From: Halobacteria archaeon AArc-dxtr1
GTDB taxonomy: Archaea; Halobacteriota; Halobacteria; Halobacteriales; Natrialbaceae
Assembly: GCA_025517425.1 (NCBI GenBank)
Contig: JAOPJY010000001.1
Coordinates: 916,217-980,216 of the forward strand
Direction of reading: 5' to 3'
Length of the DNA stretch: 64,000 nucleotides
Shown here: positions 1 through 64,000 of the stretch, one piece after another
Position numbering within the stretch: position 1 is the stretch's first letter
Layout of the letters: the number at the start of each line of letters is the position of its first letter
Made by a program: the position numbers and the translations under genes
The notes under the pieces: generated by a model
The model's input: the letters and a program-made list of their open reading frames with translations, nothing else
What the model was told of the DNA's origin: nothing
Database searches by the model: none

Positions 1-308
1 GCTTTCATCTCGAGGTTCACCTCCACCGTCGGTGGGAGGGCCTCGAGAACCGCCTCGAGTGTCGGAACGCGCTCGCCGGAATCGAGTACAGAGAGGGTTG
101 TTAGCTCCGCGAGATCGATCTCGTCGACCCGACCAGTGCCGTCGGTGACACGATCGACTGTCTCGTCGTGGATGACGACGAGTTCCCCCGAGCCACAGCG
201 ACGGACGTCGAACTCGACGGCGTCGGCCTGTGCCGCGGCGGACTCGATCGCGCCGATTGTGTTCTCGGGAGCGGTCGCCGCGAACCCACGGTGGGCGATG
301 AGTCGCAT
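1..308 (-). CDS. ugpQ: glycerophosphodiester phosphodiesterase, C-terminal part outside window
   Basis: The first 102 residues of a GDPD-family enzyme, which hydrolyses glycerophosphodiesters to glycerol 3-phosphate and an alcohol. The start ATG lies at 306-308 and the gene runs off the left edge, so it is truncated only by the window. Visible family residues are H6-R7-G8 at the very N terminus, the E15-N16 pair, E32 and D34 in the EFD motif, and the catalytic-type H47-D48. These form the metal-binding and general acid/base set of the family. It is divergent from the SDR gene at 418, and the 109 bases between them hold both promoters. The family call is secure, the substrate is not. Confidence 0.9.
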   Translation of the reverse strand, partial: MRLIAHRGFAATAPENTIGAIESAAAQADAVEFDVRRCGSGELVVIHDETVDRVTDGTGRVDEIDLAELTTLSVLDSGERVPTLEAVLEALPPTVEVNLEMK

Positions 309-417
309 TCTCACGTCGGGAGAGGGTGTCCGAACGTATCAACGTACTGCCGGGAGATGCATTCCGCCGAGACACACCCAGACATTGATTCACACAGAGG
401 TCGTAATCGAACCACCC

Positions 418-1134
418 ATGCCACCGACAGCAGCGTTCGACTTCGCGGACACCGTCGCCGTCGTGACCGGCGCAAGCGGCGCGCTCGGGAGCGCGACGGT
501 CGACCAATTTGCCGACGCCGGCGCGACCGTCTGTGCGGTCGACGTCGTCGCCCCAGACGAGGACGACAGTTTGCTCGATACCAGTGAGAACGTCGCCTTC
601 TACGAGGCAGATCTCACCGACGAGTCAGCCGTCGAAGAACTGTTCGCCACCATCGTCGACGAACACGGGCGCGTCGACCACCTGCTCAACGTCGCGGGCA
701 CGTGGCGCGGCGGCGACCACATCGAGGAGACCGATCTCGACGAGTTCGAACTCCTCGTCGATATCAACGTCAAGACGGCGTTTCTCGCCTCGAAACACGC
801 CCTTCCTCACCTCCAGGAGCGCGAGGGGGCGATCGTCAGCGTCAGCGCGCGCTCGGGACTGGAAGGCGGCGCGGGAGACGGCCCCTACCGGATCACGAAG
901 GCGGGAATTCGGATCCTGACGGAGACGCTCGCCGAAGAAAATCGCGGCACAGTTCGGGCGAACTGCGTCATGCCGAGCGTGATCGACACGCCGATGAATC
1001 GCGAGATGATGCCCGACGCCGATCACGACTCGTGGGTCGATCCGAGCGAGATTGCCGACGTGATGGCGTTTCTGTGCAGCGACCGGGCGAGCGCCACGAG
1101 CGGCGCTGCGGTTCCAGTGTACGGTGAGGCGTGA
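418..1134 (+). CDS. SDR-family NAD(P)-dependent oxidoreductase
   Basis: A 238-residue classical short-chain dehydrogenase/reductase. The Rossmann glycine motif TGASGALG is at residues 17-24, NVAG at 91-94, a serine-rich strand SVSARS at 141-146 supplies the catalytic serine, and the Y157-x3-K161 pair is present. The start is the ATG at 418. An upstream in-frame ATG exists but it would overlap the divergent phosphodiesterase gene and adds no family sequence. The substrate cannot be read from the sequence. Closest in pattern to 3-oxoacyl-ACP reductase/glucose dehydrogenase-like SDRs. The C terminus keeps the usual serine-rich stretch leading to a GxAVPV-type end. Confidence 0.88.
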   Translation: MPPTAAFDFADTVAVVTGASGALGSATVDQFADAGATVCAVDVVAPDEDDSLLDTSENVAFYEADLTDESAVEELFATIVDEHGRVDHLLNVAGTWRGGDHIEETDLDEFELLVDINVKTAFLASKHALPHLQEREGAIVSVSARSGLEGGAGDGPYRITKAGIRILTETLAEENRGTVRANCVMPSVIDTPMNREMMPDADHDSWVDPSEIADVMAFLCSDRASATSGAAVPVYGEA

Positions 1135-1188
1135 GCACTGGCTCGGGTCACGCGCCGGTCGAAAATGTGATTTCGAGACGTTATCGGA

Positions 1189-2601
1189 TTACTGATCACC
1201 CAACCACGGGATGAAGTCGTCGGTCAGGAACTCGACGTAGTCGATAATACCGAGCGTGAGGGTGACGGCGAGGACGATCAGGATCGGAATCCGTACCGCC
1301 CAGATCCAGGCCGATCCGAGCGATCCGAGATCGCCGATCCCCTTCTCTAGTTCTTGGACCGCGACCTTCGGCGCGATCCAGCCGACGAGGATGACGAGCA
1401 TGAACGCGCCGAAGATCAGTAACACACCATCTGCGAAGCCATCGAGCAGGTCAAGCAGGTACAGTTCGAACTGGTCTGCAGACGGGTCGAGCGTCACTGG
1501 CACACCGAGCAGGTAGATCGCCCCGCCCATACCGAGGGCGGCCTTCCAGCGTTCAATCCCCTTCTCGTCGATGACGTAAGAGGTGACAACCTCGAGCAGC
1601 GAGATCGCACTCGAGAGGGCGGCGATCGCGACAGTGCCGAAGAACACCAGGCCGATGATCCGGCCACCCGAGACGTCCGCGAACGCTTCGGTCATGCTGA
1701 AGAAGATCGCGCCGACGGTCTCCTGAGTCGGATCGGCGCCCGCAGAGAGGATCACCGGGAACACGATGAGCCCGGTCACGAACGCGATAGCGGTATCGAA
1801 ACCGATGATGATCGTGCCGTCCTCGGCTAAGTTCCGGTCTTCACCGAGGTAGGAGGCGTAGGTAATCATCACGCCCATCCCGAGCGAGAGCGTAAAGAAG
1901 GCCTGTCCAGCGGCCGCCGGCAACAGCGTCGTCCAGTTGGAGACGATCGTACCGAAGTCCGGCGAGAGGTAGAACTCGTACCCGGCACCCGCGTCGGGCA
2001 GCGTTGCCGCCCAGATGGCCATCCCGGCGAGCAACACGATCAGCGATGGCACCATCACCTTCACCGCAATCTCGATCCCGCGTCGGACGCCCAGAGCGAC
2101 GATACCGATCGTCAGCGCCATAAACACCGTGTGCAGGACAAACGCCTCGAGCCCCGTCGCCAGGTCGAAGAACATGATGATCGACTCGGGCAACTCGGCT
2201 TCGGCTGCTTCACCTGAGTACTCGTCCAGGTGCTCGTCGTACCCACTGGTCAGCCCGAGCAGGAAGTACCGAACGAACCAGCCGGCGACGACGCTGTAGT
2301 ACGACAGGATGACGAATCCGGTTACGATGAAGACGCCACCGGCCCACTTCCAGGCGTTGCCCCCCATTTCGATGAGTGCCCCCACGGGGTTGCGCTCAGT
2401 TCGCCGACCCACGACGAACTCGACCAGAATTGCTGGGAACCCGACGAGCAGGATAAACAGCAGGTACACAAGTAGGAAGGCGGCGCCACCACCCTCTCCG
2501 GTCACGAATGGGAACCGCCAGATGTTCCCCAATCCAACCGCACTGCCCACTGCAGCCAGAATGAACCCTGTCCTCGTTGCCCATGTTTCTCGTTCTACCA
2601 T
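1189..2601 (-). CDS. neurotransmitter:sodium symporter family transporter
   Basis: A 470-residue integral membrane protein of the NSS (SNF, LeuT-fold) family, which couples sodium entry to uptake of amino acids or related amines. The signature AVGSAVGLGNIWRFPF, covering the unwound first membrane helix that binds sodium and substrate, is at about residues 17-32. Around eleven hydrophobic helices follow, with the charged loop VVGRRTERNP after helix 2. It is divergent from the carboxylase cluster. The 176-base gap between them holds T-rich and AT-rich promoter-like sequence around 2625-2640 and 2710-2720. The substrate is not determinable; bacterial and archaeal members mostly carry amino acids. 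Confidence 0.9.
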   Translation of the reverse strand: MVERETWATRTGFILAAVGSAVGLGNIWRFPFVTGEGGGAAFLLVYLLFILLVGFPAILVEFVVGRRTERNPVGALIEMGGNAWKWAGGVFIVTGFVILSYYSVVAGWFVRYFLLGLTSGYDEHLDEYSGEAAEAELPESIIMFFDLATGLEAFVLHTVFMALTIGIVALGVRRGIEIAVKVMVPSLIVLLAGMAIWAATLPDAGAGYEFYLSPDFGTIVSNWTTLLPAAAGQAFFTLSLGMGVMITYASYLGEDRNLAEDGTIIIGFDTAIAFVTGLIVFPVILSAGADPTQETVGAIFFSMTEAFADVSGGRIIGLVFFGTVAIAALSSAISLLEVVTSYVIDEKGIERWKAALGMGGAIYLLGVPVTLDPSADQFELYLLDLLDGFADGVLLIFGAFMLVILVGWIAPKVAVQELEKGIGDLGSLGSAWIWAVRIPILIVLAVTLTLGIIDYVEFLTDDFIPWLGDQ

Positions 2602-2777
2602 GTCATCCCCCCTTTCCCACCACCATCACTAATAATTTTCCAGGGTCTCGGGATCAATTCTACCCGAAACCATCGCCTACTGGGATGCCGTTGGGGTCAC
2701 CGTCTGCGGACGGCAATCTTTTTCCCAGTGGTTCGACGACAGTCACCCATGATTTCGAGCAGGTGGTCGCCGTGACG

Positions 2778-4322
2778 ATGGACGACCGAATCGCGGAGCT
2801 CGAGGAACTCCGCGAGGCGGCGCGACTTGGTGGCGGGGAGGAGCGAATCGAGCGCCAGCACGAGAAGGGGAAGATGACCGCCCGTGAGCGGATCGACTAC
2901 TTCATCGACGACGGCACGTTCACGGAGTTCGACCAGCTCCGAACCCACCAGACCAACGAGTTTGGGATGGAAGAGCACAAGATTCCCGGCGACGGCGTCG
3001 TGACCGGATACGGCGAGGTCAACGGTCGAAACGTCTTCGTCTTCGCCCACGACTTTACCGTCTTCGGCGGTTCGCTCGGCGAGGTCTTCGCCGAGAAGAT
3101 CTGCAAGGTGATGGATATGGCGATGGAGGTCGGCGCGCCGATCATCGGGCTCAACGATTCTGCCGGCGCGCGCATCCAGGAGGGCGTCAAGTCCCTCGCC
3201 GGCTTTACCTCGATCTTCCGACGCAACCAGGAGGCAAGCGGTGTTGTCCCCCAGATCTCGGCGATCATGGGGCCCTGCGCCGGCGGGGCGGTCTACTCCC
3301 CCTCGATCACCGACTTCATCTTCATGGTGAAAGACTCGAGTCACATGTACATCACCGGGCCCGGTGTCACCGAGACCGTCACCGGTGAACAGGTCACCCA
3401 CGAGGAGCTGGGCGGGGCGATGACCCACGCCGGCACAACTGGGGTCGCCGAGTTCGCCTGCGAGTCGGAAGAACAGGCCCTGGATGATATCAAGCGGCTG
3501 CTCTCCTATCTTCCCCAGAACAACGTCGAGGACCCCCCGCGGGTCGATCCGTGGGATGATCCCGACCGCCGCGACGAAGCCTTAGAGGACATCGTCCCCT
3601 CGAGCCCGCAGAAACCGTACGACATGACCGACGTGATCGACTCCGTCGTCGACGAGGGCTCGTTCTTCGAGGTGGCGGACAACTTCGCCGCCGAGCTCGT
3701 CGTCGGCTTCGGCCGGCTCGACGGGCGATCCGTAGGGATCGTGGCGAACCAGCCACGGGTCAACGCTGGCACGCTCACCGTCGACTCCTCGATGAAGGGG
3801 TCGCGATTTATCCGCTTTTGTGACTCGTTTAACATCCCGATCGTCACCTTCGTGGACGTGCCCGGCTACATGCCCGGCACCGACCAGGAGCACCGCGGCA
3901 TTATCCGCCACGGCGCGAAGCTGCTCTACGCCTACTCCGAGGCGACCGTCCCCCTGCTGACGGTCATCACCCGCAAGGCCTACGGCGGCGCCTACTGCGT
4001 GATGGCCTCGAAGAATCTCGGCGCCGACGTGAACTACGCCTGGCCGACCGCCGAGATCGCAGTCATGGGTCCGAAGGGGGCGGTCGACATCCTCTACCGC
4101 GACGAGCTCGCCGAAGCCGAGGATCCCGACGAGCTCCGCGACGAGCTCATCGAGGAGTACCGCGAGGAGTTCGCCAACCCCTACACGGCGACGGACAAGG
4201 GCTTCTTAGACGACGTCATCATGCCGACGGAGACGCGTCCACGGCTGATCGCCGACCTGGAGATGTTAGAGACGAAACGCGAGGAGCAGCCGGACAAGAA
4301 ACACGGCAACATTCCGCTCTGA
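2778..4322 (+). CDS. pccB: acyl-CoA (propionyl-CoA type) carboxylase, carboxyltransferase subunit
   Basis: A 514-residue carboxyltransferase that moves the carboxyl group from biotin to an acyl-CoA, most likely propionyl-CoA giving methylmalonyl-CoA. It has the two crotonase-like halves of the family, including GARIQEG and [11 protein letters not shown] in the N half and PGYMPGT and the AYGGAYCVM region in the C half. It ends in the usual HGNIPL-type tail. The start chosen is the ATG at 2778 (MDDRIAEL). The frame is open further upstream, but that part is promoter-like. It heads the pccB-pccX-pccA cluster, with 2 bases to the next gene. Acetyl-CoA cannot be excluded as a second substrate. Confidence 0.92.
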
Positions 4323-4324
4323 CG

Positions 4325-4657
4325 ATGGCAACAGACACGCACCCCGAGGAGACCGCAGCCGACGACCGGACCGCGCCGGCCGAGGGCGCGGACGAGCGAG
4401 CCGGCTCACTCTCCCTCGACATCCCGGCCGACGCCGACGACGAGGAGGCGGCGGCAATCGCCGCCGCCATCGGCGCCCACCTGCGTGATCAGGAGCTGGC
4501 CGCAGCGGCGGCCGCGGTCGACGACGAGCCGAGCTGGGACGGCAAGCGATGGGCGTACGCGGGGCGTATCCGCTCCCAGCAGGCGCGATCCGTTCGCGTC
4601 CCGCGAACCGCGCCGACAGATCCCTGGACGGCGGCGGGACGCACGGACAGATTCTGA
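4325..4657 (+). CDS. pccX: small third subunit of acyl-CoA carboxylase (PccX-like)
   Basis: A 110-residue acidic protein encoded 2 bases after pccB and before the biotin-carrying subunit. It has an Asp/Glu/Ala-rich N half, then an alanine-rich helix ([12 protein letters not shown], about residues 42-53), then a conserved basic [11 protein letters not shown] segment and the end [10 protein letters not shown]. Haloarchaeal propionyl-CoA carboxylase is known in Haloferax mediterranei to need a small third subunit, PccX. Position and pattern fit that role, and also resemble the epsilon subunits of actinobacterial carboxylases. The function is taken from context plus family memory rather than from catalytic motifs. 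Confidence 0.75.
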
Positions 4658-4751
4658 GTACGCGCCAGCGACTCGGACCTGGCGGGTCGAACCCTCCTTT
4701 CGTCGCATGACGAAACAATAAGGTAGGGGCCTCTCGAGATGTCGGATAACG

Positions 4752-6587
4752 ATGTTCAGGAAGGTTCTCGTGGCGAACCGCGGCGAGATCGCCGTGCGAG
4801 TGATGCGCGCCTGCGAAGAGCTGAACGTGGGGACCGTCGCGATCTACTCCGACGCGGATGCGGATGCGGGGCACGTCCGCTACGCCGACGAGGCGTACAA
4901 CGTCGGCCCCGCACGCGCAGCCGACTCGTACCTCGATCACGACGCCGTCATCGACGCCGCCAGACGAGCCGGTGCCGACGCGATCCATCCCGGCTACGGC
5001 TTCCTCGCGGAGAACGCCGACTTCGCCCGCAAAGTCGAGGCGATCGACGGGCTCACCTGGATCGGGCCGTCGGGCGACGCGATGGAAGCGCTCGGTGAGA
5101 AGACGAAGGCGCGCTCGATCATGGACGAAGCGGGCGTCCCGATCGTCCCCGGGACGACCGAGCCGGTGACCGACCCCGAAGAGGTCCGTGCGTTCGGCGA
5201 GGAACACGGCTACCCGATCGCGATCAAGGCCGAAGGCGGCGGCGGTGGCCGCGGCATGAAGGTCGTCCGATCCGAAGACGAGGTCGAGAGCCAACTCGAG
5301 AGCGCCCAGCGGGAGGGCGAGGCGTACTTCGACAACGACTCGGTCTATCTGGAGCGCTACCTCGAAACTCCGCGTCACGTCGAGGTCCAGATTCTCGCAG
5401 ACGGGCACGGAAACGTTCGCCACCTGGGCGAGCGTGACTGCTCGCTCCAGCGGCGCCACCAGAAGGTCATCGAGGAGGGGCCATCGCCCGCGCTCTCCGA
5501 TGAGCTACGGGAGAAAATCGGTGAGGCAGCCCGGCGGGGCGTCGCCGCCGCGGACTACACGAACGCCGGCACCGTCGAGTTCTTGGTCGAGGAAGAACCC
5601 AGCCGCAACGGGCTTCTCGGCCCCGAGACGAACTTCTACTTCCTCGAGGTCAACACTCGAATTCAGGTCGAACACTGCGTCACTGAAGCGATCACGGGAC
5701 TGGACATCGTCAAGCGCCAGATCCGGGTGGCGGCCGGGGAAGAACTTGATTTCGCCCAAGCGGACGTCGAGATCGACGGCCACGCGATCGAGTTCCGGAT
5801 CAACGCCGAGAACGCCGCCGAGGAGTTCCAGCCCGCAACCGGTGGCACCCTGGATGTGTACGACCCGCCGGGCGGCGTCGGCGTCCGGGTGGACGACGCG
5901 CTCCGGCAGGGCGACGAGCTCGTCACGGACTACGACTCGATGATCGCGAAGCTGATCGTCTGGGGCGAGGACCGCGACGAGTGCATCGAGCGCTCGCTGC
6001 GCGCGCTCCGGGAGTACGATATCGAGGGAATCGTGACGATCGTCCCGTTCCACCGGCTCATGCTCACAGACGAGACGTTCGTCGCCGGCACGCACACGAC
6101 GAAGTACTTAGACGAGGAGGTCGACCGCGACCGAATCGCGGAGGCCCAGGCCCAGTGGGGGACCGGCGACGAAGACGGCGACGACGACGAAGACGAGGAC
6201 GAAGAAACCGTCGAGCGGGAGTTCACCGTCGAGGTCAACGGGAAGCGCTTCGAGGTCAACCTCGAAGAACACGGTGCACCGCCGCTGCCGACCGGCGATG
6301 TGGGTGCCGGGTCCGGTCAGGCCGGGCCGCCCCAGCCCGCCGGCGGCGAGGAGAGCGAGGCAATCGCGGGCGACGGCGAGCTCGTCGAGGCCGAGATGCA
6401 GGGAACGATCCTCTCGGTCGAGGTCGAGGAGGGCGAGGAGGTCGCTGCCGGCGACGTGCTGGTCGTCCTCGAGGCGATGAAGATGGAAAACGACATCGTG
6501 GCTTCTCAAGGCGGCACGGTCACTGAAATCGCCGTCGCAGCCGACGACAGCGTCGACATGGGCGACACCTTAGTCGTTCTCGAGTAA
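4752..6587 (+). CDS. pccA: biotin carboxylase / biotin carboxyl carrier fusion subunit
   Basis: A 611-residue fusion. Residues 1 to about 450 are biotin carboxylase: N-terminal [10 protein letters not shown], the glycine-rich ATP-grasp loop GGGGGRGMK, and the [10 protein letters not shown] active-site stretch. An acidic linker (about 474-493) and a proline/glycine-rich hinge lead to a C-terminal biotinyl domain with EAMKM. The biotinylated lysine is K577, 34 residues from the end. It carboxylates biotin with ATP and bicarbonate for PccB. A 94-base gap separates it from pccX, and a TATA-like ACAATAAGG around 4713-4721 lies about 30 bases before the start, so it may also have its own promoter. 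An ATG at 4739 is out of frame. Confidence 0.93.
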
Positions 6588-6710
6588 GCGCCGATCGATT
6601 TCTCCGCCGACTGACCAACTCGAGGCGGCGACGACCGCCCAGCCCGAGACGGCGGCGACCGACCGGCTCGAGACGTCAACCTTCATGAGCGACGCCGTTC
6701 ATCTACGGCC

Positions 6711-7961
6711 ATGGCATCGGCGGCCGGCTCGCTGTCTGAACCGCACGTCCTCGCTCACGCCAAGCAGCGGCTCTTTCCGGACGAGGCGGGCGCCTACGCG
6801 GTCGTCGATACGCAGTTTTCGCGGGAACACTGGCTCGCCGACGAACCAATCGATCGGGACGTCCGTGAGGCGCTCGCGCCGTTTAACCGCGTTCAGGTCG
6901 GAAGCGGCTACCCGGATCTGGTCGGCGTGCGGGCGCTCGAATCCGAGCTGATAACCGTCGAGCGCGTCGGCGACGAGCCCCCGCTGGTCGCAGTCGAGGC
7001 CAAGGGACGGACGAGCGCGGGCGGTGTCGACACCCATCGAGGAATCGTCCAGGCTCACGACCGGCTCGGGGAGGCTAACGCGGTGTATCTCGCCGCACCT
7101 GCGACGGCAGTGTCGGAGACCGACCGCACCCTGGCGCGCGAGTTGAACGTCGGGATCCTCGCCGTCGAGGCGGACGGAGCCGTGGCCGCGATCGAGACTC
7201 CTCGCGTCGTTGGAAACCGGGCGACGAGCGCGACGGGCGCGATCCGGCTGCAGGCGAGCGCACAGGGCGTCACCGACCAGTCGTTTGGCCTCAACCACCC
7301 GAAGAACTACCTCGGGTATCCGCTCGCTCACTACGCCGAGGGCAACACCGACGCCCTGCTCTCTGCGTACGACGTCGTCGGCGCGACGGACGCAGCCCGC
7401 CAGGGGGCGGCGTTTCTCGGTTTGCTCGAGGACGGTCCCGGTGAGCCGCGGCTCTCGGCGCTCGGCCGGGAAGTCGTCCGCTTCGGGATCAGGCGCCACG
7501 GATCGGTCGAGGCCGCTCTAGCGGAGTTTCAGTCGTGGTACCGGTCCCGACGGCGGTTCATCGACGAGGCGCCGGCGTGGGGTCATCTCGCCCGGCGAGT
7601 GGTGTTCGCCTACCCGGCGACACAGCTACTCGTCGAAGAGCTCTCGAACCTCCACGCCGACGGCGAGCTGGAACCGTCGCTCGCGACGTTCGTCGAGTAT
7701 CTCCACGTGCTCCATCCGACGCTCGCGGTCGAGCTCTTCGTCCGCGGGGAGGAGAACGTCCGGCGACGGGTGCTCTCTCCCGACGGCGAGATACGTCCCG
7801 AGGCGCTTCTGGATGGGTCGGTGTATCACTCGCCGACCGTATTCCAGCTCAAAGCGATGCTCTATCACGCGGGAGTCCTGACCGAGCGCGGAGCCGAGCC
7901 GAGTCGGCTCGATCCCGCGACCGACGTCTGGGCGCTGCGAGAGCGCCTCGAGCGGCGGTAA
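6711..7961 (+). CDS. conserved haloarchaeal protein with restriction-nuclease-like N-terminal domain
   Basis: A 416-residue protein whose family I do not recognise. Near the N terminus, GYPDLVGV (D69), then the strand LVAVEAKGR (E96-A-K98), reproduces the spacing and hydrophobic context of a PD-(D/E)xK nuclease core, with a possible following Q114. The remaining 270 residues look alpha-helical with no signal peptide or membrane segment, and carry a winged-helix-like C-terminal stretch near the HSPTVFQLKAMLYHAG segment. The start ATG at 6711 is the first codon after a TCATGAGC context at 6685. A DNA-related or regulatory role is possible, but this is an inference from one motif. Confidence 0.7.
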   Translation: MASAAGSLSEPHVLAHAKQRLFPDEAGAYAVVDTQFSREHWLADEPIDRDVREALAPFNRVQVGSGYPDLVGVRALESELITVERVGDEPPLVAVEAKGRTSAGGVDTHRGIVQAHDRLGEANAVYLAAPATAVSETDRTLARELNVGILAVEADGAVAAIETPRVVGNRATSATGAIRLQASAQGVTDQSFGLNHPKNYLGYPLAHYAEGNTDALLSAYDVVGATDAARQGAAFLGLLEDGPGEPRLSALGREVVRFGIRRHGSVEAALAEFQSWYRSRRRFIDEAPAWGHLARRVVFAYPATQLLVEELSNLHADGELEPSLATFVEYLHVLHPTLAVELFVRGEENVRRRVLSPDGEIRPEALLDGSVYHSPTVFQLKAMLYHAGVLTERGAEPSRLDPATDVWALRERLERR

Positions 7962-7978
7962 CTCCGATGTGGCGATCG

Positions 7979-8413
7979 TCAGCCGAGCGAGACGAGCGTC
8001 GAGACGCGCGCGTTCTCCTTCAGTTCGAGCCCACCGTCGGGAACCGAAAGCGGGAGCAGCGGCAGGTGCGTGTCGACGCGAACCGTCGGGTGCGAACCGC
8101 CCCTAGCGAGGAGCTCGTTTCGCGGCTGAAGCAGCGCGGGCGTCTCGAGGTCGGTGACGAACTCGTTGTGCTGGAGGACGTACTGACCGCCCGACAGCGA
8201 CCACCAGCCGTACTCGTCGTCGGGGTCACGCTGTGTCGTCTCTACCGGCTCCAGCTCGGCGTCTTCGAGTTCGTCGCCGCCGAAATCGATGGAGCCGGGT
8301 TCGGCGACCTCGTAGACTGCGCCCACTGTGAGGTCGACGCCGCGTTCGTGGACCTGTACCGGTTCGTAGACGAGGTTGTCGACCGATTCGGCGAGTAGCT
8401 GTTCCTCGGACAT
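7979..8413 (-). CDS. dCTP deaminase/dUTPase-like protein
   Basis: A 144-residue protein with the beta-rich pattern of the dUTPase/dCTP deaminase superfamily: VHERGVDLTVGAVYEV in the N half, then a strand GGQYVLQHNEFV and the region LLQPRNELLARGG before a short C-terminal tail. The family trims deoxynucleotide pools by hydrolysing dUTP or deaminating dCTP. The start is the ATG at 8411-8413 (MSEEQLL). The longer open frame upstream is non-family sequence crossing a promoter-like T-run at 8441-8452. It is convergent with the preceding gene. The usual catalytic signatures are not all obvious, so the exact reaction is uncertain. Confidence 0.7.
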   Translation of the reverse strand: MSEEQLLAESVDNLVYEPVQVHERGVDLTVGAVYEVAEPGSIDFGGDELEDAELEPVETTQRDPDDEYGWWSLSGGQYVLQHNEFVTDLETPALLQPRNELLARGGSHPTVRVDTHLPLLPLSVPDGGLELKENARVSTLVSLG

Positions 8414-8560
8414 CTCGGTCGGTGTGAGAACCCGAAGGGGCAAAAAAGATGCTCTGGAGGGTGGCCACTGGGTGGCGGAGTGGGCGGCACACGAGAGTAC
8501 TGTCGGCACTCGGCTGACACCAGCGATACAATTATTGCGAGGAGCGTCCCAGAACCACGT

Positions 8561-8917
8561 ATGAAAGCGCGCGTCGAGCAGGTGCTGCTCCTCTCGTTTC
8601 CGGCGATTGTCGTCCTCGTCGTGGCACACGTTCTCGGCGTTCCGTACGCGCGACAGGGAGCGATGCTGGCGATTCTCGTTGGGGGCGCCTGTCTCGGCCT
8701 CGAGCGACTGTTCGGCGATCGGAGCCGAGCCGACCTCTTCGCCGCCACGTTGCTCCCAGCCGGTGCGCTCGTCGGCGCCGTCCTCGGCGTCGTCGGGACC
8801 GGCGGCGAGAACGGTGCGCTCGTCTTCGGCCCGGCGCTCCCCGGTCTCCTCGCCTACTACGCGGCAACCGGCGACCCGCCCTCGGGCGTCGTTCCCGGCT
8901 GGCTCGCCTCCCGGTGA
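8561..8917 (+). CDS. small four-helix membrane protein
   Basis: A 118-residue protein almost wholly composed of hydrophobic segments, about four predicted membrane helices (approximately residues 8-28, 33-48, 61-80 and 86-104), with glycine/alanine-rich packing and no catalytic motif. The start ATG at 8561 follows the promoter-like sequence ATTATTGCG at 8531-8539, close to the spacing expected for a nearly leaderless transcript. It is followed after 45 bases by the O-methyltransferase on the same strand. The function is unknown. Confidence 0.65.
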   Translation: MKARVEQVLLLSFPAIVVLVVAHVLGVPYARQGAMLAILVGGACLGLERLFGDRSRADLFAATLLPAGALVGAVLGVVGTGGENGALVFGPALPGLLAYYAATGDPPSGVVPGWLASR

Positions 8918-8962
8918 CGATCAACCGCGTGATTTGAGGTGCCGGCCTGTATACGAGGAGCT

Positions 8963-9661
8963 ATGTCCGACGTCCTCACAGACGACGTCTACCGGTTCGT
9001 TCGTGCCGCAGGTCCACAACCCGATGCAGTCGTAGCAGAGATGGACGAGTACGCCGAGCGCGAGGGGTTCCCGAACGTCGGTCCTGACGCGGGCGGATTT
9101 CTGCGCTTGCTGGCTCGGCTCGCCGACGCCGAGCGCATCTTCGAGTTCGGCTCTGGCTTTGGCTACTCGGCGTACTGGTTCGCCGAGGCGCTGCCCGAGG
9201 GTGGCGAGATTGTCCTCACAGAGGTCGACGCAGACGAACTCGACCTCGCCCGCGAGTACCTCTCTCGGGGCGGCTTCGACGACCTCGCGCGATACGAGCA
9301 GGGCGACGCCCTAGAGACGATCGAGCGCTACGACGGCCCGTTCGACGTGGTGTTGATCGACCACCGGAAGCCAGACTACGTCGACGCCTTCGAGGCCGTC
9401 AAATCGAAGATTCCCGTTGGTGGCGCGATCGTCGCCGACAACGCGATGTCGGCTGCAGTGGTCGACTTCGACGCGCTCCTATCCATCGTCGAGTCGCGCG
9501 CCGCGGGTGACGACGCTGCGGCCGACGACCGGATCGACGACGTCGACGAGCACACAGCCGGCGTCGCGGCCTACCTCGAGCGCGTGCGAGCCGACCCGGA
9601 CTTCGAGACGACGATCGTGCCAGTCGGGGAGGGGCTCGCGGTAAGCTATCGGATCTCCTGA
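8963..9661 (+). CDS. O-methyltransferase (class I SAM-dependent)
   Basis: A 232-residue methyltransferase of the O-methyltransferase type (catechol/caffeoyl-CoA group). The SAM-binding motif ERIFEFGSGFGYSAYWFA is in the first third, followed by the acidic post-motif LTEVDADELDLA, then FDVVLIDHRKPDYVDAF and GAIVADNAM, which carry the family's metal-ligand aspartates and asparagine. The start is the ATG at 8963 (MSDVLTDDVYRF). No neighbour fixes a pathway and the acceptor is unknown. The open frame upstream adds eight residues only. Confidence 0.85.
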   Translation: MSDVLTDDVYRFVRAAGPQPDAVVAEMDEYAEREGFPNVGPDAGGFLRLLARLADAERIFEFGSGFGYSAYWFAEALPEGGEIVLTEVDADELDLAREYLSRGGFDDLARYEQGDALETIERYDGPFDVVLIDHRKPDYVDAFEAVKSKIPVGGAIVADNAMSAAVVDFDALLSIVESRAAGDDAAADDRIDDVDEHTAGVAAYLERVRADPDFETTIVPVGEGLAVSYRIS

Positions 9662-9785
9662 GGTCGGCTCTGGGACGGGCGGTGATCGGCTGGGTGCGTC
9701 TGGGAAGGGTGGGTGGGACGGTGCCATTCTTCCTTAGCACACTGTCACGTCGCCCAAGAGTAATCAGTCGGGACCGAATACCGAA

Positions 9786-9803
9786 ATGGAGAGCACACCG
9801 TGA
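9786..9803 (+). other. five-codon upstream mini-ORF overlapping the lipoprotein start
   Basis: ATG at 9786 opens the frame MESTP and stops at TGA 9801-9803. That stop overlaps the GTG start at 9800 in a GTGA arrangement. GGAG at 9788-9791 is 8 bases before that GTG and can serve as its Shine-Dalgarno sequence. It is reported as a translation-coupling candidate, not as a functional peptide. Confidence 0.4.
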
Positions 9804-11275
9804 CCGACTCATCAAGAGGTAGACGGCGATACGTGCAGGGATTCGGCGCGACGGCGGCGCTCGCCCTCGCGGGATGTACGGACGTCCTCGACGGCGAAAC
9901 CAACGGGGACGACGACTCGGATGGAACTGACTCGGGCGACGACGGAACGGACGACGATCGAAACGGCGAGGGCGAAGACGAAATCGCCGAAACCGCATTC
10001 GAGATGCGGCTGTACGAGGTTGCCGCCGACACGTGGTCGTTCGTCGAGGCACACGCGGACGAGACCACCGGATTCGTTCCAGACCGGCTCGACGCCGACG
10101 GAAATCCATCCGAGAGTCGGGCAGTCACGTCCCCAGCGAACATCGGACTCCAGTTGCTGAGTGTGGTGGCGGCGACCGAACTCGAGATCATCGAGGAAGA
10201 CGAGGGCGAAGCCCACGCCGCCCGCGTCTTCGACACACTCGAGGACGTAGAACGGTGGGAGGGACAGTTCTACCGGTGGTACGACGTTTCCGACGGCGAG
10301 GTCGATGAGGAGGCAGGCGGCTGGTGGGAGATTTCGACCGTTGACAACGGCTGGCTCACCGCCGGCGTCGCGACCGTCGGCGGCGCGTTCCCGTCGCTTC
10401 GTGACCGTGCTGACGACCTCCTCGAGAGCCAGGACTACGAGGCGCTGTTCGACGACGACGTCACGGAGCCCTTCGACGGCGAGACGGTCGGGCAGTTTTA
10501 CGGCGGGTTCGACGCCCGTGACGGCGACGACCTCGGATTTCACTACGACCTGGTAAACAGCGAGGCGCGGATCGCGAGCTACGTCGCCATCGGCAAGGGT
10601 GACGTCCCCCGATCACACTGGTGGCACTTGCTCCGAACGTTGCCGCCTGACGCCGAGCAAAATCAGGAGCCAGAAGGCGAGTTCGTCACCTACGAAGGCG
10701 AGGAGGTCTGGCAGGGAACCTACGAACACGGCGGGAACCGATTCGTTCCTTCCTGGGGCGGTAGCATGTTCGAGTCGCTCATGCCGTCGCTCGTCGTGCC
10801 GGAGCCCGAACTGGCGACGGAGGGGTTCGACCAGAACAACGCCCGTCACGTGCAGTTACAGATCGACCACGCCGACGAGCAAGGCTACGAGGCGTGGGGG
10901 TTCTCGCCGTGTGCCGAACCCGGCGGATACGACGAGTTCGCGGTCGAACACGCCGGGATGGGCGGCTACGAACGCGACGATATCGTGACCCCGCACGCGA
11001 CCTTCCTTGGGCTCGGGTACGCAGACGAAAGCGACGTCGAGAGTGCCCTCGACGCCTACGAAGATCGCGGACTGTACACTGAGTACGGCTTTTTCGACTC
11101 GATGAGCGTGGTCGACGACGAGATCACCGAGGAGTACCTGATTTTAGATCAGTCGATGTCGCTCGTCGCCATCGCGAACTTCCTGACTGACGGGGGCGTC
11201 CGCGAAGCGTTTCGCGCCCATCCAATAGGAGAAGAGCCTGAAGAGCTGCTCGAACTCGAATCGTTCGGGATCTAA
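9800..11275 (+). CDS. secreted lipoprotein with glucoamylase-like (GH144-type) domain
   Basis: A 491-residue secreted enzyme candidate. RRR at 8-10 plus a hydrophobic stretch and the lipobox LAGC (Cys26) indicate Tat export and lipid anchoring outside the cell. An Asp/Glu/Gly spacer (about 35-60) follows. The body shows the order of motifs of the glucoamylase-like family also found in cyclic beta-1,2-glucan synthases and GH144 endo-beta-1,2-glucanases: TSPANIGLQLLS, STVDNGWLTAG, FVPSWGGSMFESLMPSLVV, AWGFSPCAEP, IVTPHATFLGL, YGFFDSM and ILDQSMSLVAIANFL. Initiation is at GTG 9800; the nearby ATG at 9786 stops immediately. It converges with the malectin/LamG lipoprotein. The exact glucan cleaved is not known. 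Confidence 0.8.
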   Translation: MTDSSRGRRRYVQGFGATAALALAGCTDVLDGETNGDDDSDGTDSGDDGTDDDRNGEGEDEIAETAFEMRLYEVAADTWSFVEAHADETTGFVPDRLDADGNPSESRAVTSPANIGLQLLSVVAATELEIIEEDEGEAHAARVFDTLEDVERWEGQFYRWYDVSDGEVDEEAGGWWEISTVDNGWLTAGVATVGGAFPSLRDRADDLLESQDYEALFDDDVTEPFDGETVGQFYGGFDARDGDDLGFHYDLVNSEARIASYVAIGKGDVPRSHWWHLLRTLPPDAEQNQEPEGEFVTYEGEEVWQGTYEHGGNRFVPSWGGSMFESLMPSLVVPEPELATEGFDQNNARHVQLQIDHADEQGYEAWGFSPCAEPGGYDEFAVEHAGMGGYERDDIVTPHATFLGLGYADESDVESALDAYEDRGLYTEYGFFDSMSVVDDEITEEYLILDQSMSLVAIANFLTDGGVREAFRAHPIGEEPEELLELESFGI

Positions 11276-11314
11276 CGGATAATTCGTTCGCGTAGCGCGC
11301 GCCGTCTTCGCCCG

Positions 11315-14041
11315 TTAGGCGTCGAAGAGTTCCCCGATCTCGGCCTCGCCGAGGGGTCGGTCGTAGAGACGGACGTCGGCGAACTGTCCGGTGTAGTGAT
11401 CCCAGGTGTCCTCACCGTCGACGCCCGCGCCGATTCCGATTTCGAAGTCGGAGCTGTCGGACTCACCGCCGGCTTCGATCTCGTCTTCGAGCTCGCCGTC
11501 GATGAAGATTTGCGAGACATCGTCGGCGTCGTGGCGGAAGACCACGTGGTGCCACTCGCCGTCCGTGATGTCCGTCTCGCCCCAGAGCTGATCGTCGAAG
11601 TCGGTATCGTCGAACGCGTCCATCCGGAGATTGTTCTCGTCGCCGGTGCCACACCACATCGAGTCCTCCTTGGCGAACAGCGCCGACCAGTCTTGCGTGT
11701 CCTCCGTCTGCATCCACAGCGAGACCGTGTACGAACTCGGGTTGAGCGCGTCGTCGCTTTCGATCACGACGACGTCCTCCTCGCTCTCGCCGTCGAAGGC
11801 GGCCGCGCCACCAACGGGTGCGTCGAGGCCTGTCTCGACGCCACCCCGAATCTCGCCGTCGTGGCCGTGACCGCTCTGGTCGACGACCGTCCCGTCCTCG
11901 ACGCTCTCCTCGTCGAACGCCCAGTGGCCGGCGAGTCCGTCGATCTCGTGGGAGACGTCGACACCCCACGTCTCGCCGAGCTGGTTTTCGAGTTCCTCGC
12001 GCTGGTCGGTTGGGAGTTCCCAGTCGTAGACCACCGCCTCGCCGATATCGCCGTGGAAGTACGGCGGAGCGTGGCCGTCGTTCGTGTCCTGGCCGATGCT
12101 GAACTGGTCGGACGGCGCGACCGGCGGGTTTGCCTCGACCTGATCTTCCAGCGTCAGTAGCTGCCCGTCGAGCCGGAGTTCGGGCTGGTCGGGGGCGTCC
12201 TCTGAGATGGTGAGCGTCGCAACGTGGAACTGATCCTCTTCAACCGCCGTATCCGACCAGTACCAGTTGACGCCGCCGTACAGGACGTGGAGGTAGCCCT
12301 CCGAATCGGGGCCGCTGCCGCCTTCGTTGTTGACAAAGATACCGTAGCCGTCGCCGTTGTCGTCGCTGCCGTTGTAGAGGAGAGTCTGGCGTTCGGCGGT
12401 GACGTCGTGGGTGTTGAACGCGACGGCCATCGTCACGCCCGCCGTCGACTCCGTCGGCACACCCTCGGAGTTGATGTACTCGCCCTCGCCGAAGTCGGTG
12501 TTGCCCTCGAATCGGATGGTGGCGTTGCCGTCTGCCCCATCGGCGTGGTAGGTTGGCTGGGCGTCCTCGTCGTCCTGGGTCAGATCGAGGCCCTCGCCGG
12601 TGGCGTCGGCCCAGGCGGCGAGCGCGTCGCCGTCGTCGGCGGCGAGCGCGTTCGCATCGTAGTGTCCCGCGACGCCGGACTCCAGGTCCGCCTCACGGAT
12701 CTCAACGGCGCTCAACTTCGGATTCTCAACGGACGAATCCAGGTCGACGGAGATCTGGTTGTCGGTGACGGTGACCACCGTGCCGGCCGTCGTCGCCGTC
12801 GCGAACCCGACGTCGGCGGTAAGGTTGAGCTCCTCGACGACGGTTTGACCGTTGACGAACGCGGAGAACTCTCGCTGCTGTTCGTCTGGGTCGTCAAAGA
12901 CGACCTCTGCGAAGTGGAGAACCACCTCATAGTCTCCGTTTTCGACCATAAGATCGATCGAGAACTGATCGTCTTGCCAGTACTCGGTCCAATAAAGCGC
13001 GTCATGCTCTGTTCCCTCGATATCCTCGCCTTCCTCGTTTATCGCCGGGTTCGGAATCGGATCAAACAGGATCGCGTCGGGCCACCACGCGACGTCCTCG
13101 AGATCGTCCTCGTCAAGATCGATTTCGGCCCGCTGTTCTGCCGTGGGGTGGAACTCGAGGTCGTCAATCTCGACACCCTCTTCGAGCAACTCACCGCCAC
13201 AGTCGAGGCCGAACGGCGCCGAGAGCGGTTCGACGACCGAAACGTCGATCGTCACCGAGACGTCGGCACTCTCGTCGAAGACGCTGTAACTAACGTCAGC
13301 AGTCATCTCACTTTCCGCCTCGGCATCTGCCGGAACCGAAACCTCGACGCCGACCTCCTGGCTGTCGCCAGCGCCAAGGTCACCGAAGCTGGCGTCGGCA
13401 TCGCCTTCGATCTCCCATCCATCGGGGAGCGACAGGTCGATCTCGATGTTCTCGGCTGTGACGTCGTAGGGGTTCTCGAGCGTTCCCGCGACGGTCGCCG
13501 TGCTGTCGAAGACGGCCAGGAGGGGGTCGTCGTCGAACGTGAGGAGGGCGTCGGGACTGTCACCGAGTACGGGATCGACGGTGAGTTCGCCCATCGCCTC
13601 GTCGTCGTCGGTGACGACGGCGTAGTCATAGTCCCCGGCGGCGAGCTCGTCGGTACCGGCGTCGAACTCGACGGTGTCGCTGTCGCCGCCGTCGAGGTCG
13701 AGATCCTGTTCGCCCTCGACGTCGCCGTCGACGTGGAACTCGACGGTCTGTTCGTCGCCGTCCTCGCCGGTGTTCTCGATGGTCGCCTCCACGGCAAGTT
13801 CGCTACCGCGCGTGAGACTCGTTTCGGCCGGATCGAGATCAGTTACCTCGAAGCTGGCGGGTTCTGGTTCGTCGCCGTCGTCGTCGCCGTTTGCGTCGTC
13901 ACCGTTCTCGTCGTCGCTGTCATCTCCCCCGAGACAACCAGCGAGAAGGCCAGTGGCACCAGTTACACCAACACCTTGGAGAAATCGCCGCCGGTGGCTG
14001 GCGAGTTCTCGATCACTGCTATCATCTTCGGAACGCTGCAT
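11315..14041 (-). CDS. large secreted lipoprotein with malectin and LamG domains
   Basis: A 908-residue surface lipoprotein. RRRFLQG (17-23) and LLAGC (lipobox Cys36) give Tat export and a lipid anchor; a very acidic spacer follows. Domains in order: a CARDB/NEW3-like beta domain (about 65-160), a second beta-sandwich with alpha-galactosidase NEW3 character (about 170-260), a malectin-type carbohydrate-binding domain beginning FGLDCGG, then two LamG/concanavalin-like domains, the second ending with GQFADVRLYDRPLGEAEI. No hydrolase signature is seen, so binding of extracellular polysaccharide is the likely role. It is convergent with the GH144-like gene. A long antisense frame covers it but has no family sequence. 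Confidence 0.85.
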   Translation of the reverse strand: MQRSEDDSSDRELASHRRRFLQGVGVTGATGLLAGCLGGDDSDDENGDDANGDDDGDEPEPASFEVTDLDPAETSLTRGSELAVEATIENTGEDGDEQTVEFHVDGDVEGEQDLDLDGGDSDTVEFDAGTDELAAGDYDYAVVTDDDEAMGELTVDPVLGDSPDALLTFDDDPLLAVFDSTATVAGTLENPYDVTAENIEIDLSLPDGWEIEGDADASFGDLGAGDSQEVGVEVSVPADAEAESEMTADVSYSVFDESADVSVTIDVSVVEPLSAPFGLDCGGELLEEGVEIDDLEFHPTAEQRAEIDLDEDDLEDVAWWPDAILFDPIPNPAINEEGEDIEGTEHDALYWTEYWQDDQFSIDLMVENGDYEVVLHFAEVVFDDPDEQQREFSAFVNGQTVVEELNLTADVGFATATTAGTVVTVTDNQISVDLDSSVENPKLSAVEIREADLESGVAGHYDANALAADDGDALAAWADATGEGLDLTQDDEDAQPTYHADGADGNATIRFEGNTDFGEGEYINSEGVPTESTAGVTMAVAFNTHDVTAERQTLLYNGSDDNGDGYGIFVNNEGGSGPDSEGYLHVLYGGVNWYWSDTAVEEDQFHVATLTISEDAPDQPELRLDGQLLTLEDQVEANPPVAPSDQFSIGQDTNDGHAPPYFHGDIGEAVVYDWELPTDQREELENQLGETWGVDVSHEIDGLAGHWAFDEESVEDGTVVDQSGHGHDGEIRGGVETGLDAPVGGAAAFDGESEEDVVVIESDDALNPSSYTVSLWMQTEDTQDWSALFAKEDSMWCGTGDENNLRMDAFDDTDFDDQLWGETDITDGEWHHVVFRHDADDVSQIFIDGELEDEIEAGGESDSSDFEIGIGAGVDGEDTWDHYTGQFADVRLYDRPLGEAEIGELFDA

Positions 14042-14046
14042 ACGAA

Positions 14047-14062
14047 TGCACCTTGAAGTGCA
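14047..14062. promoter_or_regulatory. palindrome between TATA-like element and start of the malectin/LamG gene
   Basis: TGCAC-CTTGAA-GTGCA is a perfect 5-base inverted repeat lying 6 bases before the ATG of the lipoprotein gene. A TATA-like AATTATTTG (minus strand, about 14068-14076) sits just upstream, so the palindrome would cover the transcription start. This is operator-like placement; no regulator is identified. Confidence 0.4.
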
Positions 14063-14222
14063 CCATCAAATAATTTCGTGTGAATTAATTAGATATTGCA
14101 TGAATATTATTGGTGGGTCGGAGACAGGTGCGAGCGTTCTCAACTAGGGTACTCTCGAGTGATCGTATTTCAACAGTTCAATTCGAAGCACAACAGTCAC
14201 CAAAAGCGCCGTTCAGCGTCGA

Positions 14223-14480
14223 TTACCCCTCGCCTTCGGACTGATACGGTTCGCCGACGGCTTCCCGGGGAAGGACGTTGTGTAGCTCGGCTTCGAGGTC
14301 AGCCGGCGACTCGAACTCGGAGACGGTCGAGCGCTCGACCAGCGAACCGAGGTTCGCCTCCCCGTCGGCAAGGACGAGCGTCGTCCCCTCGAGTTCGTCG
14401 CTGGCTTGGTCGCTCGTGATCGGATAGGAGAGGGCAGCCAGTGTCTCTCGAACGCCGTTCAGTTGGACAGTGTCGGACAT
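14223..14480 (-). CDS. small conserved haloarchaeal protein (DUF5789-like)
   Basis: An 85-residue acidic soluble protein starting MSDTVQLNGVRETL and ending PREAVGEPYQSEGEG. I associate this pattern with a small haloarchaeal family (DUF5789), which is widespread and uncharacterised. The start is ATG 14478-14480. The longer open frame upstream is mostly arginine/proline shadow sequence. There is no membrane segment, metal motif or signal peptide. It is divergent from the next gene. Confidence 0.65.
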   Translation of the reverse strand: MSDTVQLNGVRETLAALSYPITSDQASDELEGTTLVLADGEANLGSLVERSTVSEFESPADLEAELHNVLPREAVGEPYQSEGEG

Positions 14481-14626
14481 ACAGTGGAGTAACACTCGCG
14501 AGTGGCTTCTACTATGTTGGCTCTCTGTGTGGAAGTCACGATTCGTGATGAGTTGCCGACCGTCTAGCCACTGGGCGGGCAACCGTGGCGCAACGCAAAA
14601 GTAGCGGATCCGAGTACGAATTGACA

Positions 14627-15130
14627 ATGACGCTCTCGGAGGAGGTGCGCGACCGCCTGGCCGACGTGGTGGAGCTACAGCCGACGAAAAATGCGGAGCT
14701 GCAGGATCGGTGGGGGATGGAAAGTGGCAGCGACGTCCATCGGTACCTCGAAAACGAGCTGGGAGAGTACTACTTTCGCGACGACGATAGCCTGATTCGG
14801 GCGACGGCTGAGGCCGCCGATCTCGTCGACGTGGAACCGGGAATCGAAAGCGAGTCCGAGTCGGCTGGCCCGCCCGAACGGATCCGGGTGCCGACACTAC
14901 AGACACAGATCGTCGACGTCCTCGCCGGTCCCGACGAGCGCTCCGAGAGTGTGGTGTCGGTGTTACACAGCCTCAGGGAGGCGTACGATGTCGATCCAGC
15001 GGCCGAGGCGGTTCGCTCTGGCCTGCGAAGCCTCGAGCGAAAAGGCGTCGTCTCTGTCGAGCAGCGGACCGTTCCGACGTTCCGCCTGGCCGTCGACCGG
15101 GAGGCGTTCGAGGTCGAGGCTACCGACTGA
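14627..15130 (+). CDS. conserved haloarchaeal winged-helix-like protein (DUF5797-like)
   Basis: A 167-residue protein from MTLSEEVRDRL. Two helical halves are separated by an acidic linker (about residues 66-78). The first contains LADVVELQPTKNAELQDRWG and EVxxYLENEL-like helices typical of a helix-turn-helix. The second (IRVPTLQTQIVDVL to the end) resembles another winged helix ending in basic VEQRTVPTFRLAV. I choose ATG 14627 because homologues, as I remember them, begin here. A GTG at 14585 would add 14 residues. A transcriptional role is plausible but not shown. Confidence 0.65.
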   Translation: MTLSEEVRDRLADVVELQPTKNAELQDRWGMESGSDVHRYLENELGEYYFRDDDSLIRATAEAADLVDVEPGIESESESAGPPERIRVPTLQTQIVDVLAGPDERSESVVSVLHSLREAYDVDPAAEAVRSGLRSLERKGVVSVEQRTVPTFRLAVDREAFEVEATD

Positions 15131-15167
15131 CATTGCGGGAGGGCATTTTCGGGCGTACCTGACGTCC

Positions 15168-16235
15168 TCACAGTTCTGGACGCCTGCGCCGTCGTCGAGC
15201 AGCGAGAAGGCGTTTGACCGATGCACCGGGACCACCCTCGATCGGCCAGCCCTGGCTGCGCCATCCCGGGGGCTCAGGTTCGAACGATGGACAGGAGCCC
15301 GAACACTGTGCGGCGGTCGGTACGCAGTCGTTCGCCCGGCACTGTGGGACGGCGCCGTCACGATCGCGGAGGTCGAAGTGCCGACAGTCGGGGCGCATCG
15401 TGTCGACGAACGAACGCCACCCTCGTTCGTAGGCGCGCTCTGCGATCCCGAGGCGCGTAGCGGCCTTCGCGTCGGGAGCGACGTACTCGAATCGGGCAGC
15501 CGACGCGTCGTACTCGCTACCGTCCGGCCGCTCCGTAATCTGCGTGCCGGGCTCGCCGACGGCGAGTGTCCGAGGAAACCACGTAACCGTTGCCGAGAGG
15601 CTGTCGGGATCGAGCGAGAGGATGCCCGCCTCGACGGGGAGATCCTCGAACAACGCGGGGTCGGCCGCGGATGCGTCGGAGACAGCCGCCGACGGAGCCC
15701 CCCGCTCCGTGGCGACCCAGACCTCGTCGGCCAGCGCCATCGCTACGTCGTACTCGAGTTGCTCGCCGAGTCGGCGGGCGGCGCTGGCGTCGAGGTCTGG
15801 TTTGTTCTCGATCGCGACGATGCGATCGATCCAGTCGGGATACGGCCACTTGCGTCGGATCTCGATCCGGTTTCCTGCGCGACGCGTTTCCACGATTCCG
15901 CGATCGTCGGCCTGGTGGATCGCCTCGCGGACGTACCGCCAGGCGTAGCCGGGATCGGGGAGAACGTCGCGGTAGTACCCCCACGAGTCGGGCGCGTGCT
16001 GGACGACGTGGAGCAAATCGCTATCGAGGCGCTTCGAGCCGAAGCGCGCGCGTTCGCGGAGTGCAGCCGGGTCACACTCGATGACGATCGTATCCCAACG
16101 CCGACGCTTCGTTCCGAGCTGGCGGGCGACGACGGTCGCGACGTCGCGGTCGCTGTCGGGTGGCCAAGAGCGCTCGGCCCAGCGGCAGGTGCGCAACTCG
16201 AAGGCGAACTCGGAATCGAAGACGGGGACGGTCAC
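15168..16235 (-). CDS. conserved haloarchaeal protein with cysteine cluster (DUF5787-like)
   Basis: A 355-residue protein. The central hydrophobic strand IVAIENKPDLD preceded by TIVIECD recalls the E-x-K strand of PD-(D/E)xK nucleases. Near the C terminus a group of cysteines (within CRHF, PQCRANDC, AAQC and SGSCPSF) is spaced like an iron-sulfur or zinc site. An iron-sulfur-carrying nuclease fold would combine both, as in AddB/Cas4-type enzymes, but this is inference. The C-terminal tail is very arginine-rich. It converges with the DUF5797-like gene. I believe the family is haloarchaea-specific and uncharacterised. Confidence 0.65.
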   Translation of the reverse strand: MTVPVFDSEFAFELRTCRWAERSWPPDSDRDVATVVARQLGTKRRRWDTIVIECDPAALRERARFGSKRLDSDLLHVVQHAPDSWGYYRDVLPDPGYAWRYVREAIHQADDRGIVETRRAGNRIEIRRKWPYPDWIDRIVAIENKPDLDASAARRLGEQLEYDVAMALADEVWVATERGAPSAAVSDASAADPALFEDLPVEAGILSLDPDSLSATVTWFPRTLAVGEPGTQITERPDGSEYDASAARFEYVAPDAKAATRLGIAERAYERGWRSFVDTMRPDCRHFDLRDRDGAVPQCRANDCVPTAAQCSGSCPSFEPEPPGWRSQGWPIEGGPGASVKRLLAARRRRRRPEL

Positions 16236-16346
16236 GACTCGTACGTCGCTACCAACTCGAGGGCGAAAACGATTCGCTTCGATGGCAGTTCAGCGACGAA
16301 ACCGGACTGTTAAGTGGGCGTCCTCCCGAGAACCAGGTACACGCAC

Positions 16347-16754
16347 ATGACCTGGATCCGAGCGGTATTCGCCGCCGGGCTCTCGATTATCCTGCCCGGC
16401 GCCGGCCACGCCCTCCTGCGCGACTGGGCCCGAGCACTGCTGTTCGGCGGGCTCTTTCTGTCGGCGTTTTACGTCTTCTTACCGACCGGCGAGATCGCCG
16501 CCGCAGGCTCGATCACCGAACTGCGCTCGATCGCAGAGGGCGTCGATACGATGAGTCAGTTCGCCCTCTCGTTTATCATCCTCTTTGCGACGATCGACGC
16601 CGGCTTCCGGGCGTTTGGCTTCGCGCCGAACGGCAACTCCGGGGACGAGGGGCCGAGCTGTCCGAGCTGCGGAAAACCGCTCGACGAGGATCTCGAGTTT
16701 TGTCACTGGTGTACGACGCGGCTCGAACCCGAACCCGGTGCTGAGGAAGCCTGA
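16347..16754 (+). CDS. membrane protein with C-terminal zinc ribbon
   Basis: A 135-residue protein with hydrophobic helices at about 4-20, 28-46 and 70-92, followed by a zinc ribbon with C105-x2-C108 and C119-x2-C122 and an acidic tail. The start ATG at 16347 (MTWIRAVFAAG) is favoured because the first membrane helix begins directly after it. Similar small membrane/zinc-ribbon proteins are common in haloarchaea, with no established function. It converges with dehydroquinate synthase II across 85 bases. Confidence 0.7.
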   Translation: MTWIRAVFAAGLSIILPGAGHALLRDWARALLFGGLFLSAFYVFLPTGEIAAAGSITELRSIAEGVDTMSQFALSFIILFATIDAGFRAFGFAPNGNSGDEGPSCPSCGKPLDEDLEFCHWCTTRLEPEPGAEEA

Positions 16755-16839
16755 CTCACGGCTCCGAGACGACGGTACAGATCTGGGTGAGACGACGCCG
16801 CAGAAAACGACGACGGTCGCGACGCCAGCAATAAATCCG

Positions 16840-18018
16840 CTACTTCTCGATGATGCTCTCCTCGACGGCCTCGCCGAAGTGACGCGCCGTGTCCTCGGTG
16901 TACAACTGAAGTTCGTCACCCACTGAGAGATCTGTGACCGCTTTCCGACCCTCGCTCGTCGCGACTTTGATCGTCTCGGCGTTCTGCAAGAGCGTCTCGA
17001 CGCGGTCGCCGTCTTCGGTCTCGACGGCGACGCGGAACATCGGACGCTTCTCGATCTTGACGCGGCCGACGACGGCCTCGCGGGTCCGTCCGTCGGTATC
17101 GACGATCTGGACCTCGTCGCCGCTTTGGAGCTCCGAGAGGTACTTCGTGCCGCCGTCGGGGGTGCGGACGTAGGCGTGGACCGCGCCGGCGTTGACCCGG
17201 AACGGGCGGGAAGCGACATACGGTGATTCGGCCGTCTCGCCGTGGACGAAGACGAGGCCACGGCTCATCGATCCGATGAGCATCCCCTCGTCGTGCTCGA
17301 GTAAGCTCCCGGTGTCGACGCAGACCCGGTCGGCTCGGGGGACGGACTCGATATCGACGACCTCGGCGTACTCGAGATCGAGTTGTTCGCGCTCGGCTTC
17401 GTCGCGGACCTCGACTGTCTTTCTGATCTCGTCAGGGTCGTCGGAGTCGAGCAAGACGGCGTCGGCGCCGAGTTCGAGCGTCTCGAACGCTGTGTCTGCC
17501 TCCTCGGCAGTCGTGACGCCGGCGATGAGATCGGTCTCCTCGCCGATGCGGGCGATCAGGTTCTCGAGGGGGATGATCGTCCAGTCGTCGCCGATAACGA
17601 TCGTGTACTCGGCGTCCTCGGCGGCGGCCTCAGCGAACGTCTCGTACTCCTGGCTGAGAATGCGAACGTAGGCGCCGCGCTCGATCTCGTCGTCGCGGCG
17701 CAGCGTCGAGAGGTCAGCAGAGCCCGAGAGGTCGGCAGGAAGGTCGACGGTGCCGTCACCCTCGGCGTCCTTCCCGACGACGACGGCGTCGGGCCGGGCG
17801 TTCGGCGCTTCGTCCTCGGGATCGTCGATCAGCGAGACGTCCCCGTCGGTGCGGAAGGCGGCGACGTTGATGTCACCCAACTCGCGCACGCGGGCGACGT
17901 CGTCATCGTCGACCAGTACCCAGTCAGCTCCGGCTTCGAGCGCGGCCGTGATTCGCGCTCGGCGATCGTCCCAGTCGCCGACCGTGTCGTCGGCTTTTAC
18001 CCAGACAGCTCTCGTCAT
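16840..18018 (-). CDS. aroB': 3-dehydroquinate synthase II (archaeal type)
   Basis: A 392-residue enzyme of the archaeal shikimate entry route. It oxidatively deaminates and cyclises 2-amino-3,7-dideoxy-threo-hept-6-ulosonate to 3-dehydroquinate using NAD+. Family features include MTRAVWVKADDTVGDWDDR at the start, EGDGTVDLPADLSG, the WTIIPLENLIA strand, DTGSLLEHDEGMLIGS and FRVNAGAVHAYV, and a C-terminal beta-rich half. The start ATG at 18016-18018 follows upstream non-family sequence. Its partner, ADH synthase, is encoded about 5 kb away at 22233-23027. The full length matches the family. Confidence 0.92.
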   Translation of the reverse strand: MTRAVWVKADDTVGDWDDRRARITAALEAGADWVLVDDDDVARVRELGDINVAAFRTDGDVSLIDDPEDEAPNARPDAVVVGKDAEGDGTVDLPADLSGSADLSTLRRDDEIERGAYVRILSQEYETFAEAAAEDAEYTIVIGDDWTIIPLENLIARIGEETDLIAGVTTAEEADTAFETLELGADAVLLDSDDPDEIRKTVEVRDEAEREQLDLEYAEVVDIESVPRADRVCVDTGSLLEHDEGMLIGSMSRGLVFVHGETAESPYVASRPFRVNAGAVHAYVRTPDGGTKYLSELQSGDEVQIVDTDGRTREAVVGRVKIEKRPMFRVAVETEDGDRVETLLQNAETIKVATSEGRKAVTDLSVGDELQLYTEDTARHFGEAVEESIIEK

Positions 18019-18125
18019 ATCTCGACCCTCGAAGGGGACCGGCTTGAACGTGGCGGATTCGGCGACTGTTGGTGAGAGAAGCAGGGGCGAAACGTTGAGG
18101 GTCGCCACGACGCTAGTAGGGGTCA

Positions 18126-18821
18126 ATGGCGCCGTACGACGCGATCTACTTCGATCTCGACAGCACGCTCTGTGAGCCAACCGCAGCGCGCGATGCGCTG
18201 CTGCAGAGCGCCTTCGATCAGGCCGGGGTCGAGCAGTTCTGTAGCGTCGCCCAGCTTCGCCACGCCTCACAGGACGTCAGAGACGCTCAGACCGATCGGG
18301 AGTTCTTCGAACAGGTCTTCGCGGCGACCGCCCGACGGGTTGGCGCCGATCCCGCGACCGCCCCCGACCTCGCGGACGCGTATCTCGACGTCTACGATCC
18401 GCGGGGCGTTCGGTTCCGCCCCGGCGCCGAGCGCGCCCTCGAGTACGCAAGCGAGCGCGGTCCTGTCGGACTCATCACCAACGGCAGCGAGGAAACGCAG
18501 TCCCAGAAGTTAGCCGCACTCGGCGTCACCGACCTCTTCGATACCACGGTGTTCGTCGACCCGCGAAACGGCGTTCCGCCGAAGCCGGATCCGGCGCCGT
18601 TCGAGCGTGCACTCGGGGCGCTCTCCGTCGATCCCTCCGCCGCGCTCCACGTCGGCGATAACCGCTATGCCGATATCGGCGGGGCGAACCGGGTGGGCAT
18701 GGATTCGGCCTGGATCGACCTCGGTCACGGCGCGGGTGAGTACGACGACGGTGAGTACGGCCCCGAACACGAACCGACGTACGAACTCGAGACGCTCGAG
18801 ACGTTCGACAGAATCGTCTGA
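18126..18821 (+). CDS. HAD-superfamily hydrolase
   Basis: A 231-residue haloacid-dehalogenase-type phosphatase. Motif I is FDLDST (nucleophile D10 and D12), motif II LITNGS, the motif III lysine is in PPKPDPAPF, and motif IV is HVGDNRYADIGGA. The helical cap between motifs I and II is of C1 type. Such enzymes remove phosphate from small metabolites such as phosphoglycolate; the substrate is not set by the sequence. An acidic glycine-rich loop near the C terminus (GHGAGEYDDGEYG) is a haloarchaeal feature. It is divergent from dehydroquinate synthase II. Confidence 0.87.
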   Translation: MAPYDAIYFDLDSTLCEPTAARDALLQSAFDQAGVEQFCSVAQLRHASQDVRDAQTDREFFEQVFAATARRVGADPATAPDLADAYLDVYDPRGVRFRPGAERALEYASERGPVGLITNGSEETQSQKLAALGVTDLFDTTVFVDPRNGVPPKPDPAPFERALGALSVDPSAALHVGDNRYADIGGANRVGMDSAWIDLGHGAGEYDDGEYGPEHEPTYELETLETFDRIV

Positions 18822-18873
18822 ACCACGCACCATTCGCGGGGCTCTTGTCGACAGCCACGCCGAGCGTGATAAC

Positions 18874-19506
18874 TTAGCCCTCGATCTCGGGGAGGTGGCG
18901 GGTATTGACGACGACCCGGTTTTCGCTTCTCCCGGTTGCGTCCCGAACACGGCCCAGCATGGCGGCTGCAGCATCGATTTCGGGCGGGAGCGTGAACGGA
19001 TCGGAGTCACGCTCGTCGCGGCGCCGGCAGAGATCGAAAAACGAGGCGAGCGTCGACTCAGCGCCGACGGGCAGGTAGACGATCAGATCGGCAGACGCGG
19101 AATCGGGCGCGTCACCAACGCTCGTGCCATCGTCCGATTCTGTGCCGTCGACAGAGTGGGCGGTTGCGAGCCGTTCCCAGGTCTCGACGACAGGTTCGAC
19201 GGCCCGCCGTGGGGCCGCCATCCGTTCGGTCCAGGCCTCGACGTCGACCGAATCCGTATCGAGCACCGACTCGAGGGCCTCGGCCAGCGACTCGTCGCCG
19301 TCCTCGACGTAGGGAGCCTCGCGCTCGGCTCGGAGGAGCGCCCCGAGTGCCGCAATCTCCGGCTCGGAGACCGGAATCGCGTAGGCGACGTCGTGGCTCT
19401 CGTCGGAGACGGTGTAGGTCACGTCGTACCGGTCGCCGGAGAACTTGGCCGTGCCGGCCTCGCCGTCGCCACCGATCGCGCCGAACATCGACTCGAGTAG
19501 GCTCAT
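18874..19506 (-). CDS. conserved hypothetical protein
   Basis: A 210-residue soluble acidic protein I do not recognise. It begins MSLLESMFGAIGGDGEAG, with a beta-rich N third (YDVTYTVSDESHDVAYAIPV), a helical middle, and a C third with SADLIVYLPVGAESTLASF and a final RVVVNTRHLPEIEG. No membrane segment, signal peptide or metal motif is visible. The start ATG is at 19504-19506. The longer frame upstream overlaps the neighbouring gene and is arginine-rich shadow. It is convergent with the HAD gene. Confidence 0.6.
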   Translation of the reverse strand: MSLLESMFGAIGGDGEAGTAKFSGDRYDVTYTVSDESHDVAYAIPVSEPEIAALGALLRAEREAPYVEDGDESLAEALESVLDTDSVDVEAWTERMAAPRRAVEPVVETWERLATAHSVDGTESDDGTSVGDAPDSASADLIVYLPVGAESTLASFFDLCRRRDERDSDPFTLPPEIDAAAAMLGRVRDATGRSENRVVVNTRHLPEIEG

Positions 19507-19583
19507 GGACGCACAGAGGGCGATCCGGAAATAAAACCTTGTGAGATTGACGCGCGGGGCGAGATCGGTGCCTGCCGTGGGGG

Positions 19584-20264
19584 TCACCACTCGTCGCCGA
19601 CCGCGGCCTTCGCGCCACCGTAGCCCGCAGCTGTGGTCCAGGTACGTCCACTCTCGACATGTGAGACGACGTAGTCGCCGCCACAGTCGCCACAGCGATA
19701 CCGAGAGGGTGTCCGCACTGGATCGGAGGCACGGTGTCTGCCCGCCTGCCAGTCGCAGTCGTCGGCGAGACAGCACAGCACGTACCGCGGTTCGGCAAAC
19801 GCCTCACAGTGACGGGGCGCGTCGACCCGGGCCGCGAGCCGCCGAAATTGTGGTCCGTGGCCGGACTCGCCCTCGTGCTGGAACTGGCTGGCGTGGACGA
19901 GTTCGTGGCGTACAACCGCGGCAAAGTCGTCCCACTCGTAGGCCTCGTAGGCCCGTCTGGTCAGGACGATCGTCGCCACCTCACGGTCGCGGTTCCACCG
20001 ACAGCAGCCAGCCCGGCGGGTGGCGCGCGACGAGACGTCCCACTCGACCCGACCGAGGTCGACGTCTATGTCTGACCCCGCGACGACCTCACGGGCGTGG
20101 ATTCGAGCCCGCGCGAGGAGTTCGTCGTCGACGGTGAGGTCGTCGACAGCGGCGGGATCGGCGGCGGTTCGATCTGACTCTGCCACGCACGCCGCCTCGA
20201 ACGCGCAGCGCCTAATCCTTCCGGCGGCGGCAATCGGTTCGACGCGACCGTCGACCGCGCGCAT
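19584..20264 (-). CDS. SprT-like zinc metalloprotein
   Basis: A 226-residue protein with the SprT/zincin signature HELVH at residues 120-124 and a third histidine in GHGPQF (H136), the usual zinc ligands and catalytic glutamate (E121). A C-terminal zinc ribbon is suggested by CC at 164-165, C170, C191 and C194. Eukaryotic SPRTN-type relatives degrade DNA-protein crosslinks; the archaeal role is unproved. The start ATG is at 20262-20264. The frame is open further up but runs into the divergent neighbour. It is divergent from the nucleoside permease-like gene with about 50 bases between. Confidence 0.8.
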   Translation of the reverse strand: MRAVDGRVEPIAAAGRIRRCAFEAACVAESDRTAADPAAVDDLTVDDELLARARIHAREVVAGSDIDVDLGRVEWDVSSRATRRAGCCRWNRDREVATIVLTRRAYEAYEWDDFAAVVRHELVHASQFQHEGESGHGPQFRRLAARVDAPRHCEAFAEPRYVLCCLADDCDWQAGRHRASDPVRTPSRYRCGDCGGDYVVSHVESGRTWTTAAGYGGAKAAVGDEW

Positions 20265-20317
20265 CACAGCTGCCGGCGACCCGCAGACACTTTTCGCCCG
20301 GCGACGAGTGTCGACCC

Positions 20318-21280
20318 ATGACCGACAGTTCCCTTCCGGATCCTCGACCACCGGGCGACGACCCCGTCCGTCCGCGCGCGCTCGTGCTCCCGGCCGTCGC
20401 CGCGCCGCCACTGGACGAGCGCGGACCGTGGCTCGAGCGTGAGAAGGTCGACGACGCCCTCAACGTTCCAAGTCTCGAGACGCCGCTGTACCTCACCGAC
20501 GCCGAGGTCGCTATCACGACGACCGGTATCGGCAAGAGCGACGCCGCGACGACGGTCGCCGCGATGACCGCCTCGCCCGCAGTCGACCTCTCGGACGCCT
20601 ACGTCGTCTCCGCCGGCATCGGCGGCGCGGCCCCCGAACGAGCCGCACTCGGATCGGTGTTCGTCGCCGACGCGGTGGTCGACTGGGACCGAAAGCACCG
20701 CTGGGATCGGGCCGAGGTGGGCGAAGACCACTCGGGTAGTGATTCGCCGGGCGGATGGGACGACGGCGAGCGTCCGATCGACCTCCTCTCCTACCGGCCC
20801 CGGGACTACGTTCGCGAACTGGACGAGGAGCTGGTCGCCGCCGCGCTCGAGGCCGCCGACGGGGTCGACCTAGCGACCGACGAGACCGTCCGGGAGTACC
20901 AGCGCGGGTATCCGGATGCGCCAGCCGATGGTCCGACCGTCGACGTCGGGACGACGGTCTGTGGCGACGAGTTCTGGCATGGACCGCACTTCGCCGCAGA
21001 GGTCGACTGGCTCTGTGAGGCCTACGGCGTCGGGCCGTACGCGACCACGCAGATGGAGGACGCAGCGACGGCGACCGCCCTCGAGCGCTTCGGTCTCGGC
21101 GATCGGTACCTGAGCGTGCGCGCGGTCGCGAACTACGACCGGTCGGCCCCGGGAGAGTCAGTCGAGGAGAGCTTCGACGGGATTCCCGAGAGCCTCGAAC
21201 TGGGGATCGAGAACGCCGCACGCGTCGGCTCGGCGGTCGTCGGGCAGCTGGTCGAGCGCGATCCACTCGGCATACGCTGA
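20318..21280 (+). CDS. purine nucleoside permease (NUP)-like protein
   Basis: A 320-residue protein of the NUP/nucleoside phosphorylase-like superfamily. Recognisable parts are LVLPAVAAPPLDERGPWL, TTTGIGKSDAATTVAAM, the glycine motif VVSAGIGGAAPERAALGSV and GDEFWHGPHF, followed by TTQMEDAATATALERFG. Although named permease in fungi, the sequence has no membrane helices and the fold is that of purine nucleoside phosphorylases. A soluble role in nucleoside handling is therefore more likely here, which is inference. The start ATG at 20318 gives an N-terminal proline-rich tail of about 20 residues. Confidence 0.8.
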   Translation: MTDSSLPDPRPPGDDPVRPRALVLPAVAAPPLDERGPWLEREKVDDALNVPSLETPLYLTDAEVAITTTGIGKSDAATTVAAMTASPAVDLSDAYVVSAGIGGAAPERAALGSVFVADAVVDWDRKHRWDRAEVGEDHSGSDSPGGWDDGERPIDLLSYRPRDYVRELDEELVAAALEAADGVDLATDETVREYQRGYPDAPADGPTVDVGTTVCGDEFWHGPHFAAEVDWLCEAYGVGPYATTQMEDAATATALERFGLGDRYLSVRAVANYDRSAPGESVEESFDGIPESLELGIENAARVGSAVVGQLVERDPLGIR

Positions 21281-21348
21281 CGGGAGAACACAACACCCCT
21301 ATCGGCACGCGTTCCGCTCGAACCACCGGAAGAGAACGGCCGGATTGC

Positions 21349-22047
21349 TCAAAAGCACTGGAGCAGCTGTCCATCTTCGACCGGATCTGGAAGCGCTTCG
21401 GGATCGTCGGGGAGGTTCTCGATCTCGTGGTAGTACTCCGCATCCGTGCGCACGATTCCGGTTTCGTCGATTCCGTAGATCGCACCCTCCCCGAAGGCAT
21501 CGTGGTAGCCACCCGGATCAGCCCCGCCCTCTTGTCTGAAGCCAAAGCCAAAGGCAATGTAGACTGTCGTGATCGCATTGGACTCGTCGACCGTCTCGGT
21601 GTCGTGGGTCGTGTACGAAAATTCCACGACACTGTCTCCGTACTCCGCCACGGCCCCGTTTTGCGTGTAGGCCCGCTCGTACTCGGAGACGAACGAGTGG
21701 ACCGCTTCCTCGTCGGAATTCGATGGTGGATCCGGGTACGGCTCGACGCCAGCACTGTGGAATTCGGTCGTTTCACCGTCGTCACCCTCCACCTCGAACG
21801 TCTCACAGACGTCGCCGGTTGGCTCCGGGCGATCCGCGTTCGCACAGTCACGACGGCCAGCGATCGAGGCCGGGTCGGGATCTGTTGGCCCGGTGGTGAT
21901 CTCCGTCTCCCACGCGTCTTTTTGCGTACAGCCCGGCACCTCATTTCCGGTCGTCTGGTCCGTCCGTGGATCGATCTCATCGAGACAGCCGGCTGCCCCG
22001 AGAAACGCGCCCGTTGCACCCATCTCGAGAAGCGTTCGGCGATTCAT
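21349..22047 (-). CDS. Tat-exported lipoprotein of unknown function
   Basis: A 232-residue lipoprotein. RR at 3-4, a hydrophobic stretch and AAGC with Cys21 as the lipidation site give an extracellular anchored protein. The rest is acidic, with several cysteines (at about 40, 68, 81 and the C-terminal LLQCF) that may form disulfides, and aromatic strands such as VVEFSYTTHDTET and TTVYIAFGFGF. No family is recognised. The start ATG at 22045-22047 follows an AT-rich TATA-like stretch (CATATTTTATGAG region at 22050-22062), consistent with a short leader. Confidence 0.7.
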   Translation of the reverse strand: MNRRTLLEMGATGAFLGAAGCLDEIDPRTDQTTGNEVPGCTQKDAWETEITTGPTDPDPASIAGRRDCANADRPEPTGDVCETFEVEGDDGETTEFHSAGVEPYPDPPSNSDEEAVHSFVSEYERAYTQNGAVAEYGDSVVEFSYTTHDTETVDESNAITTVYIAFGFGFRQEGGADPGGYHDAFGEGAIYGIDETGIVRTDAEYYHEIENLPDDPEALPDPVEDGQLLQCF

Positions 22048-22232
22048 CTGCCATATTTTATGAGATGGACATAACTATTTGTCCCAAGATCAAACGACGG
22101 TTTTAGCTATCGGCGGTCGTCGGTTATCAGTTTGCAACGCGAGCAAGTCGTAGCGGCAGTGTTGGATGTTCGTTGTCGACCTGCGACGCGACTGCCGGGA
22201 TTTGGGGAATAGTGTGGACGGTCGCGATGTAC

Positions 22233-23027
22233 TCAGATCTCGATCGCCAGCCCAGCTTCCGCGAGTGCCTCGTCCGGATCTGCGTCGTCGTGGACGACGG
22301 CCGCGACGGCGCGAGTGATCGCACCGGGCTCTTCGTGCTGGAAGATCGAACGCCCCATCGAGACACCGGCGGCGCCGGCGTCCATCGCGCCACGAACCAT
22401 CGCCATCGTCTCGCGATCCGAGCCGCGTGCGCCGCCGGCGATGAGGACCGGGCGACTCGTCGCCTCGCAGACGTGCTCGAAGCTCTCGGCGTCGCCGCTG
22501 TAGCCCGTCTTGATGACGTGAGCGCCGACCTCCTCGGCGAGTCGAACCGCGTGTCCGAGCGATTCTGGGTCCTCAGGATCGACGTCGGGGCCGCGGGCGT
22601 AGGCCATCGCCAGGACGGGAATCCCGAAGCGCTCGGCCTCGGAGGTCAGCTCGGCGAGCTGAGTAATCTGGTCTGGCTCGTAGTTCGAGCCGACGTTGAT
22701 GTGGAAGGAGACGGCGTCGGCGCCGGCCCGGATCGCGTCCTCGACGGTGCCCGTGAGGCGCTTGTCGTTCGAGTCGGGACCCATCGAGGTCGAGCCGTTC
22801 AGGTGAACGATGAACCCTTTCCCGTTCTTGTTCGGATGGACGCGGGGGGCGATCCCCTTCTGGGTGAGGACGGCGTCTGCGCCGCCCGCCGTGATCGCGT
22901 CGATCGTCGATTCAATTTCTTTGAGGCCGGCGACTGGCCCCAGTGTCGTGCCGTGGTCCATGGGAACGACGACGTATCGTCCCCCTGTCCCGATCCGTTC
23001 GAGTCGTGCGTCGATTCCGGTACTCAT
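22233..23027 (-). CDS. aroA': 2-amino-3,7-dideoxy-D-threo-hept-6-ulosonate (ADH) synthase
   Basis: A 264-residue class I aldolase-fold enzyme. It condenses 6-deoxy-5-ketofructose 1-phosphate with aspartate semialdehyde to make the precursor used by 3-dehydroquinate synthase II. The aldolase motifs VVPMDHGTTLGP, AVLTQKGIAP and the Schiff-base lysine strand HVIKTGYSGD are visible, then GGARGSDRETM and SMGRSIFQ. Archaeal fructose-bisphosphate aldolase is the main alternative. Location 24 bases downstream of trpA, in the same direction and in a genome with dehydroquinate synthase II, favours the aromatic role. Confidence 0.88.
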   Translation of the reverse strand: MSTGIDARLERIGTGGRYVVVPMDHGTTLGPVAGLKEIESTIDAITAGGADAVLTQKGIAPRVHPNKNGKGFIVHLNGSTSMGPDSNDKRLTGTVEDAIRAGADAVSFHINVGSNYEPDQITQLAELTSEAERFGIPVLAMAYARGPDVDPEDPESLGHAVRLAEEVGAHVIKTGYSGDAESFEHVCEATSRPVLIAGGARGSDRETMAMVRGAMDAGAAGVSMGRSIFQHEEPGAITRAVAAVVHDDADPDEALAEAGLAIEI

Positions 23028-23051
23028 TGTCGTCCTGTAGCAAGCTTTCGG

Positions 23052-23887
23052 TTATGGATGTTCTGGTTCTGGAAGCGACCCCGCACCGCGGAGGGCGCCG
23101 GCTTTTAGCTCCCGAGCCAACTCCTCGAGCTGGGCTGCGGTTTCTGCAACCGATCGATCGTCCGTCTCGCCCGCGGCGATGATGTCGATAAGCGCGCTGC
23201 CGACGATGATCCCGTCGGCGCCGGCGCCGACGATCCGTTCTGCGTGGTCGCCGGTCTTGATGCCGAAGCCGACCGCCTTGGGGATCTCCCACTCGTCGAG
23301 GCGTTCTAAGCTGGCGCCGGTCTGGTCCGAGACGTCCTCTCGAGCGCCCGTCGTCCCGAGCCGGGCCTGGACGTAGACGTAGCCCGAGACGCGCTCCATC
23401 ATTCGCGCTAAGCGCTCGCCACGGGTTGTCGGCGCGACGATGAAGATCAGGTCGAGGCCGAACTCGTCGCAGGCCTCCCGAAGGGGGTCGGCCTCCTCAG
23501 CGGGCAGGTCGGGCACGACGAAGCCGGAGAGGCCAGCCTCGGCGGCGCGCTCGACGAACGGTCGAGGCCCATCGTCCGCGCCGTACTGGTAGATCAAGTT
23601 GTAGTAGGTCATACAGACCAGCGGCACGTCAACGTCGAGTTCCTCGACGAACGCGAAGAAGCGCTCGGGGGTCATGCCAGCATCGAGAGCGCGGGTGACG
23701 GCCCCCTGGATCGTTGGGCCTTCGGCGATCGGCTCCGAAAACGGGAGGCCGAGTTCGATAACGTCGGCGCCGCCGCGAGCGACCGCCTCGACGTACTCGA
23801 GAGAGGCCTCGTAATTCGGGTCGCCCGCGGCCAGGTAGGGGACGAACGCCGGGCTGTCGGCGAATGCGGCCTTGAGGTCGCTCCTCA

Positions 23888-23888
<1 letters not shown>
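23052..23888 (-). CDS. trpA: tryptophan synthase alpha subunit
   Basis: A 278-residue TIM-barrel enzyme that splits indole-3-glycerol phosphate into indole and glyceraldehyde 3-phosphate, passing indole to TrpB. The catalytic acidic residues lie in [19 protein letters not shown] (glutamate on strand 2) and in the [11 protein letters not shown] loop region; [11 protein letters not shown] and [10 protein letters not shown] form the phosphate site. The ATG overlaps the TAA stop of trpB by one base (TAATG on the minus strand), indicating translational coupling. It is followed by the ADH synthase gene after 24 bases. Confidence 0.95.
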
Positions 23889-25200
<1,312 letters not shown>

Positions 25201-25204
<4 letters not shown>

Positions 25205-25968
25205 GTCTGTGTCACCCTCTGGGTGTTCGCCGTAACATCACTGTCGGTCCCGTGGTCCATAATGGCGCTGCCCACCAGCAGGGCGTCGGCGCCGGCTTCG
25301 CGCATCCGGTCGACGTCCGCAGGCGTCGAGATCCCGCTCTCGGCGATCAGCGTCACGTCGTCTGGCACCTGGGGAGAAACCGCCTCGAACGTGCCCAGAT
25401 CCACCTCCAGCTTCGTCAGATCGCGGTTGTTGACGCCGATGATATCGGCACCGGCCTCGAGCGCGACTTCGAGTTCGGCTGCGTCGTGGACCTCCACGAG
25501 CGGCTGGAAGCCGCGATCGCGGGCGGCCTCGACCAGCGCGGGGAGGTCGTCGACGAACCGGACGATGAGAAGCAAGAGATCGGCTTCGACGGCGTCCATC
25601 TGCGCTTCGCGCAGGATGAAGTCCTTGCGAAGGACCGGTACGTCCACGGCCGCACGGACGCGTTCGAGTGCGTCCGTCGAACCGCCGAAGTGCTCGGGTT
25701 CGGTGAGCACGGAGATCGCCGCCGCACCGCCGTCGACCATCGCGGTAGCCAGGTCGACGGGATCGTCGGCTCGAGTTCCGTCGGCAGTCGGGCTCGTTGG
25801 CTTCACTTCAGCGATCACGGGGACGCGTCCGTCGGCCTCGGCGCGGGCCAGCGCGTCCGGGAACGAGCGCGAGTCAACTGACAGCTGCCGATCAGTATCG
25901 GCCGTGCGCTCCCGCGCGGCGTCGAGGATCGATTGGACCGCCGGGGCGACCTGCGTATCAGAGTCCAT
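25201..25968 (-). CDS. trpC: indole-3-glycerol-phosphate synthase
   Basis: A 255-residue TIM-barrel enzyme that closes the indole ring from carboxyphenylaminodeoxyribulose phosphate. Visible motifs are [11 protein letters not shown] (catalytic lysine of the first strand), VPVLRKDFI (lysine of strand 3), IIGVNNRDL and LIAESGIS near the phosphate site. It is the first gene of the trpC-trpB-trpA-ADH synthase operon. The ATG at 25966-25968 is only about 3 bases from the predicted transcription start, so the message is probably nearly leaderless. The other trp genes are not in this window. Confidence 0.95.
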
Positions 25969-25971
25969 TAT

Positions 25972-26002
25972 TGTACATCGACGGACTCATATGTACATAA
26001 AG
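25972..26002 (-). promoter_or_regulatory. trp operon promoter with two TGTACA operator boxes
   Basis: TGTACA occurs at 25972-25977 and again at 25992-25997, exactly 20 bases apart. On the minus strand the TATA-like TTTATGTA (25994-26001) overlaps the upstream box. The predicted start site, near 25971, touches the downstream box. TGTACA is the consensus TRP box bound by TrpY in Methanothermobacter trp regulation; placement over TATA and start site fits repression by tryptophan. Whether a TrpY-like protein binds here is inference. Confidence 0.65.
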
Positions 26003-26062
26003 ATTGCGCCATCGACACGGCCGTGGCGAATCTTCAAGTTCGCGCCGGGCCTCCGGCCACCC

Positions 26063-26533
26063 ATGGTGGATGTTACGGACGCCGGAATCTATGCGCGGGA
26101 GTCGCCGTACTTAGAGCGGTACGTACAGGTGGGGATCGCCAGTGGGCGCGTCCTTCGCGTCTCATTTCCCAATCTGCCGGCAGAGGATGCCGACCCGACG
26201 CATCCGACGCTCGATCGTCTGTTCGAATACTTAGACGGGATCGAGGAAGACGACTTTACCGACCTCGAAGTGGCGCTGACCGTCCCGACCGAGCAGCGGT
26301 CGGTGCTCGAGCAGGTCCGATCGATCCCCTACGGCGACCAGGTAGATGTCGCGACGCTGGCGAACGTGACGCCGGGGCTCGACGCCGACGAAAGCGCGGA
26401 TCTGACACTCGTACGAAGCGCATTAGACGAGAATCCGGCACCGATCGTCATCCCCGACCACCGGGTACGGGATGGCCCAAGCGCCGCCCCACCGCCCGTC
26501 GAGCAGAAGCTCCGATCGCTCGAGGGGCTATGA
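26063..26533 (+). CDS. MGMT-family (alkyltransferase-like) protein lacking the active cysteine
   Basis: A 156-residue protein. The C-terminal half follows the O6-alkylguanine-DNA alkyltransferase pattern: RSIPYGDQVDVATLA winged-helix entry, VRSALDENPAPIVIP, then PDHRV at 131-135. In true alkyltransferases this is PCHRV, with the cysteine accepting the alkyl group. Here D132 replaces it, so self-alkylation repair is not expected. Alkyltransferase-like proteins that bind lesions without repair also lack this cysteine, so damage recognition is a reasonable inference. The start ATG at 26063 (MVDVTDAGIY). It is divergent from trpC. Confidence 0.75.
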   Translation: MVDVTDAGIYARESPYLERYVQVGIASGRVLRVSFPNLPAEDADPTHPTLDRLFEYLDGIEEDDFTDLEVALTVPTEQRSVLEQVRSIPYGDQVDVATLANVTPGLDADESADLTLVRSALDENPAPIVIPDHRVRDGPSAAPPPVEQKLRSLEGL

Positions 26534-26545
26534 GAGACGGGAACG

Positions 26546-26890
26546 TCAGTTTTCGATCGCGATTGCAAATAGGTAGCCGCCAAGGCCAAGGAAGACCAGC
26601 ATTGACGCGAGCGTATCGAACGTTGAGCTTCCGGTCAGAATCCAGATGAATTGGGAGAGCCCACCGAGGATAAGCGTCGTAGCCGACGCGATAAGCAGCC
26701 GCCCGCCCGTCCCGCGCGTGTAGAGCAAGCCGCCGATGGCGACAGCGATGGCGCCGTAAACGATATCAGCTAGACCGAGGGCGGGTGAGACGCCCCCCAC
26801 GAGCCCAACGACCAGCAAGACGAAGTAGACCAAAATTCCGATCAGGATCGCGCGATAGACAGATTTGGGGACACCTCTGAGCGCCGTCAT
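26546..26890 (-). CDS. small four-helix membrane protein
   Basis: A 114-residue hydrophobic protein with about four membrane helices (approximately 13-32, 37-55, 64-84 and 90-110) and a short basic N terminus (MTALRGVPKSVYR). No recognised family. It is convergent with the MGMT-like gene (13 bases apart) and lies just downstream of the CPBP protease gene on the same strand. Confidence 0.65.
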   Translation of the reverse strand: MTALRGVPKSVYRAILIGILVYFVLLVVGLVGGVSPALGLADIVYGAIAVAIGGLLYTRGTGGRLLIASATTLILGGLSQFIWILTGSSTFDTLASMLVFLGLGGYLFAIAIEN

Positions 26891-26915
26891 ACGTCGGGTG
26901 AGGAATCCGCCGTTC

Positions 26916-27875
26916 TTAATTGTAGCTTTCGAGGACGCTCGCCCACTCCAGTCCGAGCCCCTCGTGGACGACGAACTCGAAGGCGTTGATCAGGTAGTGG
27001 GCGACGACGACCACCAGGAGGCTCCCAGTGGCGATGAACACCAGCGCGAGGACGAATCCGAGCGCAGCCGTGACGAGGACGCCGACCGATCCCTGGATGC
27101 CGTGTCCGAGACCGAACGCGATCGACGACACCACGGCCAGCACGAACGGCGAGAGATCGAATCCGGCCGAGAGAACGCCGATCAGCGCCGCACGAAACAG
27201 GAGTTCCTCGAAAAAGGCGATCAGGGGCAAGACGACGATCAGGAGGACAAGCCATCCGGCTCGGGACTCTGGAGCGAGCATCTCCCTCAGCGTCTCGTCG
27301 TGATCGAACCCGAGCCACGTCGCGCCCGCAGCCCCGATTTCGTTGGCGAGATAGAGGGCGATGCCGATGGCCGTTCCGAGGAGGAGGCCGGAGACGACGT
27401 ACGCGCTGCTGACCTCGATACCGAACGCCTCGGCAGGGATATCGGCGTAGATTGCCGCACCGATCAACACGACCGCAAACAGCCCCTGCGAGAGGGCGAC
27501 GTTCGCAAGCAACTCCGCAGTAGAGAGGTCCGCGGGAGATGAGGAGGCGGTCTGTGGGAGCGGTTGCTCACGCGAGGAGTCGGACGATTCGGGTGGCGAG
27601 TCGGTGTGCTGAGAAGGGGAATCGGGCGTCTGTCCGGAGTACTCGGACGGAGAGGTGGAGTCTGTCGAGGCCGGAGGTGAGCGGTCTGGAGCCGACGGCG
27701 GGTGCTGCGTTTCGTCCCACTCGACCGGCTTCGGGGGGTGAGACTCCGCGGCGTCGGAGAGGTCGGTAGCACCGCCGTCTCCCGGCGAGACGGCGCGCTC
27801 GCTCAGGTGGGTCAGGACGAGGAGTAAGCAAAGGACGACGATCGTTACGCCCGCGAACGTCGCCCACTGCGCCAC
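26916..27875 (-). CDS. CPBP-family intramembrane metalloprotease
   Basis: A 319-residue membrane protein of the CPBP (Abi/CAAX protease) family. One N-terminal membrane helix (about 4-22) is followed by a roughly 90-residue Ser/Pro/Asp-rich soluble linker and a multi-helix core. The core has the three signature sites: EELLFRA (EExxxR), the FGLGH segment and HYLINA (HxxxN), which form the metal and catalytic site. Its GTG start lies 2 bases after the TAG stop of lonB, so the two are translationally coupled. The substrate is unknown. Family members process prenylated proteins or act in peptide immunity. Confidence 0.85.
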   Translation of the reverse strand: MAQWATFAGVTIVVLCLLLVLTHLSERAVSPGDGGATDLSDAAESHPPKPVEWDETQHPPSAPDRSPPASTDSTSPSEYSGQTPDSPSQHTDSPPESSDSSREQPLPQTASSSPADLSTAELLANVALSQGLFAVVLIGAAIYADIPAEAFGIEVSSAYVVSGLLLGTAIGIALYLANEIGAAGATWLGFDHDETLREMLAPESRAGWLVLLIVVLPLIAFFEELLFRAALIGVLSAGFDLSPFVLAVVSSIAFGLGHGIQGSVGVLVTAALGFVLALVFIATGSLLVVVVAHYLINAFEFVVHEGLGLEWASVLESYN

Positions 27876-27877
27876 GG

Positions 27878-30187
27878 CTACTGGGGACTCGGGTTGGAGC
27901 CGTGACCGGCGACGCCCTGATCGAACGCCGAACCGGTGATCTGTTTGAGACGATCGACCAGCGAGTCTTTCTGGGGTTCGCCCATGAGGGCGACGTCTAA
28001 GACCTCGCTGATGTTCGAGCAGGGGATAATCTCGATCATCTCGTCGTACTCGTCTTCGATCATCACGTCTTGCTCGTTGGTCTTGGGAATGATGACCTTC
28101 TTGCAACCAGCTTTCGCCGCAGCCTCAATCTTGTGGGTGACGCCACCGACCGGGAGGACGTCACCGCGCACGGAGAGCGAGCCGGTCATCGCGACCGACT
28201 GATCGACGGGGATGTCCTCTAAGGCGCTGATGACCGCGGTCGCCACCGTGATGGAGGCCGAATCGCCGTCGACACCCTGCTGGCCGGCCTGGACGAACTG
28301 GATGTGGACGTCTTTCTCCGAGAGGTCGACGTCGGAGAACTTCTTGATGATCGCCGAGACGTTCTGGACGGACTCCTCGGCCATCTCCTTGAGCTGGCCG
28401 GTGGCGATCACCTGTCCGCCGCCCTGGGCGGGCGCGATCTCGGCCATCACGGGCAGCATGATCCCGGAGTCCTCACCCATGACGGCGAGGCCGTTGACCC
28501 GGCCTTCGACGCCGCTCTCGGTGACCTGCAGCTCGTAGTCCTTGCGGCGGTCGATGTAGTCGTCGGCGAGCTGTTGCTCGATCGACCGCGAGCGGCCCTT
28601 GGCCTCGAGGACGTGCTCGCGGGTCGTGAGCTCGGCGTCCTCCGCGCGGGCGATGTCGCCGGCGACGCGGACGAGTCCGCCGAGGTTCCGGAACTCGAGG
28701 GTGAGGTGTTCCTTGCGGCCCGCCCGGCGCTTGGCTTCGAGGATGAGCTCCTCGACGGCCTCGCGAGTGAAGTGCGGGAGGCGACCGTCGCGGTCGACCT
28801 CCTGGGCGATGAAGCGGGCGTACTTCCGGCGCATCTCGGGGGTGTCCTCGATGGTGTCGTCCATGTACACCTCGTAGCCGTAGCCCTTGATGCGGCTGCG
28901 GAGTGCGGGGTGCATGTTCTCCATCGCGTCTAAGTTCCCCGCTGCGATCATGATGAAGTCCGTCGGGACGGCTTCGGTCTGGACCATCGCACCCGAGGAG
29001 CGCTCGGACTGGCCCGTAATCGCGAACTCGCCCTCCTGGATCGCCGTCATCAGCTTCTGCTGAGTGCGGATGTCGAGCGTGTTCATCTCGTCGACGAACA
29101 GCACGCCCTTGTTGGACTTGTGGATCGAGCCGGGCTCGACGCGGTCGTGGCTGGGCGTCTCCATACCCCCGGACTGGAAGGGGTCGTGGCGGACGTCGCC
29201 CAGTAGTGCGCCGGCGTGGGCGCCGGTGGCGTCCTCGAAGGGCGCCTGGCGCTGGTCGCCGTTGTCGACGATCATGTTGGGCACCATCGCGTCTGTCCCC
29301 CGACTCGTATAGCGGAAGACGAGCCAGACGACTGCTGCGGCGATGATGCCAAGCAGGATGTTCGGTGGCCCCAAGATAGTGTAGGCGATGATCACCGCGA
29401 TGATGACCCACATCAGGACCGATCGCATCTGGTTGCGCTTTCGCGCCTCCTCTTTGTGGGCGTCGATGATCTGCTCGCCTTTCCCGGCGGGGACGGTCCG
29501 AACCTTCGGCGCGTTCCCGTCGTCGGGGTTGTGATAGACGAGGACGTCCTGGAGGTCCTCCCTCGGGAGGAGCTGGCTCATCGCTTTGGCCAGCATCGAC
29601 TTGCCGGTCCCCGGCGAGCCGATCATCATCACGTGTCGGCGCTGTTTCGCGGCTTTGATGATGATGTCTCGGGCCTCGTCCTGTCCAATCACCTGATCGA
29701 CGAGCCGGTCGGGAACTTCGATGTCGTCTGTCGAATCGATCATCAACCCACCGAGGAGATCGTCCTCGGCGTGTTCGTCGTCGATTTCGACGCCTGGGTC
29801 GACGTCGACAGTGCTCCCCAGGTCTTCGACAGTTTCGATCTCGTCGTCGGCTTCGTCGGGTGATTGGCCGTCGATCTCAAGCCCGTCCGGATCGTCGAAC
29901 TCGTCGTCCCTCGGCGAGGGCGGATCCTCGGCGTTGCTCTCGGAGTCAGCAGACGGATCGGCGCCCTCGCTGGCGTCTGCCTCCGTGGCGTCCGCGCTCG
30001 AGAAGACGTCCGGACCGTGGGCGTCCGAGTCGACGGTCCCGGACGATCGGTCCGGGTCGGCGTCGAATTCATCGTCGACAGGTTCGTCTCCGACGTCGCC
30101 CGCTTCCTCGGCGTCTTCTTGAGGCTCGGAAGTCACCTCGTCGGGGGCGTCGTCGGGCGAATCGTCGACGTTCGTATCGTTGCTCAT
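27878..30187 (-). CDS. lonB: ATP-dependent protease LonB
   Basis: A 769-residue membrane-anchored archaeal Lon. The first roughly 150 residues are a very acidic, low-complexity extension. Then come the AAA+ domain with Walker A GSPGTGKS (190-197), an inserted pair of membrane helices (about 258-300), Walker B VLFVDEMNTL, and the C-terminal Ser-Lys protease with GDSASITVA (catalytic serine) and the lysine in AKAGCKKVIIP. It degrades regulatory and damaged proteins at the membrane and is essential in some haloarchaea. A TATA-like AGTATATC (30227-30234, minus strand) gives a leader of about 15 bases. Confidence 0.95.
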   Translation of the reverse strand: MSNDTNVDDSPDDAPDEVTSEPQEDAEEAGDVGDEPVDDEFDADPDRSSGTVDSDAHGPDVFSSADATEADASEGADPSADSESNAEDPPSPRDDEFDDPDGLEIDGQSPDEADDEIETVEDLGSTVDVDPGVEIDDEHAEDDLLGGLMIDSTDDIEVPDRLVDQVIGQDEARDIIIKAAKQRRHVMMIGSPGTGKSMLAKAMSQLLPREDLQDVLVYHNPDDGNAPKVRTVPAGKGEQIIDAHKEEARKRNQMRSVLMWVIIAVIIAYTILGPPNILLGIIAAAVVWLVFRYTSRGTDAMVPNMIVDNGDQRQAPFEDATGAHAGALLGDVRHDPFQSGGMETPSHDRVEPGSIHKSNKGVLFVDEMNTLDIRTQQKLMTAIQEGEFAITGQSERSSGAMVQTEAVPTDFIMIAAGNLDAMENMHPALRSRIKGYGYEVYMDDTIEDTPEMRRKYARFIAQEVDRDGRLPHFTREAVEELILEAKRRAGRKEHLTLEFRNLGGLVRVAGDIARAEDAELTTREHVLEAKGRSRSIEQQLADDYIDRRKDYELQVTESGVEGRVNGLAVMGEDSGIMLPVMAEIAPAQGGGQVIATGQLKEMAEESVQNVSAIIKKFSDVDLSEKDVHIQFVQAGQQGVDGDSASITVATAVISALEDIPVDQSVAMTGSLSVRGDVLPVGGVTHKIEAAAKAGCKKVIIPKTNEQDVMIEDEYDEMIEIIPCSNISEVLDVALMGEPQKDSLVDRLKQITGSAFDQGVAGHGSNPSPQ

Positions 30188-30226
30188 AGAACGCTAGTCA
30201 GTACCTGGTTCGAAGGGATTGCGACT

Positions 30227-30234
30227 GATATACT
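30227..30234 (-). promoter_or_regulatory. TATA box of the lonB operon
   Basis: On the minus strand AGTATATC is preceded by a purine-rich BRE-like GGAGAA. It lies about 40 bases before the lonB ATG, so transcription should begin near 30203. Confidence 0.45.
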
Positions 30235-30421
30235 TTCTCCATACGGTAGTCGTCGCCCCGTTCGCATAGACCACCTCTCGGTGCCGTTTTCGCCCGAATT
30301 CGAATTGGTTAGAGAGACGGTCACCGCAACCGACCGATCGAACCGGACCAGCGACCCCCAGAGACGCAGCGACAGCGAGGACTCGCCACGCTTAAGCGGG
30401 ACGCACTGCCAGTATTCGGTA

Positions 30422-30940
30422 ATGAAGCGTGGGTTCTACATCGGACGCTTCCAGCCGTTTCACAACGGCCACTACAGCATGGTCGAGCGGATCTCCGAGG
30501 ATATCGACGAGCTCGTCCTCGGGATCGGAAGTGCCGGAGACTCTCACACCGTCCGGAACCCGTTTACCGCCGGCGAGCGCATCATGATGATCACCAAGTC
30601 TCTGGTCGACTTCGATATCGTGACCTACGCGGTTCCCATCGAGGACTTAGAGCGGAACTCGGTCTGGGTGAGCCACGTCCAGAGCATGAGCCCAGATTTC
30701 GACGTCGCGTACTCGAACAACCCGCTGGTCATCCAGCTCTTTCGGGAGGCCGGCGTCGAGGTGCGGCAGTCGCCGATGTTCAACCGCGACGTGTTAGAGG
30801 GAACAGAGGTTCGCGAGCGGATGATCGCCGACGAGAGCTGGGAGGAGCTGGTGCCGGACGCCGTCGTCGAGACCGTCGGGGAGATCGACGGCATCGAGCG
30901 CCTGCAGATGGTCAACGAGTCGGACGTGAACGGCCAGTAA
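30422..30940 (+). CDS. nicotinamide-nucleotide adenylyltransferase (archaeal type)
   Basis: A 172-residue nucleotidyltransferase that makes NAD from NMN and ATP. The N-terminal GRFQPFHNGH carries the HxGH catalytic motif, and LEGTEVRERM near 125-135 replaces the ISGTxxR phosphate loop. Length and motif order are those of archaeal NadM. The start ATG at 30422 immediately precedes KRGFYIGRFQP. It is divergent from lonB, with its own AT-rich promoter near 30395. The SAM-hydroxide adenosyltransferase gene follows after 32 bases and may be cotranscribed. Confidence 0.93.
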   Translation: MKRGFYIGRFQPFHNGHYSMVERISEDIDELVLGIGSAGDSHTVRNPFTAGERIMMITKSLVDFDIVTYAVPIEDLERNSVWVSHVQSMSPDFDVAYSNNPLVIQLFREAGVEVRQSPMFNRDVLEGTEVRERMIADESWEELVPDAVVETVGEIDGIERLQMVNESDVNGQ

Positions 30941-30972
30941 CGCCCGCACCGCCGACCCACACACCGTACACG

Positions 30973-31734
30973 ATGATCACGCTCGCTTCCGACTTTGGCT
31001 CGCCATATCCCGCCGCGATGCGTGGAGTACTCTGCCAGCAGACCGACGCTCGTCTCGTCGACGTCACTCATGACTTCCCTCGCCAGGACGTCCGGGTAGC
31101 GGCGTTCTGGCTCCGGGAGATTCTCCCGTACTTTCCGCCGGCGGTCCATCTGGTCGTCGTCGACCCCGGCGTCGGCACCGACCGTGCAGCGATCGCGATC
31201 GACGCCGGTGAACACGTACTGGTCGGCCCCGACAACGGCGTCTTGCTCCCGGCCGCCAGAGAACTCACAGACAGGAGCGACCTCTCAGTCTACGAGATTG
31301 ATGACGCCGACGCGGAGAGTTCGACGTTCCACGGCCGCGACGTGTTCGCACCAGCAGCCGCCGCGATTCACGATCAGTGGCGCGAGGGGGACTCTCCGAG
31401 TGCACTCGACGGCGTCACAGGGGTCGACAGCTACGTCGACCTCTCGCTTCCGGAGCCGACCGTCGAGGACGGCAAAATCGTCGGAGAGGTACTCGTCGTC
31501 GACGAGTTCGGCAACGTGATCACCAACGTTCCTGGTGACGTGATTGCGGGCTGTGAGTCCGTTGTCGTCGACGGAGACCGGGTTCGTGTCGGCGAGACGT
31601 TCGCGGACGTTCCGGTTGGGGAGCGCCTCGTCACGGTGGGGAGCCACGGCAACGTCGAAGTAGACGTCAATCAGGGCCGCGGAGACGAGGCGTTCGGACT
31701 GACCGCAGGAGACGCAGTGCGAATCGAGATCTAA
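30973..31734 (+). CDS. SAM hydroxide adenosyltransferase (DUF62 family)
   Basis: A 253-residue enzyme of the family that cleaves S-adenosylmethionine to adenosine and methionine using hydroxide, related to fluorinase and chlorinase. Visible motifs are TLASDFGSPYPAAMRGV, LVDVTHDFPRQDVRVAAFWL, HLVVVDPGVGTDR, LVGPDNGVLLPAA and FHGRDVFAPAAA, then the C-terminal beta barrel with VDEFGNVITNV. Nothing suggests halogenase activity. It is convergent with tenA. Confidence 0.9.
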   Translation: MITLASDFGSPYPAAMRGVLCQQTDARLVDVTHDFPRQDVRVAAFWLREILPYFPPAVHLVVVDPGVGTDRAAIAIDAGEHVLVGPDNGVLLPAARELTDRSDLSVYEIDDADAESSTFHGRDVFAPAAAAIHDQWREGDSPSALDGVTGVDSYVDLSLPEPTVEDGKIVGEVLVVDEFGNVITNVPGDVIAGCESVVVDGDRVRVGETFADVPVGERLVTVGSHGNVEVDVNQGRGDEAFGLTAGDAVRIEI

Positions 31735-31762
31735 CCCACCTCACCCAGGTCCGACAGCGCGG

Positions 31763-32422
31763 TCAGATCCGCCACTCCTCTTGCGTGTAGGCCATCTCCC
31801 AGAACTGGTGTTCTAACCGTGCAGAGGTCAGAAACGCCTCCCGCATCGCGTCGTGCTCGCCGGGGTAGCGGTCGCCACAGCGATCGACGAACTCGCGCAT
31901 CCAGTCGACGGCCCCGTAGAACTCCTCACTGGTGTACTTCTCGATAAAGGGGGTGTAGCGGTGGTCGTCGTCGGCCAGTTCGGCCATGTGCTCGGCGATG
32001 TCGAGGTAGCCCTGTCCACAGGGGTAGATAGCCGCCGCGATCTCGGCAAGTGAGCCCTCGTGGGCGGTCCTGACGAGGAAGTTGGTGTAGGCGACGCAGG
32101 TCGGCGATTTCGTCGTCGACTCCAGATCCGCGACCGAGAGGCCGTAGTCGTCGGCGAACTCGCGGTGGAGGTCCATCTCGTAGTCGAGGACGGTGTGAGC
32201 CACCCCAAGCAGGTGGGTCATCGTCTGCTCGTCGCGCGCTTTCGTCCCGGCGATCGCGAAGGTACGCGCGTAGTCGAGCAAGTAGCGGTAATCCTGCCGG
32301 ACCCACGTGTAGAACGCCTCGGGATCGAGCGTTCCGTCTGCGAGCTCCGTCACAAACGGGTGGCGTTTCTGTGCCGCCCAGATCTCGCTGCCCTCTTCGA
32401 GTAGTTCGTCGCTGAATGCCAT
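31763..32422 (-). CDS. tenA: TenA-family aminopyrimidine aminohydrolase / thiaminase II
   Basis: A 219-residue all-helical protein. Residues matching the TenA active site are D44 in VRQDY, C135 in YPCGQGY and E204 near the C terminus, with Y-rich helices lining the pocket. The family hydrolyses aminomethylpyrimidine derivatives to salvage thiamine precursors. The cysteine makes this the TenA_C type. It has its own start ATG at 32420-32422 and no thiamine gene adjacent; a single-gene salvage unit is likely. Assignment of the exact substrate is by family only. Confidence 0.92.
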   Translation of the reverse strand: MAFSDELLEEGSEIWAAQKRHPFVTELADGTLDPEAFYTWVRQDYRYLLDYARTFAIAGTKARDEQTMTHLLGVAHTVLDYEMDLHREFADDYGLSVADLESTTKSPTCVAYTNFLVRTAHEGSLAEIAAAIYPCGQGYLDIAEHMAELADDDHRYTPFIEKYTSEEFYGAVDWMREFVDRCGDRYPGEHDAMREAFLTSARLEHQFWEMAYTQEEWRI

Positions 32423-32560
32423 CGGGTAGGAGACGGCACCCCCACAGCATATAATTTGCTACTATTATCGAGTTATATAGCTGGGGCGAGGAAACGACTC
32501 CCGGACGAGAGACGGTCTGGCGAACAGCTGCCGAAAACCGAAAGAGAACGGGTAAGAGCG

Positions 32561-34138
32561 TTATTCCGCCGCGATGACGTCGTCGATGCGAGCGATCATC
32601 GTCGCGGCCTCGGTGGCGCTCTCGATGGCCTCACGTTTGACGTCAGCAGGGTCGACGACGCCGTGTTCGAGTGGGTCACCGATCGTGACCTCCTCGCCGT
32701 CGGTGATCAGCCCGGCACGGCCCTCGGACTCGTGGGCGGCACGGAGGTCGACCAGCGAGTCGATCGGGTCGCGGCCGGTGTTGGTCGCGAGCGTTCGCGG
32801 GACGATGTCGATCGCGTCGGCAAACGCCGTCACGGCGAGTTGCTTGCGGCCCTCGATACCGGCGGCTTCGGAGCGAACGCGGTCTGCGATGGCGATCTCG
32901 GTGGCACCGGCGCCGGGGACGACCTCACCGGAGTCGAGTGCGGTCGCGACGACGTCTAACGCGTCGCCGATCGCGCGCTCGAGTTCGTCGACGACGTGGG
33001 CCGTGCCGCCCCGGACGAAGACGGTGACGGCCTCGGCGGCCGCGCCGCCCTCGACGAACGCCAGATCGTCGTCTCCGTAGGTCTTGGTGCGGATGCGGTC
33101 GGCCTGGCCGAAGTCATCCTCCTCGAGGTCTTCGAGCGAACCGACGCGACTGGCGCCGGTCGCGGAGACGATGCGGGAGGCGTCGCTGCTGCCGACGCCC
33201 TCGAAGGTGAGGATGCCCGCCTCCGCGAGACGAGCGGCGACGCGATCGTCGACGTCCTCGGTCGTGAAGACGACGTCGACGCCGCTATCGGCGATCGTGT
33301 CGGCGTAGCCCTGAAGTTCAGACTCCTCGGCGTCGATCGCGGCGTTTAGCTGGTCGATCGAATCGATCGAGTACTCGGCGTCGAACTCACCGGTTCGGAC
33401 CTCGAGTTCGACGTCGAGGACGGCGACGGTGGCGTCTTCGACGTCGGTGGGCATGTCGTCGTGGGCGGGCTCCTCGTCGATGACGATGCCGGGGACGAGT
33501 TCGGTCGCACTCGAGGAGGCGCCGACCTGCGTGTGGACGTCGACGTTCTCGCGCTCGACGCCGTCGTCTCCGTCGACGTGCTCGACGGCGGCGACGACGG
33601 TCTCGGCGAGCGCATCGGCGGTGAGTCCGCCGGTGCCCTTGCCGGTCATGCTCGACTCGGCGACCTGCTCTAAGATTTCGGTGTCGACTGTGGCGTCGTC
33701 GACGACGTCGTCGATCGCCTCGAGGGCGATCTGGGACGCTTCGTGATAGCCCTCGACGATCGTCGTCGCGTGGACGTCCTGTTCGAGCAAGTCCTCGGCC
33801 TCGCCGAGGAGGTTGCCCGCGATCACTGCTGCGGTCGTCGTCCCGTCGCCGACCTCTTCTTCCTGGGAGTCGGCGACTTCGACGATCATCTGGGCGGCGG
33901 GGTGCTCGATGTCCATCTCCGCTAAAATCGTGGCGCCGTCGTTCGTGATGACGACGTCACCGGAGGAACCCACGAGCATCTTGTCCATGCCGCGGGGTCC
34001 GAGCGTGGTCCGTACGGCCTCGGCGACGGCCTTGCCGGCCATGATGTTAGACGACTGTGCGTCGCGACCCTGCGTTCGCTGACTGTCCTCGCTGAGAATG
34101 AACATCTGCTGTCCACCCATGCGTCGCTGTTGTGCCAT
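32561..34138 (-). CDS. thermosome subunit (group II chaperonin)
   Basis: A 525-residue group II chaperonin, which folds proteins in an ATP-driven two-ring complex. Motifs: [11 protein letters not shown] and TNDGATIL near the N terminus, the nucleotide loop [13 protein letters not shown], and the C-terminal [13 protein letters not shown] with [12 protein letters not shown]. The start chosen is ATG 34136-34138 ([11 protein letters not shown]). The upstream in-frame ATG at 34157-34159 lies before the transcription start predicted from the TATA box at 34173-34180, so it should not be in the message. The C terminus is short and lacks a GGM repeat. Confidence 0.95.
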
Positions 34139-34172
34139 GATTGAACCCTCACTAACCATGTCGTCAGCACTT

Positions 34173-34180
34173 CTATATAA
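34173..34180 (-). promoter_or_regulatory. TATA box of the thermosome gene
   Basis: TTATATAG on the minus strand, preceded by purine-rich GAAAACGC as BRE. It predicts a start site near 34150 and a 10-base leader before the ATG at 34138, and so decides the start codon. Confidence 0.65.
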
Positions 34181-34292
34181 GCGTTTTCCTACGACCTCGC
34201 TCCCCTCTGGTGATCCGGACGTTCGTCCACGTGGAGATCCCTCCCGAAATGGCCGGTAGCAACATATAGTGTCGACGAGAAAGCCCACCCGG

Positions 34293-35114
34293 ATGCTGGA
34301 GCTGGAACACGGGTTTCGCGTCGTCGACGTCTACGCGCAGCTGACCCCAGACGACGTGACAGCTGGTCGCGGGCGGTCGATCACGCCGGATCGGCTCGAA
34401 CGGGAGATGCGCCAGGCGGGGATTACGCGCTCTGTCGTCTTCCCGCGGGCACGCGGCGAGACGGACTACGTCGCCGCCAACAACGGCGTCGCGCGGTACA
34501 GCGTCGATCGCCCGTTCGTCGCTTTCGCGCGTATCAACGGCTCCCAAACCGAGGATTCCTCGCCGACCGGCCGGCTCCGAAACGCGGTGTCCGGACCCAA
34601 AGAGTACCACACGTCGGCGAGCGACGTCGAACAGTACGCGTACGACGATCGGTTTCACGGCTTCGTCCTCGATCCGGTCGTCGACGGCTATCCGGACGAA
34701 GCCGTCCTCGAAGCGCTCGCCGACGTCTCCCTGCCGGTGTTGGTTCGAGGCGGGCGAGGAGCCCCACCCGAAACGCTTGCAGAGACCCTGCTCGGCCGGT
34801 CGTTCCCGGTCATCATCTGTCACTTCGGAGGCTACCCACTCGATAGAGATCGAATGAGTGAGACGATCGACTTGCTCGACGGTCACGACGACTGTTACCT
34901 AGAGACCAGTTTCGTCCGGTTTCGCGACCAGCTCGAACGGGCGCTGCTCGAACACCCCGACAGAGTGCTATTCGGCAGTGGGGCCCCCGACTGTCACCCG
35001 AACGTCGCCGTCATGGAGATGTTGACGCTCGACGTGCCCGAAGACAAACTCTGGCGAGTGTTCTCGAAAAACGCCTGCCGAGTGATCGAGCCGTTGGCTC
35101 CCGAGTCGGGATAG
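34293..35114 (+). CDS. amidohydrolase-like protein with degenerate metal site
   Basis: A 273-residue TIM-barrel protein of the amidohydrolase 2 (ACMSD-like) pattern: an N-terminal strand RVVDVYAQLTPD, RSVVFPRARGETDYVAANN, FVAFARING, LPVLVRGGRG, FPVIICHFGGYPLDRD, LETSFVR and VLFGSGAPDCHP. The usual metal-binding HxH after the first strand is Y14-A-Q16, so a binuclear or mononuclear site would be incomplete. An ATATAG at 34262-34267 predicts transcription starting near ATG 34293, so that start is preferred over GTG 34269. It is divergent from the thermosome gene. The function is unknown. Confidence 0.75.
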   Translation: MLELEHGFRVVDVYAQLTPDDVTAGRGRSITPDRLEREMRQAGITRSVVFPRARGETDYVAANNGVARYSVDRPFVAFARINGSQTEDSSPTGRLRNAVSGPKEYHTSASDVEQYAYDDRFHGFVLDPVVDGYPDEAVLEALADVSLPVLVRGGRGAPPETLAETLLGRSFPVIICHFGGYPLDRDRMSETIDLLDGHDDCYLETSFVRFRDQLERALLEHPDRVLFGSGAPDCHPNVAVMEMLTLDVPEDKLWRVFSKNACRVIEPLAPESG

Positions 35115-35163
35115 CCACCCGTGGGGGCGACGCCAACCGCGCTCACAGGCGCAGTGAGTGAGA

Positions 35164-36042
35164 TTAGCGCCGATCGTACAGCCGGACAGCACGGTCGTGG
35201 CGAGCCGAGACGCCGTTTGGGTTGCGTCTGGTGGTCCGGTCGGCGTAGCGGGCACGTAATCCGTCCGCATACCCCTTCGCGGCGTTGGTCGTCACCGCGA
35301 GTCCGTTGCCGAGCCAGCCCGTCGGCGTCGATTCGCCCGTCGCGACGGCCTTTGCGGCGCCGGCAGCGTCCCGGAGCGCACTGCCGACGATCCGAGCGGT
35401 GATCGTCGGCCGCGGGCCGTAGTTTTTCGTCAGTCGGTACGACAGCGACCGGTAGCGCGGTCCCCAGCCGGGGTCGAGGTTCGTCTGGCGCCGAACGCGC
35501 ATTCCGGGATCCGAGACGACGTCGAAGCCGAGGTCGGCGATCCGATGGGCAGCGTCGACCGCCCCACCGGTTTCTACCGACTCGTCGAAGCCATCGAGCG
35601 CGTCGAGTACCGTCCGGTCGAACGCGACGTTATCGCCGTCGAACTCCGTGACTGCTCGGCCGCCGACGGTCCGCGAGCGGAGGTTCGTGGCCGCGTCGCC
35701 CGAGACCGGTCCGGTGACGACGTCGGCTCCGGCACACATCGCAGCGTCGAGTGCGGCGTACCAGCCGTCGTCGACGACGGTCCGGTCGTCGAGGAAGGCA
35801 ACCACCGATCCCGTGACCGTCTCGAGTCCGGCGTTTCTGGAGACGTTACGGTTTCGCTCCGAAATCTCGACGAGGACGTCGACGTCGTCGCGGTCGCGGA
35901 CGGCCCCGGTCGTCCCGTCAGAGGAGGGACCGTTGACGACGATCACTTCCGCCGACGGCGGCGTCGCGGCCGCGAGCGCGTCGAGACAGTCGAGCAATCG
36001 CTCTCGGCCGTTGAGTGTCGAAACGACTACCGAGAGCTTCAT
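35164..36042 (-). CDS. family 2 glycosyltransferase
   Basis: A 292-residue GT-A-fold glycosyltransferase. Residues 1-15 give KLSVVVSTLNGRERL, then EVIVVNGPSSDGT (nucleotide-sugar binding), RNRNVSRNAGLE, and AFLDDRTVVDDGWY in the place of the DxD metal site. The acceptor helix region carries DGFDESVETGGAVDAAHRI. A hydrophobic C-terminal part could associate with membranes but no clear transmembrane helix is seen. Sugar and acceptor are unknown; the family often builds surface glycans. The start is ATG 36040-36042. Confidence 0.87.
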   Translation of the reverse strand: MKLSVVVSTLNGRERLLDCLDALAAATPPSAEVIVVNGPSSDGTTGAVRDRDDVDVLVEISERNRNVSRNAGLETVTGSVVAFLDDRTVVDDGWYAALDAAMCAGADVVTGPVSGDAATNLRSRTVGGRAVTEFDGDNVAFDRTVLDALDGFDESVETGGAVDAAHRIADLGFDVVSDPGMRVRRQTNLDPGWGPRYRSLSYRLTKNYGPRPTITARIVGSALRDAAGAAKAVATGESTPTGWLGNGLAVTTNAAKGYADGLRARYADRTTRRNPNGVSARHDRAVRLYDRR

Positions 36043-36111
36043 ACGGTCGGATAGAAGGCCCGGGCAATAAAAGGCTGGTAGAGGCGATGAGAGATCATCG
36101 ACGCCTCCGTC

Positions 36112-36819
36112 TCATCGCACGCGGGTGTTCCAGTAGGAGACGGAAGCGAGATGATCCGTGATGGGAATCCGCCCGAGCGTCTCGTCGACAGTTCGGATCG
36201 GCGAGGCGAGGACGTTCGGAATGGATCGGTAGAGTCCGTAGGGAGCGAGGAAGTCGTCTTCGACCTCGACGAGCGTCAGATCGGTCTTCGCGAGCAGGAC
36301 GCTCACCTCGCTCTTCGAGTACAGCCGCGACCCCATCGGCAGCGCCCAGTTGTAGACGCTGCGTGCAGAGAAGCGGTTGAACGTGTCGAAGACGATCTGG
36401 TCGCGACAGACGCGGCGCATCTCCCGGAGGAAGCCCTCCGGATCGTCAGCGAGGTGGAAAAAGCGCATCGCGATGACCGTATCGAAGTGATCGTCCGGAA
36501 ACGGCAGTCGTCCGGCGTCGCCACGAAGGAACTCGAGCGTCTCCGAGACGGCTGCATCCTGTGCCTTCTGGCGGCCGTGCTGGAGCATCGCCGCCGAAAT
36601 ATCGAGTCCGACCACGTCTGCGCCGCGCTGGGCGAGCATCACCGTAAACCGCCCGGTACCACAGGCGATTTCGAGTACGTTCTTATCCTCAAGGGGAGAG
36701 ACCGCGTCCAGAACCGCCTCCTTCTCTCGGCGGTCGATCAGTTGTCCGCCCCGCGAGAACCGCTTGTCGTCGTACTCCTCGGCGACGTCGTCGGCTTGGT
36801 ACCACTCCTGTCCTTTCAC
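36112..36819 (-). CDS. class I SAM-dependent methyltransferase
   Basis: A 235-residue methyltransferase. Motif I is NVLEIACGTGRFTVMLA, followed by ADVVGLDISAAMLQHGR, the acidic LRGDAGRLPFPDDHFDTVIAM and the DQIVFDTFNRF strand, the UbiE/COQ5-type order. It starts with GTG at 36817-36819. A TATA-like TTTTATCC (about 36845-36852, minus strand) places transcription next to this codon, so the message is nearly leaderless. Substrate unknown. A companion glycosyltransferase lies 69 bases downstream on the same strand. Confidence 0.85.
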   Translation of the reverse strand: MKGQEWYQADDVAEEYDDKRFSRGGQLIDRREKEAVLDAVSPLEDKNVLEIACGTGRFTVMLAQRGADVVGLDISAAMLQHGRQKAQDAAVSETLEFLRGDAGRLPFPDDHFDTVIAMRFFHLADDPEGFLREMRRVCRDQIVFDTFNRFSARSVYNWALPMGSRLYSKSEVSVLLAKTDLTLVEVEDDFLAPYGLYRSIPNVLASPIRTVDETLGRIPITDHLASVSYWNTRVR

Positions 36820-36998
36820 ACTGACCGAATCTACAGATCCGAGGGATAAAACGATACTGGAGTCAGTCGAACCGGGCCGATGGGACGGCGGGAGCCCCGC
36901 TCGCTTGCCCGAGATCGAGACGCTACCCCGCCGCGTCGATCGCTATCGAGGGCGGGAGCCGGCATTCGTCCACGTCTCGCCCCATCCACATACATATG

Positions 36999-37017
36999 GT
37001 AATAATACACCTATTAC
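36999..37017. promoter_or_regulatory. inverted repeat upstream of the winged-helix regulator
   Basis: GTAATA (36999-37004) and TATTAC (37012-37017) form a perfect 6-base inverted repeat with a 7-base spacer. It is about 20 bases upstream of the TATA-like CATATAG (37037-37043) of the regulator gene. Such a position fits an operator, perhaps for autoregulation. Confidence 0.4.
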
Positions 37018-37080
37018 AACTTGCATTGTTCGTATCCACATATAGGGAAACTTTACCATCACTGAATTGCAGGAGAGGGT

Positions 37081-37362
37081 ATGAGCACCAGTACGGCCGA
37101 CGACCACGCCATCGCCGCCGAAGAACCGCTCACCGAGGCCGAATACCGCGACCGACTACGCGACCTGCCACCGAGCGCGAAGCTCGTTGCGAAAGTCCTC
37201 GAATCCGAATCACCGCTCTCGCAGGGACAGCTCGCCGAAGAGTCGCTGTTGCCGGACCGCACCGTCCGCTACGCGCTAAATCGTCTAGAGGACGTGGACC
37301 TGATCGGCTCCCGGTACAGCTTCCGCGACGCCCGCAAGCAGGTCTACTTCCTGAATCACTGA
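37081..37362 (+). CDS. winged helix-turn-helix transcriptional regulator
   Basis: A 93-residue DNA-binding protein. After about 25 acidic residues, the MarR/TrmB-type winged helix runs through LVAKVLESESPLSQGQLAEESLL, the recognition helix PDRTVRYALNRLEDV, and the wing LIGSRYSFRDARKQVYFL. No ligand domain is present. The start is ATG 37081, with a GGAGAGGG ribosome site 4 bases before it. The promoter region carries an inverted repeat and a CATATAG TATA box. A run of seven T at 37396-37402 follows the gene. Target genes are unknown. Confidence 0.82.
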   Translation: MSTSTADDHAIAAEEPLTEAEYRDRLRDLPPSAKLVAKVLESESPLSQGQLAEESLLPDRTVRYALNRLEDVDLIGSRYSFRDARKQVYFLNH

Positions 37363-37395
37363 GCGGTCTGACGGCCGCTACGGTGGACCGACTCG

Positions 37396-37402
37396 TTTTT
37401 TT
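37396..37402 (+). terminator. oligo-T transcription terminator candidate
   Basis: Seven consecutive T residues 34 bases after the winged-helix stop codon, in a high-GC setting. Archaeal polymerase terminates at such runs. It lies 23 bases before the next gene's GTG, so it may also be part of that promoter. Confidence 0.35.
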
Positions 37403-37425
37403 CCCTCGCCCGCAAGGACTACCAC

Positions 37426-38124
37426 GTGGAAACGGTAGCCGACGAGTTAGTTCGAGCCCGCGAGCTCTCGACGAGCAATCTCGCCGACGCGATCGAGACG
37501 ATCGGCTTCGAGTGTACCCGCTGTGGCGCGTGCTGTACGGCCGACGGCGACGAGGCGCACACAGCAACGGTGTTCCCGGGAGAGGTACGTACGCTCGCGG
37601 ACGCCACCGAGCGTGACTGGGAGGAGGTCGCCAGACCGATGCCGTACGGGCTTCGCGAGCGCGACGACGGCAAGACGGTAGGCGAAACCTTCGAGTGGGC
37701 TCTCCAGACCGACAGCTGCGGAGACTGTACGTTCTACGCGGAAGCTGCGGACGGCACCGGTAGCTGTCAGGCTCACGAGCACCGGCCGCTGATCTGTCAG
37801 ACCTATCCGTTCAGCGTAGATCTGAACGAGACGGATTCGTCGGCGGACGGCGGGGCGACGGAGCCACAGGCAGTCGAGACCGTCGATCGACACGGGCCCG
37901 TCCGCGCCCACGAGTGTGAGGGACTCGGGCGGGAGATCGACCGCGCCGACGCCGAGAAGCTGGCCCACGCACTGAAAGAACGGACGATTCGTGAGCTTGA
38001 GGAGACGATGGGAGTACACGAGTCGTACCGACCGACGCCGGCCAAATCGAGCATCGTCGTCCACGACTCGGAGGGGGCCAAACGCCCCGACGGAACGCGA
38101 GTGAGCCCTGATACGGCGCAGTAG
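37426..38124 (+). CDS. YkgJ-family cysteine cluster protein
   Basis: A 232-residue protein of the YkgJ / CxxCxxCC family, which binds zinc or an iron-sulfur cluster. The motif is C30-x2-C33-x2-CC36-37, and further cysteines lie in SCGDCTFY and GSCQAHE, with RPLICQTYPF completing the set. The function is unknown across the family; the reactive cysteine set suggests metal binding. It starts at GTG 37426. The C-terminal third is acidic and variable. Confidence 0.85.
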   Translation: METVADELVRARELSTSNLADAIETIGFECTRCGACCTADGDEAHTATVFPGEVRTLADATERDWEEVARPMPYGLRERDDGKTVGETFEWALQTDSCGDCTFYAEAADGTGSCQAHEHRPLICQTYPFSVDLNETDSSADGGATEPQAVETVDRHGPVRAHECEGLGREIDRADAEKLAHALKERTIRELEETMGVHESYRPTPAKSSIVVHDSEGAKRPDGTRVSPDTAQ

Positions 38125-38241
38125 TCTCTACGAACTGGGTTCGTGGCAGTTACAGTATCCTGTCGAATTCGGCGTGGCCCCGTCGACACCGACGTCGAGT
38201 GTCGCCGAAACCGACCGTGATAAAACGGGGCCGCCGGACGA

Positions 38242-38691
38242 TTAAAACGTCTCTTCTATGATGTCGCCGACGGCGAAGTTCGACTTGACCTCGGTGACCT
38301 CGATCTTGACGCGCTCGCCCACCTCGGCGCCCGGAACGATGATAACGTAGCCGCGCTCGACGCGGGCGATCCCATCGCCTTGCTTGCCGATATCCTCGAT
38401 TTCGACGTATCGCGTCTCCCCGACGTCGACGGGTGGCTGTGGCTCCGATGGCGGAGAGGGCCGATCTGACGACGGCGTGGCCTCGCCGCTTGCGGTCGCC
38501 TCTCCGTCTTCGCGAGAGATCAACGCAACCTTGTACACGTCGCCCGGTTCGACATCACCCGTCTCGATTTCCTGTCGGGGAACCTCGATGACGTAGCGGT
38601 CGTCCTCACTCGAGATCTCCGTACTGAACAGACACAGGAGTTTTTCAGATATTTCCACAGGTAAACCCTCGTCTTTCTGTCTGAATCGCAT
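38242..38691 (-). CDS. TRAM domain-containing protein
   Basis: A 149-residue protein with a C-terminal TRAM beta barrel of about 60 residues (GETRYVEIEDIGKQGDGIARVERG to the end), the RNA-binding module of tRNA-modifying enzymes. Preceding it are an N-terminal strand-rich region (YVIEVPRQEIETGD) and a Ser/Pro/Glu-rich linker (about 65-90). TRAM-only proteins are thought to act as RNA chaperones in archaea. It is encoded directly downstream of the radical SAM gene (11 bases), so they may be cotranscribed. The start is ATG 38689-38691. Confidence 0.88.
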   Translation of the reverse strand: MRFRQKDEGLPVEISEKLLCLFSTEISSEDDRYVIEVPRQEIETGDVEPGDVYKVALISREDGEATASGEATPSSDRPSPPSEPQPPVDVGETRYVEIEDIGKQGDGIARVERGYVIIVPGAEVGERVKIEVTEVKSNFAVGDIIEETF

Positions 38692-38702
38692 CCGTAATAG
38701 AA

Positions 38703-40478
38703 CTACCGACCGGATGCCCCCTGTGGACCGGGAAGACGGCCGGCAAACCGGGTCAGATCTACCTCCGAACCGGCGTCGACCTCGTCTACCGAGGCGTACG
38801 GCCGGCCGACGACGATATCTCCGGCCGTGCGATCGCCAATCCCGGGGATTGCGGTGAGTTCGTCCATCGACGCCGCGTTGACGTCTAAGGGGTAGGGAAC
38901 GCCCGTCACCGAGCGGTAGCCGTGGTCGACGACCGCGACGTCGATGACCTCGCCCAGTTCGCGCTCGCCGGGGATACCGACCAGCAGCGGGTAGGTGCCG
39001 AGCTGGCGGCCGAACGTCTTCCCGTCCTGGTGGTACTCTAAGTGAACGTCCGGGAGAACAGTCCCCCGGGGGGCGACCCGATCGAGCATGGGATTGTCGA
39101 TCTCCTCGCGCACCTGCCGTTTGTAGCGCTTGAACAGCGACTTGTGCTCTGTCGCGATCTGGGCGCCAGTGTCTGACATATCGGTGCCGGCAAACGCCAT
39201 CACCTGGCGGATGTTGACCCGCCGGAGCATGTACCCCTCGTCGTACACTCGCTGCAGGAACTGCATGTTTCGCTCGTAGGTCTCCTCGCGCTCGCCTTTA
39301 AGTCCGTGAAGGAGGTTGATTCCGGGCAGGAGCTTGGGGAGTCGGGTCGGGCCACTGGCACCCGAACCGTCGGTGGCAACTCCCGCAGCGGACGCTGCGC
39401 CGTCGCCACCGGTCGGGTCGTTCGGCCCGCCCGGTCGCCACCCTGCCTCCTCGTTGACGATCTTGACGGCCTCGAAGCACTCCTCGGCGGAGACGTTCAG
39501 ATCGTTCGCTTCCTGAACCACCGGATCGGCGGACTCGAGGCCGAAGGCGGCCGTATCTCCCGGCGTGTTGTGCTCGGCGATGATTCGAATCCCCTCCCGA
39601 CTCTTCTCGGGCCACTTCACGATCGTGATGGGATTCATGTTGTCGAGATGGAGCGTCTCGAGGTCCGGCGCGACCTCGCGGATCCCACCGTAGAGTTGGC
39701 GCAAGGCGTCGGGGTTGGGCGCCTCACCGTCGCCGCCGTAGGCGAGGATGTCTGCCTGTCGACCGATCCGGAAGTGTGTGACGCCGTAGTCCGAGAGCGC
39801 ATCGACCTCGCCGACGACCGACGGCGGCGGCCGGAAGTCGGGGTTGCCGTACAGCGGTTCGGTACAGAACGAACAGCGGTAGGCACAACCCCGAGAGGTC
39901 TCGAGTTCGGCGATGAGGTGGTCGGGGTGGTTCGGGTGTTGCTCGACGATGAACGCCCCCTCCCGAGCCCACCGTGACACCTCGTCGACGTCGCGCATTC
40001 GGTTGTTGAACCCCTCGAAACCGCTCTCGACCAGATCGTAGACCGCAGCCTCGACGTCGCCTTTGGCGACGAAGTCGAAGTCGAGATCCTGGCGTTCGGT
40101 CTCGATGGCACCTTCGTTTGCCTCGCCGACGCCGAACTTGATTGGGCCGCCCATCAGGCTCGTCCCGCCTGCGGTCCAGGCGAGCTTTCGGACTTCGTCA
40201 GGTTCTGCCGGCGTGCCGCCGACGTACTTGCCGGGGACGGTCATCCCGCCGAGGTAGATCATGAGGTCGGCCTCGTCGACGTCGCGCCAGCGGTCGGGCT
40301 GGTCGCGCAGCCTGTCGATCGTGTGGTAGGTGATCTGCTCGCGAGGGACGCCCGCGTCGACGAGCGCACCCGCGACGTACCGGGGGTACGTCGAGATGTA
40401 CGGCGGCACCCCGAAGTGAGCGGGCTCGTCGACGTAGCCGTCGACGAGTGTCACCGAGAGCGTCTCGGGGTCTGTCAT
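38703..40478 (-). CDS. radical SAM protein with C-terminal helix-hairpin-helix
   Basis: A 591-residue radical SAM enzyme with the cluster-binding cysteines C198, C202 and C205 in CAYRCSFC. The N-terminal 180 residues resemble the cofactor-binding domain that precedes many archaeal B12-type radical SAM proteins, although no cobalamin motif is clear. A helix-hairpin-helix (MDELTAIPGIGDRTAGDI) closes the C terminus, suggesting nucleic-acid contact. The middle contains a glycine/serine-rich insertion (about 380-400). The TRAM gene follows. The substrate is unknown; RNA modification is an inference from the HhH and TRAM neighbour. Confidence 0.82.
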   Translation of the reverse strand: MTDPETLSVTLVDGYVDEPAHFGVPPYISTYPRYVAGALVDAGVPREQITYHTIDRLRDQPDRWRDVDEADLMIYLGGMTVPGKYVGGTPAEPDEVRKLAWTAGGTSLMGGPIKFGVGEANEGAIETERQDLDFDFVAKGDVEAAVYDLVESGFEGFNNRMRDVDEVSRWAREGAFIVEQHPNHPDHLIAELETSRGCAYRCSFCTEPLYGNPDFRPPPSVVGEVDALSDYGVTHFRIGRQADILAYGGDGEAPNPDALRQLYGGIREVAPDLETLHLDNMNPITIVKWPEKSREGIRIIAEHNTPGDTAAFGLESADPVVQEANDLNVSAEECFEAVKIVNEEAGWRPGGPNDPTGGDGAASAAGVATDGSGASGPTRLPKLLPGINLLHGLKGEREETYERNMQFLQRVYDEGYMLRRVNIRQVMAFAGTDMSDTGAQIATEHKSLFKRYKRQVREEIDNPMLDRVAPRGTVLPDVHLEYHQDGKTFGRQLGTYPLLVGIPGERELGEVIDVAVVDHGYRSVTGVPYPLDVNAASMDELTAIPGIGDRTAGDIVVGRPYASVDEVDAGSEVDLTRFAGRLPGPQGASGR

Positions 40479-40661
40479 AGACAGCGATAGCGCCCCGACG
40501 CCTAAAACGGTGACTACACGCAGCCCCGTGAACACGAACAGGTCCAGAGCGCGCTTCCGTCAACCGCCACGTTCACGATATCGAACCGTTCGTGCCAGAG
40601 AGAGACTGTTCTAACGACAAAAGCACTAAGAAGCGAGCGAACGTAGAGTCAGTATCCGCCA

Positions 40662-40712
40662 ATGAGTCCGATCCACCCCGTCTCGCCCTCCGTCGGAGGT
40701 GTCCGCCCGTGA
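40662..40712 (+). other. 16-codon upstream ORF overlapping the Hsp20-like start
   Basis: ATG 40662 opens a 16-residue frame ending at TGA 40710-40712, which overlaps the GTG start at 40709 (GTGA). It contains a perfect GGAGGT at 40695-40700, 8 bases before that GTG, so the frame carries the Shine-Dalgarno of the downstream gene. Coupled translation is the likely purpose; there is no evidence of a functional peptide. Confidence 0.45.
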
Positions 40713-41203
40713 CGCTCCGTGACCTCACCGATTCGATCGGTAAGGAGCTTTACCGTCAGGTCGGACGCGTCCAGAGCCGCATCCAGCAACAGCGCGAACT
40801 GCCGGTCGACGTCCTCGAGAACGAGACGGGATATCTCGTCGTCTTCGACGCCGCAGGTGCCGAGTTAGCTGACGTCCAGGTGCGGTACGTCGACGGAACG
40901 GTCCGGGTCCTGATCGAGCGCGCTCAGCCGGAGTACGACGGGTACGAAATGCGATTCCCCGGACGCTCGAACACTGTCGATGGGTCGGTCGATCTCCCTG
41001 CAGACGCCCTCGTCGACCCCGACGACGCCACCGCGACACTCACCGACGGCGGGACCCTCCGCATCGAGATCCCGAAAGAAGACGACGCCAACACCGACGA
41101 CGCACCAGCGACGGATGCGACAGGCGAGACGGAGACGCGATCGAATCCGGGAGAGCCAGCCGACGCGGAGACGAGCCCACCCGAAGAGCTCACCGTCGAC
41201 TGA
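40709..41203 (+). CDS. Hsp20/alpha-crystallin-like protein
   Basis: A 164-residue protein. After an N-terminal helix (LTDSIGKELYRQVGRVQSRI) comes the beta-sandwich of small heat-shock proteins, ELPVDVLENETGYLVVFDAAG, and a C-terminal strand GGTLRIEIPKED with the I/V-x-I/V element. A 50-residue acidic tail follows. Initiation is at GTG 40709, decided by GGAGGT 8 bases upstream. The 463-bp inserted element starts 92 bases after the stop. Small heat-shock proteins hold unfolded proteins; some haloarchaeal members are gas-vesicle related (GvpH). Confidence 0.8.
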   Translation: MTLRDLTDSIGKELYRQVGRVQSRIQQQRELPVDVLENETGYLVVFDAAGAELADVQVRYVDGTVRVLIERAQPEYDGYEMRFPGRSNTVDGSVDLPADALVDPDDATATLTDGGTLRIEIPKEDDANTDDAPATDATGETETRSNPGEPADAETSPPEELTVD

Positions 41204-41287
41204 GCCGCACCCGAGATCGCGCGCAGCTGTCGGCTCAAGAAACCGATCGACGAGTATTCTGACCGTCACCGGTCGATAGGCATTCCG

Positions 41288-41295
41288 GCTTTCAC
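41288..41295. repeat. left target-site duplication of the inserted element
   Basis: GCTTTCAC at 41288-41295 is repeated exactly at 41759-41766, immediately flanking the element. Eight bases is the duplication size of IS6-family insertions. Confidence 0.75.
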
Positions 41296-41435
41296 GGCTC
41301 TGTTGAAACCCTCACTACCTGACAAGAGAGGCGTGCTGAATATAGAGCATGAAGTCAGCAGTTGAGTAATGTTGATTCCTCACGGTTGCGGATGAACCAG
41401 CAAGTCAGTGTTGACTGACTTATTTCCGCAACTCA

Positions 41436-41445
41436 CATACATATG
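41436..41445 (+). promoter_or_regulatory. TATA-like element for the element's internal gene
   Basis: CACATACATATG lies about 25 bases upstream of ATG 41463, the spacing for a leaderless haloarchaeal transcript. Confidence 0.35.
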
Positions 41446-41462
41446 ATTGGATTATTTATCAT

Positions 41463-41639
41463 ATGGAATCAGATAAGATCCTCTTCGGTATATTGGGTCT
41501 ACAAATCGCCGTTGTTGCCGCAGCACATGAGATTATTAGCGAGATATCCTTCGCAGCAGAAGGTCCGGTAATAATCTTAATGTGGGGTAGTATTTTAGTC
41601 ACACTTTCTGGATTTTTGGTAGGACGAACCGGTCGCTAG
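41463..41639 (+). CDS. 58-residue membrane protein inside the MITE-like element
   Basis: A short frame from ATG 41463 to TAG 41637-41639. It has two hydrophobic segments, about residues 7-21 (LFGILGLQIAVVAAA) and 36-53 (GPVIILMWGSILVTLSGF), separated by an acidic loop and ending in a basic GRTGR, so a two-helix membrane protein is plausible. The promoter-like sequence 25 bases upstream would make it leaderless. It is not related to any known transposase. As passenger DNA of a mobile element it could be a real small gene or decaying sequence; codon use is less GC-biased than in neighbours. Confidence 0.5.
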   Translation: MESDKILFGILGLQIAVVAAAHEIISEISFAAEGPVIILMWGSILVTLSGFLVGRTGR

Positions 41640-41758
41640 TATGTAATTGCGATTGGATTGACTTCTCTGTTTGATCGGGGGCATCAGATGCTGAGTTTGC
41701 GCTCTCAATTCAGCACGACCGCTGAAACCTATCACTGATTGAGGGTTTCAACAAGGCC

Positions 41759-41766
41759 GCTTTCAC
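41759..41766. repeat. right target-site duplication of the inserted element
   Basis: GCTTTCAC, the second copy of the 8-bp target duplication. It contains the TGA stop (41763-41765, minus strand) of the FAD oxidase gene, so the insertion preserved that gene's end. Confidence 0.75.
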
Positions 41767-42944
41767 CGATTGACAGCCATTCCGACCTCGATGTCGAACG
41801 ACTCCGTGCCGTCAAATCGCGTCGGATCGAAGTCGCCGGCGGCCTCCTCTTCTAATATCAACTCCGCGACCCGGTCGCCGATCGCCGGCGCCCGCATGAA
41901 CCCCTCACCGTCGAAGCCAGTTGCCACGTACAGTCCGTCACGGACCCGCCCGACGAGCGGGTCGCGATCGGGCGTCGTCGTACAGAGGCCGGCCCAGGAG
42001 CGCTCGACCGAGAGCGAAGCCTCGGGCAGTCGCGTCTCGAGTTTCGAGACGAGATCGTCGACGAACTCGGCATCGGCCGTCGGATCGTACTCGTCGGGAT
42101 CGGCTTCGCTGAGAACGGCGCCGTCGCCTGCGAGGATTCCGTCTGCGTGCGGGCGGAGATAGTACCCGGCCGACGCGTCGTAGCACATCGGCTCCGAGAG
42201 CGAACCGCTCGCGACGAGCGCCTGGACGCGGTAGGGCTTCATCGCGATCGGGACGTCTGCGCCCCCAAGAAGTGCCTTCGTGTGCGCGCCGGCGGCGACC
42301 AGGACGGCGTCGTACTCGCGGTACTCGCCGTCGGGGAGCACGACGCCCGCCGGGTCGGTTCGAATCTCGACCGGCGTATTCGTCTCCAGGGTCGCGCCGG
42401 CGCCGGTCGCCGCCGCAGCCAGGCAGGCCGTATAGCGTGCCGGGTCGGCGTATCCCGCGGCGCCGGCGATGCCGGCGACGGCGACGTCGTCGGTTGCCAG
42501 TGCGGGAAACCGGTCGGCCAGCCCGTCGGCGTCGAGTTCGAGCGCGACGACGCCATGCTCTTGCATGCGCGCGATCCCGTCGCGGATCGCCTCAGCCCGG
42601 GCCGTGTCGCCCTCGCGGGCGAACCAGACGTAGGGGCACTCGACGAACGGGAAGGTGTCGTCGCCGGAAAACGCCCGGAAGCGCTCGATGGCCTCGCCGG
42701 CAATCGCGGCGTCGCGCTCGTCGGCGAAGGCGTCGTAACAGAGCCCAGCTGCCCGTCCAGTGGCGCCGCCGGCGACAGTGTCGCGGTCGTAGAGCGTCAC
42801 GTCGGCGCCAGCGCTCGCGAGATCGTACGCCGCGGTCGCACCCACGGCACCGGCACCCACGACCGCGATCTGTCGGCCTGCGCCGCGGTCGACGAAGGCG
42901 TCGGCGCCGACGGCCAGTTCGGCGTCGGGCTCGGAATCGCTCAC
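41763..42944 (-). CDS. FAD-dependent amino-acid oxidase/dehydrogenase-like protein (DadA/glycine oxidase family)
   Basis: A 393-residue flavoprotein. After about 24 acidic residues the FAD dinucleotide motif G30-x-G32-x2-G35 (VVGAGAVGATAAY) is followed by TLYDRDTVAGGATGRAAGL; near the C terminus, WAGLCTTTPDRDPLVGRV and LYVATGFDGEGFMRAPAIGD are the flavin-contact segments. These match D-amino-acid dehydrogenase and glycine/sarcosine oxidases, which oxidise amines. The substrate is unknown. The start ATG is 42942-42944. The stop codon lies inside the right target duplication of the inserted element. Confidence 0.86.
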   Translation of the reverse strand: MSDSEPDAELAVGADAFVDRGAGRQIAVVGAGAVGATAAYDLASAGADVTLYDRDTVAGGATGRAAGLCYDAFADERDAAIAGEAIERFRAFSGDDTFPFVECPYVWFAREGDTARAEAIRDGIARMQEHGVVALELDADGLADRFPALATDDVAVAGIAGAAGYADPARYTACLAAAATGAGATLETNTPVEIRTDPAGVVLPDGEYREYDAVLVAAGAHTKALLGGADVPIAMKPYRVQALVASGSLSEPMCYDASAGYYLRPHADGILAGDGAVLSEADPDEYDPTADAEFVDDLVSKLETRLPEASLSVERSWAGLCTTTPDRDPLVGRVRDGLYVATGFDGEGFMRAPAIGDRVAELILEEEAAGDFDPTRFDGTESFDIEVGMAVNR

Positions 42945-43151
42945 AGTCGTTCACCTCGTAGCCGGGGGTTTCGGAGGGAGCTCGTTCCCGTTCGCTCGAG
43001 GCTTCGGTCGGCAGACGAGATCGACTCGAATCCATCCATACCTCAGCGTGGGTAACGGGGGTCCTTATTCTCACGGGGTCCCGTCGGTCGATTGCACGAA
43101 CTGAGATGGGCGCAAAGAGCTATCTGGGCTCCCCGAAAGGAGAGCGGTACG

Positions 43152-43589
43152 ATGGCTCCTCGTCGACGACTCTCGCCGACGGCAGCCGGGATTGCCGCCG
43201 GGCTCCTGTTTGTGGCCACCGCACTCGTCGTCCACCTGCGTCTCGTGGTCGCCGAGTACGGGACCGGGCTCGCAACCGGTCCACGGACGGCCCTCTGGGT
43301 GTTCGGCGGGGCGTTTTTCCTCGTTGCGGTGCCTGCGTCCGTCTCGGTGCGCTACCGCGTCTACTCGCCCGTGATCGTCGCCACCGCCCTCTACGCGTGG
43401 CTGCTCGCCGCCTCGTGGTCGGCGATGGTCGAGTCGGCGCAGTCTCCCGGCGCTGGGTTGACGGCGACGCTGTTCGAACTCAGCCTCTGGTACTGGCCGC
43501 TCGTAGTGTGGATCCCACTCAGCGCCGGCGCCGTCGAGTACGGACTGCGCCGACTGACCAGCTGGAGTCGACTGCCCGCGAGTACCTAG
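43152..43589 (+). CDS. four-helix membrane protein
   Basis: A 145-residue hydrophobic protein with membrane helices at about 9-28, 40-60, 70-92 and 108-128. Start ATG 43152 (MAPRRRLSPT), where the basic N terminus favours a cytosolic start. Its TAG stop (43587-43589) overlaps the stop of the convergent Nudix gene within CTAG. No family recognised. Confidence 0.65.
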   Translation: MAPRRRLSPTAAGIAAGLLFVATALVVHLRLVVAEYGTGLATGPRTALWVFGGAFFLVAVPASVSVRYRVYSPVIVATALYAWLLAASWSAMVESAQSPGAGLTATLFELSLWYWPLVVWIPLSAGAVEYGLRRLTSWSRLPAST

Positions 43590-44176
43590 TACCGGGACTG
43601 ATCGACGGCATCTGCCGGTTCGAACGGAGTGGTCAGTGAAAGCAGTTGGACCAGAATCTGTCCCGTCGCGCCCCAGACGGTGTAGCCGTTGACGCGGAAG
43701 TAGTGGACGAGAATCTCGCCGTACTCGGGGTGTGTTCTGCGCTCTGACGTGTAGTTCTCCGGATCCAGAAGCGCCGAGACGGGAAGAACGACGATCTCGG
43801 CGACCTCGCGTTCGTCGGGATCGTAGGTGCGATCGGGGATACGCGCAGCAAACGGTGTGACGGCGTACTCACTGACCGTCCGAATGTCGTCGAGGCGACC
43901 GACGGGATCGGCAGCGGCCGGATCGAGTGCGATCTCTTCGTTGGCCTCCCGAAGCGCGGTGTCGAGAAGCGTCTCGTCTGTGGGTTCAGTCCCGCCACCG
44001 GGGAAGCTCATCTGACCTGGGTGCTCCCCGAGGTGTTCTGCGCGCTTGGTAAACAGCAGGTAGTCCTCGCCGTTGCGGTCGATAACCGGCGCGAGGACGG
44101 CGGCCGTGTAGGCCTGATCGTCGACCGTTCGAGGCTCGTAGGCGGCGACGGAATCGAGTGCGAGGCGCCTGGTCAT
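43586..44176 (-). CDS. Nudix hydrolase, CoA pyrophosphatase-like
   Basis: A 196-residue Nudix enzyme. The box GGGTEPTDETLLDTALREANEEI fits the G-x5-E-x7-REUxEExGU signature, and MSFPGGG upstream is the extra motif of CoA/UPF0035 members that hydrolyse coenzyme A derivatives. Either ATG 44176 or GTG 44182 may start it; the GTG overlaps the previous gene's TGA (GTGA), which would couple translation. It lies at the end of a two-gene unit with the upstream unknown. Confidence 0.85.
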   Translation of the reverse strand: MTRRLALDSVAAYEPRTVDDQAYTAAVLAPVIDRNGEDYLLFTKRAEHLGEHPGQMSFPGGGTEPTDETLLDTALREANEEIALDPAAADPVGRLDDIRTVSEYAVTPFAARIPDRTYDPDEREVAEIVVLPVSALLDPENYTSERRTHPEYGEILVHYFRVNGYTVWGATGQILVQLLSLTTPFEPADAVDQSRY

Positions 44177-44178
44177 GG

Positions 44179-44730
44179 TCACTCCGTGTCGAGTGCCGCC
44201 TCGAGTCGCTCTCGCTGGGCCGAGAGATCGACAGGGGCCCAGGCTTCGGCGTCGTAGCTGGCGTCGAGCAGGTGTCGGAGCCGGTCTCCGTCGGCAGAGA
44301 GGTGAGATGCTGGCTGGTCATCCGCGGGAGACGCTTCGCCGACCGCAGCCGAGACTGCGTCGGCGAACGCCTCGCGGAACTGATCGGCAAGCGCCTCGCG
44401 GTCGAGCCGCCGGCGCTCGACGTCGAGAATGTGCGGGACGTCCTCGGCGTGTTCGGGCACGCGCGGGAAGGCCGTGGGACCGGCGACGAGCAGCCGGTCG
44501 CCGCCGTCGGCTGCGATCGGATCCGCCGAATCCGCAAGAACGTCCGGATCGCACTCGACCAGCGCGAACGCTGCGAGCGCATCGTCGACGGCGTCTGCGA
44601 CCGCGTCCTCGTCGACGGCAGCACCGTCGGCGCGGTAGGCCGTCTCTCTGAGCGCCCGCTCGAGTTCCGGGCGAGTCAGGCCACCGAAGAGGTCGACGAC
44701 ACCGGCGAGTTCGTCGGCCATCGGAGTCAT
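44179..44730 (-). CDS. conserved haloarchaeal protein, function unknown
   Basis: A 183-residue soluble acidic protein (or 180 from ATG 44721, MADELAGVV). It contains a helical N half (VVDLFGGLTRPELERALRETAYRA), the segment LLVAGPTAFPRVPEHAEDVPHILD and a C-terminal helix LSAQRERLEAALDTE. I do not recognise a motif. I have seen similar haloarchaeal proteins annotated only as domain of unknown function. Its TGA overlaps the Nudix start region, so the two are likely coexpressed. Confidence 0.6.
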   Translation of the reverse strand: MTPMADELAGVVDLFGGLTRPELERALRETAYRADGAAVDEDAVADAVDDALAAFALVECDPDVLADSADPIAADGGDRLLVAGPTAFPRVPEHAEDVPHILDVERRRLDREALADQFREAFADAVSAAVGEASPADDQPASHLSADGDRLRHLLDASYDAEAWAPVDLSAQRERLEAALDTE

Positions 44731-44832
44731 GGTCGAGGAGACGATGGGAACGCTGATAATCGTTCCGTCGGCGGCGAGTGTGGCACCACGAGGAGAGTCC
44801 GACGATGAATCGAGTCGGCCTGCTCGACGGGG

Positions 44833-45960
44833 TCAGTCGCCGACACCTGACTCCACTGGCTCCGTGAGCCACGGACGGGCGGCTCGCAAGACCGCGTCGG
44901 GATCGATTGGGGCGTCGCTCCAGCGCGGCAGTCTGGAAGCCGGGTCGGGCGGCGAGATCGAGTCGGCGTAGCGCTCCAGTTGCTCGCGCTCGGCTGTGGC
45001 ATCGTACGTGAGTCCGTTGAAGCGGGCGTCGGCCTCGTACTGGGCGATCAGTCGCTCGCCAGCGTCGAGGTAGGCGTCGGGGAGCGTCTCGTAGTCGGGA
45101 TCGACGCCGCGGCCCTCGAGAACCGACAACAGCGTGGCAACGACCTCGCGGCTCATCCCCTCGAGGCCCTCGGTGCCGGCGACGGCTCGGTGGTCGTGCT
45201 CGTGACGACCCAGGTCGACCTGGGCGGTGCCCGCGAAGCCGGCGTGGTCGAAGGCGTCGCCGAGGGTGCCGACCTCGAGCCCCCAGGTCGGTGGCGCGCG
45301 AAGCCGACGGGCGAAGGCAGAACTCGCGGCGAACTCGCCGGCGAGAGCGTACCGGAACGCGCCCAGATAGTCGAGGATCGGGGCGTCACTATCGGTCACG
45401 AGCGCCCGGATCAGGGGTTCATAACAGAGGCGGAACAGTCGACCGTAGAGGCGATCGTTCTCGACGCGCGCGTAGTAACCCTTTGCGAACTCGAAACCCA
45501 TCGTCAACGGCGCCACGAGTCGCGCGACGTGGTCGGCCTCGTAGCTGCGGGCGTCGGCGTCGTGGACGACGACGTAGTCGGCCTCGGCTGCGGCCGGCCC
45601 GAGCGCCAGCCAGACGTCGCGTCCCTTGCCGCGCTCGCGGGTAAGCCCCGCCTCCGCCAGCAGTGCGTCGACTGCCGGCGCGTTACACCAGAGCACGGTC
45701 GTCGGGAGAGAGAAGGAGTCGAGCCACTCCCGGACCGGCTCGATCCGATCGGTCGAGGCTCGGAGGGGAACGTAGACCGCTGCGGGATCTGCCCGCTCGA
45801 GTTCTCCCAGCACGCGCTCTGCGGCCTCGCTTCCGTGTTCGCGGGCGGTCATCGGGACCACCACTGCCGTCCGGGACAGCGGCTCCCGAGAGTCCGCGAC
45901 CGTCGGCTCGTCGGCCCCCAACCCGTGGAGCGTCGTAATTCGCTCCTGGACGTACTCCAT
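44833..45960 (-). CDS. GpgS-like glycosyltransferase
   Basis: A 375-residue GT-A-type transferase resembling the glucosyl/mannosyl-3-phosphoglycerate synthase group. Features include TAVVVPMTAREHG, VYVPLRASTDRIEPV, LWCNAPAVDALL, GKGRDVWLALG, and the DxD-type VVHDADARSYEADHV followed by KGYYARVENDRLYGR and WGLEVGTLGDAF. The late HEHDHRAV histidines resemble the metal/acid site of that family. It may make a compatible solute such as a glycosylglycerate, an inference. It starts at ATG 45958-45960. Confidence 0.75.
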   Translation of the reverse strand: MEYVQERITTLHGLGADEPTVADSREPLSRTAVVVPMTAREHGSEAAERVLGELERADPAAVYVPLRASTDRIEPVREWLDSFSLPTTVLWCNAPAVDALLAEAGLTRERGKGRDVWLALGPAAAEADYVVVHDADARSYEADHVARLVAPLTMGFEFAKGYYARVENDRLYGRLFRLCYEPLIRALVTDSDAPILDYLGAFRYALAGEFAASSAFARRLRAPPTWGLEVGTLGDAFDHAGFAGTAQVDLGRHEHDHRAVAGTEGLEGMSREVVATLLSVLEGRGVDPDYETLPDAYLDAGERLIAQYEADARFNGLTYDATAEREQLERYADSISPPDPASRLPRWSDAPIDPDAVLRAARPWLTEPVESGVGD

Positions 45961-46077
45961 CGGTACAGACTTCGGCCGGATCACCAAAACGGCCACGGCT
46001 CCGGCCAATCGTTCGAGAAGCGGTCAATTCCCGCTTGCGGCGTGGACCTGTCACCCCTCGCTGGCCGGGTCACCCCA

Positions 46078-47316
46078 TTAGCTCTCGCTGGCCGGTCGGA
46101 CACCGCCGGCTCCGCCCGCCGGTAACAGCCCAGCGGCGTAACAGCCAACCAGAATCACGGTCATGGCGACGAGGCCGACGGCGAGCCCGCCGAAGACCTG
46201 ATCGAAGCCGTAGCCGAGGTCGACGAGACCGCCGACGAGGACGCTCCCGACGGCCTGAATAGGCATCATCGTCGCACTGAAGACGGCGTAGGCGCTGCCG
46301 CGGTGCTGATCGGGAAAAGAAGCGAGCAGGTAGGTGTCCGTCGCCGGGAAGAGGCTGTGCATGACGTAACCGAGGATCGCGGAGACGGCGGCGACCGCGA
46401 CCAGCCCCTGGGCCGTGATCAGGGCGACCAGACAGGCGGCGAAGCCGGCGAGAATCGCGAGGATCAGCGGGACGAACGGGACCCGATCCGCGATAGCACC
46501 GGTCAGCCAGAAGGCGGGGACGCCGGTCGCGAAGACGACGGTCAGCAGCAGCTGCGAGACGCCCGCCGAGAACCCCTTCGTCTCCACCAGGTAGGTCACG
46601 TAGAGGTTGAACACGCCGTTCCAGACGAGCCCGGCGAAACCGACGACGACGACCCCGACGAGGACGAGGCGCCACTGGGCGGCGAGGGCGGCTCCGAGGT
46701 TGCGGTCGGCTGCGCCGGCATCGGGCAACGTCGCGCGGCGCGTGGCGAGCGCGAAGTGGACGGCCGAGACGAGCGCCGCGAGCGCGATCAGGACGAAGAC
46801 GACCCGCCAGGCCGCGACCGGCCAGCGCGCAATGGCGTAGGCGGCAGCGACCACGAGCGGCGCCGCCACGGCCGCGAGCTGGCTCGCGGTGCCGTTGATC
46901 CCGATCGCACGCCCGGGGCGCTCCGGGAAGAGTTCGCTCAGGAGCGGCATCGCGGCGACGTAGTAGACGCCGCTTGCGACCCCCATGAGCACGGCGCCGA
47001 CGTAGAGGTGGGCGAGTGAGTTTGCCGCCGCGGCGACGAGCGATCCTCCGGCCAGGACGAGTCCCGAGACGAGCACGATCCGGTGGCGAGCGACCCGCGT
47101 CAGCAGGTACCCCGTCGGAAACCGGGGCGCGGCGCTGCCGGCCCACGCGAGCGTCGCCAGCAGACCGACCGCGCCAGCGCTGGCGCCGAAGGTCGTCCGA
47201 AACGGCTCGAGCAGCGGCGCGTAGATCACGCGCCCGAGGTTGACGAGAAAGACCAGCAGACACAGCGAGCCGAACACCTGTGTCCGGCCCTGGAACCGCG
47301 TCGCTTCCGCAGACAT
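46078..47316 (-). CDS. MFS transporter
   Basis: A 412-residue membrane protein with about twelve hydrophobic helices in two halves of six and a central loop near residue 190-210 (ALATRRATLPDAG). Typical MFS loop features such as GYLLTRVARHRIVL between helices 2 and 3 and GVASGVYYVAAMPLLSELFPERPGR in the first half are present. Substrate and direction are unknown. It is divergent from the zinc-ribbon gene; start ATG 47314-47316. A short C-terminal tail is alanine/glycine-rich. Confidence 0.88.
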   Translation of the reverse strand: MSAEATRFQGRTQVFGSLCLLVFLVNLGRVIYAPLLEPFRTTFGASAGAVGLLATLAWAGSAAPRFPTGYLLTRVARHRIVLVSGLVLAGGSLVAAAANSLAHLYVGAVLMGVASGVYYVAAMPLLSELFPERPGRAIGINGTASQLAAVAAPLVVAAAYAIARWPVAAWRVVFVLIALAALVSAVHFALATRRATLPDAGAADRNLGAALAAQWRLVLVGVVVVGFAGLVWNGVFNLYVTYLVETKGFSAGVSQLLLTVVFATGVPAFWLTGAIADRVPFVPLILAILAGFAACLVALITAQGLVAVAAVSAILGYVMHSLFPATDTYLLASFPDQHRGSAYAVFSATMMPIQAVGSVLVGGLVDLGYGFDQVFGGLAVGLVAMTVILVGCYAAGLLPAGGAGGVRPASES

Positions 47317-47413
47317 GCATTCCCAGAGACGTCCCAGGGGGTCAACGCTTTCGACCCACGTGTCGGACGGACAGCCCCGGTCTTTTTCTCCCCCTCCTTC
47401 GTATGGGCCGCGT

Positions 47414-47584
47414 ATGAAAACGATCCGGAAAGGCCTGCGAGAGGGAACCCTGGAGAAAGACACCTACGAGCGGGTCGTCTGCGTCGAATGCGAGAAACCG
47501 CTGAAGACGACGAACGATCCGGACTCGATTACGACAGTCCGTGCGTGTCCGGACTGTGAGACCGAGTGGAAAGAGTTGCGGTAG
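47414..47584 (+). CDS. 56-residue zinc-ribbon protein (HVO_0758-like)
   Basis: A 56-residue single zinc ribbon with C23-x2-C26 and C45-x2-C48 (the VCVEC and ACPDC knuckles) and basic N terminus MKTIRKGLREG. Length and cysteine spacing match the haloarchaeal zinc-finger micro-protein HVO_0758 family. Role unknown. The start ATG at 47414 is preceded by an AT-poor, T-rich CTTTTTCTCC (47380-47389) that may be its promoter. Confidence 0.8.
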   Translation: MKTIRKGLREGTLEKDTYERVVCVECEKPLKTTNDPDSITTVRACPDCETEWKELR

Positions 47585-47628
47585 CCGTTCTGGCAGGTCA
47601 TCGACTACGACCGTGTTCTGTCGCCCGA

Positions 47629-48825
47629 CTACGACCGATCGCCGGACAGCGTCGCGAACAGCCGGTCTTCGAACTGGGACTTGCTGACGCCCTCTGAGGG
47701 GCCGATACCGCCCATATGTTCGACGGAGACCTGCCCGCCGCCCATCCGAGCGTGCCCACCAGCGTTGGCCATCGGAATGTCGCTGACGGCGTGGCGCAAG
47801 GATTCGCCCATGTGAACGCGGTCGTCACGCGAGCGCCCGGAGAGATGGAGCGTGCCGTCGTACTCTCCGAAGACGACGACCGCCGTCACCCCCTCGAGGT
47901 GCATCAGTTCGTCGGCAGCCTGGGGGATGGCATCGACGTTATCGAGTTCGCCGACGTCGCAGACGGCGAACGAGCCCTCGACGCGCTTCTCGGTGATCGC
48001 CTTGGCTTTGATCTGTAACACGTCGTCGCTGACCTGCGGATTCGCGATCCGGTCGAGAAGATCCTCGTCGATGAGCGGATAGAGGACCGCGGCCGCGTCG
48101 AACTCCGCCTTCGAACAGCCGTTCGTGAGGTGGTTCGTATCCGAGAGAATACCATAGAGCAGTCCAGTTGCGAGCTCCTCGGAAACGCGAACGTCGGCGT
48201 CCTGGTCGTCGCTCGTCGCACCGAGCGCCTGGAGATACTCGACGAAGATCGTCGCCGCCGCCCCGTAGTCAGTTCTGACGTCGGTAAACGCCGTCCCGGT
48301 CCCGTTTCCGGGGTGGTGGTCGACGACAGCAATCGGTTCGACGGTCTGGGAGCCGGTAAAGCCCCGCGGCGTGTTGTGATCGACCAGCACGACGGCCTCG
48401 GCAGCCAGTTCCGAGTTCGACTCGACCTGCTCGACGTCTAAATCGAGAACGGTCCGGAACGCGCGGTTTTCCTGGTGGCGAATCGCACCCGGATACTGTA
48501 AGGTTGCCTCGGTGTCGACGGAGTCGGCGAGCGCGGCGACGGCCATCGCACACGACATCGCGTCCGGATCCGGGTTCGGGTGCATCAGGACAGAAACCTC
48601 GCCGACGCCGTCTAACACCCGACGCAGACGGGTACCAGGGGGCCTGCGAGCCCAGCGAAACAGCCACCATCCCCCGACGGCGATCGCCAGACCAGCGAGT
48701 ACCAGCAGCGAGAGGACGAGTGGGTCGGTCGTCTCGGCGACCTCACTGACCGCATCGACCGCGAGGATCGCAGCGCCGTCGATCCCGCTGCCGACCGCTA
48801 TCAGCGACACCGTTTCACCCGCCAT
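47629..48825 (-). CDS. membrane-anchored DHH-family phosphoesterase
   Basis: A 398-residue protein with one N-terminal membrane helix (about 37-58) followed by a DHH/DHHA1 phosphoesterase. Metal-site motifs are HPNPDPDAMS (DPD at 86-88), VLVDHNTPRG and AVVDHHPGN, and the C-terminal GGHARMGGGQ is the DHHA1 glycine loop. Such enzymes hydrolyse cyclic dinucleotides or nanoRNA; a membrane-bound GdpP-like role is possible but PAS/GGDEF-like domains are absent. The start chosen is ATG 48823-48825; an ATG at 48880-48882 would add 19 residues. Confidence 0.82.
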   Translation of the reverse strand: MAGETVSLIAVGSGIDGAAILAVDAVSEVAETTDPLVLSLLVLAGLAIAVGGWWLFRWARRPPGTRLRRVLDGVGEVSVLMHPNPDPDAMSCAMAVAALADSVDTEATLQYPGAIRHQENRAFRTVLDLDVEQVESNSELAAEAVVLVDHNTPRGFTGSQTVEPIAVVDHHPGNGTGTAFTDVRTDYGAAATIFVEYLQALGATSDDQDADVRVSEELATGLLYGILSDTNHLTNGCSKAEFDAAAVLYPLIDEDLLDRIANPQVSDDVLQIKAKAITEKRVEGSFAVCDVGELDNVDAIPQAADELMHLEGVTAVVVFGEYDGTLHLSGRSRDDRVHMGESLRHAVSDIPMANAGGHARMGGGQVSVEHMGGIGPSEGVSKSQFEDRLFATLSGDRS

Positions 48826-48911
48826 ACAGACGCAATCGACAGTATCCCCCGAGAGCACATACTCCACACTCAAATCGAGCAACCAAGAATTTTCCCCCAG
48901 TCAGCCGGTGA

Positions 48912-49805
48912 CTACTCGCCAGATCGGACCGCCGCGATCGCGTCCCGGTACCCCTCGCGGTAGGTTGGATAGGCGAACTCGTAGCCCAGTTCGCTCAGTT
49001 TCGCGTTCGAGCAGCGCTTGCTCGTTCGAAGCCGGCGCTCGGCGGCATCGGAGAGGTCACCGGCCGCAATACGCTCCTGGGTAGTCTGTTTCGGCGGCTG
49101 CTCGCGACCGGCTTGCTCGGCGAGCCAGTCTGCGAACGTCCACTTCGACGCTGGCTCGTCGTCGACCACCTGGACGACATCACTGCGGGCGAGGTCCTCA
49201 CAGAGGAGATACCGGACCGCGCCGGCGGCGTCGTCGCGATGAACCATGTTCAGGTATCCCTCCGTCACCGGCCCCTCGAGATAGCGCTCCAGCCGGTAGC
49301 GATCGGGACCGTACAGCCCCGCATAGCGGGCGACGGTCCCGCCGAGACCGTGTTCGGGCGCTTCGTCGAGTGCAATCCGCTCGGCTTCGGCGAGCACTGC
49401 AGTCTTCTCTGTCGTCGGCTCGATCGGCGTCTCCTCGTCGACCCAGTCGCCGTCGTGGTCGCCGTGAACGCCCGTCGAGGAGGTGTAGACGAGTCGATCT
49501 GGCGCGTCCGTCCGCGCGCCGAACGTCTCGATCGTGGTTCGGAGTCCGTCGACGTAGATCTCGCGGGCCGCGTCGGCGCCGCGGCCGCCGCTGCTGGCGG
49601 CGAAGACGATCGCGTCGACGTCGGGAACCGCAGCGAGCGCGTCCGCGTCGGTAACGTCTGCCTGAACTCCCGCGAATCCGGCGTCTTCGATCCGGTCGAC
49701 GCCGTCGCGCGAGCGGCGAACCCCGACCGCGTCGTGGCCTCGCTCCGTGAGCTGTCGACCAAGTTCGAGACCGACGTAGCCACACCCCAAGATAGCAACG
49801 TGCAT
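48912..49805 (-). CDS. NAD-dependent epimerase/dehydratase-like protein
   Basis: A 297-residue extended SDR. GCGYVGLELG at 7-16 is the Rossmann motif, then VDAIVFAASSGG, LVYTSSTGVHGD with the catalytic serine pair, and ARYAGLYGPDRY near the active site. It resembles YeeZ-type sugar-nucleotide epimerases but the usual YxxxK is weak (EAERIALDEAP region follows T-x-K), so activity should not be assumed. Start ATG 49803-49805. Confidence 0.8.
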   Translation of the reverse strand: MHVAILGCGYVGLELGRQLTERGHDAVGVRRSRDGVDRIEDAGFAGVQADVTDADALAAVPDVDAIVFAASSGGRGADAAREIYVDGLRTTIETFGARTDAPDRLVYTSSTGVHGDHDGDWVDEETPIEPTTEKTAVLAEAERIALDEAPEHGLGGTVARYAGLYGPDRYRLERYLEGPVTEGYLNMVHRDDAAGAVRYLLCEDLARSDVVQVVDDEPASKWTFADWLAEQAGREQPPKQTTQERIAAGDLSDAAERRLRTSKRCSNAKLSELGYEFAYPTYREGYRDAIAAVRSGE

Positions 49806-49961
49806 ACTCGTACTGGCAGTTGGTCGAGCATAACGTCACCGCTCGCTGATGAGTTTCTGGTGGGGAGGGATCGACACGCTACCGGAATCGAGTTTCTACC
49901 GGAGCCGAATCTCTACCAGAACCGAATGGGTGCGGAGATGCCGACAGGATCGACCGTCAGG

Positions 49962-50378
49962 CTACGGCAGTGCGTCGACGATCGCGTACTGCAGGTGGAC
50001 GTACTCCGCGAACGTCATCGGCGTTCGACGCTCGATTTTTTGTTGGATCTCTTTGGGTTCGAGGGCGAGATCGAGCTCAGCCGCGAGCGTATCGACGTCC
50101 ATCACCGCCGAGGACATGCCGAGTAAGAGATGCTCGCAGGCGATCGTCTCGATTGTCTCCGGGTCGGGTTCGCCGCCTGTGAGCGACTGAATCTCGGCCG
50201 CCTCCGCGAGCGTCAGTTCGGCGTCGTCGATCGAGACGAGCCGATCGCGGTCGATATCGGTCTGGGCTGTGACGTCCTCGAGACCAACGTCGTCGACGAT
50301 ACTCGACAGCTCCACTGCGTACTCGGTCCGGAGAGCCGCCGGTGAGGCGGGGACGGAGCGTCGCTGTTCGTAGAACAT
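49962..50378 (-). CDS. conserved haloarchaeal protein (DUF5791-like)
   Basis: A 138-residue acidic helical protein, MFYEQRRSVPASPAALRTEY to the end. It has a probable helix-turn-helix-like segment VSIDDAELTLAEAAEIQSLTGG and a C-terminal LEPKEIQQKIERRTPMTFAEYVHLQYAI. I associate it with a haloarchaeal family of unknown function. It is divergent from the CetZ-like gene; start ATG 50376-50378 sits 90 bases from that gene's ATG. Confidence 0.65.
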   Translation of the reverse strand: MFYEQRRSVPASPAALRTEYAVELSSIVDDVGLEDVTAQTDIDRDRLVSIDDAELTLAEAAEIQSLTGGEPDPETIETIACEHLLLGMSSAVMDVDTLAAELDLALEPKEIQQKIERRTPMTFAEYVHLQYAIVDALP

Positions 50379-50468
50379 GTGTACACCCAGGGGGATCGAA
50401 CCCAAAGGGGTTGCCATCCATCGGCACGATCCCAAACGTTGACTACCCCTCCGGCGCATCCAACTGGC

Positions 50469-51551
50469 ATGAAGGTTGCCCTAATTGGTGTGGGACAGGC
50501 GGGGGGAAAAGTCACGGAGCGGCTGGTCAAATTCGACGCAGACATGGGGTTCGACGCGGTTCAGGGAGCGGTCGCGATCAACTCCGCGACGGCGGATCTC
50601 GACGGACTCGACGTCGTCGACACACAGCTGGTCGGTGCAGATCGAGTGAACGGACACGGCGTCGGCGGCGACAACGAACTCGGCGCTGAGGTCATGCAGT
50701 CAGACATGCAAGAGGTCATCGACGGAATCGACGGCCGCGTGACCTCCAAGGCCGACGCCGTCTTCGTCGTCGCAGGACTGGGTGGGGGCACGGGGAGTGG
50801 CGGCGCCCCGGTACTGATCCACAATCTGCAACAGATCTACGACGTGCCAGTGTACGCGCTGGGCATCCTCCCTGGACAGAACGAGGGGGCTCTCTACCAG
50901 GCCAACGCGGGCCGGTCGCTGAAGACCGTCGTTCGCGAGGCTGACGCAACGCTGCTGGTCGACAACGACGCCTGGCACGAGCAAGGCGAGAGCGTCGAGG
51001 GTGCGTTCGAGACGATCAACCAGCGAATCGCCCAGCGGATCGGCCTCCTGCTGGCGTCCGGAGAGGGCGTCGAGGAAATCGGTGAGAGCGTCGTCGACTC
51101 CTCAGAAGTCATCAACACGCTTCGCCAGGGCGGCGTCGCGGCGCTTGGCTACGCCAGCGCGGTCGCAGGCGAAGACAGCGAGGACAACATCAACACGGTG
51201 ATGAGCATCACGAGGCAGGCCGTACTCACGGGAGCAAGCCTACCCGACGCGACGACGGCGGAAGCCGCGCTGCTGGTCGTCGCGGGGCGTCCAGGCTCGA
51301 TTCCTCGCAAGGGCGTCGAGCGCTCGCGGCGCTGGCTCGAGGACGAGACCGGGAGTATGCAGGTTCGCGGCGGCGACTTCCCACTCCAGAGCGACCGGCT
51401 GGCCGCGCTCGTCGTGCTGGCCGGCGTCGAGCGCTCAGACCGGATCGAGACGTTCATGGAACGCGCGAGACAGGCCCAAAAGGAGGAGCCGGAATCGACG
51501 GAAGATCCGGCCGAGGCGTTCTCCGACGATCGGCTCGAGAATCTCTTTTGA
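50469..51551 (+). CDS. CetZ/FtsZ-family tubulin homologue
   Basis: A 360-residue GTPase of the CetZ group. The N-terminal VALIGVGQAGGKV nucleotide loop and the tubulin signature GGGTGSG at 105-111 bind GTP; GILPGQNEGALYQANA and the T7-type NINTVMSITRQ correspond to the CetZ catalytic and contact loops. CetZ proteins control cell shape and motility in haloarchaea, and are distinct from division FtsZ1/FtsZ2. A short charged C terminus is present. Start ATG 50469 (MKVALIGVGQ). It is divergent from the DUF5791-like gene. Confidence 0.9.
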   Translation: MKVALIGVGQAGGKVTERLVKFDADMGFDAVQGAVAINSATADLDGLDVVDTQLVGADRVNGHGVGGDNELGAEVMQSDMQEVIDGIDGRVTSKADAVFVVAGLGGGTGSGGAPVLIHNLQQIYDVPVYALGILPGQNEGALYQANAGRSLKTVVREADATLLVDNDAWHEQGESVEGAFETINQRIAQRIGLLLASGEGVEEIGESVVDSSEVINTLRQGGVAALGYASAVAGEDSEDNINTVMSITRQAVLTGASLPDATTAEAALLVVAGRPGSIPRKGVERSRRWLEDETGSMQVRGGDFPLQSDRLAALVVLAGVERSDRIETFMERARQAQKEEPESTEDPAEAFSDDRLENLF

Positions 51552-51873
51552 ACGGCGAGCGAACAGAGAGACAACTCGCCTCGACGCTGTCACCGACGGG
51601 GGGTCAGTCGCCGAACCGAGCGACGGGTGGTATTTATACCCACCACTACACCGTGGGAACGCTCGACACGGCAGATACGCCCCCTGTCAACCGTTTTCAG
51701 GGGGTTGCGGACCGGTACATTTAAATTACGCCGGACGGTATTGCCAGTTACCAGAACGCCACCGGGGCGCGTATCGCTCGACGATCGATGACAGGAAATC
51801 TTATTCACCGAGGTTTCGCAGATCCTGAGCGACCGCTGTCGCCGGTGCGGGTATGGAATCGAGGGACCAACAC
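51552..51873. promoter_or_regulatory. 322-base regulatory region upstream of the coiled-coil gene
   Basis: No gene. Contains TATA-like TATTTATACC (51630-51639) and ACATTTAAAT (51717-51726), and between them a perfect 7-base inverted repeat CCCCCTG (51680-51686) / CAGGGGG (51698-51704) with an 11-base T-rich loop, which may be an operator or the end of an upstream message. A third weaker AATCTTATT lies near 51797. A CCCAC/GTGGG repeat lies at 51641-51657. Confidence 0.45.
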
Positions 51874-52755
51874 ATGGTAGACGAATCACAGAACATCGAA
51901 CTGACAGAAGACGATCTCGAAAACAAATCCAAAGGGCAGCTGATCAAGAAGGCCGGACAGCTCCGTGACCGACGGAACGACCTGAACCAGATGGCCTCCG
52001 AGCGGGCCTCGAGCCGAGATGACCTGAACGCGAAGACCCGCGAGAAGGTCGACGAGGCACAGGAGCACCGAGAGAAACGCGACGAGCTAAACGAGCAGGT
52101 CCAAGAGCACAAAGAGCAGCGAAACGAACTCAACGCCGAGGCCAACAAGCTCTTCGACCGCGTCGAGCAGCTCAAGTCCGACATGGAGCTCGACGAGGGC
52201 AAGGATCTCGAGGAGCTCGAAGAGGAGATCGAGCAACTCGAGTTCAAACAGCAGACGGAAGTCCTCTCCAGCGAGGACGAGCGCGAACTCATCGAGAAGA
52301 TCGAACAAAAGCGCGAGGAGTACGCAGAGCGCAAGGGCAAACTCGAGCAGAACGACGACTTAGAGGAGCTCGTCGAGGAAGCCGAAGAAGTGCGATCTGA
52401 AGCCTCCCAGCACCACCAGAAGGTGACCGAGCTGGCCGACAAGGCCCAGGAACACCACAACCAGATGATCGAGGCCTATCGCGAGGCCGACGACATCCGC
52501 GACGAAGCCGACGACATGCACGACTCGTTCGTCGAGGCCCAGGAGGCCGCTGACCGACACCACGAGGACTTCGTGCGCGTCCAGAAGCGCCTACGCGAGC
52601 TGGACAAGAAAGAGGAAAAGCAGCGCCAGTCCGCCCGGGACAAGAAGAAAGAGGCCGCCAAAGAGGAAGCCGAGGAGATCTATCAGAAGTTCAAGGAAGG
52701 CGAGACGCTCGACACCGAGGACCTGATGAAACTCCAGAAGACGGGCCTGCTCTAA
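51874..52755 (+). CDS. highly charged coiled-coil protein
   Basis: A 293-residue protein made almost entirely of charged alpha-helical heptads (E/K/R/Q-rich) with no membrane or signal segment. It contains a long coiled coil from about residue 15 to 250, broken near DEGKDLEELEEEIEQ, and a lysine-rich tail leading to DTEDLMKLQKTGLL. The conserved C-terminal IYQKFKEGETLDTEDLMKLQ recalls haloarchaeal proteins sometimes labelled phosphoserine phosphatase-like coiled-coil. A structural or scaffolding role is likely. The start may be ATG 51853, adding seven residues. Confidence 0.78.
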   Translation: MVDESQNIELTEDDLENKSKGQLIKKAGQLRDRRNDLNQMASERASSRDDLNAKTREKVDEAQEHREKRDELNEQVQEHKEQRNELNAEANKLFDRVEQLKSDMELDEGKDLEELEEEIEQLEFKQQTEVLSSEDERELIEKIEQKREEYAERKGKLEQNDDLEELVEEAEEVRSEASQHHQKVTELADKAQEHHNQMIEAYREADDIRDEADDMHDSFVEAQEAADRHHEDFVRVQKRLRELDKKEEKQRQSARDKKKEAAKEEAEEIYQKFKEGETLDTEDLMKLQKTGLL

Positions 52756-52862
52756 GCCCGGCGTAGCGAGACGACGCGAGTTTTCCGAGGACAGCAGCAC
52801 CACGAGAGCAATCAGTGCGCTAAGGCGCGTAGAGACGGGCAGCGACGGAACGTGGATGTGTA

Positions 52863-53000
52863 CTAACAGAGTGAGACGCGTTGTCTGTTCAGAGGTGGTT
52901 GGGGTGTGTAGTCAGTAGACACAAGCATAGTACCGTGCTCAACCGCTGTGGAGAGCAGTTTGTCAACACGGTCACGACTGATACCCCGGTCTGCAGTCAT
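52863..53000 (-). pseudogene. fragment of a winged-helix-like protein
   Basis: A 45-codon open frame beginning with ATG 52998-53000 and ending at TAG 52863-52865. The first 30 residues have a helix pattern (ISRDRVDKLLSTAVEHGTM) seen at the ends of archaeal winged-helix domains, and the rest is low quality. An upstream in-frame stop precedes it, so it is a remnant rather than an intact gene. Origin unknown. Confidence 0.3.
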
Positions 53001-53025
53001 ATTACCGGTCTGCCATCATATTACT
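52988..53025. repeat. two imperfect 19-bp tandem repeats
   Basis: Copies at 52988-53006 and 53007-53025 match at 16 of 19 positions. They interrupt the upstream side of the winged-helix remnant. Confidence 0.5.
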
Positions 53026-53142
53026 CGTGTTGTCTAGGTTTGCCGCAACGAGTTCTATGACTCCGTCGTAGCCGTTGCTCAGTGGAGCAGGAACGAGTGG
53101 GTCTCGTTCAGCGCAGCCCAAAAGTCGTCTGGCGCGTGGCGG

Positions 53143-53451
53143 TCAGGCGTCGGAGGCGACCCCGACCTGTACGTCATCGCTGCCGCGTACGACGACGTCG
53201 TACCCAGCGTACTGGAACGTAACATGCTCGACAGTAGCGTGCCCGGTGAACAGGTTGTTGAGCGCATCAGGATCAATGAAGTCGTGAAGCGGCGGTAGTT
53301 CAAGGAGATCAGTACCGCTCGCCTCCGCGACCGCTGAGACAACCGCAAACACCGGCGTAGTATCGGAACCGTGGTCGGCTATTTCGATGGTAGAATCGGC
53401 TGCGTTGTCTGAACCATCGACCGCACTAGTAGGACCGCTCATCTCGACCAT
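53143..53451 (-). CDS. HalOD1 output domain protein
   Basis: A 102-residue single-domain protein with the HalOD1 pattern: TPVFAVVSAVAEASGTDLLELPPLHDFIDPDALNNL followed by VTFQYAGYDVVVRGSDDVQV. HalOD1 is a haloarchaeal output domain of unknown biochemical action found after response regulators; here it stands alone. ATG 53451 is supported by the TATA box GTATAAAA (53473-53480, as read on +), which predicts transcription starting at this codon. It is in an AT-richer island with no obvious sensor partner nearby. Confidence 0.82.
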   Translation of the reverse strand: MVEMSGPTSAVDGSDNAADSTIEIADHGSDTTPVFAVVSAVAEASGTDLLELPPLHDFIDPDALNNLFTGHATVEHVTFQYAGYDVVVRGSDDVQVGVASDA

Positions 53452-53472
53452 GCTCCGTTGTCCAACAACCCC

Positions 53473-53480
53473 GTATAAAA
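53473..53480 (-). promoter_or_regulatory. TATA box of the HalOD1 gene
   Basis: TTTTATAC on the minus strand, centred about 26 bases before ATG 53451. The transcript would be leaderless, which selects this start over the longer open frame from 53490. Confidence 0.6.
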
Positions 53481-53758
53481 GCCTTGCCAAAACACGTTGG
53501 CAGCCAGCAGATATAACCCGGTGGTGTTGGTCGACTCATAAATCACTATTGGAGATTTTGTACAGTTGGTTAATATCAAATTATGCGTGACTGACTGCAA
53601 TCGTCTGTTGTTGACGGCAGCGGTCACTTCGCACACGCACATAGCAAATCACCGTTATTCGTTGCAGGCGGCCTTCAATTGATCTCCCCGTTCAGTAGAG
53701 GAAGTAAACCGATCAACTACCCATAGCAGTTCCAGATTCTTACTCATGTATCCAGAGT

Positions 53759-53768
53759 TATAAATAGT
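53759..53768 (+). promoter_or_regulatory. TATA box of the lipoprotein gene
   Basis: TTATAAATAG, about 25 bases before ATG 53789, so a leaderless transcript is expected. Confidence 0.55.
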
Positions 53769-53788
53769 CCTGTCTGAAATGTAGAACA

Positions 53789-54325
53789 ATGGTTTCCAGA
53801 CGAAAGGTAATCGGCGTCTCCGGGAGTGCACTATTGGGTAGCGCGCTGGCAGGCTGTCTTTCGGATTCGGACACTCTCTCAGCTGAACTCCTGCAACTCA
53901 AAGGGATCTCCGTCAGATGGAGGCACGAGAGTCGCACCTATTCGGATCAACTACTCCGACTGTACTCCGACGGCGAAAGTGAGATAACCGGACAAGTGGC
54001 AACGGAGTACGATCACATTGTCTCTTCCCTCACAGAGGCCGTCGTCTCTGAGGAAATCCATGAAACGTTAGAAAGCGAGTTTGAGGACGTTCGCTATGTG
54101 ATCGGCGTGTGTGGCGACGATTTCGGCGACGACGATCACGGTTGCCGAAACGCACCAACGTCCAGAGAGGATTTCAATAGTGTTCAGTTCGGTGATCGGG
54201 CAGACGTCAAGATAGACAATAATCTGATTGACGTTCAGGACATTGAGAGCGGTGACGTTGAAGACTGGGACACAGATATTAACGAATTCGAGTGGAGTGA
54301 GCGCCACGCAGAGCACGGACAATAA
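53789..54325 (+). CDS. lipoprotein, function unknown
   Basis: A 178-residue lipoprotein. RRK at 4-6, a hydrophobic stretch and LAGC with Cys23 indicate Tat-type export and lipid anchoring. The mature part is acidic and less GC-biased than neighbours, with two cysteines (VCGDDF and GCRNAP) that may pair. No family recognised. Lower GC and strain-like island position suggest recent acquisition or fast evolution. Confidence 0.7.
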   Translation: MVSRRKVIGVSGSALLGSALAGCLSDSDTLSAELLQLKGISVRWRHESRTYSDQLLRLYSDGESEITGQVATEYDHIVSSLTEAVVSEEIHETLESEFEDVRYVIGVCGDDFGDDDHGCRNAPTSREDFNSVQFGDRADVKIDNNLIDVQDIESGDVEDWDTDINEFEWSERHAEHGQ

Positions 54326-54446
54326 GCACTGACCAGGGTTTCGGTTGCTATTGCCTTCTCTGGTAGACGTTCAGTTCGCATGCACACTGAACAATCCGAA
54401 CGGGTCCTCTTCTCCTTGTAACCCTTCACACGTCCCGCGACGTCAA

Positions 54447-54456
54447 CGCTTAACAG
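54447..54456 (+). promoter_or_regulatory. TATA-like element upstream of the SppA mini-ORF
   Basis: CGCTTAACAG is centred about 26 bases before ATG 54479, so the transcript would begin at the mini-ORF start. Confidence 0.35.
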
Positions 54457-54478
54457 CGGTGCGCACGCACGTCACCCC

Positions 54479-54505
54479 ATGAACCAGAGGTGTGTACGCC
54501 GGTGA
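54479..54505 (+). other. eight-codon upstream mini-ORF overlapping the SppA start
   Basis: ATG 54479 encodes MNQRCVRR and stops at TGA 54503-54505, overlapping the GTG start at 54502 (GTGA). GAGGTG at 54487-54492 lies 9 bases before the GTG. Because the predicted transcript begins at this ATG, ribosomes would enter here and then reinitiate at the SppA start. Confidence 0.45.
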
Positions 54506-55494
54506 GTGAGAAGGATCTCCTCAGACTCGGAATCGTCGCCGTCGGGACGGCAGTCGTCGCCATCCTCGGCGTTGCGCTGTTCGTCGTCTATCCCCAGAGC
54601 CTCGCCGACCTCTTCGGCGTCCTGCTCGCGGTGATCGTCGCGGTCGTCGGGATCAAGTTCGCCGGTAACGCGGCCGGTTCGATCGCACCCGACTACGACG
54701 TCGCCGAAGTCGCCGTCTCCGGGCCGATCACCCGCGACGGTGGAGGCGGACGGCTCCCGACGGGACCGCGCGGGACGCCCGCAGACGACATCGTCGAGCA
54801 GATCGACCGCGCCAACGAGGACGAGGCCGTCGAGGCGCTGGTGGTGAAGCTGAACACGCCCGGCGGCGAGGTGGTTCCCAGCGACGATATCAAGCGCGCT
54901 GCCGAGCGCTTCGAGGGACCGACAGTCGCCTACGCGACGGACTACTGCGCCAGCGGCGGCTACTGGATCGCCAGTGGCTGCGACGAACTCTGGGCGCGAG
55001 ACGCCAGTATCGTCGGCTCGATCGGCGTCATCGGCTCGCGGGTCAATGCGACCGGGCTGGCCGAGAAGCTCGGGCTCTCCTACGAGCGCTTCGCCGCCGG
55101 AGAGTTCAAAGACGCGGGAACGCCGTTAAAGGAGATCGACGAGAAGGAACGCGCGTACCTCCAGGGGCTAATCGACGACTACTACGAGGCGTTCGTCGAG
55201 CGCGTCAGCGAGGGTCGGGACCTCGACGCGGAGACGATCCGCGAGACGGAGGCGCGAGTCTACCTGGGCGGCGAGGCCCACGAGCTGGGGCTGGTCGACC
55301 GCCTCGGAACGCGCCGCGAGATCGAGGACGACCTCGCCGACCGGTTGGGGACCGACGAGGTGACCGTCCGCGAGTTCGAACCAAAGCGACCACTGGCATC
55401 CCGCGTCGGCGCCGAAGCGCGCGCAGTCGCCTACGCGCTCGGCTCGGGGATCGCCGGATCCGCCGAGGACGGTCGCTTTCGACTTCGCACCTGA
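54502..55494 (+). CDS. sppA: S49 family signal peptide peptidase (SppA type)
   Basis: A 330-residue membrane serine protease of the short archaeal/bacterial SppA group that degrades cleaved signal peptides. Two N-terminal membrane helices (about 9-29 and 36-55), then the protease core with S151 in CASGGYW and the general-base lysine K203 in EFKDAGTP. TPGGEVVPSDDI is the typical substrate-loop segment. It starts at GTG 54502 within a GTGA overlap. A GTG at 54490 would add four residues. DUF373 follows 39 bases later and may be in the same transcript. Confidence 0.9.
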   Translation: MSEKDLLRLGIVAVGTAVVAILGVALFVVYPQSLADLFGVLLAVIVAVVGIKFAGNAAGSIAPDYDVAEVAVSGPITRDGGGGRLPTGPRGTPADDIVEQIDRANEDEAVEALVVKLNTPGGEVVPSDDIKRAAERFEGPTVAYATDYCASGGYWIASGCDELWARDASIVGSIGVIGSRVNATGLAEKLGLSYERFAAGEFKDAGTPLKEIDEKERAYLQGLIDDYYEAFVERVSEGRDLDAETIRETEARVYLGGEAHELGLVDRLGTRREIEDDLADRLGTDEVTVREFEPKRPLASRVGAEARAVAYALGSGIAGSAEDGRFRLRT

Positions 55495-55533
55495 GGGCGT
55501 GGTTTTATCGTTGCCCACCGTCGAACGGAAACC

Positions 55534-56796
55534 GTGACAACCCTGGTCGTCTGCCTCGACCGGACCGACGACGTGGGTCGCCGGACCGGCCTGCGCTCGC
55601 CGGTCGTCGGCTGGGAGGCAGTCCGCGCGCTCGTGACCGACGTCGGCCTCGCGGATCCGGAGGATTCAGGCGTTAACAGTCTGCTCGAGACGCTCCGCGT
55701 CGCCCAGGACCTTCGCGACGAGGACGAGGAGGCCGTCGTCGCCGTGGTCTCGGGCGACCGGGAGTCGATGGTGTCGGCAGATCGGGCGGTCGCATCCCAG
55801 ATCGACGACCTCGTCGCCGAGTACGACCCGGACTCGGCAGTTGTGGTGATCGACAGCGCCGAGGACGAGCGTCTGGTCCCGATCGTCGAGAGTCGGGTCC
55901 GGGTCGACTCGGTCGACCGAGTAGTGGTCAGACAGGCCAGAGACATCGAGTCGACCTACTATCTGCTGAAGCAGTTTCTCGCCGACGAAGAGTTGCGCCA
56001 GACCGTTCTCGTGCCGATCGGCTTAACGCTGCTCGTCTTCCCGATGCTCGCGACGCTCGTCGGACCGGCAGAGGGCGCAGCCGCGATCACGACCGTGATC
56101 GGGCTCTTCTTGCTCTACAAGGGGTTCAGCCTGGACGAACTCACGGCTTCGCTGGCCCACCAGGTCCGCGAGTCACTGTACACCGGTCAGGTGTCGATCG
56201 TGACCTACGTGGTCGCGGGTGGGCTGACGCTGGTCGGCCTCTTTGCCGGTGCACTCGGCGTCTCGGGGCTCGAGTCGGACCAAACGCAGAACATCCTGCT
56301 GCCGGCGGCGACGTTCGCCTTCGAGGGCGTCCCGTGGCTCGCGATGGCGGCGTTGACTGCAAGCGCGGGTCGCCTGTTAGACGAGATCATCCGTGACCGC
56401 CCGCTGCGGGCATCCTACCTCAATCTGCCATTTATCGTGGTCGCCGTGGGGCTCGTCGTGCGCGGGTTCTCGGCGTACTTCCTCGAGACGCAGGCGGTCA
56501 TCGGCTCCCTGGCGATTCCGCCGGTGAACCTCGGCTGGCGAACGGTCGGCGATATCCAGGTAACCGCCGGGGAACGACTGGCGCTGTACGTCACGGCTGG
56601 CATCGTCGTCAGCCTCGTTGGCGTTCGAATCGCATCGTGGCTGAGCGGGACGCAATCGGAAGACGGGACGGAGCCGACGGAGAGACGCGACGAGGTCGAG
56701 CGCACGTCCGAATCCGAGCTCACAGACGGGAGCGGCCGTCCCCAATTTGACGGCGAAGACGGAGTGGGTGGAAGCGACGAGCGCTCGGAGGAGTGA
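55534..56796 (+). CDS. DUF373 membrane protein
   Basis: A 420-residue DUF373 protein. A roughly 150-residue cytosolic N domain (TTLVVCLDRTDDVGR to IESTYYLLKQFL) is followed by about six membrane helices (from 155 to 370) and a 55-residue acidic/serine-rich C-terminal tail. The function is unknown; the family is specific to archaea. GTG 55534 is the start, with a TATA-like GGTTTTATCG (55501-55510) giving a nearly leaderless transcript. Confidence 0.85.
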   Translation: MTTLVVCLDRTDDVGRRTGLRSPVVGWEAVRALVTDVGLADPEDSGVNSLLETLRVAQDLRDEDEEAVVAVVSGDRESMVSADRAVASQIDDLVAEYDPDSAVVVIDSAEDERLVPIVESRVRVDSVDRVVVRQARDIESTYYLLKQFLADEELRQTVLVPIGLTLLVFPMLATLVGPAEGAAAITTVIGLFLLYKGFSLDELTASLAHQVRESLYTGQVSIVTYVVAGGLTLVGLFAGALGVSGLESDQTQNILLPAATFAFEGVPWLAMAALTASAGRLLDEIIRDRPLRASYLNLPFIVVAVGLVVRGFSAYFLETQAVIGSLAIPPVNLGWRTVGDIQVTAGERLALYVTAGIVVSLVGVRIASWLSGTQSEDGTEPTERRDEVERTSESELTDGSGRPQFDGEDGVGGSDERSEE

Positions 56797-56868
56797 GTTG
56801 ACGGCGAGTGGTTCGGATCTTCCCGACGGACTCGCCACCCCTATAGTGACGCAGGCGTACCCTCGGAC

Positions 56869-57594
56869 ATGAGCGAGCCTGCGGGCGCGTGGATCAGTCT
56901 CTTTTCGGGCGGCAAGGACTCCTCCTGGGCGCTGTACCGCGCCCTAGAGCGGGGGCTCCCGGTCGAGCGGCTGGTCACCGTCCATCCAACTGGCGACTCG
57001 TATATGTACCACACGCCCGCGACTGACCTCGCGACGCTTGCAGCCGAGAGCGTCGGGATTCAGCTCGTCGACGTCGAGCCCGACGACTTCGACGCCGGAG
57101 CAGCGACCGACTCGGGCGCGCAGGGCGACGCCGAACTCGAGCCGCTCGAGGCGGCACTGAGAGAGCTCGACGAAGAGCTGCCGGGCGGCGTCGCCGGTGT
57201 GACTGCTGGGGCCGTCGAGAGCGAGTACCAGACGAGCCGCATCGAGGCGATGTGTGAGCGACTCGACTGTGATCTGTTCGCGCCGCTGTGGCAAGAAGAG
57301 CCGCGGGCGCTCGCCGAGGAGATGCTCGATGCCGGTTTCGAGATCCAGATCGTCCAGGTCGCGGCAGCGGGGCTCGACGAGTCCTGGCTCGGCCGGACGA
57401 TAGACGCAGAGGCCCTCGCCGACCTTGAGCGACTCAACGAGGAGTACGGCGTCCACATCCTGGGTGAGGGCGGCGAGTTCGAGACACTCGTTGTCGACGG
57501 CCCGCACATGGATCGCCGGATCGACCTCGAGTACGAGACTGAGTGGGAGGGAACGCGAGGGTCGATCCAGGTCACGGACGCGCGGTTGGTGTAG
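56869..57594 (+). CDS. dph6: diphthine-ammonia ligase (Dph6-type)
   Basis: A 241-residue ATP-dependent ligase of the Dph6/MJ0570 group. The PP-loop SGGKDS at 13-18 binds ATP; GAVESEYQTSRIEAMCERL and PLWQEEPRALAEEM are shared with the family, as is GEGGEFETLVVDGPH near the C terminus. It performs the last step of diphthamide synthesis on elongation factor 2. Codons 204-241 plus stop (57481-57594) are repeated at 57699-57812 with only 5 differences, so the gene has a duplicated tail. The gene is complete with its normal C terminus, therefore likely functional. Confidence 0.87.
   Translation: MSEPAGAWISLFSGGKDSSWALYRALERGLPVERLVTVHPTGDSYMYHTPATDLATLAAESVGIQLVDVEPDDFDAGAATDSGAQGDAELEPLEAALRELDEELPGGVAGVTAGAVESEYQTSRIEAMCERLDCDLFAPLWQEEPRALAEEMLDAGFEIQIVQVAAAGLDESWLGRTIDAEALADLERLNEEYGVHILGEGGEFETLVVDGPHMDRRIDLEYETEWEGTRGSIQVTDARLV
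57481..57594 (+). repeat. first copy of the 114-bp duplicated gene end
   Basis: Codons from GAG (ETLVVDG) to the TAG stop of dph6; identical at 109 of 114 positions to 57699-57812. Begins on a codon boundary. Confidence 0.9.
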
Positions 57595-57698
57595 GCGCTC
57601 ACCTCCCCCGAGTGAGCGAAGCGAGTGAGGGGATTTTTGGTCCAGATTTTTCGTCGAGGGGGTCGCGAAGCGACTCCGAGGCGAAAAAGGTGGTTCCT
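57595..57698. other. 104-bp hairpin-containing spacer between the duplicated gene ends
   Basis: The spacer holds GAGTGAGCGAAGCGAGTGAGG (21 bases, described here by its first and last groups GAGTGAGCGA and GCGAGTGAGG) and an imperfect hairpin from TTTTTCG (57647-57653) to CGAAAAA (57682-57688), whose inner stem is GTCGC-GAA-GCGAC. It has no gene. T-runs at 57634-57638 and 57647-57651 could end transcription. Confidence 0.6.
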
Positions 57699-57812
57699 GA
57701 GATACTCGTTGTCGACGGCCCGCACATGGATCGCCGGATCGACCTCGAGTACGAGACTGAGTGGGAGGGAACGCGAGGGTCGATCCAGGTAACGGACGCG
57801 CGGTTGAACTAG
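57699..57812 (+). repeat. second copy of the 114-bp duplicated gene end
   Basis: In-frame copy of the last 38 codons of dph6, reading EILVVDG to DARLN then TAG (57810-57812). Differences: ACA to ATA, GTC to GTA and GTG to AAC. Its stop directly abuts the stop of the convergent gene at 57813. Confidence 0.9.
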
Positions 57813-58505
57813 TCACAACGCGAGGCGCTCGAGTTCGGCCTCCCGCTCGGCCTCGTCGACACCGTGCCACCAGCCGAGCCGATCGATTTCGGCGCGTCGG
57901 AACGAGGTCTCGATTGCGAGCCACTCGGCGGCAGCGATCGTTCGCAGCGGCGTCTCGGCGTCGATCTCTGACTCGTCGATGTCGTCTGCCATCTCCTGGA
58001 TCAGCGTGGTGACGCCAGTCCTCGGCGCCACGACGTCAGCGCCCGCGAGCAGCCGCAGCTGCTGAAAGCTCGCGGGGCCCACACCGTCGATCGCCCCGAT
58101 CGGATCCGCCTCATAGCGAAAGACGTCGGCCTCGCCTGCCCAGGCTTGCAGCGCCGCCAGATCGTCGTCCTCCGGACGGTTTGCGAGGACGTCCGCGACG
58201 GTCAGTAAGACGTGGCGTTGGCGCTCGGGGCCGAACGCCGCAACCAGGTCCTCGTCGTCGGGATCGACGGCAGCCAGCTCGGCCAACGAGTCGACCCGAC
58301 CGGCGTCGACGAACGACTCGCGGAACGCCTCGACGGCGGCGACGGCGTTGCTGAGCCGGCCACCGGTCGTCGTCGCCGCAGCCTCGGCGACGAGCAGCCG
58401 AGGATCCGAGCCGGTGTACCGGTCGAACGAGGCCAGCGCGTCGGCGAGGTCGGCGCAAGGGACCCCCTCGGCTCGCCGTTCGAGGATCGACTGGGGCGCA
58501 GTCAT
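57813..58505 (-). CDS. helix-hairpin-helix-containing unknown protein
   Basis: A 230-residue soluble protein with a helix-hairpin-helix-like motif IGAIDGVGPASFQQLRLLAG in the C half, suggesting nucleic-acid binding. The N half is helical (LADALASFDRYTGSDPRLLVAEAAAT). The last part carries aromatic/basic segments (EWLAIETSFRRAEIDRLGWW). I do not recognise the family; a DNA-glycosylase-like fold without catalytic residues is one possibility. Its stop (TGA, 57813-57815) is adjacent to the duplicated dph6 tail. Start ATG 58503-58505. Confidence 0.65.
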   Translation of the reverse strand: MTAPQSILERRAEGVPCADLADALASFDRYTGSDPRLLVAEAAATTTGGRLSNAVAAVEAFRESFVDAGRVDSLAELAAVDPDDEDLVAAFGPERQRHVLLTVADVLANRPEDDDLAALQAWAGEADVFRYEADPIGAIDGVGPASFQQLRLLAGADVVAPRTGVTTLIQEMADDIDESEIDAETPLRTIAAAEWLAIETSFRRAEIDRLGWWHGVDEAEREAELERLAL

Positions 58506-58588
58506 GCAACACCGTACCAATCGAGGGCGAAACAGATAGCTCTGACGACCAGTCAGTCTACCAGGACGTCCGCTGCGCTCGACTGCGA

Positions 58589-59563
58589 TTACTCGGAGAC
58601 GCCGTTCGTGATCGTCGTGTGGGCGCCGATGAGTGCCCCCGCGAGGTCCAGATTCTCGAGGCGGGTTCCCTCGTCGATGATCGAGCGGCGAACGTCGCCG
58701 CTCTGGACGACTGCGTCGGGGAAGATGACCGCGTGTTCGAGGTGGGTGTCGACGAGGGTCGCGCCCTCCATGACGTGGACATTCTCGCCGATCGTGGCGT
58801 CCTCCAGGCTCGCGCTCTCGGAGACCAGCGAGTCGCCGTCCAGATGCCAGGCGACGGCGTCGAGATAGCTCTCGGGGGTGCCGATGTCGTACCAGGCGCC
58901 CTCGAAGGTGTAGGCGTAGGTCGGCTCCCGGTTCTGGAGCCACTGGACGAACCAGCCGGGCTCGTCGGGGTTGTTGCCGTCTTCTAAGTACGTCGGGAGC
59001 AGGGAGAGCGAATCACGGGGGAACGCGTAGCAGGCGATGGAGACGAGCGTGCTCTTGGGGTCGTCGGGTTTCTCCTGGAAATCGACGACGCGGTCGCCCT
59101 CGAGATCGACCAGCCCGTAGGATTTGGCCTGGTCGCGCGAGCCGACATCGTAGGCGGCGAGCGTCGGCGCTCCCTTGGCTTCGAAGTAGTCGATGAAGTC
59201 GGCGACGGCGAAGCTCATCAGATTGTCGCCGGCGATCACGAGCAGGTCGTCGTCGACGCCCTCCCGATCGATCAGCTGGGCGAGCGCGCCAACGACGCCG
59301 AACTTCTCGTCTTCGGCCTCGGTCTCCTCGATCGAGAGCGTCGGTTTCTCGTAGGGCTGGTCCTCGAGGTGGGCCTCGAAATCGGGTGCGAAGCGCTCGT
59401 TCGTACTGACGAAGACCTCGTCGATACGGTCGTCAGCCTCGAGCTCGGCAAAGATGCGGTCGATGACGGTCGACTCCCCGATCGGGAGGAACATCTTGGG
59501 CCGATGTTTGGTGATTGGCCACATTCGGGTCGCGTATCCGCCAGCAAGCACGACGGCCTTCAT
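58589..59563 (-). CDS. sugar-phosphate nucleotidyltransferase
   Basis: A 324-residue enzyme joining a nucleoside triphosphate and a sugar 1-phosphate. The N-terminal LAGGYATRMWPITKHRPKM contains the G-x-G-T/A-R-M pyrophosphorylase signature with the catalytic lysine region; VIAGDNLMSF holds the metal aspartate and the C-terminal third is a left-handed beta helix (hexapeptide turns such as TIGENVHVMEGATLVDTHL). It resembles glucose-1-phosphate thymidylyl-/UDP-GlcNAc-type transferases; the sugar is not defined. Start ATG 59561-59563. Confidence 0.86.
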   Translation of the reverse strand: MKAVVLAGGYATRMWPITKHRPKMFLPIGESTVIDRIFAELEADDRIDEVFVSTNERFAPDFEAHLEDQPYEKPTLSIEETEAEDEKFGVVGALAQLIDREGVDDDLLVIAGDNLMSFAVADFIDYFEAKGAPTLAAYDVGSRDQAKSYGLVDLEGDRVVDFQEKPDDPKSTLVSIACYAFPRDSLSLLPTYLEDGNNPDEPGWFVQWLQNREPTYAYTFEGAWYDIGTPESYLDAVAWHLDGDSLVSESASLEDATIGENVHVMEGATLVDTHLEHAVIFPDAVVQSGDVRRSIIDEGTRLENLDLAGALIGAHTTITNGVSE

Positions 59564-59679
59564 AGCCGGCACTTCATCACCGCCATGTAAGTCAGTTACC
59601 CCCGCGAGGACGTGGTGACCGTCGCAGTCGAGCCGTCTCCAGCGAAGCCGTCTTTACCCGCTGGGACACAGACGTCCAC

Positions 59680-59976
59680 ATGCGGGAAGCAGACGAGACG
59701 ACGAGACAGCGCCTCGCAGACGCCCTCCGAGAGGAAGCCGCACGCCCGTCAGAGTTGGCTGCCCGGTTGGATCTGACACCCCACGCAGTCGTCGAGCACG
59801 TCGAACACGTCGCCCGATCCGTCGAGGGAACCGACGCCGACGAGCAGTTGCTGGTCGCACCGCCGACGTGTCGTGCGTGTGGATTCGACGCGTTCGACGA
59901 TCCGGTCAACCTCCCCTCGCGATGTCCCTCCTGTAAGAGCGAGGACGTCGCTGAACCGGCGTTTACGATCGAGTGA
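59680..59976 (+). CDS. helix-turn-helix and zinc-ribbon transcription factor
   Basis: A 98-residue protein. An N-terminal winged helix (RQRLADALREEAARPSELAARLDLTPHAVVEHVEHV) is followed by a zinc ribbon with C64-x2-C67 and C82-x2-C85. This is a common archaeal regulator architecture. Start ATG 59680, with a TATA-like CGTCTTTACC (59648-59657) about 27 bases upstream. Targets unknown. Confidence 0.8.
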   Translation: MREADETTRQRLADALREEAARPSELAARLDLTPHAVVEHVEHVARSVEGTDADEQLLVAPPTCRACGFDAFDDPVNLPSRCPSCKSEDVAEPAFTIE

Positions 59977-60061
59977 GCGATCCGCCGACAGTGCAAGAGG
60001 CATTTCGACACGCATATTTACCGCGCAGGCTACTCCCCTACAACGACACCAGCTCTCCCCT

Positions 60062-60418
60062 ATGACCACTACACCGGAATCTAGCTGTGCGGACGTCGTT
60101 GCCAGTCTCCTCGACTGGCTGGCAGCGCGAGATGCGTCCGCCCAGACGGTCGACGAGGCGCTATCGGTGGTCACCAACGAGCGCCGACGCCTCTTTTTAC
60201 AGGTGATGCGCGAGTACGAGGAAGCCGTCACGCTCCCCGACGCAGCCGAGGCCGTCGCGAGTCGTGAAACGGGCCGTGAGGTCGTCGAGATTTCCGCCGA
60301 GCAGATCGCAAACGTCTACATTTCGCTGTACCACGACCATCTGCCGCGACTCGTCGACGTAGACCTCCTCGAGTACGAGCAGGAGCGAGATCTGGTCAGA
60401 CCCGTCGGGCTGCGGTAA
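60062..60418 (+). CDS. small winged-helix-like protein (DUF7344-like)
   Basis: A 118-residue protein. SVVTNERRRLFLQVMREYEEAVTLPDAAEAVASRE matches the N-terminal part of a haloarchaeal winged-helix domain often labelled DUF7344, and IANVYISLYHDHLPRLVDVDLLEYE is its typical continuation. It is probably a DNA-binding regulator. The start ATG at 60062 is favoured over upstream codons because family sequence begins shortly after it. Confidence 0.7.
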   Translation: MTTTPESSCADVVASLLDWLAARDASAQTVDEALSVVTNERRRLFLQVMREYEEAVTLPDAAEAVASRETGREVVEISAEQIANVYISLYHDHLPRLVDVDLLEYEQERDLVRPVGLR

Positions 60419-60443
60419 GCGGTCTGCTCGGGGTCCGCCGGGT

Positions 60444-60908
60444 TCAGAGCTCTACGTTCGACGTCGAGCCCCGCGCCGTGTCATCGGTCGGAATCGGGCC
60501 AAGTTCGGAGAACACGTAGTCGTCGTCGACGAGATACACCGCATTCTCCCGTATCGCGACCGCGAGCTCCGTGAGGTAGGCCCCCTCACAGGGGCCGTAG
60601 GTACACCGTCCGGTATCGGCTTCGAAGTACGCGCCGTGGTTCTCACAGATGATCTCGCCGTTTCGCATGGCGGCACCGGATCCCTTGTCGAGGGGAATGT
60701 GTGTGAGGTGCTGGCAAGTGTTGTGCCAGCAGGCGATTCCGTCGTCGGTCCGAACCAGGATGGCCTCCGTCACCGTGTCGTCCGAACCAGCGGGCGTCTC
60801 GGTGCGTCCGGAGGAGCTGTCTGCATCGTCGACCGGCGTAACCCTGAACACCAGCGTCGAGTTCTCGGGAATCGAGTCGAGGGACGCAATTCGGGAGGCA
60901 GACGACAT
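60444..60908 (-). CDS. Rieske [2Fe-2S] domain protein
   Basis: A 154-residue protein with a Rieske domain: CQH (C65, H67) and CENH (C88, H91) provide the two cysteines and two histidines that ligate the cluster, embedded in CWHNTCQHLTHIPLD and GEIICENHGAYF. Additional cysteines (C60, C102, C107) may form a disulfide. No oxygenase or membrane part, so it is probably a ferredoxin-like electron carrier. Start ATG 60906-60908. It is divergent from the saccharopine-dehydrogenase-like gene. Confidence 0.85.
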   Translation of the reverse strand: MSSASRIASLDSIPENSTLVFRVTPVDDADSSSGRTETPAGSDDTVTEAILVRTDDGIACWHNTCQHLTHIPLDKGSGAAMRNGEIICENHGAYFEADTGRCTYGPCEGAYLTELAVAIRENAVYLVDDDYVFSELGPIPTDDTARGSTSNVEL

Positions 60909-61015
60909 TGAGTGGCGGATTTCCCGTCCGGCGCCCTGAACGTTACGGACTGTGGCTGGGGAGAGGGGACGACGGCAACGCACCTTTGGGTCAGGACGCG
61001 GTAGGGATAGATGAG

Positions 61016-62113
61016 ATGGGATCCCTGCTACTCTACGGTGCGTACGGCTACACGGGGCGACTCGTCGCCAGCGAGGCGGTCGGCCGAGAGCTCGAACCGA
61101 TCGTGGCCGGCCGCGACGCAGAGAGCGTCCGCGAGCAGGCCACAGCACTCGACGTCGACAGCCGGGTCTTTCCGCTAGACGCGCCAGCGGAGATCGCTAC
61201 CCAGCTCGCAGACGTCGATGCGGTCGTAAACTGCGCCGGCCCGTTCGCCCAGACGGCGCCGCCACTCGTCGAGGCGTGTCTCGAGACGGAGACCGATTAC
61301 CTCGATATCACCGGCGAAATCGGGGTCTTCGAACGACTCAGCCGCCGAGACGAGGACGCCCGCGACGCCGACGTGACAGTCCTTCCCGGCGTCGGCTTCG
61401 AGGTCGTCCCCACGGACTGTCTGGCTGCACACCTCGCCGAGCAACTCCCCGACGCCGACGAACTCACCCTCGGCATCAACAGTCAGATGACACCCTCGCG
61501 AGGAACGATCAAGACGCTGCTTGGGCAGATCGGGGACGACGCGCTCGTCCGGCGAGACGGACGGCTCGTCCCCATCGCGCTGGGCAGCCGGGGGCCGGAG
61601 ATCGACTTCGGGGACGGACCGGAGCCGACCGTGATAGCACCGCTTGGCGACCTCGTCACCGCGGCGCATTCGACTGGGATCGACACCGTCACGACGACCG
61701 TCGCGATTCCGGGACCCGACTGGCTCGGCCGGCTGGCACCGGAGCCGTCGACGGCGGCCAGATTTGAGCCAGTGATCGACGGGTTCGCCCAACTGCTTGA
61801 CTCGCGACCCGCCGAGACAGTCCTCGGTCGGGCAATCAATCTGCTCCCGGAAGGACCGGATGGACGCGAACTCACGACCAGTGAGGCGATCTGCTGGGGC
61901 GAGGTCCGAGCCGGCGACCACACTGAGCGCGTGCTTTTACGAACGCCGGGGCCCTACGCGCTGACCGCAGAGTCGGCTGCTGCAGCGGCAGAGCGGGCGC
62001 TGGCTGGCGAGGCATCGGCTGGCTTCCAGACGCCGGCGAGCGCGTTCGGCCCCGACTTCGTACTGGACCTCGCGCGGACGGAACGAACGGGAGTCGAATT
62101 ACTGCCCGCCTGA
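61016..62113 (+). CDS. saccharopine dehydrogenase-like / trans-acting enoyl reductase family protein
   Basis: A 365-residue Rossmann-fold oxidoreductase. LLLYGAYGYTGRLVASEAV is the nucleotide-binding start, VDAVVNCAGPF and LETETDYLDITGEI follow, and VTVLPGVGFEVVPTDCLAAHL is the signature of this family. Homologues act on lipids (trans-acting enoyl reductase) or are uncharacterised. Start ATG 61016 (MGSLLLYG), because family sequence begins directly there; an ATG at 61011 is out of frame. Confidence 0.82.
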   Translation: MGSLLLYGAYGYTGRLVASEAVGRELEPIVAGRDAESVREQATALDVDSRVFPLDAPAEIATQLADVDAVVNCAGPFAQTAPPLVEACLETETDYLDITGEIGVFERLSRRDEDARDADVTVLPGVGFEVVPTDCLAAHLAEQLPDADELTLGINSQMTPSRGTIKTLLGQIGDDALVRRDGRLVPIALGSRGPEIDFGDGPEPTVIAPLGDLVTAAHSTGIDTVTTTVAIPGPDWLGRLAPEPSTAARFEPVIDGFAQLLDSRPAETVLGRAINLLPEGPDGRELTTSEAICWGEVRAGDHTERVLLRTPGPYALTAESAAAAAERALAGEASAGFQTPASAFGPDFVLDLARTERTGVELLPA

Positions 62114-62128
62114 GACGGCGCTCGAAGG

Positions 62129-62545
62129 TTACCTCGCCACGTTCGTCAGGACTGCCACGCAGCTCACCGCGACGACGACGTGCATCAGCATGAGAACGAC
62201 GACCGCGGGCACCGTCGCGTTCGGGTCGAGTTCCAGCAACGCGACATCCGGGAGAAACGAGAGGACGAGGACGACCGCCGCGAGGCGAGTAAACGTCCGA
62301 TCCGGCGTCTCCGAGACGCGGGTGAGCACACCGTAGACGAGCGTCGCACCCAGCGCACCGAGGACCGTCAGCAGCGTCACTGGCGGGACCGAAAGCGGGT
62401 CGAACGGCTCGACGGTGTCGACCGCGAGCGCCGCCCAGAGGACGATCCAGTTCGCGACGACCGAGAGGACAGTCGCGAGCGCCCCCCGTGTGAGGAGCGT
62501 TCGACCGTCGAGGCTCTGCGCGTCGGACGTATCGATCGCAGCCAT
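62129..62545 (-). CDS. DUF6069-like four-helix membrane protein
   Basis: A 138-residue hydrophobic protein with membrane helices at about 20-40, 55-75, 86-106 and 115-134. The spacing of segments such as GALGATLVYGVL, TFTRLAAVVLVLSFLPD and MHVVVAVSCVAVL recalls DUF6069 proteins. Function unknown. Start ATG 62543-62545 (MAAIDTSD). Convergent with the preceding reductase gene. Confidence 0.7.
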   Translation of the reverse strand: MAAIDTSDAQSLDGRTLLTRGALATVLSVVANWIVLWAALAVDTVEPFDPLSVPPVTLLTVLGALGATLVYGVLTRVSETPDRTFTRLAAVVLVLSFLPDVALLELDPNATVPAVVVLMLMHVVVAVSCVAVLTNVAR

Positions 62546-62699
62546 GCATGTCATCTCGACACACGCACAGATCAGTGTACCGATGGGTGGGGAACTCACC
62601 GGCGTCGCGAACGGGAGTTCGGCGATTCGGTGTGGCGGAATGGAAGCCGGCGTTGACTCGATGTTGCGGAACGCGAGCTAGCGTGGATCCGCCGTCGTC

Positions 62700-63596
62700 T
62701 CAGTAACAGCGCTTTTCGACGCGCTCTCGGTACAACTGCGCGAGACGGTCGGTTATCGGCCCGGTGTCGACCGCATCGCCGCCTACAGCCTCGCCGCCTA
62801 CAGCCTCGCCGTCGACGCTCGCGATCGGTCGGATCTCCCAGGTCGTGTTCGTCAGAAACGCCTCGGAGGCGTCCGCCAATCGCGCAGGCTCGTACCGGCC
62901 CTCGGCGATGGGAACCTCGGCGTCCCGGGCGAGTTCGATGACGACTCGGCGGGTGATTCCCGGGAGTACCGGTCCCTCGGTCGTCGGGGTGTGAAGAGCC
63001 CCGTCGTCGACGAAGAAGAGGTTGCTCGTCGCGCCCTCCGCGAGGAAGCCGTCCGTGTCACACAGGAGCGCCTCGTCGCCGTCCTCGAGCTCCCGCCTGG
63101 CGAGGATACCGTTCAGGTAGTTGTGCGTCTTCGCCGCCGACGGAACTGCCGCATCCGGAATCCGGCGGGTCTCTACGCGCTCGACCCGGGCGGGCGCGTC
63201 CCAGACCGGATCGCCAGCCGTACCGCCCCTGGGAAGCGAGGCGACGTAGACGACGACCGTCGGGTCGACCTCGGGATCGGGCGTGAGTTTGCCGGGCTGG
63301 ACCCCGCGAGTAATCGAGAGCCGGACGTAAGCGTTGTCGAGCCCGTTCGCCCGCAGAGTCTCGTCGATTCGGCCCCGCAGGCCGGTTCGGGAGAGTCCGT
63401 GATCGATTCCGAGCGCCCGTGCGGAACGCTCGAGGCGGTCGGCGTGGGCGTGCCACTCGAAGAGCTTCCCGCCGTAGGCCCGGAGTGTCTCGAAGACGCC
63501 GTCGCCGTAGCGAAAGCCGCGGTCGTCGACGCGAACGGTCGCCTCGCTCGCGGGCACGAGGTCGCCGTCGACGTGGTACAGCAGGTCGTCGGTCAT
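62700..63596 (-). CDS. pabC: class IV aminotransferase / aminodeoxychorismate lyase
   Basis: A 298-residue PLP enzyme of fold type IV. RFRYGDGVFETLRAYGG near 27-43, the Schiff-base lysine K156 in SAAKTHNYLNG, EGATSNLFFV and PGITRRVVIELA are the conserved regions of branched-chain aminotransferases and aminodeoxychorismate lyase. The latter makes 4-aminobenzoate for folate/methanopterin-type cofactors; BCAT is an alternative. A short tandem repeat in the DNA (15-bp unit twice, 62778-62807) encodes repeated GGEAV near the C terminus. Confidence 0.85.
   Translation of the reverse strand: MTDDLLYHVDGDLVPASEATVRVDDRGFRYGDGVFETLRAYGGKLFEWHAHADRLERSARALGIDHGLSRTGLRGRIDETLRANGLDNAYVRLSITRGVQPGKLTPDPEVDPTVVVYVASLPRGGTAGDPVWDAPARVERVETRRIPDAAVPSAAKTHNYLNGILARRELEDGDEALLCDTDGFLAEGATSNLFFVDDGALHTPTTEGPVLPGITRRVVIELARDAEVPIAEGRYEPARLADASEAFLTNTTWEIRPIASVDGEAVGGEAVGGDAVDTGPITDRLAQLYRERVEKRCY
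62778..62807. repeat. 15-bp tandem repeat inside the aminotransferase gene
   Basis: GCCGCCTACAGCCTC occurs twice in a row. It encodes part of a glycine/alanine/valine-rich surface loop (EAVGG-EAVGG-DAV), so copy-number change would stay in frame. Confidence 0.6.
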
Positions 63597-63826
63597 GGTG
63601 CGAATCGGCGTCGCGTCTACCCGTTCGTCGCCGCCAGAGCACTATGAACCCACTGCTCGTCCTGTTGGAGGAGAGTTGAGGTGCAGATATGGGAAGGGGT
63701 GACTCACAGCAGTTGCACCGAAGACGGGTTATTCGGGGGTCTGTTCAGGAAGATCGGGTGTGGATCATCCGACAAGTACGTTTGCGAGTTGATCGATAAC
63801 TACAATCCGTATTTGAGCTTGGAGAA

Positions 63827-63834
63827 CGTATTTA
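63827..63834 (+). promoter_or_regulatory. TATA box of the truncated lipoprotein gene
   Basis: GTATTTAT is about 28 bases before ATG 63859, so a leaderless transcript is likely. Confidence 0.45.
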
Positions 63835-63858
63835 TGTACACTTGTGGAATCGAAATAT

Positions 63859-64000
63859 ATGAATCGTCGGAACCTTCTCAAAATGGGTAGTTCTGGTGCA
63901 CTCATCAGTGTTTGTGGGTGCCTCGATCAGTTCGGAGACGTGCAAGGAACTGACGATAATTCGAATACCAATGCAGGCAACGGAGAGTTGAACGGCAACG
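63859..64000 (+). CDS. lipoprotein, truncated by window end
   Basis: The first 47 codons of a lipoprotein. MNRRNLLKMG has the RR pair at 3-4 and then a short hydrophobic stretch ending in VCGC; Cys21 is the probable lipidation site, with another cysteine at 19. An Asn/Gly/Asp-rich linker follows. It resembles the N terminus of the lipoprotein at 21349-22047 (RR plus LLxMG). The downstream part lies beyond the window. Confidence 0.65.
   Translation, partial: MNRRNLLKMGSSGALISVCGCLDQFGDVQGTDDNSNTNAGNGELNGN

Follow-up and report, generated by a model that had tools for sequence, protein, structure and literature searches.

Duplicated gene ends around a dispersed hairpin element of Halobacteriales: possible scars of gene-end exchange between strains

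Why should the end of a protein-coding gene stand twice in a row in a haloarchaeal chromosome, with a hairpin between the two copies? In the window, the 64,000-nucleotide stretch of the Halobacteria archaeon AArc-dxtr1 genome analysed here, the gene concerned is dph6, as identified by profile searches (NCBIfam TIGR03679, Dph6_archaeal, E 1.3e-79; PF01902, E 1.2e-58). A sequence-only reading of this DNA had claimed that the last 38 codons of dph6 recur downstream, and the coordinates confirm it: the two copies, henceforth tail 1 and tail 2 (Table 1), are offset by 218 bases from start to start and agree at 109 of 114 positions. They are identical at 106 of the first 108 bases, after which tail 1 closes with gtgtag and tail 2 with aactag, the stop in each being TAG (57592-57594 and 57810-57812). 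The convergent neighbour follows directly upon the second stop (57812 against 57813), and the spacer carries a stem and a TTTTTCG...CGAAAAA hairpin, both as that reading had described. The duplication is far above chance; a survey of 596 kb of haloarchaeal DNA, from loci chosen around dph6, found only 17 pairs of direct repeats that were at least 38 nt long, at least 80% identical and 30-700 nt apart, nearly all of them at loci with the element described below. An Rfam scan of the locus returned nothing above noise, and the window's spacer folds modestly better than shuffled sequences (z -1.1 as DNA, -1.6 as RNA). The strong structural evidence is the covariation across copies rather than the fold of this single one.

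Table 1. Features of the dph6 locus, in positions of the window
Feature	Position	Strand	Basis or remark
dph6 (diphthine--ammonia ligase), host gene	56869..57594	+	ORF; TIGR03679, PF01902
Tail 1, final 38 codons of dph6 including the stop, joined to the working gene	57481..57594	+	
Spacer between the dph6 tails	57595-57698		104 bases; stem and TTTTTCG...CGAAAAA hairpin
First stem (CCCC..GAGTGAGCGAAGCGAGTGA..GGGG), just upstream of the T5 run, terminator-like	57606..57632	+	fold; layout common to other copies
T5 run behind the first stem, candidate termination signal for dph6	57634..57638	+	
Core hairpin element GGT-CC-AGATTTTT...AAAAAGGT-GG, long imperfect hairpin	57639..57696	+	covariance model, fold
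Linker TTCCT, from hairpin foot to tail 2	57694..57698	+	TTCT/TTCCT recurs in dph6 of other species
Tail 2, second dph6 tail copy with its own stop, adjoining the downstream flank	57699..57812	+	
Convergent neighbouring gene, its stop abutting tail 2	57813..58505	-	ORF

The spacers at different loci share a common layout: a GC-rich stem, T5, GGTCCAGATTTTT, a GC-rich hairpin, AAAAAGGTGG, a short linker and then the gene tail. The element itself comprises the GC-rich stem followed by a T5-flanked hairpin with feet of the form XY-AGATTTTT...AAAAAGGT-Y'X', and the window's core hairpin matches the covariance model R1 with 67.1 bits (E 7.1e-14). The foot dinucleotides occur as the pairs CC/GG, CG/CG, GC/GC, GT/AC and GG/CC and are reverse-complementary in 67 of 68 elements (shuffled mean 22.6, maximum 35), which implies that the hairpin is maintained by pairing. 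We considered a guide/cleavage pairing of the IS200/605 type as the cause of this covariation and rejected it in favour of simple stem pairing, because at the one fixed junction in a gene for a PINA-like ATPase the foot dinucleotide is GC, CC or AC depending on the species. In some copies the 5' foot reads GTAG or GGAG. The right boundary, in turn, is fixed, the join always lying at most a few bases from AAAAAGGT-Y'X'.

Of 121 genomes from the host's family, 98 contain the element pattern and none its reversed control, and the covariance model matches 102 of 117 Halobacteriales genomes. In a phylum-wide draw of 120 genomes, 13 match the model, all of them Halobacteriales; among the matches listed none lies outside that order. 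The exact element pattern found no match among the viral contigs of IMG/VR, and the only match on plasmids was the dph6 gene tail in one Natronorubrum replicon. We found no description of the element in the accessible literature on haloarchaeal repeats, PATEs, REPs, terminators and integrative elements, and RepRanger (PMC12306157) names no haloarchaeal case. This order-wide dispersed dual-hairpin family of Halobacteriales is apparently undescribed.

The spacer also recurs at other gene 3' ends, in the window's own genome as in others, with each gene's own tail duplicated, in keeping with what the sequence-only reading had foreseen. The first case beyond dph6 was ileS in two genomes of the same genus, followed by two further genes of the window's own genome. 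In a set of 70 distinct elements, which is enriched for dph6, 60 lie between the copies of a direct repeat, which in nearly all cases is the upstream gene's tail; weak or distant repeat matches at loci L146, L147 and L154 are not tail repeats. When one element is picked per genome from 30 genomes of the host's family, a tail repeat is present in 20. Among 80 haloarchaeal dph6 loci a second dph6 tail lies just downstream in ten further species, and about 46 of the 392 genomes of the order hold at least two dph6-tail matches, with adjacency checked for part of these. Assigned by profile or by reading, the hosts of element plus tail repeat belong to about 17 core gene families: dph6, ileS, pheT, purH, hisF, hisH, hisE, gatA, citZ, ilvD, sufS, the polD large subunit, the PINA-like ATPase, a radical-SAM-like protein (labelled by reading, as no profile matched it), a metallo-beta-lactamase-fold protein, an SDR oxidoreductase and an M29 peptidase.

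Across these genes, the repeat begins inside the gene, 30-126 bases ahead of the stop codon, and its end coincides with that codon or lies close to it; the downstream copy begins 1-14 nt past AAAAAGGT. Several junctions occur within a single gene, at -126, -118/-114 and -54 in dph6 and at -62, about -51 and -30 in the radical-SAM-like gene. Tail 1 runs on into the element and tail 2 into the native flank, as would be expected if the tails were two alleles. Two different elements are stacked in L153, and arrays of identical units are seen with five 124-bp units in L181, three in L182 and two in L075. Relatives with an unduplicated dph6 exist as well: in L112 a single dph6 tail is followed by the flank that lies behind tail 2 in its relative L113, and gene tail plus flank of the former align to tail 2 plus flank of the latter, making L112 an empty site. 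L099 retains part of the first stem together with the final ~20 bases of tail 2, which shows that the element was lost there and that the site is decayed rather than cleanly empty. A third tail remnant is kept in L017. L052 and L085, with dph6 and element and no tail 2, are donor-like loci.

The differences between the two tails speak to their history. By codon position they number 36/23/162 in dph6 (leaving out the misaligned L056) and 8/7/49 in the other genes (leaving out the spurious L147 and L154). Relative to neutral decay, for which we chose an expectation of 48% at third positions, the third-position excess has p about 2e-14 for dph6 and 3e-6 for the other genes, which implies that both tails were alleles, serving as working gene ends through most of their divergence. 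Translation of tail 2 from the upstream frame was considered as the source of its coding constraint and rejected, since a one-base difference between the dph6 linkers of different species (TTCT against TTCCT) breaks that frame. The in-frame start of the window's second copy is therefore no constraint. In the sister genomes G040 and G152 (L170/L174) the gene bodies are 98% and the second tails 96% identical, whereas the first tails are at most 86% identical, with nearly all of their differences silent. Another pair, G290 and G207 (L122/L176), has identical elements and near-identical gene bodies; here an allele patch differs between the genomes and yet is present in both tails of each, which shows that tails are homogenised within a genome. 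In comparisons using one genome per species, tails within a genome are often 96-100% alike as against 80-88% to those of relatives, and which tail is native, as judged by distance to relatives, comes out mixed across loci. In the window itself the tails differ by C to T, C to A and the last codon, and a diversity-generating retroelement was rejected as their source, these changes not being at A.

We posit, at a probability of about 0.5, that the duplicated tail is a scar left by a gene-end swap between related strains. A fragment carrying another allele of the gene end together with the element would recombine with the host gene through the homology at its left end; its right end, lying beyond the homology, would be attached through the hairpin foot to the resident tail, at a point 30-126 bases short of the stop. 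A complete gene end (tail 1) and a terminator would thereby be gained, with the host's old tail stranded downstream as tail 2. Thereafter, homologous recombination within the two tails could pass the element between strains, gene conversion, which is very efficient in Haloferax (PMC8223754), could homogenise the tails, unequal crossing-over could build arrays, and crossing-over between the tails could remove the element cleanly. Such a swap would account for the observed order of the parts, the boundary at the stop codon and the allelic nature of the tails; as homology-facilitated illegitimate recombination calls for, the tails come from different functional alleles. We infer both the illegitimate nature of the right-hand join and the direction of transfer. 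Microhomology at the joins sums to 43 as against 39.9 in shuffled sequences (p 0.19). Against the swap stand the position of the join, which never strays more than a few bases from the hairpin foot and so is more precise than illegitimate joining at random would make it, and the mixed answers across loci as to which tail is native. The former is the weak point of the swap, which needs a role for the hairpin, unproven as yet, for instance as a block to an exonuclease. The identity of 96-100% between tails within a genome also fits in-place copying or conversion.

A close parallel is offered by the T6SS effector-immunity and Rhs arrays of Vibrio, where displaced old gene ends have been explained likewise (PMC5361080). 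Shared with these displaced 3' ends are the homology upstream, the novel DNA downstream, the old end left behind and the arrays. However, in those arrays and in Rhs orphan tips the new 3' end encodes a different toxin, whereas the halobacterial gene end keeps its function and all that is new is a short hairpin, with the join invariably at its foot. A further step, which we hold to be possible and put forward tentatively, would be a protein-free element that spreads by itself and takes the conserved 3' ends of essential genes as the homology by which it homes, with the hairpin foot defining the end of the joined DNA. If so, each transfer would replace a gene end, restore its reading frame and install a terminator by means of the host's recombination machinery alone, a kind of element not described before.

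Known integrative elements provide the other obvious precedent, for e14 and phage 21 integrate at icd, and many elements at tRNA genes, restoring the gene end as they do so. The restored gene end and the flanking tail repeats are common to these and to the element described here; on the other hand, the latter is ~100 bp long, has neither integrase nor genes, and has ~17 targets, each with its own tail. Along such lines, a mobile circle of captured tail plus element, inserted by a recombinase acting in trans, could restore the matching gene end. It would give the succession of tail 1-element and tail 2-native flank as an attL/attR layout and account for the fixed right boundary, and the arrays of identical units would fit repeated integration as well as unequal crossing-over. 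We nevertheless consider such a circle doubtful. No locus examined has a recombinase or a larger element between the tails, the window's own genome is without a PF01797 protein, a separate captured tail would be required for every gene, and the several junctions within one gene, the many copies without tail repeat and the failure of the exact pattern to match in IMG/VR all speak against it. The earlier claim of an integrative element stands as far as the tail repeats and the empty sites (L112 against L113) go; the label remains unproven, with no recombinase encoded in the 104-nt spacer and with many copies lacking the repeat. Homologous exchange of gene ends fits best, and better than site-specific integration.

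Hairpins promote slippage, and slippage or unequal exchange at the hairpin might copy the tail in place past the element, with conversion keeping the copies alike; the high identity of tails within genomes relative to that with relatives, and the arrays, would agree with this. However, slippage should duplicate the element too, and yet it is native flank that follows the last tail; the third-position excess indicates that tail 2 was coding through most of its divergence; and tail 1 of the sisters is far more diverged than gene body and tail 2. Such in-place duplication is disfavoured by the codon-position data, and we regard it as unlikely. The likeness to bacterial REP/BIME, short dispersed intergenic palindromes found at gene ends and in arrays, raises instead the prospect of a transposing palindrome (REP/RAYT-like, IS200/605-derived or a MITE), with the gene tail a chance target-site duplication. 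The element is indeed a dispersed intergenic palindrome in many copies, oriented, located at gene ends and in arrays, with covarying feet, a REP-like GTAG or GGAG foot in some copies and near-identical copies at different loci of one genome (G037). Unlike REP/BIME, it has the tail duplication, a T5/A5 stem and variable paired dinucleotide feet, and there is no RAYT-type gene in the window's genome: no RAYT (Y1, PF01797) transposase was found in G000, the own genome, whereas one is present in 19 of 26 genomes. Target-site duplication was rejected, since the repeat halts at or near the stop and downstream bases are shared only in arrays; with lengths varying from 28 to ~200 nt and a stop codon at its end, the repeat is also unlike the fixed-length duplication of a MITE or insertion sequence. 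The foot dinucleotide, varying as it does at one junction in the PINA-like ATPase gene, does not choose the target. We hold the transposing palindrome to be very unlikely.

The proportion of copies with tail repeats varies between sampled genomes: 5 of 8 in G028, 2 of 13 in G053, 1 of 10 in G007 and 0 of 9 in G037. Where the repeat is lacking, a convergent gene has its stop codon 1-9 bases from the right foot. This occurrence without tail repeat, often beside a convergent stop and named in advance by the sequence-only reading among the outcomes that would refute it, runs counter to the strict form of the earlier claim, that of an element restoring gene tails. Near-identical copies without tail repeats stand at unrelated genes within one genome or genus (L272-L279 in G037, L217, L222, L224, L229), and such copies suggest that they were dispersed recently along another route. 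The element sits directly after genes and is probably a two-way transcription terminator, the simplest function given the T5 runs that adjoin gene ends on both strands, next to stop codons. Termination at T-stretches has been shown in Haloferax volcanii (PMC7237163); those terminators, like the element, have T5 runs right after the stop codon, whereas the element has them on both strands, linked by a conserved long hairpin.

Under the gene-end swap, the element would mark sites of exchange between haloarchaea at genes for aminoacyl-tRNA synthetases, polymerase and biosynthesis, and the two alleles side by side would be a readable record of cross-strain recombination. Phylogenies would then call for caution, as the C-terminal parts of core genes can be imported. 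These loci would also lend themselves to a simple natural test of gene conversion in polyploid archaea, and they supply a candidate family of two-way terminators and, should the hairpin itself direct the join, a protein-free way to spread.

Several loci show further peculiarities. The array behind the radical-SAM-like gene in G342 (L181:1185-1750), each 124-bp unit of which consists of gene tail plus element, should be useful for measuring array instability. In Natronococcus jeotgali (L056:3553-4123) both dph6 tails contain N and one tail segment is doubled, which suggests an assembly error caused by the repeat. A separate dispersed repeat of the form GCGAGTTGAACACGAGCATTCGCGCGAACGAGCGG...TTTTTGGCATGAACGGGTTTTCGCC-hairpin-GGCGAAAAGAGGTT occurs in the window's own genome (L002:1150-1560, L003:1150-1560, L004:1-100); it was rejected as a source of further element copies, being a related hairpin family without tail repeats. 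A variant of the element with ~60 extra bases between the first T5 and AGATTTTT lies downstream of dph6 in L112 and L113 and at L066:3721-3890, where it too precedes a tail repeat, with the junction at -54. Finally, the inter-tail spacer of Haloarcula salina (L062:3712-4199) has an extra AT-rich stretch of several hundred bp with the ends TTGTGAATAC/GTATTCACAA, possibly a MITE inserted into the element.
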